64,000 bases of DNA from Pedobacter sp. FW305-3-2-15-E-R2A2 (GCF_038446955.1 NZ_CP151803.1:6510001-6574000), one strand, 5' to 3'; positions 1 through 64,000 are shown, numbered from the stretch's first letter. Program-made: numbers and translations. Notes: generated by a model from the letters alone, not told the origin.

Positions 1-2904
1 AAGGGTATAAGCAATCGTTGCCTGTTTAAGTTTGATGTAAGACCCATCGTACAGGAACATATTAGAGTTGAATAAATATTGAGCAGTCACACCCGGGTAT
101 CCATTTGCTGTATTATAATAAGAACGTGGATATTTAGCAATATCTCCGGGTTTACGCCAGCGGTCAAAGAAATCTTCCCTCACTACCCAGTTTTGAGTAG
201 AAGCACCCTGGAACTGGAATTTCGCAGAGTTGTCCCATAAATCCTGTCCTTTTACAAAGGTGAATAAGGTAGAGAATTCAAAACCTTTATAGTTAAAGGT
301 ATTGGTTAATCCTCCGGAAAAATCAGGGGTTACTTTACCCGCTGCAACACGGTTATCCGGGCTATAAGTCTTCGTCTGATTGCCATCTTTATCCAACCAG
401 ATCGGGTTTCCATCCGCTGGATCAACTCCGGCATAACGAACCAGGAAGTTTGTTCCGATAGGGTAACCAACAATCACACGGGTATCATTTGTTCCACCCT
501 GAATGGCTTCGGAAGGTAGACCACCAACTTCAAGAATTTTGTTGTTATTGGTTGCAATATTGAAATTTGTAGTCCAGCTAAAGTCTTTGGTAACGATGTT
601 CTTGGTATTTAAACTGAGTTCAAACCCTTGATTTCTAATTTTACCCAGGTTTCTGTACTGACTTTCATAACCCACATGATCCGGTAGGTTAACACTTAGT
701 AAAGCATCTGTGGTCTTTTTATTATAATAAGAAATCTCACCGGTAATTCTGTTGTTTAAGAATCCATATTCCAGTGCTAAATCAATGCTGCGGATGTCTT
801 CCCATTTCAAGTCAGGGTTAGCCAGCTGTGAAGGATAGATAATCGGTTCGTTTCCATATTTATTTTCATCCACTTTATAATAAGAGCGCCATTTGTCGGA
901 AGGGATATTCGCATTTCCGGTAATTCCGTATCCTGCTCTGAATTTCAACAGGGAAACCCATTCCAAAGATTTAACAAAATCTTCCTGACTGGCAATCCAC
1001 GCTCCTGAAATGGCAGGAAAGAAACCGTATTTATTGTTCGGGCCGAAACGGGAAGAACCATCTGTACGTGCCAATGCCTGAATAACAAACTTGTCGTTAT
1101 AAGTATAGTTTAACCTCGCGAATACGGAAGCGAACGCCCAACGTCCGTCCGGAGCGATTAATCCTCCTTTATCATTTACATAATATTTGGTGGCCTGATC
1201 CAATAGATCCGGGTTTTTATAAAAAACGCCGGTTGCATTCGGGCCAAATAATTCGATGCGGCTGTATTGTTTGGTCACGGATCTTTGATATTCAACCCCG
1301 GCCAATGCGGTAAACTTATGCTTATCAGTGAACTTAAAGTTGTAAGTGGCCGTCGCATTGGTATTATAATTGGTTACCCATACCGGAAAGCGAAGCGATT
1401 GTCCATTTACTGGCTTTGCTCCATCAATAAGGTATTTACTTTGGTAACGGTCTTGCTGTGTATCGTTATAATCCAGGGAACCTCCAACACGAATGGTCAG
1501 GTCTTTAATTGGAGTATAATTCAGATAAACATTGGAAATCCAACGGGTATCCAATGTTCTCCAATCTGTATTCTCTTCAGATCTTACCGGGTTTGCTCCG
1601 TTAAAGAAATAAGGATTTCCATCGTTGGTTGCCGGATCTTTATAGACTGGGAAAATAGGCAAGGCGGAAGACATGGCATCTCCGATCCCTCCTGCCCAGG
1701 CAGCCAATACACGTTGGTTATCACCCTGTGCCCAGCTGGACGATAGGTTGACACTTAGTTTATCATTAAAAGTATAATCAAGATTTCCTCTTGTACTCAG
1801 TCTTTTATAACTGTTGCCTACAATATAGGAAGGGTTATCATTCCAGGCTCCGCTTAAAAATGTTTTAAGCTTCTTCCCTCCTCCGCTTACAGAAAGACTG
1901 TAATCCTGAGAAACAGCATCTCTGGTAGTCAGGTCCCACCAATCGGTATTGGTATTTTTCGCATCTTCCCAGGTAATGTTTGCTGGTAAAGGGGCTAATC
2001 CGGTATTGCCATCATTTTCCCATGCTTCCTGACGAAGCTGTAACCATTGCTCGCTATTGGTATAGTGAGGTCTGTTGGAGGCACTTGACAATCCAACTTT
2101 AGAAGAGAAACTAAATTTCGGTGCTCCTGTCTTACCACGTTTTGTGGTGATCAGAATTACCCCATTCGCTCCTCTTGAGCCATAAATACCAGCTGCACCG
2201 GCATCTTTCAGGATGTCTACAGATTCAATGTCGTTCGGATTCAGGGTAGCCAGGGGATTCTGATTAAAACCAGCACGTACTCTGGAGTCGCCGTTTGCGC
2301 CTGCACCCGAGAAAATATCGGAGGTCATTGGAATTCCATCAATCACATATAGTGGCTCTCCACCACCGGAGATGGAGCCAATTCCACGGATTCTGATTTG
2401 CGCTGAAGAACCGGCTATCCCGGATCCTGTGGTCACCTGTACACCGGCAGCCCTACCTGCCAAAGCAGATTCAAATGAAGGTGCAGGGGTTGAAGCAATC
2501 TGATCGCCGGTAACTTTAGCAATAGAACCCGTAATCTCTCTTCTGGTTTGCGTACCATAACCAACTACGACTACCTCATTAAGGCTTTCCGCACTTGGCT
2601 TTAAATTAAAATTAAGGGTGGTGTTCCCTTTGATGCTGACTTCCTGGCTGTGCGATTGATAGCCAATATAGCTTACGGTAACCGTTACAGTCCCGTTGCT
2701 TAATCCGCCTAACTGGTAGGCACCATCGCCTGTAGTGGTGGTACTTTTCTGGAGATTTTTGATCTGAACAGATGCTCCGGGCAGCGGTTGTCCGGTCTCG
2801 TCAAGTACCTTTCCAGCTAAGGAACTGGTTTGCGCATTTGCCGTCAATGTGATTAGCGCTAACCACACCAAAAGACTATGCTTCATCAGGTAAAATACTT
2901 TCAT
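1..2904 (-). CDS. SusC/RagA-family TonB-dependent outer membrane transporter (partial, 3' end outside window)
   Basis: This is an outer membrane beta-barrel transporter of the SusC/RagA family, which takes up oligosaccharides or other large nutrients with a SusD lipoprotein and TonB energy. Translation from the ATG at 2904 gives a signal peptide (LVWLALITLTANAQ), then a carboxypeptidase-regulatory-like domain at about residues 25-105 (GKVLDETGQPLPGASV), the SusC motif NEVVVVGYGTQ, and a plug domain with GVQVTTGSG, IRIRGIGS and LYVIDGIPM, followed by the barrel. 968 codons are in the window with no stop, so the C-terminus and the expected susD lie off the left edge. The substrate cannot be read. 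The upstream lacI gene and palindromic operator suggest local repression. Confidence 0.95.
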   Translation of the reverse strand, partial: MKVFYLMKHSLLVWLALITLTANAQTSSLAGKVLDETGQPLPGASVQIKNLQKSTTTTGDGAYQLGGLSNGTVTVTVSYIGYQSHSQEVSIKGNTTLNFNLKPSAESLNEVVVVGYGTQTRREITGSIAKVTGDQIASTPAPSFESALAGRAAGVQVTTGSGIAGSSAQIRIRGIGSISGGGEPLYVIDGIPMTSDIFSGAGANGDSRVRAGFNQNPLATLNPNDIESVDILKDAGAAGIYGSRGANGVILITTKRGKTGAPKFSFSSKVGLSSASNRPHYTNSEQWLQLRQEAWENDGNTGLAPLPANITWEDAKNTNTDWWDLTTRDAVSQDYSLSVSGGGKKLKTFLSGAWNDNPSYIVGNSYKRLSTRGNLDYTFNDKLSVNLSSSWAQGDNQRVLAAWAGGIGDAMSSALPIFPVYKDPATNDGNPYFFNGANPVRSEENTDWRTLDTRWISNVYLNYTPIKDLTIRVGGSLDYNDTQQDRYQSKYLIDGAKPVNGQSLRFPVWVTNYNTNATATYNFKFTDKHKFTALAGVEYQRSVTKQYSRIELFGPNATGVFYKNPDLLDQATKYYVNDKGGLIAPDGRWAFASVFARLNYTYNDKFVIQALARTDGSSRFGPNNKYGFFPAISGAWIASQEDFVKSLEWVSLLKFRAGYGITGNANIPSDKWRSYYKVDENKYGNEPIIYPSQLANPDLKWEDIRSIDLALEYGFLNNRITGEISYYNKKTTDALLSVNLPDHVGYESQYRNLGKIRNQGFELSLNTKNIVTKDFSWTTNFNIATNNNKILEVGGLPSEAIQGGTNDTRVIVGYPIGTNFLVRYAGVDPADGNPIWLDKDGNQTKTYSPDNRVAAGKVTPDFSGGLTNTFNYKGFEFSTLFTFVKGQDLWDNSAKFQFQGASTQNWVVREDFFDRWRKPGDIAKYPRSYYNTANGYPGVTAQYLFNSNMFLYDGSYIKLKQATIAYTL

Positions 2905-2943
2905 ATTTGGGCTCTTTTTTAATGTAAATATTTGGTTAATGTT

Positions 2944-2960
2944 AAGTGTATGTAACACTT
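2944..2960. promoter_or_regulatory. hyphenated inverted repeat AAGTGT-N5-ACACTT upstream of susC
   Basis: Two 6-bp arms are separated by 5 bp, 40 bp before the susC start codon. A similar repeat, AGTGTA-N5-TACACT, lies at 3148-3164. Pairs like this can be binding sites of a dimeric regulator, but no family is known for this sequence. Confidence 0.35.
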
Positions 2961-3147
2961 ATGGTAAATTTACAAGCCCACCTGAGAAATCAAAATTTTA
3001 TATTAAATTTTTTTTTAACACCATATTTTATACTCCAAAAAGTAAAAAATATGGATATAAATTTGCAAGTCCATTTTTGATAAAATTAGGAGTAAAAACA
3101 ATTACAAACTCATTATCAGATAATTACAAACATTTTTCAACTTAATT

Positions 3148-3164
3148 AGTGTATTTTTTACACT
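3148..3164. promoter_or_regulatory. hyphenated inverted repeat AGTGTA-N5-TACACT
   Basis: Perfect 6-bp arms around TTTTT. It resembles the repeat at 2944-2960 (shared AGTGT and ACACTTATG) and lies just on the susC side of the palindrome at 3199-3212. Confidence 0.35.
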
Positions 3165-3185
3165 TATGATATTTTGGACGCTTTT

Positions 3186-3212
3186 CCGGGAACGATACCG
3201 GGAACGTTCCCG
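3186..3212. promoter_or_regulatory. candidate LacI-family operator (CGGGAACGTTCCCG) with an adjacent half-site
   Basis: A perfect 14-bp palindrome with central AACGTT lies at 3199-3212. The central CG step flanked by A/T is typical of LacI-family operators. The half-site CCGGGAACG occurs twice in direct orientation, at 3186-3194 and 3198-3206. It sits between the lacI gene and susC, the expected place for this regulator to act. Confidence 0.55.
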
Positions 3213-3422
3213 TAATTATTCACACATTTTTCAAAGCCTGCTCTAAAATCCCAGGTGAATTCTGCGTGAAATCGGAAAATCGTTATTATTTTTTTCAAAA
3301 AACAGGGATTTTGTATGGCAAAAAAATGGCCTTTTAGCAGGAGGAAAAGAGAAGAAAAATGAGGCCGGATTTCCATGTTTTACGGAGGCTTTTTGAAAGC
3401 TGAAAAACGGGAGAATCCGGCT

Positions 3423-3443
3423 AAAAAAAGGGGGCTTAAGCCC
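3423..3443 (-). terminator. short terminator-like hairpin at the lacI stop codon
   Basis: Read on the minus strand, GGGCTTAAGCCC spans the lacI stop codon and is followed by CC and seven T residues. The stem is only four GC-rich pairs with a TTAA loop, so it may be weak. Confidence 0.4.
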
Positions 3444-4449
3444 GATCGGTAGACCTTCTTTTAATCAGTTTAGAATTCAGTATAATTTTTTCGCTGGGAT
3501 TGACTGCTCCCGGTGTTTCCAACATCTTAAATAAAAGATCGGCAGCTGCGATTCCAATTTTGGTTGCCGGCTGTGTAATCGTCGTTAAAGATGGATTTAA
3601 TAAAGGGGCGATCTCCAGACTCGAGAAGCCGATGACCTTCAAGTCATCAGGAATAGAGATGTTAAGATCATAACAGGCATAATAAGTCGCAAATGCCAGT
3701 CTTTCCACGGAAGTAAAGACCCCATCAGGCTTAATCTCCAGAAGTAAGCGTTTTAAGATCGCATCGTTCTTGGCATAACTATTTGTACAATCCACAACCA
3801 GACGGTCGTCAAAAGGAATGCGGTGTTTTTCCAGGGCGTCAAGATAGCCCTGCATCCTAAACTTTCCGATAGATAGATTTTTGTTGATCACGAGGTAAGC
3901 AATTTCCTTACACCCTTGCTTGATCAGGTGCTGTGTAGCAGCAAAACTGCTGTCGTAATCATTGGTAATCACCCTTGGGGTAACGATGTCTTCGTAAACA
4001 CGATCAAAGAAAACCAGGGGAAGGCGGTTTTGACTCAGTTCATTCAGATAAGTATGGTCATTGGCTTCTCCTGATACGGACATAATGATGCCATCGGCCC
4101 GTCCGTTATGAAGGTGTCTGATAAAGGATACTTCTTTCTCATAATCATCCTCTGTTGCATAAATCAGAATATGGTAACCTTTATCTCTGGCAATGCGTTC
4201 GATCCCGCGAATGGCTTGCGAGAAAAAATTATTGGCCAGCTCAGGAACAATTACCGCAATGGTTTTACTTTTTTGCTCTCTCAGATTACTGGCGTAATGA
4301 TTGGGCTGATAATTTAATTCCTTTGCTTTGGAAAGTATCTTCTCCTTCGTTTCCTTACTGATGTCACTGTTATCTCTGAAAGCCCTGGACACCGTTGAAG
4401 TGGATAAATTCAGTGCTTTAGCTAATTGCTTGATATTTACGCTCTCCAT
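3436..4449 (-). CDS. LacI-family transcriptional regulator
   Basis: A DNA-binding regulator of the LacI/GalR family, 337 residues, the usual length. The N-terminal helix-turn-helix is at residues 4-24 (IKQLAKALNLSTSTVSRAF), followed by the hinge helix near NYQPNHYASNLR. A periplasmic-binding-protein-like effector domain starts near residue 62 (KTIAVIVPELANNFF). The gene reads in the same direction as susC and is immediately upstream of it, and a LacI-like palindrome lies between them. I infer that it represses the susC locus until a sugar-type ligand binds; the ligand is unknown. Confidence 0.93.
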   Translation of the reverse strand: MESVNIKQLAKALNLSTSTVSRAFRDNSDISKETKEKILSKAKELNYQPNHYASNLREQKSKTIAVIVPELANNFFSQAIRGIERIARDKGYHILIYATEDDYEKEVSFIRHLHNGRADGIIMSVSGEANDHTYLNELSQNRLPLVFFDRVYEDIVTPRVITNDYDSSFAATQHLIKQGCKEIAYLVINKNLSIGKFRMQGYLDALEKHRIPFDDRLVVDCTNSYAKNDAILKRLLLEIKPDGVFTSVERLAFATYYACYDLNISIPDDLKVIGFSSLEIAPLLNPSLTTITQPATKIGIAAADLLFKMLETPGAVNPSEKIILNSKLIKRRSTDRA

Positions 4450-4634
4450 CTATGTTTCAATAATGATTGATATAGAACCATTAATTTATGGTAAATATAG
4501 ATGAAAATCTAAACTGCCGGCAGTTTCGTAACTAAATAATAATATAAGAAAGCATTATGTACCTATTTAATTATAGTACATTAGCCAAAATTACACGGGG
4601 AGCAAGCGATTCATTTTTAGGGGAAAACACATTT

Positions 4635-5777
4635 ATGACGAGAAAAGTCAAATTCACTAATGCCAATAAGTCAACATTTTATATTACAGTACGGAAGAGG
4701 GTTGATGCCTACTTTATTGAAAATAATATTTCAACGCATGCCAATGCTGCCATGTGGTTCAAGGTTTTTTTCTTTATTACCGGACTAACCGGCATCTATC
4801 TCCTATTGCTGTTAGGCAACCTAAGCTTACCTGTTATGCTTTTACTGTCCATCCTTTTGGGGATGTTCGGTGCTTTTGTAGGCTTTAATGTTTGCCATGA
4901 TGCCATCCACAAAGCCTTATCACCCAATCCTACAGTTAATAAAATATTCAGTTTTGTCTTTAACCTGATTGGTGCCAGCCCTTATGTCTGGAACATTTGC
5001 CACAACATCGTTCACCATACCTATACCAATATTGCCGGGCATGACGAAGACATTGACGTTGCCCCCGGCCTGATCCGTTTCTCTACCTCTGAAACCGTCA
5101 ACAGGGTACAACAATATCAGCATTTTTATGCTTTTGCATTATATAGCCTGGCCATGCTTTCCTGGGTATTCAGAAAAGACTATAAAAAGTTCTTTCAGAA
5201 AAAGATCGGCGAGCATGTATTGAGCCATCCTAAAATTGAATATTTTAATCTCTTTTTCTATAAAGGAATTTATTATTTCCTGTTTATTGTACTTCCCCTT
5301 CTGGTAATGAACGTGACCTGGTGGCAGTTTATCATTGGCTTTCTGGTTATGCAATTTGCACAAGGTTTAGTTCTTGGCCTGGTGTTCCAGCTTGCACATG
5401 TGGTAGAATCAACAGAATTTCCTTTCCCTAACGAAGCTGGTAATATTGAAGAGGCATGGGCAGCGCATCAACTGCAGACAACGGCTAATTTCGCGGTAGA
5501 AAGCCAATTGGCAGCCTTCTTATGCGGAGGATTAAACAGACAGGTAGAGCACCACCTTTTCCCTAAAATCTGCCATATCCATTACCCTGCTATTGGAGTA
5601 ATCGTTAAGCAAACAGCCGCAGAATTCGACTTGCCTTATAATGAATGTATCACCTTTGGTGATGCCTTGAAATCTCATTACCGGATGCTTAGGAAATTAG
5701 GCAAGGAAACCTATAAAGAGAACAGGTATGTCAACAGAGCAGTAGATTTGGTCATTTATACGGCACCCATCTCCTGA
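4635..5777 (+). CDS. membrane fatty acid (acyl-lipid/acyl-CoA) desaturase
   Basis: A di-iron membrane desaturase of the fatty acid desaturase superfamily, 380 residues, that introduces double bonds into acyl chains. The three histidine boxes are visible: HDAIH, HNIVHH and QVEHH. Hydrophobic segments near residues 45-95 and 200-250 fit a four-helix topology. An upstream in-frame ATG at 4557 would add 26 residues, but MTRKVKFTNANKS at 4635 is the usual beginning of this subfamily, so I chose 4635. The last 22 bp overlap the convergent gene at 5756-6136. The electron donor is not adjacent; the ferredoxin reductase at 38616 is one distant candidate. Regiospecificity cannot be read. Confidence 0.9.
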   Translation: MTRKVKFTNANKSTFYITVRKRVDAYFIENNISTHANAAMWFKVFFFITGLTGIYLLLLLGNLSLPVMLLLSILLGMFGAFVGFNVCHDAIHKALSPNPTVNKIFSFVFNLIGASPYVWNICHNIVHHTYTNIAGHDEDIDVAPGLIRFSTSETVNRVQQYQHFYAFALYSLAMLSWVFRKDYKKFFQKKIGEHVLSHPKIEYFNLFFYKGIYYFLFIVLPLLVMNVTWWQFIIGFLVMQFAQGLVLGLVFQLAHVVESTEFPFPNEAGNIEEAWAAHQLQTTANFAVESQLAAFLCGGLNRQVEHHLFPKICHIHYPAIGVIVKQTAAEFDLPYNECITFGDALKSHYRMLRKLGKETYKENRYVNRAVDLVIYTAPIS

Positions 5778-6136
5778 TTGAGATCTGTTTTACGTTGAAT
5801 CAGCGCTTTATTGAAATTGATTAAGGTATTGAATTCTTTCAGCAGGGTATCACACTTCATCAACTGGTAAAACTCATCATCTGTCAGGTCTTTCTTCATT
5901 TTCAGGGAAACCTTTAAACGAATGACGATATCTGCCAGTCTGCAGGATTCCGACAAATGAAACTCACAGACCTCAATCGTATCCTCCAGCTGCTGATAAG
6001 GCAACTTTTCCAGTTCCGACTTAATCCGGTTAAATTCTTTTTGCAAAAAACTTCCTTTTAAACCATGGTCTCTTCCCACCATACCAGCACTCAGATTCCC
6101 GATTAAGCGCGCTAAAACTACCAATTGATTTTCCAT
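5756..6136 (-). CDS. small alpha-helical protein of unknown function
   Basis: A 126-residue soluble protein that I do not recognise. It is rich in charged and leucine-containing heptad-like stretches (FLQKEFNRIKSELEKLPYQQ; LKEFNTLINFNKALIQRK), consistent with a helical bundle. There is no signal peptide or membrane segment. Its 3' end overlaps the convergent desaturase gene by 22 bp. Codon use looks like that of its neighbours, so I treat it as a real gene with low functional information. Confidence 0.6.
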   Translation of the reverse strand: MENQLVVLARLIGNLSAGMVGRDHGLKGSFLQKEFNRIKSELEKLPYQQLEDTIEVCEFHLSESCRLADIVIRLKVSLKMKKDLTDDEFYQLMKCDTLLKEFNTLINFNKALIQRKTDLNQEMGAV

Positions 6137-6200
6137 TAAAAAGCCCCTGATTCCTGATTATAATCTAATGTGATGAACGTTATAAATAGCTAAACAGATT

Positions 6201-6881
6201 CTATTTTAAATAATTACCTGCTTTAAGCAGGTTTGCCCATTCCTGATATCCTATAGCATTCAGGTGTAAACCATCAGAACTGAGGTTTCCCCTGAGTCTG
6301 TTTTCTGCGTCAATAAAATGAGGATAGAGATCAATAATGGTCACTCTTTTACTTTTCAGCTTCCTGATTTCCTTATTTAGTGCGGTAATGTGTTCATTCC
6401 TATCCCTTTGTTTATCACCAGGATAATTAACCGGTAAGAGGGTATTAAAGTAAATTTTCGACTTTGAACCTTTCTGAATACGACTAATCATCCGCTTATA
6501 ATTCCGCAGAATGAGACTGTCGGGAATGCCCTTAGAAATGTCGTTGATTCCGATGAGTATAAATATTTTTCGAGGGTTCGCCTCAATGATTTCTGACAGG
6601 CGGTCAAGCACACCAAAAGTAATGTCGCCGGAAATCCCTCTGTTCTTTGCCACAGGCAAATCCAGCAAGGTTGGCCAGTTGGCTCCTGCGGTAATGCTAT
6701 TCCCTAAAAACACAAAATCCTGCTCCGAAATCGGATCGGATTTAAATTTCGACAGTTTTTCGGTATAGTACTTCGCTCTGGAAATGGTATCCCATTTTGC
6801 AGTCTGGGCACTTAACTTAAAAGGGGCTAAAAGAAAGATCAGGCAAATTCCTGTAATCAGGTAGCAGCATACTTTTTTCAT
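6201..6881 (-). CDS. secreted SGNH/GDSL-family esterase or lipase
   Basis: An exported serine esterase of the SGNH hydrolase family, 226 residues. A signal peptide (LITGICLIFLLAPFKLSAQ) precedes the catalytic domain. Block I is FLGNSITAG with the nucleophile serine, block II contains NRGISGD, block III GINDI, and block V DGLHLNAIGY with the catalytic Asp and His. It resembles the family that acts on acetylated sugars or on platelet-activating-factor-like lipids; the substrate is not evident. It reads in the same direction as the GDPD gene upstream (74-bp gap). Confidence 0.87.
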   Translation of the reverse strand: MKKVCCYLITGICLIFLLAPFKLSAQTAKWDTISRAKYYTEKLSKFKSDPISEQDFVFLGNSITAGANWPTLLDLPVAKNRGISGDITFGVLDRLSEIIEANPRKIFILIGINDISKGIPDSLILRNYKRMISRIQKGSKSKIYFNTLLPVNYPGDKQRDRNEHITALNKEIRKLKSKRVTIIDLYPHFIDAENRLRGNLSSDGLHLNAIGYQEWANLLKAGNYLK

Positions 6882-6954
6882 ACAGAACTAAACTACGACT
6901 TTAGCTGATCTTTCTATAGTGTCAATGCACAAAACTCATTAACAAATATGTTAC

Positions 6955-7866
6955 TTAATGAACCAGTAGATCAGGATAATCGGAGATGATTCCATCTACA
7001 TTTAAAGCTTTGAGCTCCGTTATTTCCTTAGGGGTATTCACTGTCCATGGAATTACTTTTATTTGTTGTTCATGGCACTTTTTAACAAGTTCAGCATTCA
7101 CCATTTGGTACATCGGACTCAGGATAAAGGGCTTAAAGCCCAGATCGGCAATATTTTCTTCGAAACTCTTTTTATTGGCCACCAGATAGGAAGTTTTCAC
7201 TTTTGGGTATTTCTTGTGCAATACCTGCAAAGTCCTTTTGTCAAAAGACTGGATGACGACAAATGGTTGAATTCCTTTTTTCTCGATCACCTCCATCAAC
7301 AGCTTGACAAAAGTTTCGGGATCCGGATTCAGGAAGCCATCTCCTTCCGGACTGCATTTCGTTTCTATATTATAAAAGACCTGTTTTTTACCGGTTTCCT
7401 TCAAATATTGCTGAACGGCTTCTATCAATTCTCCCAGGCGGGGAATATAACTTTTCATCTTTTTCTGCTGAGGAAATGCGTCATAATATTTAGATCCCAG
7501 GTCGAATTGTTTCAGTGCGGCATAGTCCATTTGAAAAACAGCATATTTCCGGGCATCGGATTTTGGGATCTCCTGACCCTGTGGATCGAGCATAAAAGCA
7601 GGGCTCAGGTAATCATCGTGGGTAACAGCCACTTCCTGATCTTTGGTGATGTGGGTATCCATTTCCAGTGTAGTCATCCCGAGGTCTATGGCATATTGCA
7701 TTGCAGGAATGGTATTCTCAGGCATTAAACCCCGCCCACCCCGATGGCCTTCGTTACTAAAAGCAGGAAATTGAGCAGTAGTAGTCATAGGCTGTTGTAT
7801 GGTCTTACACGAAGATAGGCCTATTGCGGCTATACAGAGTAGAAACGTAGTATTTTTCATGGTCAT
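6955..7866 (-). CDS. glycerophosphodiester phosphodiesterase, lipoprotein
   Basis: Hydrolyses glycerophosphodiesters to glycerol 3-phosphate and an alcohol. 303 residues with a lipoprotein signal (lipobox LSSC, Cys20), so probably anchored in the periplasm or outer membrane. The GDPD TIM barrel keeps its catalytic set: HRG at residues 41-43, PENT with Glu50, LEMD with Glu68 and Asp70, and THDD with His83. The C-terminal PWTVN and DGIISDYPDL motifs are also present. A second start lies two codons in. The divergent DeoR-type regulator at 8022 may sense the products. A paralogue at 53844 has lost these residues. Confidence 0.92.
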   Translation of the reverse strand: MTMKNTTFLLCIAAIGLSSCKTIQQPMTTTAQFPAFSNEGHRGGRGLMPENTIPAMQYAIDLGMTTLEMDTHITKDQEVAVTHDDYLSPAFMLDPQGQEIPKSDARKYAVFQMDYAALKQFDLGSKYYDAFPQQKKMKSYIPRLGELIEAVQQYLKETGKKQVFYNIETKCSPEGDGFLNPDPETFVKLLMEVIEKKGIQPFVVIQSFDKRTLQVLHKKYPKVKTSYLVANKKSFEENIADLGFKPFILSPMYQMVNAELVKKCHEQQIKVIPWTVNTPKEITELKALNVDGIISDYPDLLVH

Positions 7867-7963
7867 GTCTTGATGATTTAGGACAAATCTCCCGGTTTCC
7901 TTATTAAGCAGGTATTATAGATCTGTTAAACTAAAAAACAAATGGAATAATTTATTTTTCACT

Positions 7964-7971
7964 TAAGTTTG
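7964..7971 (+). promoter_or_regulatory. -7 promoter element TAAGTTTG before the DeoR-type gene
   Basis: Matches the Bacteroidota -7 consensus TAnnTTTG, 50 nt before the ATG at 8022. No clear -33 TTG was found at the right distance. Confidence 0.45.
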
Positions 7972-8021
7972 TTGCATCTTTAATTTCAAATCAGGTACCC
8001 GAACCACAATCAACACCCTCG

Positions 8022-8786
8022 ATGATCAATATAGCAGAAAGACACCAATATATTCTCAATAAAATTCAGACTGATGGATCAGTAGATGTTCAGGCTTTAT
8101 GTAAAGAGCTGGACGTTTCCTCTGTAACGATCAGAAAAGACCTGAAACTACTCGAAGATAAAAATCTTTTGTTCAGAACCCATGGAGGGGCAACATTAAA
8201 CAATCCGTATACCGTAGATAAGCCGGTAAATGAAAAAGAACAACTGCAATCTACAGAAAAGATGAGAATTGGTGCCCTTGCTGCGGATCTGGTAGAAGAT
8301 AATGACTCGATCATCATTGCATCAGGTACTACAGTGCTGGCATTAGCCAGGTGTATCCGGCCAAAAGGCAACCTTACGGTCATCACTTCCGCATTAAATG
8401 TAGCCCTGGAACTCGTTCACCATAGCAATATTGAAGTGATTCAGTTGGGCGGATTACTTAGAAAAAGTTCTTCCTCCGTGACCGGCCCTTATTCCGACAA
8501 TATCCTGGGTAATGTTTTTTGCAGCAAGCTCTTTCTCGGCGTCGATGGCATAGACCTTGAGTTCGGACTAACCACCACCAATGCTTTTGAAGCACACCTC
8601 AACCGTCAAATGATCGATTCCTCGCAAAAAATAATAGTCCTCGCCGATTCTACGAAATTCGGAAAAAGAGGATTTGGCAAGATCTGCGGCATCGACGAAG
8701 TGGACCATATCATTACAGATAGCGGTATTTCCCCCCAAACGGTAAAAAATCTGGAGAGTATGGGCATAAAGGTATCCATCATTTGA
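8022..8786 (+). CDS. DeoR/GlpR-family transcriptional regulator
   Basis: A 254-residue repressor of the DeoR family. The N-terminal winged helix-turn-helix spans residues 5-57 (RHQYILNKIQ; LDVSSVTIRKDLKLLE; RTHGGA). The C-terminal sugar-phosphate sensor domain carries the family motifs IASGTT, TVITSALNVALEL and LGGLLRKSSSSVTGP, with LADSTKFGKRGF near the end. The effector is normally a phosphorylated sugar or polyol. It is divergent from the GDPD gene, so glycerol-phosphate control is plausible but only inferred. No glp or carbohydrate kinase gene is next to it. Confidence 0.92.
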   Translation: MINIAERHQYILNKIQTDGSVDVQALCKELDVSSVTIRKDLKLLEDKNLLFRTHGGATLNNPYTVDKPVNEKEQLQSTEKMRIGALAADLVEDNDSIIIASGTTVLALARCIRPKGNLTVITSALNVALELVHHSNIEVIQLGGLLRKSSSSVTGPYSDNILGNVFCSKLFLGVDGIDLEFGLTTTNAFEAHLNRQMIDSSQKIIVLADSTKFGKRGFGKICGIDEVDHIITDSGISPQTVKNLESMGIKVSII

Positions 8787-8834
8787 TAGCCATCAGATAG
8801 CAAAAACTTCATCCTGGGTTAATATTACGATCGA

Positions 8835-8842
8835 TATTTTTG
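8835..8842 (+). promoter_or_regulatory. -7 promoter element TATTTTTG before the DUF47 gene
   Basis: Matches TAnnTTTG and predicts transcription starting near 8847. This rules out the TTG at 8840 as the start codon and supports the ATG at 8861. Confidence 0.55.
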
Positions 8843-8860
8843 AGTTATATCATCTGTAAT

Positions 8861-9502
8861 ATGAATAGCTTTTTCAAAGTCTTTAGCCCTAAGGATAAAA
8901 AATTCCAGCCCCTCTTCGAAGAATGTGGTGGAAATCTGGTCAGTATCTCAGAAGCACTCCTGCTTACCTTGAGTACGACCGATATGGAAAAACGAAAAAT
9001 ACACATCAAGGAAATTGAGCGCATGGAGCATATCGGCGAACTCATCCGGACCAGGGTCTTCCTGAAACTCAGCACAAGTCTCATTACCCCATTCAGCAGG
9101 GAAGACATCCATTCCCTGATCAGCTCGCTATATGACATTGCCGACCATATGCATACCGCAGCCATTAACATTGATCTATACCATGTAGTTGATCTCAACA
9201 AGCCCATGATCAAAATGGCCCAGCTGCTGATCGAAATGTGTAAAGACCTCGAAATCGCACTTAAAGAGCTCAAAACTTTTAAAAATACCGGACTCATCAG
9301 CGATGTCTGTCTGAGGATTTACAAAGGTGAAAGCAAGGCAGATTCGCTCTGTAACCATGCACTGGCTGGCTTATTCGAGTCGGAAACCAATGCCATTGAA
9401 CTCATTAAACAAAAAGAGATTCTTCAAACACTGGAAATGGCTACAGACAAATGCGACGATGTCGCGAATGTATTGGAGAGCATTCTGGTGAAAAACGCCT
9501 AA
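8861..9502 (+). CDS. DUF47 (PhoU-like) family protein
   Basis: A 213-residue all-helical cytoplasmic protein of the DUF47/PhoU-like family, usually a partner or regulator of low-affinity phosphate (PiT) transporters. The family pattern is seen in the N-terminal FFKVFSPKDKKFQPLFEE and in the helices with IERMEHIGELIRTRVF, and again in the second half (CDDVANVLESILVKNA). The ATG at 8861 is chosen because an upstream TTG falls inside the -7 box. The usual PiT permease gene is not next to it here; the following operon is unrelated. Its role is therefore inferred only from family membership. Confidence 0.85.
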   Translation: MNSFFKVFSPKDKKFQPLFEECGGNLVSISEALLLTLSTTDMEKRKIHIKEIERMEHIGELIRTRVFLKLSTSLITPFSREDIHSLISSLYDIADHMHTAAINIDLYHVVDLNKPMIKMAQLLIEMCKDLEIALKELKTFKNTGLISDVCLRIYKGESKADSLCNHALAGLFESETNAIELIKQKEILQTLEMATDKCDDVANVLESILVKNA

Positions 9503-9524
9503 TACAAATCCCCCCTTTTTTTTT

Positions 9525-9557
9525 ATTGAATTTGCAATACACTATTGCAAGTTCAAT
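9525..9557. promoter_or_regulatory. 33-bp near-perfect palindrome before the XrtN operon
   Basis: Two 15-bp arms (ATTGAATTTGCAATA and its complement) with one mismatch flank CAC at 9540-9542. It is followed by TTTT, so it may act as a weak, AT-rich terminator of the DUF47 gene, or it may be a second operator 37 bp upstream of the one at 9569-9587. The inner part, TTGCAATA-CAC-TATTGCAA, is also 19 bp long. Confidence 0.5.
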
Positions 9558-9568
9558 TTTTAATACTT

Positions 9569-9587
9569 TACTTTGCAACACAAAGTA
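9569..9587. promoter_or_regulatory. operator candidate TACTTTG-N5-CAAAGTA, copy 1
   Basis: A perfect 7-bp inverted repeat with a 5-bp spacer (CAACA), ending 5 bp before the ATG at 9593. The same arms and spacing recur at 10528-10546 in front of creD. The left arm resembles a -7 box, so a bound repressor would block the promoter. The winged-helix protein encoded between the two sites is the obvious candidate. Confidence 0.7.
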
Positions 9588-9592
9588 CTTTT

Positions 9593-10213
9593 ATGGAAGA
9601 GAAAGAAATTTATACCGAACTCAATTCTATCAGGAACCTGATGGAACGTTCTGCCAAATTCATATCCTTAAGCGGATTGTCAGGAATTATGGCTGGAGTT
9701 TATGCACTGATCGGTGCAGGTTATGCTTACTATCTTGTGTATGGTCCCTATGGTGGTCTTCAATACAGAGACTATTATATCAGTGACCAACAGGTACTTT
9801 GGAAATTATTTTTTATTGCCCTGATCGTATTGATCCTTTCCTTAGGAACAGGAATTTTACTGACGCTAAGAAAAGCAGCGAAGAAAAATCAGAATGTATG
9901 GAACCCAAGTAGCAGAAAACTGATGATCAATATGGCTATTCCTTTATTTACAGGGGGGTTGTTTATCCTGATTTTAATCGCAAGAGGCCATTATGCCGTT
10001 GTTGCTCCTGCAAGCTTAATATTTTATGGCCTGGCCCTTGTTGCCGCAAGTCATTATACTTTTGAAGATGTAAAATGGCTGGGTATTCTGGAAATTATTC
10101 TTGGTTTATTTGCGACTTTACTTCCTGGGTATGGCCTTATTTTCTGGTCCGTAGGTTTCGGAGTACTACACATCATTTACGGTTCTATCATGCATTTTAA
10201 ATACGACAGGTGA
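9593..10213 (+). CDS. six-helix inner membrane protein, first gene of the XrtN operon
   Basis: A 206-residue integral membrane protein with no domain I can name. A short charged N-terminus (MEEKEIYTELNSIRNLMERS) is followed by about six hydrophobic segments, for example GIMAGVYALIGAGYAYYLV and FFIALIVLILSLGTGILL. The ATG at 9593 is preferred over a TTG at 9545 because the longer version would be read through the operator repeats. Its stop overlaps the GTG start of the winged-helix regulator (GTGA), so the two are probably translationally coupled. By context it may be the signal-sensing partner of that regulator; this is inference. Confidence 0.85.
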   Translation: MEEKEIYTELNSIRNLMERSAKFISLSGLSGIMAGVYALIGAGYAYYLVYGPYGGLQYRDYYISDQQVLWKLFFIALIVLILSLGTGILLTLRKAAKKNQNVWNPSSRKLMINMAIPLFTGGLFILILIARGHYAVVAPASLIFYGLALVAASHYTFEDVKWLGILEIILGLFATLLPGYGLIFWSVGFGVLHIIYGSIMHFKYDR

Positions 10214-10512
10214 GATCAGCATTAGAACATTTCGATAAAGCCTTTGAGAACAGGATACGCCTGCAGGTCATGAGCATCCTGGTGGCCAATGAGAATTACG
10301 ACTTTAATTCCCTGAAGGAATTACTGGAGGTAACTGATGGTAACCTGGCCTCTCACCTGAAGGCACTGGAGAAAGAAGAATATATCATTATCTATAAATC
10401 CTTTCTGGGCAGAAAACCCAATACCAGTTATGCAGCCTCTGAAAAAGGGAGAGCCGCATTTCTGAAACACCTGCAATCCCTTGAAAATTTAATTAAACAA
10501 CAAAAACGTTAA
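10210..10512 (+). CDS. winged-helix transcriptional regulator (MarR/ArsR-like, single domain)
   Basis: A 100-residue DNA-binding protein made almost only of one winged helix. The recognition region is DFNSLKELLEVTDGNLASHLKALEKEEYI, and the wing is KSFLGRKPNTSYAASEKGR. Translation starts at GTG 10210, overlapping the previous stop by 4 bp. It lies between two copies of TACTTTG-N5-CAAAGTA, one before the upstream membrane gene and one before creD, so I infer that it regulates both halves of the cluster and itself. Proteins of this type often accompany creD in Bacteroidota. Confidence 0.9.
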   Translation: MRSALEHFDKAFENRIRLQVMSILVANENYDFNSLKELLEVTDGNLASHLKALEKEEYIIIYKSFLGRKPNTSYAASEKGRAAFLKHLQSLENLIKQQKR

Positions 10513-10527
10513 TTTTTTTTATTCAAC

Positions 10528-10546
10528 TACTTTGAAATACAAAGTA
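10528..10546. promoter_or_regulatory. operator candidate TACTTTG-N5-CAAAGTA, copy 2
   Basis: Same 7-bp arms as at 9569-9587 with spacer AAATA, 18 bp before the creD ATG at 10565. Both copies are followed by CTTTTA. A TTG inside this repeat (10532) is therefore not the creD start. Confidence 0.7.
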
Positions 10547-10564
10547 CTTTTAAAAATCAAAATC

Positions 10565-11932
10565 ATGGAACCATTTCAATTGCCCCCACAAAAATCAGTC
10601 TTCACTCAACTACAGGAATCTGTTGGTGCCAAGCTCTTCTTAATTGGCATGCTTACCGTATTGCTACTCCTTCCCTCCTCCTGGATTCAATCGCTGATTA
10701 CGGAACGTGAACAACGTCAGAATGAAGCGATCACAGAAATTGCAGAAAAATGGTCCGGTAAGCAATTGATCGAAAGCCCTGTGATGCAGCTACCTTACAA
10801 AACCTTCGTCAAAGTGACAGATGCAGCTGGCAAAACGAGCTTAAAAGACGGTCTCTCCGTAGTATATATCCTACCTGAAGACCTGAGCATTCAAAGCCAG
10901 GTAAGCCCTGAAATTTTACATCGTGGTATTTTTGATGCTGTCGTATACAATACCAAACTGAAAATTCAAGGCCGCTTCAGCGAACTGGAATTAAAAAAGT
11001 CAGGCATTAACCCAGAGCTGATCTTATGGGATAAGGTTAAAGTGATTGCCGGATTAAGTGATCTAAAAGGGTTAAAAAATAACCCAATCATAAAACTTGA
11101 GGACCTGGCCTATACCGCAGAACCTGATTTCTCCCCGGAACACCTGTTCAACAATAGTCTCGCGGTACAGGCCAACCTTAGTGCTGGTAAAAGCACGGCA
11201 ATTCGCTTTAACTACGATATTGACCTCCGCGGAAGCGGAGAATTAGATTTCCTCCATCTGGGAAAAAACACTTCTGTGAGCGTCACAGGAAATTGGAGCA
11301 ATCCGAGCTTTACCGGCAACTACCTACCCGAGACCAGATCAATCACGGATAAACAATTTAGCAGCAACTGGAAAATGTCCAATTTCAACCGGCCTTTTCC
11401 GCAGCAATGGCTGGGCAGCAATGATGCGCTAAACGAACAAAATAAAGCTAAAGCGACCTTCGGTGTCAAATTCCTCCTTCCTGTGGATCAATATCAGAAG
11501 ACCACACGCTCAGCAAAATATTCCGTGCTGATCATTTTATTGAGCTTTATCTCTCTTTTCTTCATTGAACTGCTCAACAAAATAAAGGTCAATCTGCTTC
11601 AGTACGTGTTAATTGGCGCGGCAATGATCATCTACTATAGCCTGTTGCTGTCTTTCACGGAACAGATTGGCTTTGCACTCGCTTACTTAATTGCTTCCAT
11701 AGCTACCATTACCCTGGTGAGCGTCTTTATCGGAACATTTTTGAGAAACAAGAAAGCGGCATTTGTGTTTGCCATTATCCTGAGCATATTTTATAGTTTC
11801 ATTTATGTGATCATTCAATTGCAGGACATGGCCCTCCTTTTTGGAAGTATCGGTTTATTTATCACCGTCGCCTGTCTGATGTATTTCTCCGTTAAAATCA
11901 ACTGGAATAAAAATCAACCTGCAATTGCTTAA
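10565..11932 (+). CDS. creD: cell envelope integrity protein CreD
   Basis: An inner membrane protein of the CreD family, linked to envelope integrity and, in Gammaproteobacteria, to the CreBC response. 455 residues from the ATG at 10565. One N-terminal membrane segment (LIGMLTVLLLLPSSWIQSLI) leads into a large periplasmic domain starting ITEREQRQNEAITEIAEKW, the typical CreD sequence. The C-terminal third holds about five hydrophobic segments (FFIELLNKIKVN to the end). Only 3 bp separate its stop from the VIT gene, so it belongs to the XrtN operon. No CreBC genes are nearby. Confidence 0.93.
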   Translation: MEPFQLPPQKSVFTQLQESVGAKLFLIGMLTVLLLLPSSWIQSLITEREQRQNEAITEIAEKWSGKQLIESPVMQLPYKTFVKVTDAAGKTSLKDGLSVVYILPEDLSIQSQVSPEILHRGIFDAVVYNTKLKIQGRFSELELKKSGINPELILWDKVKVIAGLSDLKGLKNNPIIKLEDLAYTAEPDFSPEHLFNNSLAVQANLSAGKSTAIRFNYDIDLRGSGELDFLHLGKNTSVSVTGNWSNPSFTGNYLPETRSITDKQFSSNWKMSNFNRPFPQQWLGSNDALNEQNKAKATFGVKFLLPVDQYQKTTRSAKYSVLIILLSFISLFFIELLNKIKVNLLQYVLIGAAMIIYYSLLLSFTEQIGFALAYLIASIATITLVSVFIGTFLRNKKAAFVFAIILSIFYSFIYVIIQLQDMALLFGSIGLFITVACLMYFSVKINWNKNQPAIA

Positions 11933-11935
11933 ATC

Positions 11936-14452
11936 ATGAAAAGCATAAAATCCATTCTTTTAGAAGACAAATTCCGCCTGAGCGGAATTGTCTCTATTCT
12001 TATTTCAACAGCGGTATTTGTGATTTCAGGTTTTCTCAGAGAAGACACGGCATTTTTTCTTTTTATCCTTTGCTACGGATTTTCGGCCATCTTTGCGCTG
12101 CTGTTTTTATACAAAATCGCTTTCTTGTACAAAAGAAAAGCGGGTCAGGCTAAAATTGAATATACGGCCCTTGTACTTGTCCTTTGGTTCATCAGTGCAT
12201 TCTCTCTGAACAGAGTCATGAATATTTTTAACAGTTCCGGCACCTGGCTCTCTGTATACATTTGTATCGCATGCCTGGCCATGGTATTGAGCACAATACA
12301 AGAGGCATTCGGTCTGTTCGCTAAACATATACTGACATTCCTATTGGCCGCATCAAGCCTGCTGTTCATCTATTATGCCATTTATCTGATTCCATTTTAT
12401 GCACTTAGTGCCTTGGCAGCTATATTTTTAGGCTTATCTATTCATTCTTTTATTCCACTCTTTCTGGCCATCATTTCCATTTCGTTTCTGGTGATTTTTG
12501 TTAAAAAAATCCCTGTGCTAAAATATTCCATTGCTGCCGGTTTTACGATTCCGGTACTTATTGCCGCCTGGTTTACCTTTGAGTGGAGTCAGCTGAATAA
12601 AAGTGTCCGTTTATCTCAAAATCACAATTCATTAAATGAAAGCCCGCTTCCTGAATGGGCAGTCATTGCAGCTCAACTCCCAAAATCACTAATTACGGAA
12701 AAATACCTGAAAGCCGACCTGGTATATACCACTCCAAATGAAAACAGAAATTGGTTTTGGGGAGATGTCAGATCTTCCTTTGCAGAACCTAAAAAGCATG
12801 ATCCTCTGATTGTATTCGCCAGTTTGTGGTCGGGTAAACCTAATCTGAGTGACGAAAACCGGATTAAGATCCTCAAATCCATTTATGATTCCAGACACCT
12901 TGCTGAGGAAAGACTTTGGTCTGGTGATGACCTGGAAACGCAAAGTGTAACCAGCAATATCAAAGTGTATCCCGAATACCGCATGGCATACACAGAAAAA
13001 ACATTAAGCATTCGCAACAATAGCCAAAGGCCATGGAGCATGAACCAGGAGGCTATTTATACCTTTCACCTCCCTGAAGGGTCGGTCATCAGTTCACTTT
13101 CTTTATGGATCAACGGGATAGAGGAAAAGGCACGCCTGACGACAAAAGGGAAAGCAGATTCTGCTTACAAAACGATTGTCGGAGTCGAATCCCGCGATCC
13201 TTCTGTGGTTCACTGGCAGGAAGGCAATACAGTAAGTGTTCGCGTCTTTCCATGCACCAGCGAAGAAAACAGGAAATTTAAGATCGGCATCAGCAGTCCC
13301 CTGAAAAAAGAGAACAATCAACTCATCTATGAAAACACCTGGTTTGATGGCCCTACGGCAAAAAATGCGGAAGAAAGCGTTCAGCTTGATTTTTCGGTCT
13401 CTCCAAAGGAACTCCACACGGACTTCAACCTTCAGAAAAACGGAAAATACACTTCAGACCGCCAGTACAAAGACAAATGGACATTAAGTCTTGGTAAAAC
13501 CGAGTTATCTGCTCAGCTCTTTTCATTTGGAGGCAACAGTTATCAGCTGAAAGACGCGAGGGCTATCCCTACACCATTCAAACCAACAGTCATTTATCTG
13601 GACCTCAATCGTTCCTGGTCTGAACAAGAACTGAAAAAACTCTGGCTAAAAATAAGTCAGCAAAACGTATATGTTTTTAAGGGAAAACTGATCAAAGTAA
13701 CTACTGAGAATTTAAGTTCGGTTTACAACGATTTTAGTGAACTGAACTTTAGCCTGTTTCCGTTCTATGAAATCTCAGATCCCGAAAACGCGCTGGTCAT
13801 TAGCAAAAGTAGTGGAAATGAACCTAACCTTAGAGATCTGGAAAATAGTAGATTCCAGAAAAAGACCAGTACTTTCTTTGCTAAAGCCAGACCATTTCAC
13901 TTATATCAGCTAGGCGGACAAAGCAGTCCTTACCTAAAAACATTAAAGGAATTTGGTCTCTTCCACTATAATGAAGGAGATCTAGACCTACTCATTAGCC
14001 AATTGCAGACCAATCAATTTAAAACCTTCGAAGCGCAGGAAAATTCCCTGATGATTCCCAATGCAACGATGAAAGTAGAAAAGATAAAAGGCAGTGTAAA
14101 TACGAATGCTCCGGATCATTTACTTCGTTTGTTTGCCTACAATGACATTCTTAAAAAAGTAGGGGCTACCTATTTTGAGAAAGATTATGTTCGGCCTGAG
14201 CTGCTGGCCACAGCCGATCAGGCCTTCATTGTTTCTCCGGTGTCCAGTATGATCATTTTAGAAAGCCAGAAGGACTATGATCGTTTTGGAATAGAAGAGA
14301 GCAAGAACAGCCTGAAAAATGCCTCTATTCAATCTTCGGGTGCCGCTCCGGAACCACATGAATGGATGCTCATCATGCTGTGTGCAACTGTGATGATTTA
14401 TTTCAGTTATCAGTCCGGACATTTTAACAGATTGAGCCAATTATGGAAATAG
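11936..14452 (+). CDS. XrtN-system VIT-domain protein with C-terminal exosortase sorting signal
   Basis: The probable dedicated substrate of exosortase N. 838 residues: about seven transmembrane segments in residues 15-215, then a VIT (inter-alpha-trypsin inhibitor-like) domain near 340-470 (YTEKTLSIRNNSQRPWSMNQ; YTFHLPEGSVISS), then a large extracytoplasmic region. At the C-terminus PEPHEW (about residue 805) is followed by a hydrophobic stretch and a short tail with R and K, a PEP-CTERM-like sorting signal. The last 10 bp overlap the start of the exosortase gene, as expected of a matched pair. The biological role of the sorted protein is unknown. Confidence 0.92.
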   Translation: MKSIKSILLEDKFRLSGIVSILISTAVFVISGFLREDTAFFLFILCYGFSAIFALLFLYKIAFLYKRKAGQAKIEYTALVLVLWFISAFSLNRVMNIFNSSGTWLSVYICIACLAMVLSTIQEAFGLFAKHILTFLLAASSLLFIYYAIYLIPFYALSALAAIFLGLSIHSFIPLFLAIISISFLVIFVKKIPVLKYSIAAGFTIPVLIAAWFTFEWSQLNKSVRLSQNHNSLNESPLPEWAVIAAQLPKSLITEKYLKADLVYTTPNENRNWFWGDVRSSFAEPKKHDPLIVFASLWSGKPNLSDENRIKILKSIYDSRHLAEERLWSGDDLETQSVTSNIKVYPEYRMAYTEKTLSIRNNSQRPWSMNQEAIYTFHLPEGSVISSLSLWINGIEEKARLTTKGKADSAYKTIVGVESRDPSVVHWQEGNTVSVRVFPCTSEENRKFKIGISSPLKKENNQLIYENTWFDGPTAKNAEESVQLDFSVSPKELHTDFNLQKNGKYTSDRQYKDKWTLSLGKTELSAQLFSFGGNSYQLKDARAIPTPFKPTVIYLDLNRSWSEQELKKLWLKISQQNVYVFKGKLIKVTTENLSSVYNDFSELNFSLFPFYEISDPENALVISKSSGNEPNLRDLENSRFQKKTSTFFAKARPFHLYQLGGQSSPYLKTLKEFGLFHYNEGDLDLLISQLQTNQFKTFEAQENSLMIPNATMKVEKIKGSVNTNAPDHLLRLFAYNDILKKVGATYFEKDYVRPELLATADQAFIVSPVSSMIILESQKDYDRFGIEESKNSLKNASIQSSGAAPEPHEWMLIMLCATVMIYFSYQSGHFNRLSQLWK

Positions 14453-15780
14453 CAGGATTGAGAAAGCCATTGACGCTTCTTTTGCCGGTCATAATGTGTC
14501 TCTGTTATACATTGATCTCTTTTAGGTTGCTTTCGGGATACCTGATCTGGGACATCACCGTATACATCGGAATAGCCATTATTCCTTATGTATGCCGCAT
14601 AGAAAGTGGAAGCAGGTCATTGCGCTTTCTTATTCCTGCCTTGCTTTTCATTTTGCTTGCCGTTTTTATTCCGGCAAAATCAACCCTGTTTTTTACACTG
14701 GTATTTACGATATTGTTGCTATTTGAAAATTTCATGGGGAAGATTAGCCTGAACTTTTTTTTCGTCCTGGTACTGCTGTCCCCACTTTTTAAATTCTTTA
14801 GCGACACGCTCAGCTTCCCCCTTCGGTTATGGTTAAGCAATACAGTTGCTCAAACCATAACCCTGGCAGGAATACATGCCAAGGCGACTGGAAACATCAT
14901 TACCATTGATGGTTACGATTTTTACATTGATCAGGCCTGCGCCGGATTAAACATGCTCAGTATCTCTTTGCTGATCTGCCTCTTTATCCTCAGTTACCAC
15001 CAGAGGAAGAACGAAGGATCTCTTCCTTTTTATAGCCTGCTGGCGATGCTGATCCTGACATTCCTGCTGAATATTATTTCCAACTTTTTCAGGATCATGA
15101 TGATTGTCATTTTCAAGATTATGCCTGGAACAACAATGCATGACCTCGTTGGGATGTGTACACTGATCGTTTACGTCATTTTACCCTTGATAGCACTAAG
15201 TGGCTCTTTTGTGAAACGATTTGGTAAAATAAACCCGAAAATGGAAGATCAATCAAAAGCAACAGCACATTTTTTAAAGTACCCGCTCTTACACTTTATG
15301 TTCTTTGGTGTTATCATTTTTATCTCCATCCATTCATCTGAAAATGTGCCTGCAGCGCACAAAAACAGCAAGTACATTGCATTAAAAGGATATCAGAAAA
15401 CTTTTCTTCAAAACAATGTATTAAAGTTTGAGAACAAAGAAGCATTGATCTATATGAAGCCAACTTCCTTTTACGCCCCGGAACACAATCCCATGATCTG
15501 TTGGACTGGGAGTGGTTATGAGTTTCAATTGATAAAAAAAGAAATGATCAACGGAACCGAAATTTATACGGGCACTCTGGTTAAGGGCAAGGATAAGATC
15601 TATGCCTCCTGGTGGTTTGACAATGGAAAAATGAAAACCATTGACCAGTTCCAATGGAGGTGGAATGCGGCCAGGGAAAATCAGGATTTTTACCTTGTTA
15701 ACGTCAATGCCACCAAAAGCGAGGATCTTAAAAGAATTACTGAAACACTTTTACCATCGCCATTCGCCGGCAATCCTTAA
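14443..15780 (+). CDS. xrtN: exosortase N
   Basis: An integral membrane transpeptidase-like protein that cleaves the PEP-type C-terminal signal of its substrate. 445 residues with eight or more membrane segments. The exosortase catalytic triad is present: Cys166 (DQACAGLN), Arg217 (NFFRI) and His233 (TMHDLVG). The C-terminal third after residue 280 is a soluble EpsI-like domain (PTSFYAPEHNPMICW; YASWWFDNG). Its ATG overlaps the VIT gene, and its last 30 bp overlap the convergent M28 peptidase gene. Exosortase N with a single VIT-domain target is a known Bacteroidota pair; assignment is by motif and context. Confidence 0.93.
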   Translation: MEIAGLRKPLTLLLPVIMCLCYTLISFRLLSGYLIWDITVYIGIAIIPYVCRIESGSRSLRFLIPALLFILLAVFIPAKSTLFFTLVFTILLLFENFMGKISLNFFFVLVLLSPLFKFFSDTLSFPLRLWLSNTVAQTITLAGIHAKATGNIITIDGYDFYIDQACAGLNMLSISLLICLFILSYHQRKNEGSLPFYSLLAMLILTFLLNIISNFFRIMMIVIFKIMPGTTMHDLVGMCTLIVYVILPLIALSGSFVKRFGKINPKMEDQSKATAHFLKYPLLHFMFFGVIIFISIHSSENVPAAHKNSKYIALKGYQKTFLQNNVLKFENKEALIYMKPTSFYAPEHNPMICWTGSGYEFQLIKKEMINGTEIYTGTLVKGKDKIYASWWFDNGKMKTIDQFQWRWNAARENQDFYLVNVNATKSEDLKRITETLLPSPFAGNP

Positions 15781-17196
15781 CGGAACTTCCAGTTCATTAT
15801 CCTGAAGGAAGACTTTCAAAGCTTCTTCAGTTTGCTTAACCACAGGGATGGTCGGCGTATTGGCAAGTGCATAAGCCAGCATAGCACTATACCTTACGGT
15901 GTTTTTCAAACCTTGCTCATCTACCAATTTAAACACATCTCCATCAGAATGGTAATAAGGGCCGGAATTATTAGGTAATTTACCTCCTGCACCACCACCC
16001 GTAGGTACGCCTTGCAATAAAAACGGCTGATGATCACTATGCAACCCTGCACCGGAGTAAAAAACATTCTTGAAACCAGTATCGAGTTTACTGATCTGCC
16101 CACCCCAATCGGTAAATAAAGTTTTCATTTCCTTTCGGCTGGTAGAAAATCCTTTAGGATCATTGGTCATATCATAGTTTAACATGAACCGCAGCTGATT
16201 CAATGTGTTTTCTTTTTTTGCCGCATCTACATAAGCTTTAGATCCCAGTAAGCCTTGTTCTTCGCCCATAAACAGAATGAACTCCAAAGTACGATCTGTG
16301 CTTAGGTTCAACTTTTTAAAAGTACGTGCCATATCCATAATGGCAAAAGATCCGATTCCGTTATCTATCGCACCGGTAGCAAGATCCCAGCTATCCAGAT
16401 GTCCACCTACCACGATCTTCTCCTCCGGATGTGTTTTTCCTTTTATGGTCGCAATTACATTTCGGGCTTTGATCATTCCCGAAAAATTGGTCATGTTTAA
16501 ACTTGCGAATTGTTTTTTCGTTTTTAAAGCTTCTTTCAGACGCATTCCGTTTTCCAGTCCGATGCAAACAGCAGGAATAGGGATCAGTTTTCCTGTAACA
16601 GAGGCCGTACCGGTAAGCAATACTCCACCTTTAACACCATTGATGATGATGATTCCGCTTGCTCCGTATTTAGTCGCAATTGCGGCCTTCTCTGAACGGT
16701 GTAATGAGGGCGTATTTGCCGGAGAACCGGGTAAAACCCCCAGATAAACCAAAGCAATCTTTCCTTTTACCTTACCCGCATCTTTCTGATAATCTTCTTC
16801 CAATCCATTTCCCAGGTCTACCATTTCCCCAACAACGACTGCTTTAACCGGCGAATGGGCTAAAGTCACTGAACTGATTTTTCTCATTTCATTTTCAGCA
16901 TCCCCTATTTTAGTTTCATTGGTCAGGCGACTCCAGCTTTCCACTTCGAAAGGCTGATATTTTACATCATAACCATAGGATTTTAAAAGATTGAAAGCAT
17001 ATTCTTCAGCTTTAGCTCCGTTAGCGGAACCCGTCAGACGATGTCCGATACTTTCCGTGGCAAACTTCAAGTTTCCATAAGCGTTGGAATTGGCCTGTAC
17101 CTCATTGCTGATTTTCTCAAAAACGGGAGTAAAATTGTCTTGCGACTGCGCGGAAAAGGCCATACCACAGATGAGCAAACTAAAGAAAGCTTTCAT
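15751..17196 (-). CDS. secreted M28-family metallopeptidase with PA domain
   Basis: A zinc aminopeptidase or carboxypeptidase-Q-like enzyme, 481 residues, exported by a signal peptide (FFSLLICGMAFSAQSQ). A protease-associated (PA) domain lies around residues 120-240 (ATKYGASGIIIINGVKGG). The M28 domain carries the metal and catalytic residues in GGHLDSWD, GAIDNGIGS, GEEQGLLGS, YDMTNDP and HSDHQPF. It probably removes single amino acids from peptides in the periplasm. Its 3' end overlaps the convergent xrtN gene by 30 bp. Confidence 0.93.
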   Translation of the reverse strand: MKAFFSLLICGMAFSAQSQDNFTPVFEKISNEVQANSNAYGNLKFATESIGHRLTGSANGAKAEEYAFNLLKSYGYDVKYQPFEVESWSRLTNETKIGDAENEMRKISSVTLAHSPVKAVVVGEMVDLGNGLEEDYQKDAGKVKGKIALVYLGVLPGSPANTPSLHRSEKAAIATKYGASGIIIINGVKGGVLLTGTASVTGKLIPIPAVCIGLENGMRLKEALKTKKQFASLNMTNFSGMIKARNVIATIKGKTHPEEKIVVGGHLDSWDLATGAIDNGIGSFAIMDMARTFKKLNLSTDRTLEFILFMGEEQGLLGSKAYVDAAKKENTLNQLRFMLNYDMTNDPKGFSTSRKEMKTLFTDWGGQISKLDTGFKNVFYSGAGLHSDHQPFLLQGVPTGGGAGGKLPNNSGPYYHSDGDVFKLVDEQGLKNTVRYSAMLAYALANTPTIPVVKQTEEALKVFLQDNELEVPLRIAGEWRW

Positions 17197-17285
17197 AAAG
17201 ATGTTTTTTTGATGAAAATAAGAATTTTGACCGCGATGTCCTACGTTCTTTCTTTTTTGTTCTGCAACAAATCTATTGCGAAAGA

Positions 17286-18257
17286 CTATTTCTTGCGTTC
17301 TGTCGTATAGCGCACCAATTGCTCCAGACCTGTTCTCGCTTCTCCAGGTTCAAAGCTGTGAAGGATCTCGAAAGCTTCCTGCTGATATTGCACCATTTTC
17401 TCATTCGCATAGCGAACCCCTTCTTTGGCATTCACAAAATCAATGATCTCCTGTATTTTTGCAGGCTCATCCTGATGGTTTTTCACCAGATTGATAATTC
17501 TCTTTTTCTCTGCTTTTTCTGATCGGTTTAAAGCATAAATCAAAGGAAGGGTCACTTTCTTTTCTTTAATATCGATCCCTAAAGGTTTTCCGACATCGTC
17601 AGTACCGAAATCGAAAGTGTCGTCTTTGATTTGGAAGGCAATACCAACCTTTTCACCGAACAACCTCATTTTTTCTATGGTTTCTTCATCTGCACCGGCT
17701 GATGCAGCACCACAGGCACAGCAGGAGGCAATTAAGGAAGCGGTCTTCTGACGGATCACATCGAAATAAAGTTCTTCGCTGATGTCCATTTTCCTTACTT
17801 TCTCTATTTGCAATAATTCTCCTTCGCTCATCTGCTTTACCGCTTCAGAAACGATTTGCAGTAAACGGAATTCGCCATTATTCACAGAAAGCAATAAGCC
17901 CTTCGCCAATAAATAATCGCCCACCAAAACAGCGATCTTATTTTTCCATAAAGCATTGATGGAAAAGAAGCCTCTTCTTTCATAAGCATTGTCTACCACA
18001 TCATCATGAACCAGCGTTGCGGTATGTAAAAGCTCTACTAATGCAGCACCTCTATGTGTAGACTCAATGATTCCGCCACAAAGTTTTGCAGCAAAGAAGA
18101 CGAACATCGGACGAATCTGTTTACCCTTTCTTTTAACAATATAATGGGTAATCCTATCCAGCAATGGTGCATCACTATGCATCGAGGCCTTGAATTTTTC
18201 TTCGAAGGCAGCTATGTCGGCGGCTATGGGGAGTTTTATCTGATTTATTCCTGGCAT
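17286..18257 (-). CDS. polyprenyl diphosphate synthase (long-chain trans-isoprenyl)
   Basis: Elongates allylic diphosphates with isopentenyl diphosphate, probably to make the side chain of menaquinone. 323 residues. The first aspartate-rich motif is HDDVVDN and the second is KDDTFDFGTDDVGKP, both intact, with GKQIRPMFVF near the N-terminus as the family's IPP-binding lysine and arginine region. A -7 box (18279-18286) lies 21 nt before the ATG. It is divergent from the alpha/beta hydrolase gene. Product chain length cannot be read from the sequence. Confidence 0.93.
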   Translation of the reverse strand: MPGINQIKLPIAADIAAFEEKFKASMHSDAPLLDRITHYIVKRKGKQIRPMFVFFAAKLCGGIIESTHRGAALVELLHTATLVHDDVVDNAYERRGFFSINALWKNKIAVLVGDYLLAKGLLLSVNNGEFRLLQIVSEAVKQMSEGELLQIEKVRKMDISEELYFDVIRQKTASLIASCCACGAASAGADEETIEKMRLFGEKVGIAFQIKDDTFDFGTDDVGKPLGIDIKEKKVTLPLIYALNRSEKAEKKRIINLVKNHQDEPAKIQEIIDFVNAKEGVRYANEKMVQYQQEAFEILHSFEPGEARTGLEQLVRYTTERKK

Positions 18258-18278
18258 TCAGGTAAAAAAATATGTGTG

Positions 18279-18286
18279 CAAACATA
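18279..18286 (-). promoter_or_regulatory. -7 promoter element TATGTTTG for the polyprenyl synthase gene
   Basis: Read on the minus strand it matches TAnnTTTG, 21 nt before the start codon at 18257. Confidence 0.5.
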
Positions 18287-18329
18287 AATTAAATATCTTT
18301 AAAAGCGTACTTTTAGTAAAAAGTTTAAA

Positions 18330-19322
18330 GTGAAAATAACATTTAAAGTACTTATCGCCGTTATTTTGGTGGCTACCGTAGTATATTTCATGGGTCCGAA
18401 GCCTAAGCATCCCGAATATAACACTGAGATTCCCCCTGTTCCTGACCTCAATCAACTGGAAGATTATGTAAAAAAGATCGAATCCCAGCATAAAGTAAAA
18501 CCGGGTAACGAGGCCGAAATTATCTGGGCGGACTCCGCTTTAAAAAGCCAATCGGAATATGCTGTAGTCTATTTACACGGTTATTCAGCATCTAAGGAAG
18601 AAGGAAATCCTGTACACCTTCATTTAGCGAAAGAAATCAAAGCCAACTTATACCTCGCCCGTCTTGCAGACCATGGTGTGGATACGACCGCTGCAATGGA
18701 ATATTTCACCGCCGACCGTCTCTGGGAAAGCGCCAAACAAGCTATGGAAATTGGAAAGAAACTGGGAAAGAAAATTATTCTTGTCGGCACTTCTACCGGA
18801 GGAACCCTGGCTTTAAAACTGGCTGCAACCTATCCGGATCAGATCAACAGCCTGATACTTATTTCTCCAAATATTGAGATCAATGATAAAATGGCTTTCA
18901 TGCTCAATGCACCATGGGGATTACAGATCGCACGCTTAGCGCTTGGGGGCAAAGAAAGGGTGATCGAAGGAGAGTCTGCCACCTATGAAAAATATTGGTA
19001 CACCCGTTACCGTCTGGAATCTACGGTGCAACTTCAGGAACTGGTAGAAACCAGCATGAATAAACAAACTTTTGGAAAGGTAAAACAACCCGTTCTCCTG
19101 CTTTATTATTATAAAAACGAACAGGAACAGGACCAGACTGTAAAAGTATCTGCAGAACTAAGCATGTTTGATGAGCTCGGTACGCCAAAAGATTTAAAAG
19201 TTAAAACGGCGATCCCTAACGGCGCAAGCCATGTATTGGGTTCTCACATTACTTCCAAAGATATTCCGGCAGTAGAGAAGGCTATAGATAGCTTCACACA
19301 CACCGTATTAAAGATCAATTAG
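18330..19322 (+). CDS. membrane-anchored alpha/beta hydrolase
   Basis: A serine hydrolase of the alpha/beta fold, 330 residues, starting at GTG. An N-terminal hydrophobic anchor (VLIAVILVATVVYFMGP) suggests a periplasm-facing or secreted enzyme. The oxyanion region is YLHGYSASKEEGNP, the nucleophile elbow is GTSTGG, and a late histidine lies in NGASHVLGS. It resembles carboxylesterase or lysophospholipase-type members; the substrate is unknown. The stop overlaps the convergent ypdA-like gene by 4 bp. Confidence 0.87.
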   Translation: MKITFKVLIAVILVATVVYFMGPKPKHPEYNTEIPPVPDLNQLEDYVKKIESQHKVKPGNEAEIIWADSALKSQSEYAVVYLHGYSASKEEGNPVHLHLAKEIKANLYLARLADHGVDTTAAMEYFTADRLWESAKQAMEIGKKLGKKIILVGTSTGGTLALKLAATYPDQINSLILISPNIEINDKMAFMLNAPWGLQIARLALGGKERVIEGESATYEKYWYTRYRLESTVQLQELVETSMNKQTFGKVKQPVLLLYYYKNEQEQDQTVKVSAELSMFDELGTPKDLKVKTAIPNGASHVLGSHITSKDIPAVEKAIDSFTHTVLKIN

Positions 19323-20281
19323 GACTGAGCTGCGATATGGGCAAAGATTTGCTCCGCATGCACCCTACTGTTTTCTATAAACCATTTATGGGTATCCATT
19401 CCACCACAAACTACCCCTGCCAGGTATAAGCCTGGCAGATTGCTTTCCATCGTTTCCGGATCATAGAAAGGCTGACTGCCATCACCCATCTCCACACCCA
19501 ATTTTTTCAGCATGCCAAAATCAGGCTGATAGCCAGTCATGGCGATGACAAAATCATTTTCAATGACCTGTTCCCCTTCCGGAGTTTTAATTCTTACCTG
19601 ATCTGGCGTAATAGACAGCACTTCTGAATTAAAATAAGCGGTGATCTCTCCTTCTTTAATCCTGTTTTCGATGTCAGGCCTTACCCAATACTTCACATAA
19701 GAACCGATCTCTCCGCGACGAATGACCAGAGTTACCTTTGCCCCCTTCCGGTAAGTTTCCAGTGCGGCATCTATGGCAGAATTATTTGCACCGATCACTA
19801 CCACATTCTGAAAAGCATACAAATGCGGGTCTTTATAATAGTGTGTGACCTTAGGCAGCGTTTCTCCGGGGATATCCATCAACAAAGGGATATCATAGAA
19901 TCCTGTAGCAATGATGACCTGCTTTGCTTTATAAGTTGTTTTGGAAGTCCCTACATCAAACAGCCCATCTGCCTCTTTCCTTACTTTCTCTACCCTTTCA
20001 AACAAATGAATATTTAAAGAAAATTTTTCAGCTACTCTCCTGTAATACTCTACGGCTTCATTGCGGTTTGGTTTCGGATTGATGCTCACAAAAGGAACAT
20101 CCCCAATTTCCAAACGCTGGGAAGTCGAGAAGAAGGTCATAAAAACCGGATAGTTGTACAGGCTGTTGACTAAGGCTCCTTTTTCCACGATGACATAACT
20201 CAGCCCGGCCTTTTTCGCTTCAATAGCACAAGCCATACCTATAGGGCCGGCACCGATAATCAGTACATCATAGTCTTTCAT
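19319..20281 (-). CDS. ypdA: YpdA-family FAD-dependent reductase (putative bacillithiol disulfide reductase)
   Basis: A flavoprotein of the YpdA family, which reduces bacillithiol disulfide with NADPH. 320 residues. The FAD-binding motif is at the N-terminus (DVLIIGAGPIGMACAIEAK) and the NADPH-binding motif in the middle (VVVIGANNSAIDAALE). The YpdA-specific segment YNYPVFMTFFSTSQRLEIGD is present, and there is no CxxC dithiol as in thioredoxin reductases. It is 26 bp downstream of a persulfide dioxygenase gene in the same direction. With bshA (43732) and ytxJ (31250) elsewhere in the window this supports a bacillithiol-using organism. Confidence 0.92.
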   Translation of the reverse strand: MKDYDVLIIGAGPIGMACAIEAKKAGLSYVIVEKGALVNSLYNYPVFMTFFSTSQRLEIGDVPFVSINPKPNRNEAVEYYRRVAEKFSLNIHLFERVEKVRKEADGLFDVGTSKTTYKAKQVIIATGFYDIPLLMDIPGETLPKVTHYYKDPHLYAFQNVVVIGANNSAIDAALETYRKGAKVTLVIRRGEIGSYVKYWVRPDIENRIKEGEITAYFNSEVLSITPDQVRIKTPEGEQVIENDFVIAMTGYQPDFGMLKKLGVEMGDGSQPFYDPETMESNLPGLYLAGVVCGGMDTHKWFIENSRVHAEQIFAHIAAQS

Positions 20282-20307
20282 TAATTTTCTTATGTTTTTA
20301 TGTGCGG

Positions 20308-21723
20308 TTAAGACTTCATTGCTTTTGAAGGACAGGCAAAGTCTGTGCGTTTCAAACCCGTAGATTTAATCGCTCCATAACCACCCGCAATATCAATTAC
20401 ATTTTCTACGCCACGTGCTTTTAGAATCGAAGCCGCAATCATAGATCGGTAGCCCCCTGCGCAATGGATATAGTAAGTCTCCTTATGGTCAATTTCATTG
20501 GTCCAGTCGTTGATATAATCCAATGGACGTGTCAACGTTTGTTCCAGGTGTTCAGCTTCATATTCGCCAGGTTTACGAACATCCAGTGCATGAATATTTT
20601 CATTATTACTCAATACCTGTTCAAATTCCGATGCAGAAATAGACGTAATGGTATCCAAGTCTTTGCCTGCAGATTGCCACAGGACAATTCCATCAGATAA
20701 GAAGCCTATGGTATTGTCGTACCCTACCCTTGCCAGACGAGTAATGGCCTCTTCTTCTTTTCCTGTTTCACAAACCAATAATAGAGGTTGTTTTAAATCG
20801 GTGATCAACGCACCTACCCAAGGGGCAAACTGTCCGTTAAGACCAATATTTACCGAGGAAGGAATAAAGCCTTTAGCGAAAACCTGTGGATCTCTGGTAT
20901 CGAGGATTACCGCTCCGGTAAGGTTGGCCATGGCTTCAAACTCATCAGGTGATAAAGGAGTCAGGCCTTTCTCATAGACTTCGTCAAAACTTTCATAGCC
21001 ATGTCTATTCATCGCCGCATTCTTGGCAAAATATTGTGGTGGAGGTAAAATGCCTTCCGTTACTTCTTTTATAAACTGCTCCTTTGTCGCCGCTTTCAAC
21101 GCATAATTCACCTCTTTTTGATGTCCCAGCGTATCAAACGTCTCTTTACTCATATTTTTACCACAGGCAGAGCCCGCTCCATGAGCAGGATAAACCAGGA
21201 TATCATCCGGAAGGGTCAAAATCTTATTTTGTAAGGAATCATATAAAGTAGCCGCCATGTCTTCCATCGTCAGCTCTCCTTTTTGGGCCAGATCGGGACG
21301 GCCAACATCCCCGATAAACAAGGTATCCCCTGTAAAAATACAATATGCTTTACCATTCTCGTCCGTTAACAGATAGGTCGTAGATTCCGGCGTATGGCCT
21401 GGTGTATGTAAAGTGGTAATAATCAGCACGCCGATCTTAAATTGTTCTCCGTCTTTCGCAATCAGCGACCTGAAAGTGGTCTGAGCAGTCGGTCCGTAGA
21501 CAATCTCAGCTCCTGATTTTTCGGCAAGGTCCACATGTCCGGACACGAAATCAGCATGGAAATGAGTTTCAAAAATATACTTTATTGTTGCATTGTCTTT
21601 TTGCGCACGTTTCAGGTAAGGTGCAACCTCACGCAAAGGATCAATGATTGCTGCTTCGCCGTTACTCTCTATGTAATAAGCCGCTTCTGCTAAACAACCT
21701 GTATATATCTGCTCTATCTTCAT
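20308..21723 (-). CDS. CstB-like persulfide dioxygenase fused to two rhodanese domains
   Basis: A 471-residue fusion enzyme likely to oxidise low-molecular-weight persulfides to sulfite or thiosulfate. The N-terminal metallo-beta-lactamase domain has THFHADFVSGH, HTPGHTPES and FTGDTLFIGDVGRPDL, the ETHE1-type dioxygenase set. A first rhodanese-like domain (about 260-350) has an unusual loop, CETGKEEEA, and the last one has the normal active loop, CAGGYRS. The order MBL, atypical rhodanese, rhodanese is that of CstB, which works with bacillithiol or CoA persulfide. The ATG at 21723 is preferred over a TTG at 21750 because that codon overlaps the -7 box. The ypdA-like gene follows. Confidence 0.9.
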   Translation of the reverse strand: MKIEQIYTGCLAEAAYYIESNGEAAIIDPLREVAPYLKRAQKDNATIKYIFETHFHADFVSGHVDLAEKSGAEIVYGPTAQTTFRSLIAKDGEQFKIGVLIITTLHTPGHTPESTTYLLTDENGKAYCIFTGDTLFIGDVGRPDLAQKGELTMEDMAATLYDSLQNKILTLPDDILVYPAHGAGSACGKNMSKETFDTLGHQKEVNYALKAATKEQFIKEVTEGILPPPQYFAKNAAMNRHGYESFDEVYEKGLTPLSPDEFEAMANLTGAVILDTRDPQVFAKGFIPSSVNIGLNGQFAPWVGALITDLKQPLLLVCETGKEEEAITRLARVGYDNTIGFLSDGIVLWQSAGKDLDTITSISASEFEQVLSNNENIHALDVRKPGEYEAEHLEQTLTRPLDYINDWTNEIDHKETYYIHCAGGYRSMIAASILKARGVENVIDIAGGYGAIKSTGLKRTDFACPSKAMKS

Positions 21724-21747
21724 TCTTGTATTTATGCTATTGAAATA

Positions 21748-21779
21748 CAAAATTAAGGTTATAATTGAAGTACCGCAAA
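21748..21779 (-). promoter_or_regulatory. promoter TTTG-N20-TAATTTTG for the persulfide dioxygenase gene
   Basis: On the minus strand a -33 TTTG (21779-21776) and a -7 TAATTTTG (21755-21748) are 20 bp apart, matching the Bacteroidota consensus. The ATG follows 24 nt later. Confidence 0.65.
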
Positions 21780-21820
21780 TATTCCCTTATTAATGACATA
21801 ACTATAGGGAAAGGAACGGA

Positions 21821-22480
21821 TCATAAAGATCTGGCAAGCCGGAAACCAAGGTCATCAATTTTGAATGAAGTCGGGTGACTACGTCTTCGGTTTGTGGCCA
21901 GACACCCCCTTGCCTCATCACACCAACCACCTCCGCGAAAAATACGGTAGGAACCGTAAACCTCTTCATCATAGATATCCGAGCACCATTCCCACACATT
22001 CCCCAACATGTCATATAAGCCCCAGGCATTTGGAATTTTTGTACCAACCTCATGAGTGCTATTTTGGGAATTCCCCTTATACCAGGCAATTTCGTCAAGG
22101 TCACCATACCTTACTTCCGATGCTCCAGCCTTACAGGCATACTCCCATTCAGCCTCTAACGGAAGCCGATAGCCATTGGCCTTCAAATCAAAACGAATAT
22201 CATCATCGATGAGGTAACATTCGTTGAGTCCGGATTTTCGGGAAAGCAGGTTGCAGAAAGTAATCGCATCTTTCCAGGTTACTTGTTCCACAGGATTTTT
22301 ATCCCCCTCAAAGAAAGACGGAGATTCTTTTGTAATGGAGAAATACAGGTCTTGAGTTACCGGATATCTGCCAATCAGGAAAGGATCAATTTTCACTGTC
22401 CATTCCCTTTTGATCCTATCGTCCCGCAATACAATTTCCCCGGCGGAAATTGCAACCAGTAAATCCTTATCGATTTCCAT
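21821..22480 (-). CDS. SUMF1/formylglycine-generating-enzyme-fold protein
   Basis: A 219-residue protein of the FGE-sulfatase (C-type-lectin-like) family. Family signatures are GRYPVTQDLYFSI, NPVEQVTWKDAITFCNLLS, YRLPLEAEWEYACKAG, WGLYDMLGNVWEWC and DLGFRLARS. True formylglycine-generating enzymes need two cysteines about five residues apart in the GGSW loop; here the loop is GGGWCDEARGC with a one-residue longer spacing, so catalytic FGE activity is doubtful. No signal peptide and no sulfatase gene are nearby. Only 1 bp separates it from the asparaginase gene upstream, so they are probably co-transcribed. Confidence 0.87.
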   Translation of the reverse strand: MEIDKDLLVAISAGEIVLRDDRIKREWTVKIDPFLIGRYPVTQDLYFSITKESPSFFEGDKNPVEQVTWKDAITFCNLLSRKSGLNECYLIDDDIRFDLKANGYRLPLEAEWEYACKAGASEVRYGDLDEIAWYKGNSQNSTHEVGTKIPNAWGLYDMLGNVWEWCSDIYDEEVYGSYRIFRGGGWCDEARGCLATNRRRSHPTSFKIDDLGFRLARSL

Positions 22481-22481
22481 C

Positions 22482-23501
22482 CTAACTGGCCGTCAGCTCT
22501 CCTCTTAAAGATTGTTCCATTAAAATGGCAACTTCTTCATTTGGCAAGCCCTGTCCCATCAGGTACATCAATTTAGTAATAGTGGCTTCAAACGTAGTAT
22601 CATAGCCACTAATGACTCCCATTTGCTGAAGTTTCTTACTCGTTTCATATTTACCTAACTCCACAGAACCTCTTTTGCATTGGGTAATGTCGATGATCAG
22701 CTTACCGCTATTAACGGCATCCTGTAAACTGGAAATGAACCATTCGGCAGTTGTTGTATTTCCGGAACCAAACGTTTCGAGCACGATGGCATCTACACCT
22801 GATTTGGTAATCGCATGAACCGCCTGAGATGAAATTCCAGGATAAAGCTTTAACACGCCGATATTTGAATTGAAGCTGGTATGTACCTTAAGCGCTTCAG
22901 TAGGTTGTTTTGCAATGTAATTTTTAAAGAAAGACAGGTGTACCCCTGCTTCTGCCAGAATCGGATAATTGGGGGAACGGAAGGCTTCAAATTTCTCAGA
23001 ATTGTATTTAATGGACCTGTTGCCGCGAAACAATTGATAATCGAAATAAATACATACTTCCGGAACCATTGCCTTTCCCTGTTTTTTCATGGCTGCTATT
23101 TCCAGCGCCGTAATCAGGTTTTCTTTTGCATCTGTTCTGATTTCCCCTATTGGCAATTGGGATCCGGTAAGGATGACTGGTTTAGAGAGATTTTCCAACA
23201 TAAAGCTCAATGCAGATGCGGTAAAGGACATGGTGTCTGAACCATGTAGCACTACAAATCCATCAAACTCTTCATATTTATCCTGAATTAGCTTCGCCAA
23301 TTGCTCCCAAATCAGAGGATCCATATTAGAAGAATCAAGAATGGGATCAAAAGAATACACCGAAAGGTCATAATTTAACCTGGCCAGTTCGGGTACATTT
23401 TGTTGAATTTGTTCGAAGTTAAAAGGAATAAGGACACCGGTTTTAGGGTCGTTTACCATCCCTATGGTTCCACCGGTGTAGATGATCAGTATTTTGGTCA
23501 T
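22482..23501 (-). CDS. ansA: type I (cytoplasmic) L-asparaginase
   Basis: Hydrolyses L-asparagine to aspartate and ammonia. 339 residues, the usual size. The first catalytic threonine is in IIYTGGTIGM, and the second catalytic motif is VLHGSDTMSFTASAL. There is no signal peptide, in line with a cytoplasmic type I enzyme. It lies 3 bp after tatD and 1 bp before the SUMF1-like gene, all on the minus strand, forming a tight three-gene operon. Confidence 0.93.
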   Translation of the reverse strand: MTKILIIYTGGTIGMVNDPKTGVLIPFNFEQIQQNVPELARLNYDLSVYSFDPILDSSNMDPLIWEQLAKLIQDKYEEFDGFVVLHGSDTMSFTASALSFMLENLSKPVILTGSQLPIGEIRTDAKENLITALEIAAMKKQGKAMVPEVCIYFDYQLFRGNRSIKYNSEKFEAFRSPNYPILAEAGVHLSFFKNYIAKQPTEALKVHTSFNSNIGVLKLYPGISSQAVHAITKSGVDAIVLETFGSGNTTTAEWFISSLQDAVNSGKLIIDITQCKRGSVELGKYETSKKLQQMGVISGYDTTFEATITKLMYLMGQGLPNEEVAILMEQSLRGELTAS

Positions 23502-23504
23502 TGA

Positions 23505-24272
23505 TTAAATATTAAAGATGCTCCTGGAATTTGCTGTGGTTACTTCAGCAATTTCCTCTATATTGGTCTGGTAAATATCTGCTAATTTCCCGGCAATATG
23601 AACAAGATAACTGCTTTCATTTGGTTTCCCGCGGAAGGGAACTGGAGCGAGGTAAGGAGAATCCGTCTCTAAAACCAGGTTTGCCAATGGAATATCTTTC
23701 AACACTTCATCAAGGCCTGCTTTTTTATAGGTAACCACGCCACCAATTCCTAGATAAAACCCAAGGTCAATGGCTTTTCTGGCTTGTTCCAGATTACCCG
23801 TAAAGCAGTGCAGAATTCCTCTTAACTTATCGTCTTTCTCTTTTTCCAGGATCTCAAAGATCTCGTCAAAAGCCTCACGACAATGGATAACGATGGGTAG
23901 ATTAAGATCCTTTGCCCATTTAATTTGCTCAGAAAAGGCAATTTGCTGAATCTCTAAAGTGGTTTTATCCCAATGAAGGTCAATGCCGATTTCACCAATG
24001 GCATAGATCTCCCGGTCTACAATGCTTTCACAAATCTCGTCCAGCACCAATTCATAATCTTCTTTTACATCGCATGGATGTAAACCCGCCATAGCAAAAC
24101 AATGACCAGGGTATCTTTTAACCAGGTCATCAATTTTTGCGATCGAAGCAATATCAACGTTGGGTAAGAACAAACGTTCTACTTTGTTATCAAAGCAACG
24201 TTGCATCAATAGCTCCAGTTTTTCAGGGTCTGTCTCGTAATAAAGGTGGGTATGGGTATCCGTAAAAAGCAT
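23505..24272 (-). CDS. TatD-family metal-dependent DNase/hydrolase
   Basis: A TatD-family TIM-barrel hydrolase of 255 residues, probably a 3'-5' exonuclease-type enzyme. Metal-binding motifs are visible: FTDTHTHL near the N-terminus, GLHPCD, GEIGIDLHWD, VIHCREAFDE, LHCFTGN and ETDSPYLAP. An ORF start 66 bp upstream is rejected because it would extend into the terminator hairpin of the upstream FKBP gene; MLFTDTHTH at 24272 is the normal beginning. First gene of the tatD-ansA-SUMF1 operon. Confidence 0.92.
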   Translation of the reverse strand: MLFTDTHTHLYYETDPEKLELLMQRCFDNKVERLFLPNVDIASIAKIDDLVKRYPGHCFAMAGLHPCDVKEDYELVLDEICESIVDREIYAIGEIGIDLHWDKTTLEIQQIAFSEQIKWAKDLNLPIVIHCREAFDEIFEILEKEKDDKLRGILHCFTGNLEQARKAIDLGFYLGIGGVVTYKKAGLDEVLKDIPLANLVLETDSPYLAPVPFRGKPNESSYLVHIAGKLADIYQTNIEEIAEVTTANSRSIFNI

Positions 24273-24285
24273 GGACAAAGTTAAT

Positions 24286-24319
24286 AAAAAAACCCTGTCC
24301 GGAATATCCGGACAGGGTT
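24286..24319 (-). terminator. rho-independent terminator of the FKBP lipoprotein gene
   Basis: A perfect 13-bp inverted repeat, AACCCTGTCCGGA (24291-24303) and its complement (24307-24319), has a 3-nt loop. On the minus strand it ends in a run of seven T residues. It lies between the FKBP stop (24379) and the tatD start (24272). Confidence 0.92.
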
Positions 24320-24378
24320 GGAATTTTATGGGTAACACCCGGTCATGCTTTCAGACCATGATGTTCCTTTTTATTTTG

Positions 24379-25416
24379 TTAGTGTTTGTGACCTTCATGT
24401 CCTGCTGCTGGTGCAGTTGCCGGAGCTGTGGTTACCGGAGCAATGGTAGCACCTGCTACACCTGCCGGAGCAGCTTTAGGTTTTTTGATGTCAGATAATT
24501 CAACTTCAAATACCAATGGAGAGAAAGGACTGATACCGCCTTGTTGCATACCACCTTCACCATAAGCAAGGTTTGAAGGAATGATCAACGTCATTTTTCC
24601 ACCTTTACCAATTAATTTTAAGCCTTCATCAAATCCTGGGATTGCACGACCTAAAGTGATCGGACGAGGACCGTAAGTAGCCATCGGATTGTGTTTACCT
24701 GATTCTTTAGCAATTTTCTCATCACTGGTATCAAACACGTTGTCTTTACCGTTAGATTTTTTAGTCGTTAATTTACCAGTATAGTTTACCATCATGGTAT
24801 CACCTAAAACAGGTTTTTCTGCATTACCTGGTTTGCTGATCACATATTGTAAACCTGATGCAGTAGTTACTGTTTTAAGGTTGTTATCAGCGATGTATTT
24901 TTTGATTTTTCCTGCTTCAGCACCTTTCAATCTTTCGATGTTTGCTTTGTAGTCTTTTTCAAAGAAATCTCTTGCTTTTTTCTGGAAAGTAGAGTCAGCT
25001 TCACCTTTACCTTTTTGCAGTACTTTTTCTACTTTAATTGTAAATACAAGGTATTTATCTTTTGTATTTGCTGGTTTTGGTTGTCCTGAATATTTAGCAA
25101 CAGTATCTAAATCTAATTTGAATGTTGCACTATCGCCTTCTCCAAATAGAGTCAACACATCATTCATATCACCAGCATATACTTTTTTCTGAACAGGGAA
25201 CACCTGAGGTGCATCCATATCCCAAGTATTAACAGTTACCGAATCTTTTTCCGTTTTCTGGATAAAGTTCAATTTAACGATATCGCCTTCTTTGATTTTA
25301 TCTTTACCGCCATCTTTGTGGATGGTGTACATCAAACCTCCCGGGCCTTTTTTGTATTGGTTACAAGCAGCTAATCCAAGTGTGGCTGCGAAAAGAATTA
25401 CTATACCTTTCTTCAT
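24379..25416 (-). CDS. FKBP-type peptidyl-prolyl isomerase lipoprotein with His-rich tail
   Basis: A 345-residue exported prolyl isomerase. The lipoprotein signal ends in LAAC (Cys18). Residues 20-185 form an N-terminal region with a first FKBP-like half (KDGGKDKIKEGDIVKLNFIQ), and the canonical FKBP domain follows at about 195-315 (GDTMMVNYTGKL; RPITLGRAIPGFDEGLKLIG; SNLAYGEGGMQQGGISP; LVFEVEL). The C-terminus is a low-complexity Ala/Pro/Thr stretch ending HEGHKH, which could bind metal. Its role is likely folding of outer membrane or periplasmic proteins. A 53-bp tandem repeat lies directly upstream. Confidence 0.92.
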   Translation of the reverse strand: MKKGIVILFAATLGLAACNQYKKGPGGLMYTIHKDGGKDKIKEGDIVKLNFIQKTEKDSVTVNTWDMDAPQVFPVQKKVYAGDMNDVLTLFGEGDSATFKLDLDTVAKYSGQPKPANTKDKYLVFTIKVEKVLQKGKGEADSTFQKKARDFFEKDYKANIERLKGAEAGKIKKYIADNNLKTVTTASGLQYVISKPGNAEKPVLGDTMMVNYTGKLTTKKSNGKDNVFDTSDEKIAKESGKHNPMATYGPRPITLGRAIPGFDEGLKLIGKGGKMTLIIPSNLAYGEGGMQQGGISPFSPLVFEVELSDIKKPKAAPAGVAGATIAPVTTAPATAPAAGHEGHKH

Positions 25417-25434
25417 GTGGTTTTTAAATTATTT

Positions 25435-25561
25435 TTTTTCGTTTTATGTTTATTTTTCTTTCAGCGGTACTCAAGAGGGCTCCGCCGTTTTTCGTTTTAT
25501 GTTTATTTTTCTTTCAGCGGTACTCAAGAGGGCTCCGCCGTTTTTCGTTTTATGTTTATTT
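25435..25561. repeat. 53-bp tandem repeat, about 2.4 copies, upstream of the FKBP gene
   Basis: Two identical 53-bp units (25441-25493 and 25494-25546) are followed by 15 bp of a third copy and preceded by 6 matching bases. Each unit begins GTTTTATGTTTATTTTTC and ends with a GC-rich part, GCGGTACTCAAGAGGGCTCC. It lies between the nrnA stop (25584) and the FKBP start (25416), so it duplicates part of that gene's leader or promoter region. Perfect identity indicates a recent event. Confidence 0.93.
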
Positions 25562-25583
25562 GCTACTAAAAGAACGATATCTT

Positions 25584-26594
25584 TTACTGTAATAACTGCG
25601 TTTTATAATCACTTAATAACGCCTTAAATTCTAACACAGTATCTTCCAGATTTTGGTCAGAATATCCACCTGCAGCGTTCCTGTGGCCTCCTCCATTAAA
25701 ATATTTCTTGCAAATTTCATTGGCAGGAAAATCCCCGGTGGAGCGCAAAGATAATTTAACTTTATCAGTTCTTTCAATAATAAATGCAGCTAGTTTTATC
25801 CCATTTACAGACAGGGCATAATTTACAATTCCTTCCGTATCACCCGTTTGAATATTGAATGCTTTTAGCTCTTCTTTCGTCACGGTAATGATCGCAGTCC
25901 GGAGATCCCGAAGAATTTCCAGTTTATTGCTCAGACAGTGCCCAAGAAAACGCAGTCGGTTTTCAGTAGCATTGTCGTACACCAGCTGATGAATCCTCCA
26001 ATGTTCAGCGCCACAGTCGATCAGGTCTGCTGCAATCCGGTAAACGGTAGAATCAGCAGAAGGAAAACGGAAAGATCCGGAATCGGTCATGATTCCTGTA
26101 TATAAACAGGTCGCAATATCCTTATTCATGAATTCCCCTTCTTTCAGTTCATTTACGATAAAATCATACACCAGCTGAGCTGCCGCACAGGCACTGATAC
26201 TCCAATGACGATAGTCATCAAAATCTTCAGGATCCAGGTGATGATCGATCATAATCTTATAAGCATCGGATGCCCTTACCAATTCCCCAAGCTCATTAAT
26301 CCTGCTCAGGCTGTTGAAATCCAGGCAAAAGATCAAAGAGGCTTCTTCCACTAATTTAGCAGATAGTTCCTGTTGCTCTGTGTAAATAATTACATCTGAG
26401 TTATTGGGAAGCCAATGTAAAAAGTAGGGATAGTCCGTAGGCGTAATCACCGTTACATGGTGCCCCTTTTGGATCAGATAAGCATATAAGCCCAGAGATG
26501 AGCCCATCGCATCACCATCAGGTTTATGATGGGTGGTAATTACAATTTTCTGCGGCGTAGCCAGCAATGATTTTATTTCAGAAACAGATAGCAT
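25584..26594 (-). CDS. nrnA: DHH-family oligoribonuclease / PAP phosphatase (NrnA-like)
   Basis: Degrades short oligoribonucleotides and may convert 3'-phosphoadenosine 5'-phosphate to AMP. 336 residues. DHH motifs: HHKPDGDAMGSS, FCLDFNSL, MIDHHLDP and TDSGSFRF. The C-terminal DHHA1 domain has GGGHRNAAGGYS. The ATG is 11 nt after a -7 box TAGCTTTG (26613-26606, minus strand). It is divergent from ndk. Confidence 0.93.
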   Translation of the reverse strand: MLSVSEIKSLLATPQKIVITTHHKPDGDAMGSSLGLYAYLIQKGHHVTVITPTDYPYFLHWLPNNSDVIIYTEQQELSAKLVEEASLIFCLDFNSLSRINELGELVRASDAYKIMIDHHLDPEDFDDYRHWSISACAAAQLVYDFIVNELKEGEFMNKDIATCLYTGIMTDSGSFRFPSADSTVYRIAADLIDCGAEHWRIHQLVYDNATENRLRFLGHCLSNKLEILRDLRTAIITVTKEELKAFNIQTGDTEGIVNYALSVNGIKLAAFIIERTDKVKLSLRSTGDFPANEICKKYFNGGGHRNAAGGYSDQNLEDTVLEFKALLSDYKTQLLQ

Positions 26595-26605
26595 ATTTTT
26601 CGTTG

Positions 26606-26613
26606 CAAAGCTA
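26606..26613 (-). promoter_or_regulatory. -7 promoter element TAGCTTTG for nrnA
   Basis: Read on the minus strand it matches TAnnTTTG, 11 nt before the nrnA ATG, so the leader would be very short. Confidence 0.5.
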
Positions 26614-26674
26614 ATGATTAAATGATAAATGGAGCGTATTATATTTGAAGCTTTAATATTAGCAGTATAAAATG

Positions 26675-26682
26675 TAATTTTG
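26675..26682 (+). promoter_or_regulatory. -7 promoter element TAATTTTG for ndk
   Basis: Matches TAnnTTTG, 19 nt before the ndk ATG at 26702. Confidence 0.55.
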
Positions 26683-26701
26683 CAAAAAAATTGAAATTAA
26701 G

Positions 26702-27121
26702 ATGAGTACAAACAGAACATTTACCATGATTAAGCCGGATGCTGTTGCAAACGGACACATCGGTGCAATAATCAATGACATTACTGCAGCAGGTTTTAAA
26801 ATCATTGCATTAAAATATACTAAACTAACTGACGAAACTGCTGGTCAGTTCTATGCAGTTCATAAAGAACGTCCTTTCTACGCTGATTTAGTAAGCTTTA
26901 TGTCTTCAGGACCTATCGTTGCTGCAATCTTAGAAAAAGACAATGCAATCGAAGACTTCAGAAAACTAATCGGTGCGACTAACCCTGCAGATGCTGCAGA
27001 AGGTACTATCCGTGCTAAATATGCAAAATCTATTGATGCAAATGCAGTTCACGGTTCTGATTCTGACGAAAATGCACAGATTGAAGGAGATTTCTTCTTT
27101 ACTGCTGCTGAGCGTTTCTAG
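26702..27121 (+). CDS. ndk: nucleoside diphosphate kinase
   Basis: Transfers the terminal phosphate from ATP to other nucleoside diphosphates through a phosphohistidine. 139 residues, the normal size. The N-terminal [16 protein letters not shown] is typical, and the catalytic histidine is in [12 protein letters not shown]. It is a single-gene unit: its own -7 box upstream and a strong terminator at 27158-27194. Confidence 0.97.
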
Positions 27122-27142
27122 TATTCAGTCGACATACGAACA

Positions 27143-27159
27143 TTAACGGTAACCGTTAA
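27143..27159. repeat. 17-bp perfect palindrome after ndk
   Basis: TTAACGGT-A-ACCGTTAA lies 21 bp after the ndk stop and abuts the terminator stem. Its function is unknown; it may be part of the 3' end structure. Confidence 0.5.
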
Positions 27160-27194
27160 AAAAATAAGCACCCCAACAAGGTGCTTATTTTTTT
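27158..27194 (+). terminator. terminator of ndk
   Basis: A 15-bp perfect stem with core ATAAGCACC and its complement, loop CCAACAA at 27173-27179 and a T-tract to 27194. The A-rich left arm means it could also work in the other direction. Confidence 0.93.
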
Positions 27195-27240
27195 AAGGAT
27201 ACTTTGTACCTTTCCAACCAAATTAAAACCATTGAAACTG

Positions 27241-27969
27241 ATGAAAAGAATTTTTATCACCTTATTACTTCCTTTTTGTACGCTCATCACACTGGCGCAA
27301 ACAAAAGGAAAAAAGGCAACTGCTACTAAAAAAGCAAGTACACAAAAAGCAACAACGAAAGTTATCTTTAACAGCAGCCTTGATTCTGCCAGTTATGCAT
27401 TCGGAGCAAACATGGCCAGCAGCATGAAAAATGATGGCTTGGGTGCTTTAAACTACGATCTTCTGGTTAAAGGGCTGAAAGATGCTTTTGAAGGAAAGAC
27501 CTTGCTCATCAGTAAAGAGCAATCACAATTGCCAATCAGCAATCTCTTTAACGGACTGAGTAAAAAGAAATTTGCAGTCAATATTACCGAAGGAAAAAAC
27601 TTTCTGGAAAACAATAAGAAACAACCGGGTGTGCAGGTAACTCCAAGCGGACTGCAATACATCGTTATTAAAGCCGGAGAGGGAATCAAACCTAAAGCTA
27701 CCGATACTGTTTTGGCACATTACAAAGGCACCTTGTTAAACGGCAAACAGTTTGACAGCTCTTACGATAGGAATGAGCCACTTTCTCTTCCTTTAAACAG
27801 GGTAATTCCTGGATGGACAGAAGGAATTCAACTGATGCCTGCTGGTTCAAAATATAAATTCTTTATCCCTTACCAACTGGCTTATGGCGAGCGTGGAGCC
27901 GGGCAGGATATTCCACCTTACAGCACCTTGATTTTCGAGGTAGAACTCTTAAAGGTTAACGGTAAATAA
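27241..27969 (+). CDS. secreted FKBP-type peptidyl-prolyl isomerase
   Basis: A 242-residue periplasmic prolyl isomerase. The signal peptide is FITLLLPFCTLITLAQ. An FKBP N-terminal dimerisation-type domain (SLDSASYAFGANMASSMKND) leads to the FKBP catalytic domain at about residues 145-240 (TVLAHYKGTLLNGKQFDSS; LPLNRVIPGWTEGIQLM; QLAYGERGAGQDIPPYSTL). The reading frame is open upstream to a GTG at 27181, but that lies in the ndk terminator, so the ATG at 27241 is used. The small lipoprotein gene follows 52 bp later. Confidence 0.93.
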   Translation: MKRIFITLLLPFCTLITLAQTKGKKATATKKASTQKATTKVIFNSSLDSASYAFGANMASSMKNDGLGALNYDLLVKGLKDAFEGKTLLISKEQSQLPISNLFNGLSKKKFAVNITEGKNFLENNKKQPGVQVTPSGLQYIVIKAGEGIKPKATDTVLAHYKGTLLNGKQFDSSYDRNEPLSLPLNRVIPGWTEGIQLMPAGSKYKFFIPYQLAYGERGAGQDIPPYSTLIFEVELLKVNGK

Positions 27970-28021
27970 AGCCATAAAAACCATCTGGAGATTTGTTTGT
28001 TAGTCTATAAAGCAAAAACTT

Positions 28022-28201
28022 ATGATGACAAAAAGATATTTCCCACTGGCAATTATTGCATTATTATCAACGACCCTTGCAAGTTGCGAACTTGTTCAAG
28101 GCATATTCAAAGCCGGTGTCTGGACCGGCGTTATTGTTGTAGTATTGGTATTAGCCATGATCATCTGGCTGATTAGCCGGATTTTTGGTGGCCGAAGCTA
28201 A
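28022..28201 (+). CDS. small lipoprotein with one C-terminal membrane helix (59 aa)
   Basis: An ORF below the usual length cutoff. The translation begins MMTKRYFPLAIIALLSTTLA, a lipoprotein signal with lipobox LASC, continues GIFKAGVWTGVIVVVLVL and ends in a hydrophobic stretch followed by RIFGGRS. Short proteins of this shape (SCxLVxGIFKAG) recur in Bacteroidota and are sometimes wrongly annotated as phosphatidate cytidylyltransferase; nothing here supports that enzyme. It lies 52 bp after the FKBP gene, likely in the same transcript, and is convergent with the DUF721 gene 4 bp away. Confidence 0.75.
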   Translation: MMTKRYFPLAIIALLSTTLASCELVQGIFKAGVWTGVIVVVLVLAMIIWLISRIFGGRS

Positions 28202-28205
28202 AATT

Positions 28206-28496
28206 CTACAGAAAGACGATTTCTATGATTACTTCAGAACCGGCGCGTTCATTTAATTTTTCAATGATCCCGGTTCTGACCATCATCAACTCATTCTTGA
28301 TCACCGAAGATTCTATCCTCACAAATAATTTCTTTTGGCTGATGTAAATTTGTGTCGTACGGTTCCCGATAGCCACGCCCATCAGTTCCGGCCACAGCGC
28401 AATGATGGTGGTCTCATCGAACTTGCCTTTGAGCTTATATACATTGAGCATTTTTCCAATACCTTCTTTTAAGGTGATGTCATTAGGTTTACGCAT
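28206..28496 (-). CDS. DUF721 (DciA-like) protein
   Basis: A 96-residue DUF721-family protein, related to DciA, which helps load the replicative helicase. The family pattern is seen in FDETTIIALWPELMGVAIGNRTTQIYI and in the C-terminal VRIESSVIKNELMM. The start overlaps the end of recF by 8 bp, a conserved recF-DUF721 arrangement that supports a replication or repair role. Confidence 0.88.
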   Translation of the reverse strand: MRKPNDITLKEGIGKMLNVYKLKGKFDETTIIALWPELMGVAIGNRTTQIYISQKKLFVRIESSVIKNELMMVRTGIIEKLNERAGSEVIIEIVFL

Positions 28497-29592
28497 GATT
28501 TACTGCTCCGTTATTTACTTCAAATAAGGTGACTGCAACATCTATTTTATTAAATACCGCCATCACCCGTTCTCTCCCCGTATCGGTAATAAAAATCTGT
28601 CCGAAATCCTGATGGGACACCATTTCCATCAATTTATGCATTCTGCTATCGTCCAGTTTATCAAAAATATCGTCAAGCAGCAGCAAAGGCTTAAATCCTT
28701 TAAACTTCTGAAGATAAGCATATTGCGCAAGCTTTAAGGCAATTAAAAAAGATTTCTGTTGCCCTTGCGAGCCGAATTTCTTCAAAGGCATTCCGGTAAT
28801 CGTAAAAATCAGCTCATCCTTATGAATCCCGGTAGTAGTTCTTTCTAAAATCTTATCTTTTTCGATGGATTGTCCAAGCAATTTAAGAAAAGGTGTTTCG
28901 CTTAACTGCGACTGGTAAAACAAGCTGACCTCTTCTTTATCTTCCGTCAAAAACTGGTAGTACTTATCAAACAAGGGGATAAAATCTTTCATAAACTGCT
29001 CGCGTTTGGCAAAGATTTTATTTCCGGATTGCACGAGCTGCTCATTGTAAATCTCCAGTAAAGTAGGGTCGTAGCTTCTGGTCACCGCAATTTGCTTCAA
29101 CAGCGCATTTCTGTTTAAAAGATGCCTGTTATATAAAATGAGTTCATCCAGGTAATGTGCATCTGTTTGCGAAATCACATTGTCCATAAAACGGCGGCGC
29201 TCTTCACTCCCATCCATAATGATATTGGTATCATAAGGAGAGATCATGACCAAAGGGAACAAACCAATATGGCTGGCCAGCTTATCATACTCTTTCTTAT
29301 TCCGCTTAAATTGTTTCTTCTGGTTTCTTTTTACACCACAGGTAATCTTCTCATTTTTTTTCTCACGCTCAAAATCCCCCTGGATCATAAACAGATCTTC
29401 GGATGTCTTAATTTGCTGGCTGTCTATCGGATTAAAGTACCCTTTACATAAACAGAGGTAATGTATCGCATCCAGTAAATTTGTTTTGCCAGCACCATTA
29501 TTACCCACAAATGCGTTCACAGTTTTTGAAAAACTGAGACTGGCATCGGCATAGTTCTTAAAGTTGAGGAGTGTAATGTTTTTTAACCACAT
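28489..29592 (-). CDS. recF: DNA replication and repair protein RecF
   Basis: An SMC-like ATPase that with RecO and RecR loads RecA at single-strand gaps. 367 residues from the ATG at 29592. Walker A is GNNGAGKTNLLDAI, the signature region is FGSQGQQKSFLIALKLAQ and Walker B is LLLLDDIFDKLD. An upstream TTG (29607) lies inside the -7 box TAACTTTG (29612-29605, minus strand), so it is not the start. The DUF721 gene overlaps its 3' end. Confidence 0.96.
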   Translation of the reverse strand: MWLKNITLLNFKNYADASLSFSKTVNAFVGNNGAGKTNLLDAIHYLCLCKGYFNPIDSQQIKTSEDLFMIQGDFEREKKNEKITCGVKRNQKKQFKRNKKEYDKLASHIGLFPLVMISPYDTNIIMDGSEERRRFMDNVISQTDAHYLDELILYNRHLLNRNALLKQIAVTRSYDPTLLEIYNEQLVQSGNKIFAKREQFMKDFIPLFDKYYQFLTEDKEEVSLFYQSQLSETPFLKLLGQSIEKDKILERTTTGIHKDELIFTITGMPLKKFGSQGQQKSFLIALKLAQYAYLQKFKGFKPLLLLDDIFDKLDDSRMHKLMEMVSHQDFGQIFITDTGRERVMAVFNKIDVAVTLFEVNNGAVNHA

Positions 29593-29604
29593 ATTATTAT
29601 GCTG

Positions 29605-29612
29605 CAAAGTTA
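29605..29612 (-). promoter_or_regulatory. -7 promoter element TAACTTTG for recF
   Basis: Read on the minus strand it matches TAnnTTTG, 12 nt before the ATG at 29592. Confidence 0.55.
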
Positions 29613-29742
29613 CCTTTTATTTCTCTTCTCTTATTCCGTAATATTTCAGTTATTTTAAAGGCTCTCTACTAGAATATTAAACATCAGGCAGTTCTGTTTG
29701 GAAGTACCCTTCAATAAAGTTTAATAAATCCGCAAAAAGGGG

Positions 29743-29772
29743 TTGATACTTTGATGTAAAAATGTATTTTTG
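29743..29772 (+). promoter_or_regulatory. promoter TTG-N19-TATTTTTG for the TPR-protein gene
   Basis: -33 TTG at 29743-29745 and -7 TATTTTTG at 29765-29772, 19 bp apart, match the Bacteroidota consensus. The ATG follows at 29797. Confidence 0.7.
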
Positions 29773-29796
29773 CAATCCTTAATTTTTTTAAATAAA

Positions 29797-30465
29797 ATGT
29801 CTACAACAGAAAAAGAAGTAAGTCACCCGGTAAAGAAGGGTTCCTTTTTAGAAGAAAACTCAAAAAGCCTTTTGTTCATTGCAGGCGCTGTAGTGTTATT
29901 GATTGGAGTTTACCTTTGGTATCAAAACGTATATTTAAAAAACAGAGCATTAGAAGCTTCTGCAAAAATGTACAAATCAGAACAGTATGTTGGAGTCGAT
30001 TCCCTTGCCAATAAAGCAATCAATGGCGCTGCGGGTTACCCTGGTTTAGAGAAAATTGCGGAAGAGTACGACAATACCAAATCAGCAAACTTAGCCAACC
30101 TTTATTTAGGTGGTATCTATTTGCGTAAAGGTGAATACAAAAAAGCAACTGAAGCTTTAGGTAAATACTCAGAAACCGGAAGTCCTGTTGCAGATCCATT
30201 GGCCTTAGGTTTATTAGGTGATGCTTATAGTGAGTTGAAAGACTTTAAACAAGCTGCAACTTATTACAAAAAAGCTGCCGATAAAGCCAGCAACAAATTT
30301 ACTTCTCCTTTGTTCCTTAAAAAACTAGGATTGGTTTATGAACATCTTAAAGATTTCAAATCTGCAGAAGATGCTTACACGAAAATCAAAACTCAATATC
30401 CTGAAAGCCAGGAAGCAGCAATGGCAGATGAATTCATCGCCCGCGCTTCAGCGCAGGCAAAATAG
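29797..30465 (+). CDS. membrane-anchored tetratricopeptide repeat protein
   Basis: A 222-residue protein with one N-terminal membrane segment (SLLFIAGAVVLLIGVYLWYQ) and at least three TPR-like units (NLYLGGIYLRKGEYKKATEA; LGLLGDAYSELKDFKQAATY; LKKLGLVYEHLKDFKSAEDA). TPRs mediate protein-protein contacts, here probably in the periplasm; YfgM-like proteins have the same layout. The ATG at 29797 is preferred over a TTG at 29770, which is part of the -7 box. A terminator follows and separates it from ribH. Confidence 0.88.
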   Translation: MSTTEKEVSHPVKKGSFLEENSKSLLFIAGAVVLLIGVYLWYQNVYLKNRALEASAKMYKSEQYVGVDSLANKAINGAAGYPGLEKIAEEYDNTKSANLANLYLGGIYLRKGEYKKATEALGKYSETGSPVADPLALGLLGDAYSELKDFKQAATYYKKAADKASNKFTSPLFLKKLGLVYEHLKDFKSAEDAYTKIKTQYPESQEAAMADEFIARASAQAK

Positions 30466-30487
30466 ATGAGTAAAAAAATATTATGAC

Positions 30488-30518
30488 AAAGGTTAGCCAT
30501 TACGGCTAGCCTTTTTTT
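30488..30518 (+). terminator. terminator of the TPR-protein gene
   Basis: Stem AAAGGTTAGCC (30488-30498) with GGCTAGCCTTT (30504-30514), one G-U pair, loop ATTAC and a run of T residues to 30518. Confidence 0.9.
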
Positions 30519-30530
30519 GTACCCTTTACT

Positions 30531-30538
30531 TATATTTG
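30531..30538 (+). promoter_or_regulatory. -7 promoter element TATATTTG, 4 nt before the ribH ATG
   Basis: Matches TAnnTTTG. The start codon at 30543 follows after only CAAA, so transcription would begin at or next to the ATG (leaderless mRNA). Confidence 0.6.
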
Positions 30539-30542
30539 CAAA

Positions 30543-31034
30543 ATGGCAACACAACTTAAAAATCTATCTGACTTTTCTCATACGACCATTCCTAACGGAA
30601 GTCCTTTTAAAATCGCGATCGCCGTTGCAGAATGGAATGCAGAAATTACCGGAAGCCTATATAACGGCGCTTTACAAACCCTGATCAACAATGGAGTATT
30701 GGCAGAAAACATCGTTTCTATTGCAGTGCCGGGCACTTTCGAGTTGACTTCTGCTGCAGACATTTTACTACAAAAACACCAAGATCTTGATGCAGTAATC
30801 TGCCTGGGATGTGTAATTCAGGGAGAGACCAGACACTTTGACTTTATCTGCGACGCAGTAGCTCAGGGCATCACACAGGTAAGCATAAAATACAGCAAGC
30901 CCGTAATCTTCGGCGTGCTGACGACAAATGATCAACAGCAAGCAATAGACCGCGCAGGTGGTAAACATGGCAACAAGGGCGACGAGGCAGCGATTACAGC
31001 ACTAAAAATGGCAGAGCTGGTGGCTACTATTTAG
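30543..31034 (+). CDS. ribH: 6,7-dimethyl-8-ribityllumazine synthase
   Basis: Condenses the ribityl-aminopyrimidine with dihydroxybutanone phosphate, the penultimate step of riboflavin synthesis. 163 residues, usual size. Family motifs: AVAEWNAEIT, VPGTFELTSAAD, CLGCVIQGETRHFDFI with the active-site histidine, and FGVLTTNDQQQAIDRAGG. The rest of the rib genes are not in the window. The start codon is unusually close to the -7 box. Confidence 0.96.
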   Translation: MATQLKNLSDFSHTTIPNGSPFKIAIAVAEWNAEITGSLYNGALQTLINNGVLAENIVSIAVPGTFELTSAADILLQKHQDLDAVICLGCVIQGETRHFDFICDAVAQGITQVSIKYSKPVIFGVLTTNDQQQAIDRAGGKHGNKGDEAAITALKMAELVATI

Positions 31035-31099
31035 CAATACCTTGTTTCTTCATATTAAAATCTGTAAATTAGTGGAGAATTTTTATAAAAATTAACCTC

Positions 31100-31219
31100 A
31101 TGAAAAAAGTAGCCATATTATTGCTTGGCGTATTCTTAACCATAGCGCTTCTGGAAGCCTGCTCAAACCGACTTTGTCCGGCATACGGCTCTTATCCGGA
31201 AAGCAGGAGAAGAAGATAA
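31100..31219 (+). CDS. very small lipoprotein (39 aa)
   Basis: A short ORF between ribH and ytxJ. The translation MKKVAILLLGVFLTIALLEA is a lipoprotein signal, followed directly by Cys21 (lipobox LLEAC) and a short mature part ending PESRRRR. There is a 30-bp gap to ytxJ, so they may be co-transcribed. The clear signal and lipobox argue for a real gene, but no function can be assigned. Confidence 0.6.
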   Translation: MKKVAILLLGVFLTIALLEACSNRLCPAYGSYPESRRRR

Positions 31220-31249
31220 GCAACAAACATACATTTTAGGAGAATATTG

Positions 31250-31582
31250 ATGCAGTGGAAATTTATAACTGATTTGGCACAAATCAGTGACATACAAAAA
31301 GAAACCGGGTACAGCTTAATTTTTAAACATAGCACCCGTTGTTCGGTGAGCATGATGGCAAAAAGACGCTTTGAAATGGACTGGGAAGCCATCCCTACAG
31401 ATACTTCCTTATACTTTTTAGATTTAATCAGCTATCGTGCGATTTCCGCACAAATAGCTGAGACTTTTCAGGTTCACCATGAATCCCCGCAAATCTTATT
31501 GATTAAAGATGGGGAATGCATTCTTGATGCTTCACATAGTGACATTTCTGCAGAGGAAGTTGCCGAAGTAATTAATAATTAA
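31250..31582 (+). CDS. ytxJ: YtxJ, bacillithiol-system redox-active protein
   Basis: A 110-residue thioredoxin-fold protein of the YtxJ (DUF2847) family, a monothiol bacilliredoxin-like protein found with bacillithiol. The signature is FKHSTRCSVSMMAKRRFE, with a single redox cysteine, then SYRAISAQIAETFQVHHESPQ with the cis-proline and ILLIKDGE. A TTG three bases upstream is a less likely start. The 3' end overlaps the convergent osmC-like gene by 11 bp. It fits with bshA and the ypdA-like gene elsewhere in the window. Confidence 0.9.
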   Translation: MQWKFITDLAQISDIQKETGYSLIFKHSTRCSVSMMAKRRFEMDWEAIPTDTSLYFLDLISYRAISAQIAETFQVHHESPQILLIKDGECILDASHSDISAEEVAEVINN

Positions 31583-31976
31583 AAGAAACTGTTTTCTTAA
31601 GATCCGGATGTAAGCTGAAGGCCACCGGACAAGTATTGGCCGATCTTTCAATGATTTTTTTATCCTTATCAGAATAGTTATTTGCAGGGAATTGGAAGTT
31701 GACCACAATTTCCGAAACCCTTCTTGGATTTTCAGCCATGATCTTCGTAATCTCGCAGGTCGCACCATCGATGTTAAATCCATGTTCATTCGCTGCAATC
31801 CCAACAATAGTCAACATACAATTTCCCAGTGAAGTCGCCAGCAAATCTGTTGGTGAAAAAGCAGCTCCCTGTCCTTTATTATCTATCGGTGCATCAGTAA
31901 TGATTTCATTTCCGGAACGTTCATGAACGGATGTGGTTCTTAAACCACCATTATAGGTTATTTTTGAAGTTGCCAT
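31572..31976 (-). CDS. OsmC-family peroxiredoxin-like protein
   Basis: A 134-residue OsmC/Ohr-family protein that reduces organic hydroperoxides with two active-site cysteines. They are seen in SLGNCMLTIVG and ANTCPVAFSL. The N-terminal half has SPTDLLATSLGNCM, typical of the family. It is convergent with ytxJ, so two thiol-redox genes share an 11-bp overlap, although they are transcribed separately. Confidence 0.93.
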   Translation of the reverse strand: MATSKITYNGGLRTTSVHERSGNEIITDAPIDNKGQGAAFSPTDLLATSLGNCMLTIVGIAANEHGFNIDGATCEITKIMAENPRRVSEIVVNFQFPANNYSDKDKKIIERSANTCPVAFSLHPDLKKTVSFNY

Positions 31977-32110
31977 CGTTTATATTTTAGATTACAAGAT
32001 TAACATAATTTTTCAAAGGAGGCAATTCAATTCCGCTTTTCCGACTCCCTAATCTATAGCAATTCAACGCATCCCCCCGGTCCAACGTTTTCACGTTCCG
32101 TTCAATTTCC

Positions 32111-32250
32111 GTTAAAGTTGTGTTTTACTAAAATTGATCGTCAATTGACCTTCAATAGGAGGTTGATAGGTCCATAATTGATCTAATAGGCCTATTAACG
32201 ACGATACACCAGTCAGTTAGCATTCAATTTTAGTAAAACACAACTTTAAC
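32111..32250. mobile_element. 140-bp foldback (MITE-like) element with 27-bp perfect terminal inverted repeats
   Basis: The arms at 32111-32137 (beginning GTTAAAGTTGTGTTTTAC) and 32224-32250 are exact reverse complements over 27 bp. The interior has further symmetry: TAATAGGCCTATTA at 32184-32197 is a perfect palindrome, and ATCGTC near the left arm matches GACGAT near the right. No ORF and no clear target-site duplication are visible. It could be a non-autonomous transposon or a large hairpin RNA; its origin is not resolved. Confidence 0.75.
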
Positions 32251-32328
32251 ACATCTGAATATCACCGAAAATGGAGAACATTACATCCGGCAAACACTTC
32301 ATTTTTATAACTATTCAAACCTATTGCT

Positions 32329-32336
32329 TAACTTTG
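32329..32336 (+). promoter_or_regulatory. -7 promoter element TAACTTTG, 4 nt before the lipA ATG
   Basis: Matches TAnnTTTG; only CAGT separates it from the ATG at 32341, predicting a leaderless transcript. Confidence 0.6.
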
Positions 32337-32340
32337 CAGT

Positions 32341-33219
32341 ATGATCGCACTTCCGGTTGTTTCCGCAAACCCAGTACAACGTAAACCAGATTGGCTTAGA
32401 GTTAAGCTTCCTGTAGGTAAAGAATATGCACAAGTACGTAGTCTTGTAGACACACATAAGCTGCACACCATCTGCGAAAGCGGCAATTGCCCGAATATGG
32501 GTGAATGCTGGGGAGCAGGTACCGCTACCTTTATGATTCTTGGAAATATCTGTACCCGCTCCTGCTCTTTCTGCGCAGTAGCAACGGGCAGACCATTGGC
32601 TGTAGATACTGATGAGCCAAACAGGGTAGCCAACTCTGTAAAGTTAATGCAGGTAAAACATTGCGTGATCACTTCTGTGGATAGAGACGACCTGAAAGAT
32701 GGTGGTTCAATTATCTGGGCAGAAACATTACAGGCGATCAGAAGAGAAAGTCCGGAAACAACACTGGAAACACTAATCCCTGACTTCAGAGGGATCTGGG
32801 ATAACCTATACCGTGTATTGGAAGAAAGACCAGAGGTGATGTCGCACAACATTGAAACAGTAAGACGTTTAACCAAACAGGTCCGCATTCAGGCAAAATA
32901 CGACAGAAGTTTAGAATGTCTTAAACGCATTTCTGACTTTGGCTTAAGAACAAAAACAGGCATTATGCTTGGATTAGGAGAAACCGAAGAAGATGTATAC
33001 GAAGCCATGGACGATCTTGTTGCCAATGGCGTACACATCCTTACTTTAGGTCAGTATTTACAACCTACCCGTAATCACCACCCGGTATTGGATTGGATTC
33101 ATCCTGATCAATTTGCAAAATACAAAGAAGTAGGAATGGCAAAAGGATTTAAATATGTAGAGAGTGGTCCATTGGTACGTTCTTCTTACCATGCCGAAAA
33201 GCACTTATTCGATTTGTAA
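32341..33219 (+). CDS. lipA: lipoyl synthase
   Basis: A radical SAM enzyme that inserts two sulfur atoms into protein-bound octanoyl groups. 292 residues. The auxiliary cluster cysteines are in [13 protein letters not shown] and the radical SAM cluster in CTRSCSFC. The C-terminal serine ligand is in [15 protein letters not shown]. lipB is not adjacent. The start is only 4 nt after the -7 box. Confidence 0.97.
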
Positions 33220-33280
33220 TTTTTATAACATCAAACAAATTTTATTTTTTCCTGTTGTTGTTTCTGTATATTAGCTGAAC

Positions 33281-33832
33281 TTGACCACAACAAAGAAAAT
33301 ATCCCTCTCCGAAGAAGAACTTGTCCGGGCCCTAAAAAGCCAGGAAACAATTGCTATTAAAGCATTGTACGATATGTATTCGGGAGCATTATTCGGTGTC
33401 ATATCAAGAATCATCCTTCAACCTGAGGTTGCCGAGGATGTATTACAGGAAACTTTCATAAAAATCTGGAAATCTGCAGACAATTACGATCCGGGTAAAG
33501 GCCGTCTATTTACCTGGATGATGAATATTGCCAGGAATTTAGCCATTGACAAACTCCGTTCAAAGGACTTTAAAAACGCCAATAAAAACCAGGACATAGA
33601 AAATAACGTAGATTTCATTGACGCTCAAAAAGAGGTTACTTTCAATGCAGATGCAATTGGTTTAAAAGACATGGTTACGTCACTTAAACCAGAGTTTAAT
33701 CTGGTATTAGATATGGTGTATTTTAAGGGATATACCCATGTGGAAGCAGCAGAAGAATTGGATTTACCTTTGGGTACGGTGAAAACCCGGATTCGAATGG
33801 CAATTATGGAACTAAGAAAGAATTTTAATTAA
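33281..33832 (+). CDS. ECF-type RNA polymerase sigma factor
   Basis: An extracytoplasmic-function sigma factor, 183 residues. Region 2 is at about residues 25-90 (VLQETFIKIWKSADNYDPGK; FTWMMNIARNLAIDKLRSKD) and region 4 near the C-terminus (LVLDMVYFKGYTHVEAAEEL; LGTVKTRIRMA). A TTG at 33281 is the only plausible start; a stop lies three codons upstream. The anti-sigma gene begins one base after its stop, so the two are co-expressed. The regulon and signal are unknown. Confidence 0.92.
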   Translation: MTTTKKISLSEEELVRALKSQETIAIKALYDMYSGALFGVISRIILQPEVAEDVLQETFIKIWKSADNYDPGKGRLFTWMMNIARNLAIDKLRSKDFKNANKNQDIENNVDFIDAQKEVTFNADAIGLKDMVTSLKPEFNLVLDMVYFKGYTHVEAAEELDLPLGTVKTRIRMAIMELRKNFN

Positions 33833-33833
33833 G

Positions 33834-34703
33834 GTGGAAGAGGGAAAAGCATATATAGAATCAGGCATACTTGAGCTTTATGTTCTCGGCGAGTTAAACG
33901 AGCAGGAGCAATATGAAGTGGAAGCGATGGCAGCACAATATCCTGAAGTAAAACAGGAGATTTCTGCGATTGAGCTTGCTATGGAAGAATATGCGATTCA
34001 ACATTCCGTTCAGCCTTCTATAGGGTTAGAAAATAAAATATTAGAAAGAATAGAAGCGGCAACAGTCGCCACACCTAAAGTTTCTGAAAACTTAACTCCT
34101 GCAACTCCACAGGAAGCTAAAGTCCTGCCTTTATATCCTGAAGGTTATGAATCAAAACTAAAAACACTTCGGATTGCCTTGATCGCTTGCGCCGTCCTCC
34201 TTATCGTAGCTGGAATTGCGCTTTACTCAGCACATACAGAACTGGATATTGCCAAAGATCAAATCATTGCCCTTAACCAGGATAAACAGAAGTTCGCCAA
34301 TACAGTGAACTACATGAAAGAAACCAATCAGGAACTACAGACCATTGCCGATATGCCGAATGATCCCGATTGGAAGATTGTTAAACTTGCCGGCACGAAA
34401 ATGGCCCCTCAGGCTAAAATGATGGTTTACTGGCATACTTCAGGACGCCATGTTATGGTAGACAATTCCAAAATGGGACTTCCTAAAAACGATCAGGCAC
34501 ATCAGTACCAGCTTTGGGCTTTGGTAAACGGAAAACCGGTAGATCTTGGTGTATTTGATGTTAAAGCAGATACCACACACATTCTGCTTAAAATGAAAGA
34601 AATCGGATCCGCGCAGGCTTTCGCCGTAACTTTGGAAAAACGTGGCGGCGTAGCTAGCCCAACTATGGATCAGATGATCGTTATGGGTGGCGTATCTATC
34701 TAA
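33834..34703 (+). CDS. anti-sigma factor, RskA-like membrane protein
   Basis: Probably holds the preceding sigma factor inactive at the membrane. 289 residues, GTG start. The cytoplasmic N-terminal part (ELYVLGELNEQEQYEVEAMA) binds sigma in this family. One membrane segment lies at about residues 112-134 (IALIACAVLLIVAGIALYSA), followed by a coiled stretch and an RskA-type domain facing the periplasm (YQLWALVNGKPVDLGVFDVK). No HxxxCxxC zinc motif is seen. The stop overlaps the convergent nnrD gene by 4 bp. Confidence 0.9.
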   Translation: MEEGKAYIESGILELYVLGELNEQEQYEVEAMAAQYPEVKQEISAIELAMEEYAIQHSVQPSIGLENKILERIEAATVATPKVSENLTPATPQEAKVLPLYPEGYESKLKTLRIALIACAVLLIVAGIALYSAHTELDIAKDQIIALNQDKQKFANTVNYMKETNQELQTIADMPNDPDWKIVKLAGTKMAPQAKMMVYWHTSGRHVMVDNSKMGLPKNDQAHQYQLWALVNGKPVDLGVFDVKADTTHILLKMKEIGSAQAFAVTLEKRGGVASPTMDQMIVMGGVSI

Positions 34704-35647
34704 TCTTCCGATTTAAAATCTAAAAACCTTTTTACTGTTTTTGGAATCTCCTGGGCCACCTGTGATGCCGTAACGTTAATGCTATGTGTGGCCAACTCAT
34801 CTCCTGCTTTTCCATGGAAGAAACAAGCCAGAATTGCAGCAGCTTTAGCACTATACCCCTGTGCCACATAAGCAGCAGTTAAGCCTGTAAGGACATCCCC
34901 CATCCCACCCTGTGCCATAGCAGGATTGCCGGTCTGATTGATCATCACATCTCCCTGCTGATCAATAATAAAAGTAAATTGATTTTTCAAGACAATCACT
35001 GCGCCTAATTTCTTAGCTTCCATGCGGGCTGTCTGTAACCGTTCCCACCAGTTTTTATGCTTCCCAAACAGGCCGTCAAACTCTTTTAAATGAGGAGTAA
35101 GAATCGAATCCTTCGGTAAATGATACAACAGGTCCTGATGTTCAGCCAGAAGACCTAACGCATCGGCATCGGCAATGATTGGCCGCTTTAAAGTAAACAA
35201 ACCCTCCAGCACCGCCATACCATCCAATAATTTTCCAATTCCGGGACCTATGGCAACCGCATTATACTTCTTTAAAGATTTCATCTTAATGAGCTGTTTT
35301 CTTTCCAGAAACATCACCTCTGGCAAGGTAGAATTTAATGCGGTTAACCCACTTTCCGGAATGGAAAGTGTTGTTAAGCCTGCACCGCCATAGAGGCAGC
35401 CTTTTGCAGACAACATGGCCGCACCCATTGTCCGGATTTCCCCGGCAATGATTAGCGCATGGCCATATGTTCCTTTATGTGAAAATGGCATTCTAGGCTT
35501 CAGCAGTGCCCTGATATCTTCTTCTTCTATTAATTTATAAGGAGAAGCGGATGCTTCTGCACTTTGTTTATTTAATCCCCGATCTACCACCTGTAATTTA
35601 CTCGATGGATCTGTATCGGGCAGAAAAGTATTCAGGAAGACTGACAT
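34700..35647 (-). CDS. nnrD: ADP-dependent NAD(P)H-hydrate dehydratase (NnrD domain only)
   Basis: Dehydrates the S-form of damaged NAD(P)H hydrates, using ADP. 315 residues with the carbohydrate-kinase-like fold: FSHKGTYGHALIIAGE, ADADALGLLAE, TPHLKEF and the catalytic GGMGDVLTGL. In related bacteria this domain is the C-terminal half of a bifunctional protein with the NnrE epimerase. Here the first 30 residues (FLPDTDPSSKLQVVDRGLN) look like the tail of that epimerase domain, and the rest is missing; uvrA ends only 10 bp upstream. I infer loss of the NnrE half by deletion, or an alternative in which nnrE is encoded elsewhere. Confidence 0.9.
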   Translation of the reverse strand: MSVFLNTFLPDTDPSSKLQVVDRGLNKQSAEASASPYKLIEEEDIRALLKPRMPFSHKGTYGHALIIAGEIRTMGAAMLSAKGCLYGGAGLTTLSIPESGLTALNSTLPEVMFLERKQLIKMKSLKKYNAVAIGPGIGKLLDGMAVLEGLFTLKRPIIADADALGLLAEHQDLLYHLPKDSILTPHLKEFDGLFGKHKNWWERLQTARMEAKKLGAVIVLKNQFTFIIDQQGDVMINQTGNPAMAQGGMGDVLTGLTAAYVAQGYSAKAAAILACFFHGKAGDELATHSINVTASQVAQEIPKTVKRFLDFKSED

Positions 35648-35657
35648 AACTTTAAAT

Positions 35658-38501
35658 TTATAAGCCCATTTCTTTCTTCAAAAATTTACCGGTTAAACTT
35701 ATTGGGTTTTGTACCAATCCTTCTGGAGTTCCTTCAAATATGATTCTACCGCCACCTGCGCCACCTTCTTCACCTAAATCGATTACCCAATCTGCTACTT
35801 TTACGACATCAAGGTTGTGCTCAATCACCAATACGGTGTTCCCTTTCTCTACCAACTCGTTCAGCACACCTAATAGAACATTTATATCCTCAAAATGCAG
35901 GCCAGTTGTGGGTTCATCCAAAATATAAAATGTTCTGCCCGTATCTTTTTTAGACAATTCAGTAGCCAGTTTAACCCGTTGAGCCTCACCACCCGAAAGC
36001 GTTGTAGACGATTGTCCTAGAGTAATATAACCTAAGCCCACATCCTTTAGTGTTTTGATCTTCCGGTAAATTACCGGCATGTTCTCAAAGAAATCACAGG
36101 CATCTTCAATACTCATATCGAGTACATCACTAATGGATTTACTCCGGTAACGAACCTCCAGGGTTTCCCTGTTGTATCTCTTTCCACCACACTCTTCACA
36201 TGGTACCTGAACATCGGGAAGGAAGTTCATTTCTATCACTTTCATTCCGCCCCCCTGACAAGTTTCACACCTTCCGCCTTTTACATTGAAGGAAAAACGA
36301 CCAGGCTTATAACCCCTGATCTTTGCTTCCGGCAATTGCACAAATAAGTTTCTGATGTCAGAAAATACTCCGGTATAAGTAGAAGGATTCGATCTTGGCG
36401 TACGTCCGATAGGTGCCTGATCGATCTCAATTACTTTATCTATTTCTTTAATCCCATTGATCTTCTCATACGGTAAAGGATGTTTCTTCGCCCTAAAAAA
36501 ATGATGGTTTAATATCGGATATAAAGTTTCCGTAATCAGGCTTGATTTTCCACTTCCGGAAACACCGGTTACCGCGATGAACTTTCCAAGAGGGAAATCC
36601 ACAGACACGTCTTTCAGGTTATGTCCACTCGCTTTAATAATGGACAACTTGTGCCCGGTTCCTTTTCTACGCTTTTTAGGTACTTCAATTCCCTTTTTAC
36701 CATTCAGATAAGCCGCAGTCAGTGTATCCGATTTTAAAATCTCTGCCGGCGTTCCCTGGGCAACAATCTGACCACCGCGGACTCCTGCTGCCGGCCCCAC
36801 ATCGATTACGTGATCTGCCTCCAGAATCATGTCTTTATCATGTTCTACCACCAATACCGTGTTACCAAGGTCACGCAGGTTTTTAAGCGCACCAATCAGG
36901 CGCTCATTGTCACGCTGATGAAGACCAATACTTGGCTCATCCAGAATGTACATGACATTCATCAGTTGTGATCCGATTTGTGTAGCCAGACGAATCCGCT
37001 GTGCCTCCCCTCCAGATAACGTCCGCGCAGTACGATCCAGAGACAGGTAATTCAATCCTACATCGGTCAGGAAGCCTAATCTCGCCCTGATCTCTTTAAG
37101 AATCTCTTTAGCAATCGTATTTTGTCTTTCATTTAAACGGCTTTCCACATCAAAATACCAGTTTTTCAGGCTGTTGATGTCCATTTCTGCCAGTTCAAAG
37201 ATATTTTTTCCGTCAATTTTAAAATGCAGGCTTTCTTTCTTTAACCTTGCGCCATTACATACCGGACAAGTTTTCAGCTTACGGAAAGTCTCCATATCAT
37301 CGACTGCCCCCTCTCCTTTTTTCTCCTGTTGTTCTTCCAGTAATTTGATGATACCATCAAAGGTAATCTGATAGTTCTGAACATTCCATTTGTTGTATTC
37401 CACCGCCACACTCAACAATTCATGCGAACCGTTTAAAATGATACTGATATGTTCTTCACTTAGTTTCTCCAATGGAGTAGACAAAGAAAAATTATATTTT
37501 TTAGCCAATGCTTTCAGCACCTGGAACACCCAGATGTCGCGGTATTCTCCCAGCGGAGCCAATCCGCCGTTCATAATGCTCAACTTCGGATTCGGCATTA
37601 CCGATTCTTTATCAATAACGAAGATATATCCCAGTCCATCGCAGTTCTCACATGCTCCGTAAGGAGAATTAAAAGAGAAACTATTTGGCTGTGGTTCATC
37701 ATAAGAGATTCCCGTTGTCGGGCACATTAGAAAACGACTGAAATGGGAAACATTATTGTCCTTATCACTGATTTTAATGATTCCTTTCCCCAGGCGCATC
37801 GCCGTTTGAAGGGAGTCTTGTAATCGTTTCTGGTCTTTTCTATCGATTATAAGCCGGTCTACCACAATCTCGATGTCATGGATCTTGTAACGGTCTACCT
37901 GCATCTTTGGACTAATATCCTGAATATCCCCATCCACGCGGACTTTTACATAGCCTTGTTTCCGGATTTGTTCGAACAGTTCCCTGTAATGTCCTTTACG
38001 CCCTTTTACTACTGGTGCAAGGATATTAACCGGCATATCTTCGAACTTATTGTAGATATTACCGAGGATCTGATCTTCGCTCATACGCTCCATCTTCTCC
38101 CCTGTATTGTAGGAGAAAGCATCTGCTGCACGGGCATATAGCAAACGCATGAAATCGTAGATTTCTGTGATTGTTCCCACAGTAGACCTTGGGTTTTTAC
38201 TGGTGGTTTTTTGCTCAATGGCAATCACCGGGCTTAAACCGGATACTTTATCCACATCCGGGCGCTCCATTCCTCCCATAAACTGACGGGAATACGCACT
38301 AAAGGTTTCCATATACCTCCGTTGCCCTTCTGCATAAATGGTATCAAAAGCCAGTGAGGACTTTCCACTGCCACTGAGACCGGTAATGACTACCAGTTTA
38401 TTCCGTGGAAAGGAAATGTCTATATTTTTAAGGTTATGTACCCTGGCTCCATATACTTCTACATCCTTTTGCTCGCCCAGGTCAACGGTATTTTTGCTCA
38501 T
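35658..38501 (-). CDS. uvrA: UvrABC excision nuclease subunit A
   Basis: DNA damage recognition ATPase of nucleotide excision repair. 947 residues, full length. Both ATPase halves are intact: Walker [16 protein letters not shown] and [14 protein letters not shown] signatures [12 protein letters not shown] and [12 protein letters not shown], and Walker B YILDEPS and YILDEPT. The zinc modules are CPVCNGARL and CETCQGGG with CEECGGKRY. The nnrD gene follows in the same direction after 10 bp. Confidence 0.97.
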
Positions 38502-38615
38502 ATTTCTATTAAAACTGTACTGATATCTATATATTTAGGATAACAAATTTTCAGCCACAAAAATGCTAAAAATTTTATCAAAAGAAAAGTTTACGCAAGG
38601 CAGACCTGAGATTGT

Positions 38616-39668
38616 TTACCAAACCAGTGTGGTGCCATTTTCAGTAGGGTGACCAGTGCAAACCAGCACTCTACCTGATGCAATTTCGTCATCCATTAAA
38701 ACTTCATTATAATCCATTTCCACATGTCCCTTGATACAATTGGCAGTGCAGGTGCTGCAGATGCCAGCATGACAGCTATATGGCAGGTCAATTTTCTGCT
38801 CCAGTGCTGCGTCAAGAATACTCTGGTAGTAAGGCACCTCAATTTCATGTACTTTCCCACGGTAGTTCAGAATCACGGAATAAGTATTCGTATCCCTGGC
38901 TTTCTTTTCCGTCATGTCGTCTTCATCCGCCTCATCTTCCGGAAGCACAAAAGTCTCTCTTTTTATCTGTGTTCTGTCGAAACCAAGATTCAGCAGAGTG
39001 ATCCTGCATACGTCCATGTAATCTACTGGTCCGCAGGTGTAAAGCAAGACATCTTGTTTTTCAAATTCCAGCTGCTCCGCCACAATCCGTTCAATCAACT
39101 GTCCGTTTAAGCGAGCCATCAATAAATTCTTCGACTGACTGAACAGATAAATCAGTTTAAAACGATCCGGATACTGCGCTTGTAAAGCATTGAGTTCCGC
39201 GTAAAACAATGTCCCTTCAGCAGATCTGTTGCTATAGATTAATATGACTTTGCTGTGTTTTTCTCTAAGGAGTGCTGTCTTTAAAATCGAGAATAAAGGG
39301 GTGATTCCCACACCTGCCGCAAAAAGGAAAACGGTCCTTCTGATTTCCTGTTCAGGAACATAGCTGAATTTCCCATTGGGATCCAATGCGGTCAAAACAT
39401 CTCCTACAGCAGTTTTATGATGTAATAGTCTCGAAATTGCTCCATTTTCTACCCTTTTAATGGCGATAGATAAAGGTTCGTCCACATCCGGAGAACTGCA
39501 TAAAGAATAAGAACGCCTCAGTTCTTTCCCTTTTTCCTCAAAAACCAGGGTCAGGAACTGACCGGCAAGATAGTCAGGTTTCGATCCTTCCAGGGGTTCA
39601 AAGCTGATGATTAATGTCTCCCCCGGACAATAAGTCATCGTGGTAATGCGCAGTTTTAACAATCCCAT
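38616..39668 (-). CDS. flavin and 2Fe-2S reductase (PaaE/Hcr-type ferredoxin reductase)
   Basis: An electron-transfer protein that takes electrons from NAD(P)H through FAD to a plant-type 2Fe-2S cluster. 350 residues. FAD binding: RRSYSLCSSP. NAD binding: FAAGVGITPLFSILKTAL. The C-terminal ferredoxin domain has CHAGICSTC and a fourth cysteine in VLVCTGHP. The layout is that of PaaE and related oxygenase or desaturase partners. There is no oxygenase gene beside it, so the partner is unknown; the desaturase at 4635 is a possible but distant client. Confidence 0.9.
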   Translation of the reverse strand: MGLLKLRITTMTYCPGETLIISFEPLEGSKPDYLAGQFLTLVFEEKGKELRRSYSLCSSPDVDEPLSIAIKRVENGAISRLLHHKTAVGDVLTALDPNGKFSYVPEQEIRRTVFLFAAGVGITPLFSILKTALLREKHSKVILIYSNRSAEGTLFYAELNALQAQYPDRFKLIYLFSQSKNLLMARLNGQLIERIVAEQLEFEKQDVLLYTCGPVDYMDVCRITLLNLGFDRTQIKRETFVLPEDEADEDDMTEKKARDTNTYSVILNYRGKVHEIEVPYYQSILDAALEQKIDLPYSCHAGICSTCTANCIKGHVEMDYNEVLMDDEIASGRVLVCTGHPTENGTTLVW

Positions 39669-39699
39669 ATCGGGTAAAATAGTAAAATTCCAAGAAAAA

Positions 39700-39725
39700 C
39701 AAAAAGCCGGAATAAATTCCGGCTT
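39700..39725 (-). terminator. terminator of the lytic transglycosylase gene
   Basis: Perfect 9-bp stem AAGCCGGAA (39704-39712) and TTCCGGCTT (39717-39725) with loop TAAA. On the minus strand it runs into a T-rich stretch (TTTTTGTTTTTC). Confidence 0.85.
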
Positions 39726-39753
39726 CCCCCATTTGTGTGTCTTTTATCTTTTA

Positions 39754-40563
39754 TTATTCCGCGTTTGCGGTCTTTTCTGTATTATTTGCAGCTTTTTCAG
39801 CATTGTATGCCAACAAGGCTCTTGGCGCTTTATAGCCATATCTACCAGGAAATTCCAGAATCTGCTTCATGGAAATCAATTTGTACACATAACCCGCTGT
39901 TTCACGGTTTAGCTTCATCTTGAAATAATTGTCCTGTTTTTGCCTGTTGATCTGCCTTTGCATGTGGCCATCACCTACATTATAGGCTGCTGCAACCAAT
40001 GTCCAGCTATCAAAAATGCCGTAAAGCTCTTTGATATACTTTGCCGCTGCAATTGTTGACTTACGTAAGTTGTTACGCTCGTCTACATTTGAGTTGACTT
40101 TCAAACCAAAACTACGGGCTGTACCTGGCATAAATTGCCAAAAGCCTGCAGCACCTTTAGGTGATACGCCTGCCTTTAATCCTGATTCAACTAAAGGGAT
40201 GTATTTAAAATCCTCTGGAATGCCATAAGCGGCGAGGATTGGTTCTATTACAGGAAACCATTCTGCTGCTTTATTGTGCAAACGATTGGTCTGTAATTTA
40301 CTGTGACTGAATGCAGCAAGAACTTTTTTCATTTTACGTTCCACCCTGGCATCGCCCAGTGGAAGTGTTTCTGCTGCAAAATTTAACCGGGCAATTACTG
40401 CTACCGGTTCTTCGATTTTTGGTGTTAATGTATCTGTATTCTTTGTTGTTTTTTCTTCTTTTAAAAGACTTTTTGCTGCTTGGGGCATGTTGTAAGCAAA
40501 CACTTTTGCCATAACCAGTAATGCAATTATTACCGTACATGTTATTATGTGTTTCTTTATCAT
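39754..40563 (-). CDS. lytic transglycosylase (MltD-like, SLT domain)
   Basis: A peptidoglycan-cleaving lytic transglycosylase, 269 residues from the ATG at 40563. A signal peptide or anchor (CTVIIALLVMAKVFAYN) is followed by a linker and the SLT domain with the catalytic glutamate in VESGLKAGVSPKGAAGFWQF, then MPGTARSFGL and AAAYNVGDG. It lacks LysM repeats, unlike full MltD. The start is marked by a strong Shine-Dalgarno site (AGGAGG), rare in this window, and by a good promoter 38 nt upstream. A longer ORF start at 40632 is rejected because it lies at the -33 box. Confidence 0.92.
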   Translation of the reverse strand: MIKKHIITCTVIIALLVMAKVFAYNMPQAAKSLLKEEKTTKNTDTLTPKIEEPVAVIARLNFAAETLPLGDARVERKMKKVLAAFSHSKLQTNRLHNKAAEWFPVIEPILAAYGIPEDFKYIPLVESGLKAGVSPKGAAGFWQFMPGTARSFGLKVNSNVDERNNLRKSTIAAAKYIKELYGIFDSWTLVAAAYNVGDGHMQRQINRQKQDNYFKMKLNRETAGYVYKLISMKQILEFPGRYGYKAPRALLAYNAEKAANNTEKTANAE

Positions 40564-40601
40564 TTTCCTCCTTTTTTTGGTTAATAATTTTAAAACGTTT
40601 G

Positions 40602-40632
40602 CAAACATACAGTATATTATGTTAATTATCAA
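40602..40632 (-). promoter_or_regulatory. promoter TTG-N20-TATGTTTG for the lytic transglycosylase gene
   Basis: On the minus strand -33 TTG (40632-40630) and -7 TATGTTTG (40609-40602) are 20 bp apart. The ATG is 38 nt downstream and preceded by AGGAGG. Confidence 0.68.
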
Positions 40633-40741
40633 CCTTTTACGAAAACTGTACTGAAAATCAGCGTTTAAACACCCATAGGCTATGATTTTTTACATCTTGT
40701 ACAAATCCGAAAAATTCAGCTATAAATTGACCGATTTTTAC

Positions 40742-40749
40742 TAAATTTG
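40742..40749 (+). promoter_or_regulatory. -7 promoter element TAAATTTG for the pseudouridine synthase gene
   Basis: Matches TAnnTTTG, 34 nt before the ATG at 40784. Transcription would start just before the hairpin at 40753-40769. Confidence 0.55.
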
Positions 40750-40752
40750 CAG

Positions 40753-40769
40753 CCGCATAAATTATGCGG
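40753..40769 (+). promoter_or_regulatory. 17-nt perfect hairpin or operator at the 5' end of the pseudouridine synthase mRNA
   Basis: CCGCATAA-A-TTATGCGG begins 3 nt after the -7 box and lies at the predicted transcription start. It may stabilise the mRNA 5' end or be a repressor site; neither can be decided from sequence. Confidence 0.5.
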
Positions 40770-40783
40770 TTATATAGCGTATC

Positions 40784-42370
40784 ATGATCAAAGACAACAA
40801 CAGGAACAGTCGGGATGACAAGTCCAAACCGGGAAACAGAAGTACAACAGGCAAAAGTCGTAGTGGAACAGACAGTTCTTACAAAGGCAAAGGCAAGTTT
40901 GACGACAAAGAGGGGAAGGATAGTAAGTTTGGTGGCCCGAGAGATTTTAAACCAAGAGAAGGCGATAGAAAAGACTTCAAACCAAGAGAGGGAGACAGGA
41001 AAGACTTTAAGCCAAGAGAAGGCGGTTCAAGAGATTATAAACCGAGAGAAGGTGGCTCGAGAGATTTCAAACCAAGAGAAGGTGGTTCAAGGGATTACAA
41101 ACCGAGAGAAGGTGGCTCGAGAGATTTCAAACCAAGAGAAGGTGGTTCAAGGGATTACAAACCGAGAGAGGGAGATTCAAGAAGCTTCAAACCACGGGGA
41201 GATAATGAGTCGAGAGACTTCAAGCCAAGAGAAGGTGGCTCAAGAGATTATAAGCCGAGAGAAGGTGGATCGAGAGATTTCAAACCAAGAGAAGGCGGTT
41301 CAAGAGATTACAAGCCTAGAGAGGGTGGATCGAGAGATTTCAAACCAAGAGGTGATAATGAGTCAAGGGATTACAAACCAAGACCACATAGTGCAGGAAG
41401 CTCAAGAGATGTTCCTCCTACAGACAAAACCCGTAGTTATATAAAGAAAGACAATTTCGGAAGTGGTGATCAACCTTTCAGAAAATTCGATGATAAAAAA
41501 GGATCAGCTTCCAGAAGTACGGACAGCAGACCATTCAGAAAAAGAGAAGACGATAATACAAGACCTGGATTTAAGGCACGTGGAGAACGCACTGAACGCG
41601 ACGATAGCAATACCGTTATGCGTGGCAGAAAAGCGCCAATCCCTAAAGATGACGGACTGATCCGTTTGAACCGTTACATTGCCAATTCAGGCATTTGCTC
41701 ACGCCGTAAAGCGGATGAGCTGATTGCAGCAGGTGTCGTATCTGTAAATGGAGAAGCAGTTTCGGAACTGGGACATAAAATTGACCCCGCGAAAGATGAA
41801 ATCCGTTACAACGGAGAATTGTTGAAACGCGAAAAGAAAGTTTACGTTTTATTGAACAAACCAAAAGATTACATCACCACAACTGACGATCCTCAGGAAC
41901 GTCGTACTGTGATGCAACTGGTAGATAAAGCAAGCAGAGAACGCATTTATCCGGTAGGAAGATTAGACCGCAATACAACAGGTCTATTATTGATGACCAA
42001 TGATGGAGACCTTGCAGATAAACTATCACACCCTAAAAACGGCATCACTAAGATCTATCATGTGGAATTGAGCAGAAGCTTAAGCCAGGGAGATCTGAAC
42101 AAAATTCAGTTCGGCCTTGAACTGGAAGATGGAATCATCAAACCAGATAATGTATCTTATGTAACCGGAGGCAGTAAACGTGAGGTTGGTATCCAGATTC
42201 ACAGTGGTAAAAATAGAATCGTAAGAAGAATATTCGAACACCTGGGTTATGATGTGGTAAAACTAGACCGCGTTGTTTATGGTAACCTGACTAAAAAAGA
42301 CCTTCCACGTGGAAGATGGCGCTATTTAGAAGAACATGAGTTGATCCAGATTAAACACCTGATCAAATAA
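40784..42370 (+). CDS. RsuA/RluB-family rRNA pseudouridine synthase with a long repetitive N-terminal tail
   Basis: Converts a specific uridine in rRNA to pseudouridine. 528 residues. The catalytic part starts near residue 290: an S4 RNA-binding domain (IRLNRYIANSGICSRRKADE) and the synthase domain with the catalytic aspartate Asp395 in GRLDRNTTGLLL. The first 280 residues are disordered, basic and very repetitive: 15 copies of a unit of about 10 residues with KPR, mostly RDFKPREGGS alternating with RDYKPREGGS (residues 51-200). Such RGG/KPR-like tails bind RNA. Own -7 box and a strong terminator. Which rRNA site is modified is not evident. Confidence 0.93.
   Translation: MIKDNNRNSRDDKSKPGNRSTTGKSRSGTDSSYKGKGKFDDKEGKDSKFGGPRDFKPREGDRKDFKPREGDRKDFKPREGGSRDYKPREGGSRDFKPREGGSRDYKPREGGSRDFKPREGGSRDYKPREGDSRSFKPRGDNESRDFKPREGGSRDYKPREGGSRDFKPREGGSRDYKPREGGSRDFKPRGDNESRDYKPRPHSAGSSRDVPPTDKTRSYIKKDNFGSGDQPFRKFDDKKGSASRSTDSRPFRKREDDNTRPGFKARGERTERDDSNTVMRGRKAPIPKDDGLIRLNRYIANSGICSRRKADELIAAGVVSVNGEAVSELGHKIDPAKDEIRYNGELLKREKKVYVLLNKPKDYITTTDDPQERRTVMQLVDKASRERIYPVGRLDRNTTGLLLMTNDGDLADKLSHPKNGITKIYHVELSRSLSQGDLNKIQFGLELEDGIIKPDNVSYVTGGSKREVGIQIHSGKNRIVRRIFEHLGYDVVKLDRVVYGNLTKKDLPRGRWRYLEEHELIQIKHLIK
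40934..41383 (+). repeat. 30-bp coding tandem repeat (60-bp higher-order unit)
   Basis: Encodes residues 51-200 of the pseudouridine synthase. The period is 30 bp, broken by two 6-bp insertions (GDNES motif). Phe and Tyr versions alternate, and neighbouring 60-bp units near 41050 and 41110 are almost identical in DNA, so copy number has changed recently. Confidence 0.93.
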
Positions 42371-42380
42371 AAAATACCTG

Positions 42381-42416
42381 AAGAACCGGTTACACCAAAC
42401 GTAACCGGTTCTTTTT
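42381..42416 (+). terminator. terminator of the pseudouridine synthase gene
   Basis: 13-bp perfect stem AAGAACCGGTTAC with its complement, loop ACCAAAC, then T residues to 42416. Confidence 0.93.
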
Positions 42417-42567
42417 ATTTATACCCATCCCGATCAAGACATCCCCTGATCGACCTCCTTTACCGCCCTCTCTTTTCAAAAAACAGACAGAATATCTCAA
42501 CAATCTGAACATATTTCCTATAATTTCAAGTTTAATATGATATTATTGCTAAATAATAAATATTCAA

Positions 42568-43677
42568 ATGAGAGCACTTTTGTTTTTTCCAGTAATACTT
42601 CTAGCCATGCAAAGCTATGCACAACAAACAGATTACAACCTGATCATTGGAACCTATACCAACACCGGGAAAAGTGAAGGAATCTATGTTTATGACTTCA
42701 ATACGAATACCGCTGATTTCAAAGCAAAAAGTATTACCAAAAATGTAGAAAACCCGAGTTATCTGGCTTTAGGAACCGGAAATAAAACCATTTATGCCGT
42801 TAATGAAACCGGAGCAAGCAGCGCGGTCAGTGCTTTTCGTTTCGATGCAGCATCCGGCAAGCTGACTTTCTTAAACAAACAGGCAACCGGTGCCGATCCA
42901 TGCTATGTGATTGCTGATCAAAAGAACGTCATCACAGCCAACTATTCAGGAGGAAGTCTTTCTACGTTCGGCATTAAAAAGGACGGTTCCTTATCTGCGT
43001 TAAAACTACTCACACAACATACAGGCAAAAGCATTGTTAAGCCTCAGCAGGACCAGCCACATGTCCACATGGCGCAGTTTACCCCAGACGGCAAATATAT
43101 TGTGGTGAACGATCTGGGTACGGACAAGATCTTTTTTTACAAATACAACCCAAGCCTGAACGAGAAAGTATTACAAATACAATATAGCATTGATGTAACC
43201 CCGGGAACCGGCCCAAGACACCTTGTATTCAGCAAGGATGGTAAATATGCTTACCTCGTTGGGGAAATCAACGCAGGGGTCACCGTATTCAGTTATAGCG
43301 ATGGTAATTTGAACGAAATTCAACAAACCAAACTCACAGAAGATGGATTTACAGGACAAAATGGTGCAGCAGACATCCACCTTTCTCCTGATGGTAAGTT
43401 TTTGTATGCCAGTAACAGGGGATCAGAAAATAAGATCACCATTTTCGCCATTGAAAAAGGAGGCTTGTTAAGTATCAGGGGGCATGCAAGTACACTTGGT
43501 AAAGGCCCGAGAAATTTTGTCATTGACCCAAGTGGAAAATACCTGCTGGTAGGACACCAGTACACCAATGACGTAGTTATTTTTGAACGTAACCAGGAAA
43601 CAGGCGCTTTAAAGGACACCGGAAAAAGGATTGAAGTTGGCGCTCCCGTATGCCTGCTGTTTGCTCCGGTAAAATAA
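42568..43677 (+). CDS. secreted lactonase-family beta-propeller protein (Pgl-like)
   Basis: A seven-bladed beta-propeller of the 6-phosphogluconolactonase (YbhE-type) family, 369 residues. An N-terminal signal peptide (LLFFPVILLAMQSYAQ) sends it to the periplasm, where the usual phosphorylated substrate is unlikely, so it may act on another lactone. Family motifs: LIIGTYTNTGKSEGIYVYDF, ENPSYLALG, PHVHMAQFTPDGKYIVVNDLG and GPRHLVFSKDGKYAYLV. A bidirectional terminator follows. Confidence 0.9.
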   Translation: MRALLFFPVILLAMQSYAQQTDYNLIIGTYTNTGKSEGIYVYDFNTNTADFKAKSITKNVENPSYLALGTGNKTIYAVNETGASSAVSAFRFDAASGKLTFLNKQATGADPCYVIADQKNVITANYSGGSLSTFGIKKDGSLSALKLLTQHTGKSIVKPQQDQPHVHMAQFTPDGKYIVVNDLGTDKIFFYKYNPSLNEKVLQIQYSIDVTPGTGPRHLVFSKDGKYAYLVGEINAGVTVFSYSDGNLNEIQQTKLTEDGFTGQNGAADIHLSPDGKFLYASNRGSENKITIFAIEKGGLLSIRGHASTLGKGPRNFVIDPSGKYLLVGHQYTNDVVIFERNQETGALKDTGKRIEVGAPVCLLFAPVK

Positions 43678-43692
43678 CCGTACTTTGAAAAT

Positions 43693-43727
43693 AAAAAGTC
43701 CTTTGGATGATCCAAAGGACTTTTTTT
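43693..43727. terminator. bidirectional terminator between the lactonase gene and bshA
   Basis: Perfect 15-bp stem AAAAAGTCCTTTGGA and its complement with loop TGA; T-tract on the plus strand and A-tract on the other side, so it can serve both convergent genes. Confidence 0.93.
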
Positions 43728-43731
43728 ATAG

Positions 43732-44877
43732 CTAAACTACTTTCAGTTTATGCGCTTCTTCTATTACCTGATTATAGTAATCTATATATACTGGCAGGAT
43801 CTTCTTCAGATCAAAATCCTGAGCCCTGATAAAGGCATTCTCCTTAAATCGTTGTAACACCTCATCATTCTCCAGAATTTGAATTCCCTTGGCAGCCATA
43901 TCTTCCACATCACCTACATTACTCATAAAGCCACAGAAACCGTCGATATTCAACTCTGGCAAGCCACCTGCATTAGACGTAATGGCAGGAACTTTACAGG
44001 CCATAGCTTCTAATGCCGCTAATCCGAAGCTTTCCGATTCTGAAGGCATCAGGAACAAGTCTGATACCGATAGAATCTCTTCTATTGCATCCTGTTTCCC
44101 TAAGAAACGAACATGTTCGCAAATTCCCAGTTCACGACAAAGCTGCTCATTATAAGCACGTTCCGGGCCATCTCCTACCATTAATAACTTGGAAGGAATC
44201 CTTTGTTGAATCTTCTCAAAGGTTCTGATCACATCACCTGTACGCTTCACTTTTCGGAAGTTAGAGGTATGGATCAGAATTCTTTCATTATTAGGCGCGA
44301 TGGCTTTCTTGAAATGATCTTTAGGCTTTAAGCTAAACCTGTTGAAATCGATAAAGTTAGGAATCACTTTGATCTCATTGGTGATCTCAAAATGTTTCTC
44401 CGTATCTTCTTTCAGGTTTTGCGAAACAGTGGTTACACCATCTGATTTGTTAATCGAAAAGGTAACCACCGGTTTATAGGTTGGATCTTTACCCACCAGG
44501 GTGATGTCTGTTCCGTGCAGCGTAGTGACAAATGGGATATATATCCCATAAGTTTCCAGAATTTGCTTGGCCATAAATGCAGCAGAAGCATGTGGAATCG
44601 CATAATGTACATGCAGAATGTCCAGCTTTTCAAAGCGCACTACGTCTACCAGTTTACTCGCCAGTGCAGATTCATAGGGAGCATAATCAAATAAAGGATA
44701 ATCCCTTACAGATACTTCATGATAGAATAAGTTGGCAGAGAAAAAGTCGAGGCGGGCAGGCTGACTATAAGTGATAAAATGGACCTGGTGACCTTCATCA
44801 GCAAGTGCTTTACCTAATTCAGTAGCAACTACTCCACTACCTCCAAAAGTTGGGTAACAAACGATACCTATTTTCAT
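43732..44877 (-). CDS. bshA: N-acetyl-alpha-D-glucosaminyl L-malate synthase BshA
   Basis: First enzyme of bacillithiol synthesis: a GT4 glycosyltransferase joining GlcNAc from UDP-GlcNAc to L-malate. 381 residues. Family-specific sequence: MKIGIVCYPTFGGSGVVATE, HFITYSQPARLDFF, ILHVHYAIPHASAAFMA, TTLHGTDITLVGKDP and the donor-site motif MPSESESFGLAALEAMA. bshB and bshC are not in the window. It supplies the thiol that the ypdA-like, ytxJ and cstB-like products would use. Confidence 0.95.
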   Translation of the reverse strand: MKIGIVCYPTFGGSGVVATELGKALADEGHQVHFITYSQPARLDFFSANLFYHEVSVRDYPLFDYAPYESALASKLVDVVRFEKLDILHVHYAIPHASAAFMAKQILETYGIYIPFVTTLHGTDITLVGKDPTYKPVVTFSINKSDGVTTVSQNLKEDTEKHFEITNEIKVIPNFIDFNRFSLKPKDHFKKAIAPNNERILIHTSNFRKVKRTGDVIRTFEKIQQRIPSKLLMVGDGPERAYNEQLCRELGICEHVRFLGKQDAIEEILSVSDLFLMPSESESFGLAALEAMACKVPAITSNAGGLPELNIDGFCGFMSNVGDVEDMAAKGIQILENDEVLQRFKENAFIRAQDFDLKKILPVYIDYYNQVIEEAHKLKVV

Positions 44878-44948
44878 TCCAGCGAATTTGTTTTACGATG
44901 CAAAGTACAATACTTAAACTGAGCTTTGTGTTAAACAATTGCAATTAT

Positions 44949-45431
44949 TTAAGATTTCATCTGGTCCTTCAGAACAAGATACATCTCATTAGGGCGTTGT
45001 GTTCCGATAAAGTACTCAAAACCATCACGATCGGTAAGCACCACCGCATCTTTTCCCGAAGAATAAAAGCGGACACTTCCTTTACGGTGCAGGTTATATA
45101 CCGGATTATTGAATAAATAATTGCTATATGTATCTTTTCTAACGCTTTTAATGGTATTTAGATCAATCTCGACCTTTCTGGCAGACCATAAACCATCGAT
45201 CAGGATCTTTTTATCATCAATGATCGTTTTATATTGAATCATGAAAAGGAGAATAATAGAAACGCCGATAATTCCAAAACCCACTACCAAAAACAGGTCC
45301 TGAGTATTGTCGCGATCACGCTCATAGACATAAGCAGCAAAACAAAATGCAGCCATAACCAACCGAATACATATTCTGATGTAATCGCGGCCTATATATT
45401 GTTTCTCCAAAAATGCGTATCGGTTCCCCAT
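44949..45431 (-). CDS. membrane protein with PH-like domain, unknown function
   Basis: A 160-residue protein with two hydrophobic segments near residues 21-34 and 45-66 (LFLVVGFGIIGVSIILLFMI), followed by a beta-rich stretch (YKTIIDDKKILIDGLWSARK; IDLNTIKSVRKDTYSNYLF; RKGSVRFYSSGKDAVVLTDR) with the pattern of bacterial PH domains. This fold often binds membrane surfaces. It sits between tilS and bshA on the same strand; no functional link is evident. Confidence 0.75.
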   Translation of the reverse strand: MGNRYAFLEKQYIGRDYIRICIRLVMAAFCFAAYVYERDRDNTQDLFLVVGFGIIGVSIILLFMIQYKTIIDDKKILIDGLWSARKVEIDLNTIKSVRKDTYSNYLFNNPVYNLHRKGSVRFYSSGKDAVVLTDRDGFEYFIGTQRPNEMYLVLKDQMKS

Positions 45432-45488
45432 CTATATAATTTTCAATAAAGTTACTTGTTTTTTCCTTTGCTTAGTAAAACAACCTGC

Positions 45489-46871
45489 TTAAGATTGTTT
45501 AGAAATTGTAATATGTAGATTTCTAAAAGTCAATATTGTTACATTTTTCGTCGCTGGACTGATCTTATACCGGTTATCCTGTCTCAGGCCCATGACCCAA
45601 ATAATTTCTCCATTCCCATTTACCAGGATAGGAATATCATCTTTCCTCGTCACCGGGACTTTTTCATCAATGAAGAAGTCGCTTAGTTTTTTAAAGTTGC
45701 TCATCCCGATCGGTTTAAACTTATCACCGTTTTGTCTGTTTCTTAATACTAACGGATAAATCAGCTTTTCTGCATCGAGGTAGGCTTCAAAATGGTCTTT
45801 TTTAAAAGAATGCGTTTCTTCAAATTTCGATTTAGAAAGGGTAACCATTGTCAGTTCACCTTCAGGAAGTGCGGTAATCAGATCTTGTGCGTGTATCATC
45901 AGGTGCTGTCGGGACATCGCGTCCTTGTTCTTCAAGGCAACTAAAATCAAATCCTCCCGATCCAGTGTCAGCTGATGAGAAGTACTAAAAAATGAAATCC
46001 CACTTTGTTTATCCAATGCCTGCAGTACATCGGCTACCAGGTGCTCAGTAAAACCATAAGGCTTCAAGACCTCGAACAACAACAATTTCTGCGGAGACAG
46101 GCTTTTAACTTCCGCAATGGAAAGGTGAATTCCATCCTGTTTTTTAATGAGGAGTTTCTGGCTTAAATCTGCCACTACCTTTTGCAGTACCAGTTCCGTA
46201 TCTGCAAAACGCTGAATGTTGTGCTGAAAGGTGACTTCCAGATTCCCATTGATCTCTTTCAACCTGGGCAATACCTTTAACCTTATTTTATTCCGGGCAT
46301 AATTGGTACTTAGGTTGGAACTGTCTTCCACATAGTCGAGATGTTCTCTTTCCATCAGTTCATTGATTGCAGTTCTGGAGAGAAACAAAAGGGGCCTGAT
46401 TAAATGGCCTCTTTTGGGAAGGATGCCATGTAATCCGGCAATCCCTGTACCACGGGTCAGGTTGAGCAAAACAGTTTCAATGGCATCATCCTGATGTTGC
46501 GCAAGGGCGATGAATGCATATTCTTCCTTACTTCTCAGCTCTTCAAACCATTGATAACGCAAATCCCTCGCCGCCATCTGTATCGAAACCTTATGTCCGG
46601 CGGCATACTCTTTTGTCCGGAAATGCTGTACATAAAAAGGCACATCAAGTGTTGCAGACAACATTTTCACAAAATGTTCATCACGCACAGATTCTTCTCC
46701 CCTCAAATTAAAATTACAGTGTGCAATACCAAAATCATATCCGGAGAGTTTAAATAGATGGGCCATTAAAACAGAGTCCCGGCCTCCGCTTACAGCCAGA
46801 AGAATCCGGTCATTTACAGTGAAAAGAGCATTTTGGCTGATGTAATCTTTAAAATTCTGAAGAGGTAACAT
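45489..46871 (-). CDS. tilS: tRNA(Ile)-lysidine synthetase
   Basis: Attaches lysine to C34 of tRNA-Ile(CAU), changing its identity to AUA-reading. 460 residues. The PP-loop is LLAVSGGRDSVLMAHLF, followed by RDLRYQWFEEL and TRGTGIAGLHGILPKRG. The C-terminal domain has RNRQNGDKFKPIGMSNFKKL and KSDFF-like sequence. The ATG lies 4 nt after the -7 box TATTTTTG. Confidence 0.95.
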   Translation of the reverse strand: MLPLQNFKDYISQNALFTVNDRILLAVSGGRDSVLMAHLFKLSGYDFGIAHCNFNLRGEESVRDEHFVKMLSATLDVPFYVQHFRTKEYAAGHKVSIQMAARDLRYQWFEELRSKEEYAFIALAQHQDDAIETVLLNLTRGTGIAGLHGILPKRGHLIRPLLFLSRTAINELMEREHLDYVEDSSNLSTNYARNKIRLKVLPRLKEINGNLEVTFQHNIQRFADTELVLQKVVADLSQKLLIKKQDGIHLSIAEVKSLSPQKLLLFEVLKPYGFTEHLVADVLQALDKQSGISFFSTSHQLTLDREDLILVALKNKDAMSRQHLMIHAQDLITALPEGELTMVTLSKSKFEETHSFKKDHFEAYLDAEKLIYPLVLRNRQNGDKFKPIGMSNFKKLSDFFIDEKVPVTRKDDIPILVNGNGEIIWVMGLRQDNRYKISPATKNVTILTFRNLHITISKQS

Positions 46872-46875
46872 CTTT

Positions 46876-46883
46876 CAAAAATA
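46876..46883 (-). promoter_or_regulatory. -7 promoter element TATTTTTG, 4 nt before the tilS ATG
   Basis: Read on the minus strand it matches TAnnTTTG; only AAAG separates it from the ATG at 46871, predicting a leaderless mRNA. Confidence 0.58.
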
Positions 46884-46920
46884 TTTAATTTAAACCACAA
46901 TGGGATACCTTAGAAAAAAA

Positions 46921-47045
46921 CAATCATTTAAAGGCTGGTAATCACCCAATGAAACCTATCTGCTCATGATCAGTTCGCAGCCCTTAAACCGAATCTGTGA
47001 GTTCGTGGGAACCTTTAAAAATCAATAAATAACGCTAAAAAAACA
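46921..47045. ncRNA. candidate structured RNA or repeat element, copy A
   Basis: It shares ordered blocks with 62041-62200: CCTATCTGCT (46955-46964), TGAGTTC (46998-47004) and TTTAAAAATCAATA (47014-47027). The spacing between the last two is identical (16 bp). A closing stem TTTAAAGG (46927-46934) with CCTTTAAA (47012-47019) sits where copy B has a different but also complementary pair. The strand is not certain. It lies between tilS and the OstA-like gene, which diverge. Confidence 0.5.
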
Positions 47046-47078
47046 AATATATTCCGATGGAAATGGTACGCAAAAAAC

Positions 47079-47086
47079 TAACTTTG
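47079..47086 (+). promoter_or_regulatory. -7 promoter element TAACTTTG, 4 nt before the OstA-like GTG start
   Basis: Matches TAnnTTTG; TAAA separates it from the GTG at 47091, predicting a leaderless mRNA. Confidence 0.58.
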
Positions 47087-47090
47087 TAAA

Positions 47091-49538
47091 GTGCAAAAAT
47101 TACGTCTTTTTTTAATTCTATTCCTGCTCCCGTTTTCTTTGCTCGCGCAACAGAAAACAAAGATTTTCCTATTAAGTTCCACTGCGACCACGGTAAAGAA
47201 GACTCCTTCCGGCTCAGTTTCCTATCTGAGAAATCCTGTGTTCAAACAAGACAACGCCACACTTGCATGCGATAGTGCCGTATTTTACGAAGAAAAAAAC
47301 ATGTTTGATGCTTTTGACCATGTGCACATTAACCAGGCCGACACCATCAACATTTATTCTGACAGACTTACTTATGATGGGAACACTAAAAATGCCCATT
47401 TAACAAGTAATGTTAAAATGATTGATAAAGAATCCATATTGACCACCAATATTCTGGATTACAACCTTGGCAGTAAGGTAGGAACTTATGTAACCGGAGG
47501 TAAAATTGTGAGTAAGGATGTTACCCTAACCAGTAAAAACGGGTACTATTTTTCCAACAGCCGCGATGCTTACTTCCGTTATAATGTAGTGGTCGTTACT
47601 CCTGAATCTACCATTAAATCAGATACCTTAAGATACAACACCCTCACTAACTGGACTTATTTTTACGGCCCCACCAATATTATGGGAAAGGACGATAATC
47701 TTTATACCGAAAACGGGGCTTACAATACCAAAACACAATATGCTTACTTCGGAAAGAAAAACCTGTACACTCAGGGCTCCAAATCTTTAAAAGGAGACAG
47801 TTTATATTATGATGGAATTGCCGGATATGGCAAGGCAGTAAGAAATATCGTATTTAAAGACACGACCGATAAAACGGTGATGTATGGACAACTGGGGTAT
47901 TATTACAAAATAGACCAGCGGACCATTGTGACAAAAAATCCTTATATAGGATTAGGCACTTCAGATTCTGTCATGGTCGGCAAAAAGCTTCGTCCCGACA
48001 GCTTGTGGATGGGAGCCGATACGCTGGAAACACAGATGGTCCTTTTAAAAACATTGAAACTCATCTCCTCCCCGGTACTTAAAAAGGATAACGAAATGGG
48101 CGAAGAGGAAAAAGAGGAGAAAAAAGTTGGAGATAAAAAAGGGATAGCTGCCTCCGCGACAACTGAAAAAGGAGCGAAAAAAGGCGACAAAACTGATAAA
48201 AACCCAAAAACAGGGAACAAACCTGTAGCCGGCAGTGACAGTACGAAAGTTAAAATCCCCGGATTAACGGACAGCCTCAAAAAAGACAATATTCCACTGA
48301 AAAAAGACAGCATTCCGATTAAGAAAAAAGAAGTCCCCATTGTCAAAAAAGCGACAAAACAGGTTCTCGCCGACAGCACCATTCTGACCGTGCTAAAGGC
48401 CGCCGAAGTCATTCAGCCTGCAACGGCAAAAGACTCGGTTAAGCTTGCAAAAACAGATCCTAAAAAGGCCAACGCTACGGATGCCAAAAAGGGTACTGAT
48501 CCAAAAAAAGCAACCGACCCAAAAAAAGGAGCAGGAGGAAAAACGCCTGTCGCAAAACCGGGCACTAAACCTTCAGTTCAAGACTCACTTCCCTTTAATC
48601 CTGCTGATACGATCAGAACCAGGGCAATTAAAGCGTATCACAATGTAAGGGTGTTTAAGTCGAACATGCAGGCAAGGGCAGATTCATTGTTTTATACCAG
48701 CTCAGACTCTACCCTACGTTGGTATGGAAGTCCGGTATTATGGGCCGAAGGATCTCAGCAAACCGGGGATACCATTTACCTGAAACTGAAAAATAAACAG
48801 CTGAATACGTCACAGGTGCTCAACAATGGTTTCATGGTAAACGTAAACCTCGATTCAGCAAGATACAACCAGGTCAAAGGAAAACTCATTACCGGCTTTT
48901 TCATCGATGGCAAACTAAACCGGATGTTTGTGGATGGGAATGCAGAAAGTATCTACTTTAACAAGGAAAAGGACAGTATTTATACTGAAATGAACCAAAC
49001 GGTGAGCGCCAGGATAAAAATTATTTTTCAAAATAAGGAAATCAAAGACATCATCACCATTAAGGATACTGAAGGAGCGAGAACACCAATAAAAGAGCTC
49101 AAAGAAGATGTATTCCTGACCGGATTTACCTGGAAACCGGAACTTAGGCCTTTGTCAAAAAAAGAAGTGATCAATGGAAAACCGAAGCCCAAACCGGGAG
49201 CAAAGAAAGCACCGGGACCTAAGGGACCGAAAATGCCGTTGAAACCTAAGGACAAGAATGATCCAACTGCAGTTCCGGAAAAAGGAAATGTGATTCCCAA
49301 AGTACCATTGAAACAAACCGAAGGAAAAGGAAGCCTTAAAACAGATTCAATAAAAACAGGTACCATCAAACCCGGAACGATAAAACCAGCGGCAGCTAAA
49401 ACAGATAGCCTTCCCAAAGTGCCTGTTAAAGCAGATAGTCTTTCTAAAGCACCTGTTAAAGCGGATAGCCTGAAAGGCCTTCCGCTTAAAACCAATGCGA
49501 TTAAAGCACCGGCTGTTGTTCCTTTAAAAAAGCAATAA
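47091..49538 (+). CDS. OstA-like (LptA/LptD-type) secreted protein with long Lys/Pro/Ser tail
   Basis: An 815-residue exported protein with OstA-type beta-jellyroll repeats, the fold used by LptA and the LptD N-terminus in lipopolysaccharide transport. The signal peptide is LRLFLILFLLPFSLLAQ. The OstA region covers about residues 50-330 (DSAVFYEEKNMFDAFDHVHI; SDRLTYDGNTKNAHLTSNV) and resumes near 530-680. Two low-complexity stretches rich in K, P, T and D interrupt it or follow it (DPKKATDPKKGAGGK; KADSLSKAPVKADSLKG). GTG start. The 3' end overlaps convergent rdgB by 38 bp. Confidence 0.87.
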   Translation: MQKLRLFLILFLLPFSLLAQQKTKIFLLSSTATTVKKTPSGSVSYLRNPVFKQDNATLACDSAVFYEEKNMFDAFDHVHINQADTINIYSDRLTYDGNTKNAHLTSNVKMIDKESILTTNILDYNLGSKVGTYVTGGKIVSKDVTLTSKNGYYFSNSRDAYFRYNVVVVTPESTIKSDTLRYNTLTNWTYFYGPTNIMGKDDNLYTENGAYNTKTQYAYFGKKNLYTQGSKSLKGDSLYYDGIAGYGKAVRNIVFKDTTDKTVMYGQLGYYYKIDQRTIVTKNPYIGLGTSDSVMVGKKLRPDSLWMGADTLETQMVLLKTLKLISSPVLKKDNEMGEEEKEEKKVGDKKGIAASATTEKGAKKGDKTDKNPKTGNKPVAGSDSTKVKIPGLTDSLKKDNIPLKKDSIPIKKKEVPIVKKATKQVLADSTILTVLKAAEVIQPATAKDSVKLAKTDPKKANATDAKKGTDPKKATDPKKGAGGKTPVAKPGTKPSVQDSLPFNPADTIRTRAIKAYHNVRVFKSNMQARADSLFYTSSDSTLRWYGSPVLWAEGSQQTGDTIYLKLKNKQLNTSQVLNNGFMVNVNLDSARYNQVKGKLITGFFIDGKLNRMFVDGNAESIYFNKEKDSIYTEMNQTVSARIKIIFQNKEIKDIITIKDTEGARTPIKELKEDVFLTGFTWKPELRPLSKKEVINGKPKPKPGAKKAPGPKGPKMPLKPKDKNDPTAVPEKGNVIPKVPLKQTEGKGSLKTDSIKTGTIKPGTIKPAAAKTDSLPKVPVKADSLSKAPVKADSLKGLPLKTNAIKAPAVVPLKKQ

Positions 49539-50091
49539 GCTTGCGCATGGCGATGGCCCGGTGACTGATCTGATTCTTCTGTTCCATGCTCATCTGTGCA
49601 AAACTCTGCTCATATCCATCAGGCACGAAAATAGGATCATATCCAAATCCCTGATCACCGACAGGATTTTCCCGGATATGTCCATTTATTACACCTTCAA
49701 AAAAGTAGCTCTTCGCCCCCTGAATCAAGGAGATCACCGTTTTAAAACGGGCCTTTCTATTGCTCAGCCCTTCCATCTTCTGAAGTACCAGCTTTAGGTT
49801 CACCTGATCGTCTTTCTGCCCTGAATACCTGGCAGAATAAATCCCCGGCTCATTGTTCAAAGCTTCAATCTCGAGCCCGCTATCGTCTGCAAAGCAATCC
49901 AGCTGGTAGTTTTCCACGACATAAGTGCTTTTCAAAAAAGCATTCTCTTCAAAAGTATCACCCGTTTCCGGGATATCTACCGTGCAACCGATATCTGAAA
50001 GGTTAAGTACCTTATATTCGTTCAGTAAAAGCTCGCCGACTTCTTCCGTTTTATGTTTATTGTTGGTGGCAAACACCAGTTCTTTTCTCAT
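49501..50091 (-). CDS. rdgB: RdgB/HAM1-type non-canonical purine NTP pyrophosphatase
   Basis: Hydrolyses ITP, dITP and XTP to monophosphates, keeping deaminated purines out of nucleic acids. 196 residues. Motifs: ELVFATNNKHKTEEV, ETGDTFEENAFLKS, FADDSGLEIEALNNEPGIYS, GFGYDPIFVPDGYE and ISHRAIAMRKL. The start overlaps the upstream unknown gene by 4 bp, so the two are coupled; the stop region overlaps the convergent OstA-like gene. Confidence 0.95.
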   Translation of the reverse strand: MRKELVFATNNKHKTEEVGELLLNEYKVLNLSDIGCTVDIPETGDTFEENAFLKSTYVVENYQLDCFADDSGLEIEALNNEPGIYSARYSGQKDDQVNLKLVLQKMEGLSNRKARFKTVISLIQGAKSYFFEGVINGHIRENPVGDQGFGYDPIFVPDGYEQSFAQMSMEQKNQISHRAIAMRKLIAFLKEQQPVL

Positions 50092-50672
50092 AATCCTAAT
50101 TGTTTAAGGCTGCCCCATAATACTTTCTTACCTGTCGAATCTCCCTCCAGCGTTTTCAACTCGGAGGAGAAAATCATTCTGACCCCTTCCTCCAACACAA
50201 TGCTGTTCTGAGGATATGCCTTCATTTTCAACTGTTCAGGTGTCACCCCAAAAGCAAAGATCAGTACACTGGAAAAATGCTGCTGTAATTGTGCATAACT
50301 TGTCCCGGTATAACCGGCATAATTCAGCAGGGCAAAATCATTCGCACTGAGGTTTACTGATTTTACGATCTTACGCAGTAGTTCTCTCCCTTTTTCATCG
50401 CTTACCTCATGCTCTGGATCATTCACGAGAATAAGAATATTGCGGCTGTTCTTCCCCAGAAATTTAAAAGACAGGATTTCTTTCGGTTCTTCCACAGCGC
50501 GCGGCAACGAAACCACAGGACTAACCGGAGCCTCAGAAACCGGCTTAACCAACTGATCTTCAGAAACAATATCATTGTCCGCTGATAAAATCTCCTCTCC
50601 TCTAATCAAATAAATATCATCTGTGAAAAATAAACGTAAAGCGTCCCCGTTAGTTGTAAGTTGACTGGCCAT
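50088..50672 (-). CDS. conserved-looking protein of unknown function, coupled to rdgB
   Basis: A 194-residue soluble protein that I cannot place in a family with confidence. Residues 1-80 are acidic and Pro/Val-rich, probably a linker; from about 85 an alpha/beta domain begins (SRNILILVNDPEHEVSDEKG; RKIVKSVNLSANDFALLNYA) and ends with SSELKTLEGDSTGKKVLWGS. The order of beta strands and the late LW motif resemble the HolD (DNA polymerase III psi) fold, a degenerate uracil-DNA-glycosylase relative, but this is only a hypothesis. Its stop overlaps the rdgB start by 4 bp. Confidence 0.65.
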   Translation of the reverse strand: MASQLTTNGDALRLFFTDDIYLIRGEEILSADNDIVSEDQLVKPVSEAPVSPVVSLPRAVEEPKEILSFKFLGKNSRNILILVNDPEHEVSDEKGRELLRKIVKSVNLSANDFALLNYAGYTGTSYAQLQQHFSSVLIFAFGVTPEQLKMKAYPQNSIVLEEGVRMIFSSELKTLEGDSTGKKVLWGSLKQLGL

Positions 50673-50784
50673 TAATGCTGATTTTATTGGAAATCTTTTT
50701 TCTGTTAAAATTAGTTAAATATCTTATTATAGCGCCTTTATTTGTTACTTTTATGCCTTAAAATATATATAGTATATATCTTTC

Positions 50785-51375
50785 GTGAGAAAAACTTATT
50801 GCATTATCATCTTCAGCCTGACCTTTGCCGGCGCATTTGCACAAAATGTGGCGAGTATCAATGGGAAGCCTGTAGGCAGCAAAGAATTTATGTGGGTTTA
50901 TAAGAAAAACCACTCAGGAACTGCAAATGCAGCGTTTACAGAGCTGGAAGGTTATTTAAATCTTTACCTGAATTTCAAACTTAAAGTACTCGATGCCATA
51001 GAAATGGGCTTTGATAAGGATACGGCCTATCTTACAGAAATAAAGAATTATGAGGCCGCTTTACGTACCCGGAAGAAGATCTCTAACACAAAGGCAACGT
51101 ATTCGATGGTCATGAATGAATATAAGAATGCGGTATTGATGTTTAACATTTCGGAATTAAAAGTTTGGGATAAAGCACAGAATGATGAAGACCAACTCCG
51201 CAATTTTTACGAAAGAAACAAGCTCTTTTATAACGATGGTTCGTTTGAAGAGGTCAAAGGAAAAGTCATCAATGATTACCAGGAGGTCCTGGAAAGAGAA
51301 TGGGTGACCGCATTGAGAAAGAAGTATCCGGTGAAAATATACGAGGCGGAATTAAGAAAACTGGCTAAATTATAA
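50785..51375 (+). CDS. short SurA/PpiD-like periplasmic protein without isomerase domain
   Basis: A 196-residue exported protein (signal CIIIFSLTFAGAFAQ), GTG start. Residues 20-95 match the N-terminal chaperone part of Bacteroidota parvulin-type isomerases (INGKPVGSKEFMWVYKKN; YLNLYLNFKLKVLDAIEMGF), and residues 105-196 match their extreme C-terminus (NEYKNAVLMFNISELKVWDK; DYQEVLEREWVTALRKKYPV). The two parvulin domains normally between are missing. It lies 63 bp upstream of a full SurA-type protein, so a chaperone-only partner is plausible; internal deletion of a longer ancestor is inferred. Confidence 0.8.
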   Translation: MRKTYCIIIFSLTFAGAFAQNVASINGKPVGSKEFMWVYKKNHSGTANAAFTELEGYLNLYLNFKLKVLDAIEMGFDKDTAYLTEIKNYEAALRTRKKISNTKATYSMVMNEYKNAVLMFNISELKVWDKAQNDEDQLRNFYERNKLFYNDGSFEEVKGKVINDYQEVLEREWVTALRKKYPVKIYEAELRKLAKL

Positions 51376-51401
51376 TTATACCACCGGAAGATTATTAATA
51401 T

Positions 51402-51409
51402 TAAATTTG
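51402..51409 (+). promoter_or_regulatory. -7 promoter element TAAATTTG before the SurA-like gene
   Basis: Matches TAnnTTTG and suggests that the 51439 gene has its own promoter in addition to read-through from 50785. Confidence 0.5.
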
Positions 51410-51438
51410 CAAAAAGAATATAATTGAACGTACATAGA

Positions 51439-52803
51439 ATGAAGAAATTTTTAGCGATTGCAGGCGGATTAATCTGTTTGTTTTTGAACGCACAAGCACA
51501 ACCAGCAAAGAAAAATATAGATAAAGTGGTTGCAGTATTAGGGAATAATATCATTTTATTATCGGACCTGAACCAGCAATATGCGCAATATCTGAATTCG
51601 GGAAACCCGGCTGATGAAAAGGTAAAATGCTATATTTTGCAACAGATGCTTGCTCAGAAACTACTGAAACAACAGGCAGAAATTGACTCTATCACTGTGG
51701 AAGAAGCGCAGGTAGACGAAGAAGTGGATAAAAGGATGCGTATGCAGATCCAACGGGCCGGCGGACAAGAACGTCTGGAGCAATTTTTAAACCGTTCTGT
51801 TCTCCAATATAAAGATGAGATCAGACCTGATTTAAAGGAACAATTAATCTCTAATAAGATGCAGGCCCACATCACTCAGGATGTAAGCATTACTCCTCTG
51901 GAGGTTAAAAAATATTTTGATTCGTACAAAAAAGATAGTCTTCCTGATATTCCTACAGAGTTTGAGGTTGGAGAGATCGTGCTTCACCCAAAACTAACCA
52001 AGGCAGAGAAACAAAAATTCTATGATAAAATTGATGCTTTAAGACTTAGGGTAAAAAGTGGTGAAGACTTTGCTTTCCTTGCAAAATCTTACTCTGAAGA
52101 TCCGGGATCAGCACCTGATGGTGGTGATTTAGGGTTCTTTGACCGGACCAGAATGGTGAAAGAATTTACTGCATGGGCTTTCAAGCTGAAAGCTGGTGAG
52201 CTCTCTCCTGTTTTTGAATCAGAGCATGGTTTCCATATCTTACAGGTCATTGAACGTCGTGGTGAACAGGTTCAGGCCCGTCACATTCTGATTCGTCCTC
52301 AGACCACGCCAGAGAGTTTAGATCGCGTGAAGCTTCAGGCAGATAGTCTTTACACCAATATCAACACGAAGAAAATCACCTTCTCTACAGCAGCATCTCT
52401 ATATTCAGACAACAAAGAATCCCAGTACAATGGAGGAATGATCCTTTATGCGGATAACGTTACTGCAAGAACAACTTTTATCCCTGCTGATAAGCTTGAT
52501 CCTAAAGTATTCCTGGTAGTGGATACCATGAAAGTAGGTGAAATCTCTAAACCGGTACTTTTCACAGGACAGGATGGAAAAGAAGGATATAAAATCCTTT
52601 TCCTTAAATCTAAAATTCCACCTCATAAAGGAAACCTGGAACAGGATTATGCCAAGTTCAAAGAAAGAGCGCAACAAGGTAAAATTGACCGTATCCTGAG
52701 TGAATGGTTCGAAAAAAGAAGAGAAAATACCTACATCAGAATTGACGAAGATTACAACAAATGTGATGAGTTAAAAATCTGGACTAAAACGGCTAAAAAA
52801 TAG
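51439..52803 (+). CDS. SurA-type periplasmic peptidyl-prolyl isomerase (two parvulin domains)
   Basis: An outer membrane protein chaperone and isomerase of the SurA family. 454 residues from the ATG at 51439; an upstream TTG adds five residues. A signal peptide (IAGGLICLFLNAQAQ) precedes the SurA N-terminal domain (DKVVAVLGNNIILLSDLNQQ). First parvulin domain at about 165-270 (EFEVGEIVLHP; SYSEDPGSAPDGGDLGFFDR; FHILQVIERRGEQVQARHIL) and second at about 275-385 (YNGGMILYADN). The moxR gene follows 4 bp after the stop. Confidence 0.93.
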   Translation: MKKFLAIAGGLICLFLNAQAQPAKKNIDKVVAVLGNNIILLSDLNQQYAQYLNSGNPADEKVKCYILQQMLAQKLLKQQAEIDSITVEEAQVDEEVDKRMRMQIQRAGGQERLEQFLNRSVLQYKDEIRPDLKEQLISNKMQAHITQDVSITPLEVKKYFDSYKKDSLPDIPTEFEVGEIVLHPKLTKAEKQKFYDKIDALRLRVKSGEDFAFLAKSYSEDPGSAPDGGDLGFFDRTRMVKEFTAWAFKLKAGELSPVFESEHGFHILQVIERRGEQVQARHILIRPQTTPESLDRVKLQADSLYTNINTKKITFSTAASLYSDNKESQYNGGMILYADNVTARTTFIPADKLDPKVFLVVDTMKVGEISKPVLFTGQDGKEGYKILFLKSKIPPHKGNLEQDYAKFKERAQQGKIDRILSEWFEKRRENTYIRIDEDYNKCDELKIWTKTAKK

Positions 52804-52807
52804 GTTT

Positions 52808-53770
52808 ATGCAGTTTGATAACGATATAAAAGCCGTAGACGCATTACATCAATCGTACAAGGATATTAAGGCCGAAATCGGCAAAGTGGTCATTGGACAG
52901 GATGATGTCGTAAAATCCGTTTTAATATCCATTTTCAGTAATGGTCATTGTTTACTTGTCGGGGTTCCCGGCCTGGCAAAGACCTTACTTGTTCAAACTG
53001 TAGCCAATGTACTGGACCTTAATTTTAACAGGATCCAGTTTACTCCCGACTTAATGCCCAGCGATATCATTGGTGCAGAAATTCTTGGGGAAGACAGAAA
53101 TTTTAAGTTCATTCCCGGACCTATATTTTCGAATATCATCCTTGCGGATGAGATCAACAGAACACCGCCAAAAACACAGGCTGCCTTATTGGAAGCCATG
53201 CAGGAAAAAGCGGTAACTGCAGCTGGTCAAAGACATATTTTACCCAATCCATTCTTTGTATTGGCTACACAAAATCCAATTGAGCAGGAAGGTACATACC
53301 CTCTTCCTGAAGCGCAGTTAGACCGTTTCATGTTCAATGTACATCTGGACTACCCTTCCTTCGAGGAAGAGCTGACGATCGTTAAAAATACCACGGGTAA
53401 TCAGGAAATTCAATTGAAAAAAATCATCAATGCACAGCAGATTCAATATTTCCAGAAACTGGTAAGAAACATCCCTGTTGCAGATAATGTAATAGAATAC
53501 GCGGTAAAACTGGCAACTAAAACCCGTCCTCACACTCCTTCTGCTACTGAAGATATCAATAAATACATCAGCTGGGGTGCAGGACCAAGGGCTTCTCAGT
53601 TCCTGGTGATCGGTGCAAAATGTCATGCTGCTATATCAGGTAAATATTCTCCTGATATTGAAGATGTACAGGCTGTTGCCGAGGCGATCCTACGCCACCG
53701 TATTGTGCGAAACTACCGCGCTGAAGCGGAAGGCTTAAGCATCGAACAAATCATTAAAAACTTATATTAA
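52808..53770 (+). CDS. MoxR-family AAA+ ATPase
   Basis: A 320-residue AAA+ chaperone-type ATPase. Walker A is GVPGLAKTLLVQTVA, Walker B ILADEINRTPPKTQAALLEA and sensor 1 FVLATQNPIEQEGTYPLPEA. MoxR ATPases usually act with DUF58 and von Willebrand factor A proteins, but the next feature is a terminator and no such genes follow, so its partners are elsewhere. The 4-bp gap places it in the SurA-like operon, linking it to envelope protein maturation. Confidence 0.93.
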   Translation: MQFDNDIKAVDALHQSYKDIKAEIGKVVIGQDDVVKSVLISIFSNGHCLLVGVPGLAKTLLVQTVANVLDLNFNRIQFTPDLMPSDIIGAEILGEDRNFKFIPGPIFSNIILADEINRTPPKTQAALLEAMQEKAVTAAGQRHILPNPFFVLATQNPIEQEGTYPLPEAQLDRFMFNVHLDYPSFEEELTIVKNTTGNQEIQLKKIINAQQIQYFQKLVRNIPVADNVIEYAVKLATKTRPHTPSATEDINKYISWGAGPRASQFLVIGAKCHAAISGKYSPDIEDVQAVAEAILRHRIVRNYRAEAEGLSIEQIIKNLY

Positions 53771-53790
53771 TCTGTTGTCAGATTAATACA

Positions 53791-53830
53791 AATTAAAAAG
53801 GCCTTGAAAAATTTCAAGGCCTTTTTAATT
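53791..53830. terminator. bidirectional terminator after moxR
   Basis: Perfect 19-bp arms (core AAAAAGGCCTTGAAA) with a 2-nt centre. A- and T-tracts flank it on both sides, serving moxR and the convergent GDPD-like gene. Confidence 0.93.
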
Positions 53831-53843
53831 TTATACAGAAATG

Positions 53844-54728
53844 CTATTGCTCCAGAAGTTCCGCTTTAAACAAGTTTGGATAATCGGTCACGATACCATC
53901 CACACCAAGATCAATCAGGTATTTCATCTGTTTTGTCGAATTAATCGTCCAGGGAATGATTTTAATTCCTGCAGCGTGACAACGGTCTACCAGACCTTTA
54001 CCTACCAATACAGAATATGGGCTATATACCGTAGGATTAAATCCAAGCTCCTGAATGTTATTCTCAAAATCTTCCTTTTCATCAATCAGTAAAGCTGTTT
54101 TGATCTTAGGATAATGTTCATGCAGGTGTTGAAGCGTACGGACATCAAAAGATTGAATCGTAACCCTTTTTTCTATTTTCTTTCTCTTTACCACATCCAT
54201 AATCAGGTCTACAAATTCTGCAGGTTCAGGCTGGAACTCATTGTCACCTTTAGGAATGGTTTTCGTTTCGATGCTGTAATTCGGTTTTGCCAATCGATTT
54301 TCCTTCACGTAGTTCTCCACAGAATCAATCGTTTCTTCTAACAATGGCTTATAAGTTTTGAACTTTTGCTGTCCGGGAAACCGGTTGTGCACCTTACTGC
54401 CCACATCATATTTCTTCACATCCGCATAATCCATCTTATAGATGTTATGTTTTTTCTGATCTTTCAAACTGATTTCCTTCCCATCCGGCTTCAGACTGAT
54501 CTCCGAATTGAAATAAGGCTCCTGAGAAAGGACGACCTGCTTATCCTTCGAGATCACTGCATTCATAATTAAGGTATTTACACCCAGATCCAGCGCCTTT
54601 ATCATTCCGGGAATGGTGTTCTCAGGCATGATCCCCCTGGCTCCCCTCTGCCCCTGTAAATCGAATTTCTGAGCCTGACTTTGAAAGGCCAACATGATGG
54701 CCGCAATGAATAATATATTCTTCTTCAT
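53844..54728 (-). CDS. GDPD-fold protein lacking catalytic residues (predicted pseudoenzyme)
   Basis: A 294-residue exported homologue of glycerophosphodiester phosphodiesterase, clearly paralogous to the gene at 6955 (QSFDVRTLQHLHEHYPKIKT; IIPWTINSTKQM; VDGIVTDYPNLF). The key positions are changed: His of HRG is Gln27 (QRG), the Glu and Asp of LEMD are Ile54 and Asn56 (LIMN), and the THDD histidine is Gln69 (SQEP). Glu36 of PENT remains. Phosphodiesterase activity is therefore unlikely; it may bind a ligand or another protein. The ATG at 54728 with signal peptide FIAAIMLAFQSQAQ is preferred to an upstream start. Confidence 0.9.
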   Translation of the reverse strand: MKKNILFIAAIMLAFQSQAQKFDLQGQRGARGIMPENTIPGMIKALDLGVNTLIMNAVISKDKQVVLSQEPYFNSEISLKPDGKEISLKDQKKHNIYKMDYADVKKYDVGSKVHNRFPGQQKFKTYKPLLEETIDSVENYVKENRLAKPNYSIETKTIPKGDNEFQPEPAEFVDLIMDVVKRKKIEKRVTIQSFDVRTLQHLHEHYPKIKTALLIDEKEDFENNIQELGFNPTVYSPYSVLVGKGLVDRCHAAGIKIIPWTINSTKQMKYLIDLGVDGIVTDYPNLFKAELLEQ

Positions 54729-54782
54729 GAATGTCTTTGTTGTGTGTTTATACGGCAATGGCCGGGTTAAAAAACGGATCAA

Positions 54783-54823
54783 AAAAAAGGTTTCTTAAAT
54801 TAAATCTTTAAGAAACCTTTTTT
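54783..54823 (-). terminator. terminator of the NTF2-like gene
   Basis: 17-bp stem with core GGTTTCTTAAA and its complement, 7-nt loop (54800-54806). The A-tract on the plus strand gives a T-tract for the minus-strand gene ending at 54843; it may also act on the other strand. Confidence 0.88.
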
Positions 54824-54842
54824 ATAAGTTATTTTCTTTTGA

Positions 54843-55700
54843 TTAACGTTCAGCAGGTGCAAATACCTGTACAATCAAATTCCAGTTATGGTCTGCCTGA
54901 CGCTCATAAATAAAAAGATAATTAAAGCTTTCTCTAAGATCTGCTTTATAATCTACAGTAGCCACGCCATAAGTATAAGCAAGGTCACCACCGTCCGCTT
55001 TATTGACTTTGGTGGTTTTCAATGTTATATTTTTCACCATTCCATTAAAGAAAGACAATGCTTTTTCTTTTCCTATGATCGGCTCGTATCCTGGAAACAA
55101 AACCCTTGCATCAGGATTTAAGAACCCAGCGAAGGCAGCAATCCCGTAAGATTTCAGCATCGTATTCAGCGTTTTTTCGGTTGTTGCAATGATGTCAACT
55201 CCTGCAGCCCTTTGTTTATCACCAGCGAACTTAGGCTTATAAAAGTCTTTAGGTTCAATAAATAAAGGTTCTACTTTGTTTAAAGGTTTGTTATGAGTGA
55301 TTCCTAAATCCATCGCTAACTCCCACTTTCCGTCTTTCGCCTTCCATACTGAAAGGTATTGGCCATAGGTTTTAGTTTCCCCATCAGCAGTAAAAGGACC
55401 TGTCGTAAAACCCCAGTCGCCACTTCTTGCTACTTTAGCATAAACAGGGTTCCAGCTCAATCCTTTATCATCTCCCTGCCCCGCATAAAAGGTTTTCGCA
55501 TTTACCGGGTTGGGTCTGAATACCAGCGCATCATTCGCAGAATAAGTGGTAAATGCAGTTTTTGCACCATGCTTGGCAAGGTCTTCTGCAAATTCCTTTT
55601 CTGCTTTTACCAGGGACTTAGTGCTTCCATCCGATTTTTGTGCATATGCACCAAGGGTTATAGAAACCGCTATAATTGTATATATAAATTTATTCATCAT
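54843..55700 (-). CDS. secreted protein with two NTF2/SnoaL-like (DUF4440-type) domains
   Basis: A 285-residue exported protein (signal FIYTIIAVSITLGAYAQ). Two alpha+beta barrel repeats of the NTF2-like superfamily: residues 25-140 (EKEFAEDLAKHGAKTAFTTY; KARSGDWGFTTGPF-type strands; YLSVWKAKDGKWELAMDLGI) and 165-285 (TEKTLNTMLKSYGIAAFAGF; DLAYTYGVATVDY; NWNLIVQVFAPAER). The fold forms a pocket for small ligands, but no catalytic residues can be assigned. Monocistronic, with its own terminator. Confidence 0.82.
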   Translation of the reverse strand: MMNKFIYTIIAVSITLGAYAQKSDGSTKSLVKAEKEFAEDLAKHGAKTAFTTYSANDALVFRPNPVNAKTFYAGQGDDKGLSWNPVYAKVARSGDWGFTTGPFTADGETKTYGQYLSVWKAKDGKWELAMDLGITHNKPLNKVEPLFIEPKDFYKPKFAGDKQRAAGVDIIATTEKTLNTMLKSYGIAAFAGFLNPDARVLFPGYEPIIGKEKALSFFNGMVKNITLKTTKVNKADGGDLAYTYGVATVDYKADLRESFNYLFIYERQADHNWNLIVQVFAPAER

Positions 55701-55779
55701 GTTTTAGGTATAGTTTGGGCACTAATATAGTCGTTGTATTACTTTTGACCTTTAAAAAGTAATTAACAATTAAACAATG

Positions 55780-57240
55780 TTAAGCTTTGTTCCAGGTCGT
55801 ACCTTCTTTACTGTCCTTCAACTGGATGCCCATACTTTGGAGGCCCAGACGGATTTTATCAGATGTGGCATAGTCCTTATTCTCTTTGGCTGTCTTTCTT
55901 AGCTCGATTACCATATCCAACACCGAATTCAATTCCAGATTGGAAGTATCTTCCGCTTTTAATCCAAAAATGTCAAACACAAAATCTTTCATCAGCTTTT
56001 TCAGCTTATCCAGTTCTGCAGCGGAGATCGTTCCTTTACCATCATACACCGTATTGATAATGCGCACGGCTTCGAACAATTCTGCAATCACCACAGGGCT
56101 GTTGAAATCATCATTCATAGCTTTTAAACAGTTGTCTATGATTGGGCCGATCTCAAAATCGCTGCTTTCCGAAGGGCTTAATTTATCCATCAGACTAATG
56201 GCATTCATCAATCTTTTGAATCCTTTTTCTGAGGCATCCAATGCTTCATTAGAAAAATCAAGCGTACTGCGGTAATGTGCCTGAAGCATAAAGAATTTAA
56301 CCGTCATCGGGCTAAAGCCCTTCTCCAGCAATACATGCTCCCCTTTGAACAATTCCTCAGGAAGGAAACCATTTCCTAAGCTTTTAGACATTCTCGTTCC
56401 ATTCACCGTCAGCATATTGGTATGCATCCAGTACTTGGCCGGTTGTTTATGACTGCAAGCTTCAGACTGTGCAATTTCATTCGTATGATGTGTTGCAGCA
56501 AGGTCCATTCCTCCTCCGTGAATGTCGAACTCTTCGCCAAGGTATTTCGCACTCATTGCCGAACATTCAATATGCCAACCCGGAAAACCTTCACCCCATG
56601 GAGAAGCCCAGCGCATCAGTGTTTCTGGCTTCGCTTTAATCCAAAGTGCAAAATCCAATCGTCCGCGTTTTTCATCCTGCCCACCCAGTTCCCTGGTATT
56701 GGCCAGCATGTCTTCCATGTTTCTGTTGGTAAGAATGGTATAGTTATATTCTTTGCTATATTTTTCTACGTCAAAATAAACCGTTCCGTTCGCTTCGTAT
56801 GCATATCCGTTGCTGATGATCTCTTTGATCATTTCGATTTGCTCTATGATATGCCCTGTAGCGGTAGGCTCAATGCTTGGCGGCAGGGTATTGAACATTC
56901 TCAGGACATCATGAAATCCAAGAGTGTACTTCTGTACAATTTCCATTGGCTCCAGCTGCTCCAGCTTGGCTCTTTTTGCAAATTTATCATCACCCTCATC
57001 ACGATCACCTTCCAAATGACCGGCATCGGTAATGTTCCGCACATAACGGACTTTATATCCACTATACGTTAAATACCTGAAGATCAAATCGAATGAGATA
57101 AACGTACGACAATTCCCCAAATGAACGTCACTGTAAACAGTAGGGCCGCAAACGTACATACCTACATGAGGTGCGTTTAGCGGTTCAAAAATTTCTTTTT
57201 TACGCGTAAGGGTATTGTAGAGCTGTAGACCTGTATCCAT
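55780..57240 (-). CDS. cysS: cysteinyl-tRNA synthetase
   Basis: Class I aminoacyl-tRNA synthetase charging tRNA-Cys. 486 residues. Zinc-binding and HIGH-type motif: [19 protein letters not shown]; further zinc ligands in GWHIECSAM and [16 protein letters not shown]-type motif RMSKSLGN. The start is 4 nt after a -7 box. The EEP gene upstream reads in the same direction with an 18-bp gap. Confidence 0.96.
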
Positions 57241-57244
57241 TTTG

Positions 57245-57277
57245 CAAAGGTAAAAATTTTAGGGGTTTAATATCAAA
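57245..57277 (-). promoter_or_regulatory. promoter TTTG-N21-TACCTTTG, 4 nt before the cysS ATG
   Basis: On the minus strand -33 TTTG (57277-57274) and -7 TACCTTTG (57252-57245) are 21 bp apart; only CAAA precedes the ATG. The -33 box lies within the end of the upstream gene. Confidence 0.7.
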
Positions 57278-58371
57278 TCACTGCGAACAGGAAAGTGGTC
57301 TGACAATTTCGCCGGGATCACCAGGTGATTCATCACTTTGATGTCTTTTGTAGTGGCAATATAGTCAATCTGAAAGTTGGGAAATTTACCATTATAAGTT
57401 CGCCCTAATCCAGTTCCTTGTTCCTGAAACGTGTTGTTTAATGATTTCGTTAATTGGGTTACCGCATAAGATGCGGGTGTATCGTTAAAATCGCCGGCAA
57501 TCAGGAAAGAACTCTGGCATTTTGCCATGTGTTCCTTCATAATATCTACCTGCTCACTTCGTTTCAGAAAAGCATTCCTGAGCAAAGTCAGAATGCGCTT
57601 GGAAGGTTTAATTTCCGCATCCATCTTTTTCTTTACCTTATCAATATAGTTGTAATCCTGCTTATCAAAAGAGATGGACTGTAAATGCAGATTGTACACT
57701 CTGAGCTTCTTTTTGTTCACTTCCACATCGATATAGATCGAAGCATTGCCCCCGAAATTCGGGCCGAAAGCAATCGTTCCTTTATCCTGAATCGGGTAAC
57801 GGGAAAAGATGGCCAGACCTGTAGCTTCGTAATTATTCTCGCTTGAAGGAACAAAATAAAAATACCGGGTATTCAGAATCTTTTTCAAGCTATCCGTAAT
57901 ATCAAAAGATCCTTTCCTGCGGGTAAAGTACTCCTGAAAGCAAATGACATCCGGATTTTCCTTACCAATCAATTCCAGCATCTGTTGTTTCACAGACTCC
58001 ACATTTTCCTGTCCATAGGGTTTAAAACTATGCACGTTATAAGTCATCATACGCAGCGCCTTGGGATCAGATTTAGGACCTTTCCCTGTTTCTCCGGAGA
58101 TGCCCATCGTGGCCGTCAGTGCCTGCCATCCCATGAGGATTAAAACCAGGGTAGCTCCGGCAAAGAGCCATCGCTTACGGATGCACCACCAGAGGATCAT
58201 AAATAGGTTCAGAAACAAAATAAAAGGGTAAGCTAAACCGAAAAAAGCAATCAATTGATACTTTCTGGGATCGAATCTGCCCGCCATAAAGCCCAGCAGT
58301 AAAGTCACCGCCAGCAGAACTGCCAGGAAACGAACCAGTTTATCAAGAAATGTCGGTTCAGATTTCTTCAT
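57259..58371 (-). CDS. membrane-anchored endonuclease/exonuclease/phosphatase (EEP) family protein
   Basis: A 370-residue protein with three N-terminal membrane helices (residues 10-85) followed by an EEP metallohydrolase domain. Catalytic signatures: MTYNVHSF, CFQEYFTR, AGDFNDTPASYAV and LSDHFPVRSDL. Family members cut phosphodiester or phosphoester bonds of DNA, inositol phosphates or lipids; the membrane anchor favours a lipid or extracytoplasmic substrate. Its ATG overlaps the stop of the rhomboid gene (TAATG). Confidence 0.9.
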   Translation of the reverse strand: MKKSEPTFLDKLVRFLAVLLAVTLLLGFMAGRFDPRKYQLIAFFGLAYPFILFLNLFMILWWCIRKRWLFAGATLVLILMGWQALTATMGISGETGKGPKSDPKALRMMTYNVHSFKPYGQENVESVKQQMLELIGKENPDVICFQEYFTRRKGSFDITDSLKKILNTRYFYFVPSSENNYEATGLAIFSRYPIQDKGTIAFGPNFGGNASIYIDVEVNKKKLRVYNLHLQSISFDKQDYNYIDKVKKKMDAEIKPSKRILTLLRNAFLKRSEQVDIMKEHMAKCQSSFLIAGDFNDTPASYAVTQLTKSLNNTFQEQGTGLGRTYNGKFPNFQIDYIATTKDIKVMNHLVIPAKLSDHFPVRSDLILNP

Positions 58372-59234
58372 TAATGTTTACTTGCCTTAAATAAAGTTTC
58401 TTTTTCTGCCCTGCTTAACTGATCGTATCCCGATTTAGAAATCTTATCTAAGATCGCATCTATCTCCTGCTGATTGACCCCCGTACTTCTTGAGTTGGCA
58501 GAAGATTTCGCATGTTCATTTCTAACCACCTTTAATTTAGACTTTCTTTTAAACAGACTGCTCCAGTCTTTTCCGTTTTGTAGCAGTTTAATATAAGCAA
58601 ATCCCATCACTGCACCACCCAGATGTGAAAAACTTCCTCCTGCGTTTGCAGAAGCAATACCAATCAGGTCCAGGGCAACATAGCCGATCGCCAGGTATTT
58701 CAGTTTCACATCCCCAAGAAAAAGCAAGCGAATGCTATAATCGGGAACCAGCGTAGCGGTCGCGACAATGATAGCCGTTACTGATGCAGAAGAACCGATG
58801 ACTGTAGCTCCAGCGATGCTGCCGGAAAAAACCGGAAAAACATTGTAAGCCAGAATATAAATCAAAGCTCCCGCAACTCCTCCTGCCAGATATACAAAAT
58901 GAAACTGTCTTGGCTTCAGGAAATCCAGGAAAATTTTCCCCATCCAGAACAGCCAAAGCATATTGAACAACAAGTGCATCACTCCTTCATGGAAGAACTG
59001 ATAAGTAATGACCGTATAAAACCGGGTTGGCAACTTATCAATCGCTGCCGGAACCCCTGCATACTCCCTAACGAGAAGAGAAAAGTCTTTGAACTCTGTT
59101 CCCGACAGGAAAAAAGGAAGCCCTACCAATGCCACCACTAAAAACAGGAGCACATTGATGCCTATATAAAAAAACAAAGGGTTTCCTGATTGGAATACCT
59201 TGTACTTCAGGTCCTGGAAAAGATTCTTATTCAT
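58371..59234 (-). CDS. rhomboid-family intramembrane serine protease with C-terminal helical tail
   Basis: A 287-residue integral membrane protease with about six helices. The active serine is in GSSASVTAII, where the usual GxSG glycine after the serine is alanine, and the histidine is in FSHLGGAVMGF. A cytoplasmic C-terminal extension (NQQEIDAILDKISKSGYDQL) follows. It overlaps the second rhomboid gene by 8 bp and the EEP gene by 1 bp, all downstream of mutL. Activity is probable but the altered loop leaves some doubt. Confidence 0.9.
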   Translation of the reverse strand: MNKNLFQDLKYKVFQSGNPLFFYIGINVLLFLVVALVGLPFFLSGTEFKDFSLLVREYAGVPAAIDKLPTRFYTVITYQFFHEGVMHLLFNMLWLFWMGKIFLDFLKPRQFHFVYLAGGVAGALIYILAYNVFPVFSGSIAGATVIGSSASVTAIIVATATLVPDYSIRLLFLGDVKLKYLAIGYVALDLIGIASANAGGSFSHLGGAVMGFAYIKLLQNGKDWSSLFKRKSKLKVVRNEHAKSSANSRSTGVNQQEIDAILDKISKSGYDQLSRAEKETLFKASKH

Positions 59235-59979
59235 AATACTTATAAAATCTGTTGTTATCCTTGTCTTTCCATAATTTCACCAGTATAAAGCCTAACAATG
59301 CACCGCCAAGGTGGGCATAATGGGCTATAGAATCGCCTGGAACACGGGCAACTCCTAAAGAGAGCTCCACCAGTATATATACTGGAATAATGTACTTCGC
59401 CTTCACCGGAATAGGAATGAACATGATGTACATTTCCGTATTGGGATACAGCATTCCAAAAGCAACCAGCAATCCAAAGATCGCGCCGGAAGCGCCTACC
59501 ATAGGGAAGCCATAGATTCCAATCAGGGTTTGTTTCCCCATATCTGATATTCCAGATAACGCTATTGCATCCATATTAGCTCCCATAGTTGCTCCAAGAT
59601 CTACCGTTACAGGATTGTTAATAGCAGATCCTGTGATTTGATAAACTTCATAAGCTTGTACCCCCATTTGGAGTGCCACCGCACCCAGCCCAGTGATCAG
59701 GTAGAAGTTAATAAAACGTTTCGCCCCCCACCTGCTTTCCAGAACACCTCCAAACATAAATAAAGCAAACATGTTAAAGAAGATATGTCCAAGATCACCG
59801 TGCATAAACATGTAGGTAATCAGCTGCCACACCCTGAAATAGGGTGAATCAAAATAATATACACCCAACATACGACCTAAGTCTATTCCTGATGTACCCA
59901 AAAAATATTTCGCAGCAAAAAAAAGCACATTGATAATGAGCAGGTTTTTAACGACTGGCGGTATATGAATGTTATTCAT
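59227..59979 (-). CDS. rhomboid-family intramembrane serine protease
   Basis: A 250-residue GlpG-like protease with six predicted helices. Active-site motifs are canonical: VGASGAIFGL for the serine and YAHLGGALLGF for the histidine; the N-terminal YMFMHGDLGHIFFNMFALFM carries the conserved loop-1 residues. The gene begins 5 bp after the mutL stop and overlaps the next rhomboid gene, so mutL, two rhomboids and the EEP gene form one operon. Confidence 0.94.
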   Translation of the reverse strand: MNNIHIPPVVKNLLIINVLFFAAKYFLGTSGIDLGRMLGVYYFDSPYFRVWQLITYMFMHGDLGHIFFNMFALFMFGGVLESRWGAKRFINFYLITGLGAVALQMGVQAYEVYQITGSAINNPVTVDLGATMGANMDAIALSGISDMGKQTLIGIYGFPMVGASGAIFGLLVAFGMLYPNTEMYIMFIPIPVKAKYIIPVYILVELSLGVARVPGDSIAHYAHLGGALLGFILVKLWKDKDNNRFYKYYE

Positions 59980-59984
59980 TGTAT

Positions 59985-61841
59985 CTATTTATCAAATTTC
60001 TTATCCAATTCTGTCAGGCCAATGGTTTGGATCACTGGCTTTCCACTAATGCTAAAGTTAGGAGTTTGACAGGCAAAAAGTTGCTCAATGAGCGTATTCA
60101 TTTCCTGTTGCCCCAATGCTGTTCCGCTCTTAATCGCACTATTTCTGGCCATACTTTTTGCCAGGGCATCTCTTCTATCCAGTTTCAATTCCTGCTGTGA
60201 ATTTTTAAATCCTTCGATCAGGTGTTCAAACAGCTGCGTTTCATTCACGTTGTTACTACCAAGATCTACCGGGATCCCTTCGATGATTAACGTATTTTTA
60301 CCGAACTCTCTTACTTCAAAGCCCAAACTTTTAATGTCTTCCAATAAACTTTTTGCCAACTCGTAGTCATTCGGACTTAAAGTTACCGTTTGCGGGAAGA
60401 GGCTTTGCTGAGAAGCACCTTTCCGGTCCTCCAGGTTTTTGCTGAAACGTTCATAAAGAATGCGTTCATGCGCAGCTTGCTGATCGATTAACATCAACCC
60501 CGACTTAATCTGAGAAATGATGTAACGGTTGTGCAGCTGCATCAGTTGTTTTTGTACAGGCACCAATGAATCATCAGGCAAAGGGGCTGTCCCCGGCAAA
60601 TCTATAGCCGTTTGTTCCGCCTCTGTATGGTTAGCGATCTCATATAATGAGCCCCAGTTTTTTGTACTCGGTGTAATCGCAGCACTTGAATTTCTGGAAA
60701 ACACCGTCGGTTCCTTTGCCGGACTGGGCTCAGCAAAAGGATTAAAATTCGGATTAAAGCTAATGCTTGGCGGCACAATCTCTTCCGGTGCTTTATGCGT
60801 TATCATTCCACTGAAACCGGTTTCCTGATCAAAATCAATCGTCGGGCTGATGTTAAACCTACCGATAGACCGTTTTACCGCCGAATGAAGGATCGCATAA
60901 ATGGACTTTTCATCCAGGTATTTGATCTCTGTTTTTGTCGGATGTACGTTTACATCGATCTTTGCCGGATCGATGTCAATGAACAACACATACAAAGGAA
61001 AATGATCATCCGGCAACAGGTCTTCATACGCCTTATTGACCGCATGGTTTAGATAAGTATCCCTGATGTAGCGATTGTTGACAAAGAAAAACTGTTCCCC
61101 TCTGGTTTTCTTGGCAAACTCAGGTTTCCCAATAAATCCTTTCAGGTTGATGATACTCGTTTCTTCCTCTACAGGAATCAGTCGCTGGTTATAATTATTT
61201 CCAAATAAATGGACTATTCGTTGTTTTAAAACAGAAGAAGGCAGACGGAAAATCTCTACGCCGTCATGGTGCAGACTGAAGGCAATCGTAGGATTGGCCA
61301 ACGATACCCGTTGAAATTCTTCCAGTACATGGCGCATTTCTGCAGGATTACTTTTCAGAAAATTTCTTCTTGCCGGCGTATTATAGAAAAGATTTTTGAT
61401 GCTGATGCTTGTTCCTTCAGCAGTTGCCACCGGTTCCTGTTTCAGAAAAACAGAGCCTTCGATTTCCACCATCGTTCCCAGTTCATCTTCATGCCTGCGG
61501 GTTTTCATTTCAATCTGGGAAATCGCAGCGATAGAAGCCATTGCTTCCCCTCTGAAGCCCATCGTACGGATGGCAAACAAATCTTCGGCTTTGCGTACTT
61601 TAGAAGTGGCATGGCGTTCAAAACACATACGCGCATCTGTAACACTCATTCCACAGCCATTGTCGATCACCTGGATCAACCCTTTGCCGCCATCTTTTAG
61701 AATTAACTGTATCTTGTTTGCACCTGCATCTATCGCATTCTCCAAAAGCTCTTTCACGGCTGATGCCGGTCGTTGCACCACCTCTCCGGCTGCGATCTGG
61801 TTGGCAACACTATCCGGTAAAAGTTGTATTATATCTGACAT
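59985..61841 (-). CDS. mutL: DNA mismatch repair protein MutL
   Basis: GHKL ATPase that links mismatch recognition by MutS to strand cutting. 618 residues. The N-terminal ATPase has ELLENAIDAGANKI, DNGCGM and GFRGEAMASIAAIS. The C-terminal endonuclease region has IDQQAAHERILYE in place of the usual DQHAxxE, and ACQTPNFSISGKP in place of CPHGRP. Both metal-binding motifs thus deviate, and the strength of nuclease activity is uncertain. First gene of the mutL-rhomboid-rhomboid-EEP operon. Confidence 0.95.
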   Translation of the reverse strand: MSDIIQLLPDSVANQIAAGEVVQRPASAVKELLENAIDAGANKIQLILKDGGKGLIQVIDNGCGMSVTDARMCFERHATSKVRKAEDLFAIRTMGFRGEAMASIAAISQIEMKTRRHEDELGTMVEIEGSVFLKQEPVATAEGTSISIKNLFYNTPARRNFLKSNPAEMRHVLEEFQRVSLANPTIAFSLHHDGVEIFRLPSSVLKQRIVHLFGNNYNQRLIPVEEETSIINLKGFIGKPEFAKKTRGEQFFFVNNRYIRDTYLNHAVNKAYEDLLPDDHFPLYVLFIDIDPAKIDVNVHPTKTEIKYLDEKSIYAILHSAVKRSIGRFNISPTIDFDQETGFSGMITHKAPEEIVPPSISFNPNFNPFAEPSPAKEPTVFSRNSSAAITPSTKNWGSLYEIANHTEAEQTAIDLPGTAPLPDDSLVPVQKQLMQLHNRYIISQIKSGLMLIDQQAAHERILYERFSKNLEDRKGASQQSLFPQTVTLSPNDYELAKSLLEDIKSLGFEVREFGKNTLIIEGIPVDLGSNNVNETQLFEHLIEGFKNSQQELKLDRRDALAKSMARNSAIKSGTALGQQEMNTLIEQLFACQTPNFSISGKPVIQTIGLTELDKKFDK

Positions 61842-62218
61842 TTATTTCTCGCTGGTAAAGGTGGCTAATTTAAGGAAAATAAGCCTCAATCCTTGTTTTT
61901 CATTTGTATATAATTTGTCTTTTTCATTGTTATCAAGCCTTCATCGCTAGTTTTACCCTTCAAAATAGCAAAATTCTTTAGAATCTTCACACAACGATGT
62001 ACTTCTCGTTTTCATTGTTCCTTTTTCTATCTTTAACACTTGAAACTAACATGATCTCACAGATTGCCCAACAAAAATCTTTCTCAAGATTGGCTCCTAT
62101 CTGCTAAACCGAGCTTACCAGCTCTTGAGCGCCTTTGAACAGGGCCCTTGAGTTCCTGAGATCATTTAAAAATCAATAGAAAGCCAGAAAAAACCTATAA
62201 AAAGTAAAACAAATACCA
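61842..62218. other. 377-bp gene-free stretch between mutL and the amidohydrolase gene
   Basis: A divergent intergenic region. Copy B of the structured element occupies 62041-62200. Nothing else was recognised, and no clear -7 box was found for either gene. Confidence 0.7.
62041..62200. ncRNA. candidate structured RNA or repeat element, copy B
   Basis: Homologous to 46921-47045: CCTATCTGCT at 62096-62105, TGAGTTC at 62149-62155 and TTTAAAAATCAATA at 62165-62178. The closing stem is ATGATCTCA (62051-62059) with TGAGATCAT (62157-62165), a different sequence from copy A but in the same place. On the minus strand inner hairpins include GAGCT-GGTA-AGCTC and AATCTT-GAGA-AAGATT. The strand of transcription is unresolved. 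Confidence 0.5.
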
Positions 62219-63853
62219 ATGAAAGCCCTCTTCGCGACCCTAACCATCACAAGCTTGCTTTTCAGTAGCTGCAACGCTCAAAAAGCCGATTTAGTTGTCT
62301 ACAACGGTAAAGTTTATACCGTAAATGAGAAATTTGACACTGCAGAAGCTTTTGCGGTGAAAGATGGCAGGATCATCGGGGTCGGAAGCAGTGCCGAAAT
62401 CAGAAAACAATTCAGGGCGACGGAAGAAGTCGACGTTGCCGGAAAAAGCGTCTACCCTGGCTTCATTGATGCGCATGCCCATTTTTTTGGTTACGGAGAG
62501 AGCTTGCAAACCGCCGACTTGAGGGGCACCAGCAGCTGGGAGGAAGTCACACAGCGCCTGAGTGAGTTTGCAAAGACCCATCCTGAGGGCTGGCTGATTG
62601 GCAGAGGCTGGGACCAAAACGACTGGGTGGACAAACAATTTCCAGACAAAGCACAGCTTGACCTCCTCTTTCCTGACCGCCCGGTATTGCTCAGCAGAAT
62701 CGACGGTCATGCAGCAATAGCCAATCAAAAAGCACTGACCACTGCCGGAATTACCCGGAGTTACACACTTACCGGTGGAGAAATCGTGGAAAACAACGGA
62801 AAACTGACCGGACTACTGATCGATAATGCCGTAGACCTGGTCAATCGTAAAATTCCCGGATCAACAGCCTCACAGGCGGAAAAAATATTACTCGATGCAC
62901 AAGCCAAATGTTTTGCTGCCGGCCTGACCACCATTGACGATTGTGGTGTAGACGCCAGCTTAGTTAGCCTCGTTGAAAAACTCCATGCATCAAAAAGCTT
63001 AAAAATGCGTTTATACTTGATGCTATCAGACAGCGAACCAAATTACACTTATTTGTTCAGTCGCGGGGCGATTAAAACCGACCGCCTCAATGTCCGTGCT
63101 TTTAAAGTTTACGCAGATGGAGCTTTGGGCTCCAGAGGTGCCTGCCTATTGCATCCATATCATGACCTGCCGAATAAAACAGGCTTCATGCTCAGCAATC
63201 CAAAACATTTCGAGGAAGTTGCAGAAAAGATCGCCAAACACGACTTTCAGATGTGTACCCATGCTATCGGCGATTCCGCCAACCGCAGTATCCTGAAAAT
63301 CTACAACAAAGTCCTGGGTGGAAAAAACGACAAACGCTGGCGGATAGAACACGCACAGGTCGTTGCCCCTGAAGATTTCGGGCTTTTTGGCAGTGCCAAC
63401 ATAATTCCTTCTGTTCAGCCCACCCACGCCACCTCCGACATGTATTGGGCTGGGGACCGTTTAGGCAAAGAACGCTTAAAAGGTGCTTATGCTTACAAAC
63501 AATTGATGCAACAAAATGGTTGGTTACCTTTGGGTACAGACTTCCCGGTAGAAGACATCAACCCTATCTTCACATTTTATGCGGCAACAGTTAGAAAAGA
63601 TTCAAAAAATTATCCTGCAGGAGGCTTCCAAATGGAAAATGCATTGAGCAGAGAAGAGGCCCTGAGGGGAATGACCATTTGGGCAGCGAAAGCAAACTTT
63701 GAAGAAAAAGAAAAAGGAAGCATTGAAAAAGGGAAATTTGCTGATTTCATCATCCTTGATCAGGATCTGATGAAAAGTAACCCTTCAAAAATATTAAACA
63801 CACAAGTATTAAAAACCTATGTTAACGGAGAAAAAGTATATGAGAAAAAATAA
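62219..63853 (+). CDS. YtcJ-like amidohydrolase, lipoprotein
   Basis: A metal-dependent amidohydrolase (amidohydrolase-3 family), 544 residues. The lipoprotein signal has lipobox FSSC (Cys18), so it is exported. Metal ligands: GFIDAHAHF, then a lysine or carboxylate region in VRAFKVYADGALGSRGACL, CTHAIGDSANRSI and PLGTDFPVEDINP with the catalytic aspartate. The C-terminal barrel closes with KGKFADFIILDQDLM. Substrate unknown. The next gene overlaps its last 14 bp. Confidence 0.92.
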   Translation: MKALFATLTITSLLFSSCNAQKADLVVYNGKVYTVNEKFDTAEAFAVKDGRIIGVGSSAEIRKQFRATEEVDVAGKSVYPGFIDAHAHFFGYGESLQTADLRGTSSWEEVTQRLSEFAKTHPEGWLIGRGWDQNDWVDKQFPDKAQLDLLFPDRPVLLSRIDGHAAIANQKALTTAGITRSYTLTGGEIVENNGKLTGLLIDNAVDLVNRKIPGSTASQAEKILLDAQAKCFAAGLTTIDDCGVDASLVSLVEKLHASKSLKMRLYLMLSDSEPNYTYLFSRGAIKTDRLNVRAFKVYADGALGSRGACLLHPYHDLPNKTGFMLSNPKHFEEVAEKIAKHDFQMCTHAIGDSANRSILKIYNKVLGGKNDKRWRIEHAQVVAPEDFGLFGSANIIPSVQPTHATSDMYWAGDRLGKERLKGAYAYKQLMQQNGWLPLGTDFPVEDINPIFTFYAATVRKDSKNYPAGGFQMENALSREEALRGMTIWAAKANFEEKEKGSIEKGKFADFIILDQDLMKSNPSKILNTQVLKTYVNGEKVYEKK

Positions 63854-64000
63854 CCTTGCAGGGATCATCGCCACCAGTTTCATTGCCCTATTTACCTTCA
63901 ATGCCTGCGCGCAGAATCACCAGCAAAACCAACAACAATTATCTCTTCTCCGTACCATCAGCAGCAATACCGTATTGCTGAACAACCAGGAAAACACCAT
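63840..64000 (+). CDS. lipoprotein of unknown function (partial, cut by window end)
   Basis: Starts inside the end of the amidohydrolase gene (14-bp overlap), so it is translationally coupled. The 53 visible codons begin with a lipoprotein signal (GIIATSFIALFTFNAC, lipobox FNAC, Cys23), followed by a Gln/Asn-rich stretch. The rest is off the right edge and no family can be assigned. Confidence 0.8.
   Translation, partial: MRKNNLAGIIATSFIALFTFNACAQNHQQNQQQLSLLRTISSNTVLLNNQENT

Follow-up and report, generated by a model that had tools for sequence, protein, structure and literature searches.

The window analysed here is a stretch of 64,000 nucleotides (G000:C1:6,510,001-6,574,000) from the 7.6-Mb single-contig genome of Pedobacter sp. 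FW305-3-2-15-E-R2A2, in which the segment at positions 9525-15780 holds five genes on the plus strand. The first gene, TM1 (9593-10213), encodes a 206-aa membrane protein of about six helices and is encoded together with a 100-aa HTH_34 winged-helix regulator (10210-10512), which has a GTG start and overlaps TM1 by 4 bp. A gap of 52 bp separates the regulator from creD (10565-11932), encoding an inner-membrane protein, and 3 bp further downstream lies the gene for the XrtN-system VIT protein (11936-14452), which overlaps by 10 bp with xrtN, encoding exosortase N (14443-15780). All five open reading frames are present at the positions and with the spacings named in the original prediction for this DNA. 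The closest named relatives by VIT protein identity are Pedobacter sp. KBW06 (92%) and P. steynii (88%). The regulator matches PF13601 (HTH_34) at 96 bits against a cut-off of 27, carries no sensor domain, and is the sole strong HTH_34 match in its own genome; its solved relative is PH1061 (PDB 1ub9, E 9e-13). CreD scores 441 bits against NF008712 (NCBIfam) and 487 bits against PF06123 (Pfam, cut-off 23), and creD is present as one copy in the genome, with no CreB/CreC two-component genes among its neighbours within the window. TM1 had no match in NCBIfam or Pfam profile searches and has an AlphaFold2 model with a pLDDT of 81. A PDB fold search with TM1 returned zero relatives, which leaves gene order as the basis for its role.

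XrtN matches TIGR04476 at 413.7 bits (cut-off 200) over model positions 5-406, and the predicted active-site residues Cys166, Arg217, and His233 are present and identical in 83/83 aligned XrtN proteins. The VIT protein matches TIGR04477 at 1013.5 bits (cut-off 250). Its AlphaFold2 model (pLDDT 84) shows about eight membrane helices at the N-terminus, an ectodomain, and, following PEPHEW, a helix at the C-terminus; the VIT-vWA-like ectodomain matches inter-alpha-inhibitor heavy chain 1 (ITI; 6fpy, 6fpz) with an E-value of 1e-14. At the C-terminus, PEPHEW is followed by a helix at residues 807-826 and a basic tail, and the site reads PEP-x-EW in 85/85 VIT proteins. A search of the own genome limited to the PEPHE motif gave one in-frame PEPHE C-terminus, which fits a single client for XrtN. 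A second match to the PEPHE pattern was considered as a client and rejected, as its reading frame is not that of the aminotransferase-like gene in which it lies. A search of viral contigs for the VIT protein found nothing.

Conservation of gene order was assessed over 85 VIT loci, comprising the window and 84 loci from other genomes. XrtN and the VIT protein had been regarded as a dedicated pair, and this was borne out; the two occur together, with xrtN following the VIT gene, in 83/85 loci. In contrast, the claim that all five genes form one linked unit was not upheld: TM1 and the regulator lie nearby in 33/85 loci, creD is linked in 9/85, and the gene-order search that had been proposed along with this claim found the first three genes mostly not next to xrtN. 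The exact five-gene order is seen in L067-L070, all from Pedobacter, as well as in the window; P. steynii and P. caeni are among the species that share it. A longer variant with extra genes occurs in four Chitinophagaceae-type loci (L094, L110, L114, and L139), the extra genes of L139 including DUF1361 and diacylglycerol kinase. The original prediction had modelled the locus as an envelope-stress-triggered, five-gene operon for sorting a single client. CreD has been linked to envelope integrity in Stenotrophomonas, where its loss compromises the envelope and triggers a sigma-E response (PMC4689548), and this, together with the one PEPHE C-terminus recovered by the motif search, speaks for such an operon. 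However, the rarity of the linkage, above all of creD, speaks against it, as does the client itself, whose predicted structure is that of a polytopic membrane protein, so that sorting to the surface appears doubtful. We consider this model somewhat unlikely. Although the claim of linkage fails, the claim of regulation becomes stronger when the regions upstream of these genes are compared.

A palindrome, ACTTTG-N5-CAAAGTnCTTT, lies before TM1 and before creD, with a chance expectation of 0.11 matches when up to 3 mismatches are allowed. Both copies are exact matches on the plus strand. Operator 2, between the regulator and creD (TACTTTGnAAnACAAAGTAC at 10528-10547; ACTTTGAAATACAAAGTACTTT at 10529..10550), agrees with the operator predicted in the 52-bp gap, and operator 1 (TACTTTGnAAnACAAAGTAC at 9569-9588; ACTTTGCAACACAAAGTACTTT at 9570..9591), which had not been predicted, lies over the -7 box of TM1. 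The probable TM1 promoter (9545..9575, plus strand) consists of a TTG at -33 (9545-9547) and the -7 box TTACTTTG (9568-9575). This arrangement, with TTG 24-26 bp upstream of CTTTG, is kept among 27 distinct TM1 promoters, where the -7 box is formed by the left half-site of the palindrome. The position of operator 1 is shared by 31/33 linked loci, and the slot of operator 2 after the regulator is occupied in 31 loci. The right half-site and its CTTT extension are conserved as strongly as the left half.

The overlap of the palindrome with the TM1 -7 box suggests repression by the regulator, since a bound dimer should block the polymerase, and repression, including auto-repression, would be the simplest reading. 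Alternatively, the palindrome may be an operator at which the regulator activates transcription, with an A/T tract standing in for the -33 box. The operators behind the regulator gene would agree with activation, as they have no -33 box but are preceded, at a distance of about 9 bp, by a conserved tract, A2T8 or A7T3. Nevertheless, the palindrome covers the -7 box not only at TM1 but also at single-operator VIT promoters, where bound protein would block the polymerase, and we regard activation as rather improbable. At unlinked loci with two-operator leaders, a terminator-like hairpin followed by a T-run lies between the operators in 12/14 cases, compared with 0.9 in shuffled sequences. The own genome holds a third exact operator at 1,435,747; own-genome sites were restricted to exact matches because one-mismatch matches to the palindrome are mostly noise, the control being equal or higher.

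We then compared the distribution of TM1, the regulator, and the operator among 395 Bacteroidota genomes. TM1 occurs in 118/395 genomes, in one copy each, and directly adjoins the regulator in the loci examined. The exact 22-base operator is found in 102/395 genomes, compared with a handful of matches to the reversed control pattern. TM1 and the exact operator occur together in 93 genomes, TM1 only in 25, the operator only in 9, and neither in 268 (p ~1e-55, a value that expresses association and overstates the number of events, as the genomes are related and not independent). In each of the 25 TM1 genomes without an exact operator, the operator is present with one or two mismatches; the degenerate operators of family f24 mostly have A in place of C in the right half-site. 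Conversely, a regulator homologue is encoded in all nine genomes that have the operator but not TM1, and in several of them it was seen beside the operator, so TM1 is not strictly needed.

These distributions bear on a simpler explanation, namely that chance has grouped the genes into an ordinary operon in some Pedobacter, and that the palindrome belongs to the general promoter motifs of the phylum and has no connection with the regulator. The restriction of the five-gene order to Pedobacter and a few Chitinophagaceae variants would agree with this, as would the resemblance of the left half of the palindrome to TAnnTTTG, the Bacteroidota -7 box. However, exact sites number about 1-4 per genome and are nearly absent without the regulator, the reversed control gives almost nothing, and the right half and its CTTT extension are as strongly conserved as the left. 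The genome-wide co-occurrence of operator and regulator already makes this explanation unlikely, and we consider its probability very small.

The operator is also kept at VIT-xrtN where the regulator is not linked. The palindrome precedes the VIT gene or its operon in 71/85 loci, or 73 when two that drive an upstream gene are included, and 39/52 unlinked loci keep it at the VIT gene. Within the 1.68 Mb around the 85 VIT loci, 116/124 palindromes sit at TM1, behind the regulator, or at the VIT gene. TM1 is present elsewhere in 42/48 tested genomes with an unlinked VIT gene. When degenerate copies and upstream genes are counted, an operator serves the VIT gene in 75/78 TM1 genomes vs 2/7 without TM1; with the exact motif only, the association of TM1 with a VIT operator has a Fisher p of 4e-4, to which the same caution about related genomes applies. 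Three genomes of family f4 (G174, G245, and G324) illustrate the arrangement: VIT-xrtN neighbours aconitase genes and has the palindrome immediately upstream of the VIT gene, and a different contig carries TM1 and the regulator together with two further palindromes. In G109, VIT-xrtN is present, and TM1, a strong regulator match, and the palindrome are all absent.

Thirteen unlinked loci have no exact palindrome at the VIT gene. Three (L117, L118, and L119) have operators with one or two mismatches, two (L107 and L120) have operators before an upstream gene, L091 begins close to a contig end, and five (L096, L123, L124, L133, and L040) have no palindrome and belong to genomes without TM1. At L087 and L142, no operator was seen at the VIT locus, though the genomes have TM1. 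Two further loci, L116 and L137, have an operator and belong to metagenome-assembled genomes in which TM1 was not found; it may be missing from the assemblies. The proposed control by a linked regulator stands as a probable functional tie, given the conservation of the operator in trans, and falls as a statement on linkage, which holds for 33 loci.

Whether they follow the regulator or lie at other genomic positions, the genes behind operators mostly encode membrane or envelope proteins. They include CreD; DUF4153; DUF1361 with diacylglycerol kinase; a second family resembling DUF4153, accompanied by a membrane protein of 109-124 aa, to which the own-genome site at 1,435,747 belongs; a 96-190 aa membrane family; the YiiX peptidase with a Coq4-like protein; DoxX-like; DUF2809; and, in a single case, a protein of the serine beta-lactamase family. 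The functional tie to CreD that had been suspected would accordingly take the form of recurrent membership in the same operator-defined regulon. In one genome (G289, locus L315), exosortase K and MSEP-CTERM directly follow the regulator and operator, and in G166 MSEP-CTERM has an exact operator. The XrtK-MSEP-CTERM pair was found without an operator in G163, where TM1 is present, and in G137, where TM1 is absent, so that the pair carries the operator in 2/3 TM1 genomes. On these gene arrangements, a second exosortase-VIT pair can fill the same slot behind the regulator.

Taken together, we consider it highly probable that the VIT-xrtN pair is part of an HTH_34 regulon of the envelope that is membrane-coupled, extends across the Bacteroidota, and brings dedicated exosortase pairs into use. 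Sequence comparison provides the operator and its conservation in trans, as well as its association with the regulator and the list of targets. We propose that the PH1061-related regulator binds ACTTTG-N5-CAAAGT, usually extended by nCTTT, and would thereby repress its targets and its own promoter. TM1 is a candidate sensor of the state of the inner membrane that would lift this repression, presumably upon an envelope signal. Relief would bring forth mostly inner-membrane envelope proteins, such as CreD, DUF4153-type proteins, DUF1361 with diacylglycerol kinase, and YiiX. In genomes that have one, a dedicated exosortase and its single VIT-vWA client (XrtN-VIT or, in one genome, XrtK-MSEP-CTERM) would be turned on as well.

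TM1 may instead be a mere effector of the regulon, with a small molecule bound by the regulator as the signal. The nine operator genomes that have a regulator without TM1 would suit this alternative, and PH1061-like proteins are stand-alone winged helices. However, TM1 keeps its single-copy place beside the regulator while the other targets vary, and we give the effector role a little less than an even chance. The fate of the client may also differ from what was originally proposed. XrtN probably cleaves the client ahead of the C-terminal helix, but the approximately eight N-terminal helices would still hold it, so loss of the C-terminal helix would not free it to reach the surface. Judged from the predicted structure, maturation of the client in the membrane is more likely than sorting or release. 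The full scheme, in which one membrane-coupled regulator commands a hitherto unrecognised inner-membrane envelope response throughout the Bacteroidota and XrtN, or XrtK in other lineages, processes one VIT-vWA protein in place, is a tentative proposal that we hold at somewhat below even likelihood.

The exosortase N/XrtN-system VIT pair is already known from NCBIfam (TIGR04476, TIGR04477), and the proteins described here are the same, scoring far above the curated cut-offs. We did not find its regulation described, and the placement of the pair in a regulon with a defined operator is the part that appears to be new. We found no published description of the operator, regulator, or regulon; subscription literature was largely outside the search, and the novelty is thus provisional. 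Small winged-helix proteins encoded together with a membrane protein are also found in the PadR-DUF1700 type pairs of Firmicutes, although their membrane partner and operator are unrelated to those described here, and the likeness is one of analogy only. The regulator has the same family and length as PH1061 (1ub9) and other HTH_34/ArsR-MarR-like stand-alone regulators. Unlike these, it is partnered with TM1 and has a conserved 17-22 bp operator common to unlinked envelope genes. In the CreBC-CreD system of Proteobacteria, creD likewise encodes an inner-membrane protein that is under regulation and is connected with the integrity of the envelope (PMC4689548); that system uses two-component signalling, whereas a winged-helix regulator with a membrane partner is proposed here. 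The exosortase-family gene xrtF, which belongs to a different system, is required for colonisation by Flavobacterium johnsoniae (PMC10936215).

Exosortase K/MSEP-CTERM (TIGR04287, TIGR04286) likewise combines one exosortase with one large VIT-containing client, but differs from the XrtN pair in exosortase family and sorting motif. The clients of the two pairs are related along a part of the sequence, and the VIT protein of the window scores 67.6 bits on its model, below the cut-off. To our knowledge, neither the purpose nor the trigger of single-client exosortases has so far been established. The regulon offers a first handle on when and why the XrtN pair is used, turning its purpose into a testable question, and ties families of unknown function (DUF4153 types, DUF1361, TM1, and small membrane families) into one response, while the operator sequence can be searched in any Bacteroidota genome. 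If the proposal is true, exosortases would have a role in processing in place that differs from surface sorting, and the same response would use the XrtN and XrtK pairs as interchangeable modules. XrtN also has a conserved C-terminal domain. Its last 165 aa looked like EpsI by eye, an assignment that was rejected as Pfam gave no match; in NCBIfam, this segment matches exosortases N and O only.

Terminator-like hairpins followed by a T-run lie between the paired operators, the palindromes that are the putative sites of the HTH_34 winged-helix regulator, in 12 of the 14 double-operator leaders that precede the gene for the XrtN-system VIT protein (0.9 expected). The leaders with this arrangement are those of loci L071, L077, L090, L104, L105, L108, L109, L113, L115, L120, L121 and L127, and the hairpin with its T-run may represent a leader RNA or an attenuator.

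The operator copy just after the regulator gene has an A/T tract approximately 9 bp upstream of it, which occurs at 10493-10528 in the window and in the same slot at other loci, and which takes two interchangeable forms, A2T8R or A7T3R. Genome family f24 (L284-L307) mostly uses the operator form ACTTTGN5AAAAGTACTTT, in which the right half-site carries a C to A change, possibly reflecting a co-evolved change in the regulator.

Genes other than that of the VIT protein were also found at the operator. In G289 (L315), the regulator and operator are followed directly by the XrtK–MSEP-CTERM exosortase pair, and an exact operator is located at MSEP-CTERM in G166 (L313/L316). Additionally, in a single genome, G292 (L250), an exact operator precedes a gene of the serine beta-lactamase family.

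At its 3' end in the window, xrtN overlaps a convergent M28 peptidase gene tail-to-tail by 30 bp (15751-15780), and four Pedobacter loci share this neighbourhood. Many 2-3 Mb genomes of family f18 (L013-L037) harbor weak exosortase-N-like ORFs, a few of which contain in-frame stops. They also harbor stand-alone ORFs of approximately 200 aa that match only the C-terminal domain of XrtN, as though XrtN had arisen by joining two proteins which the f18 genomes encode separately.
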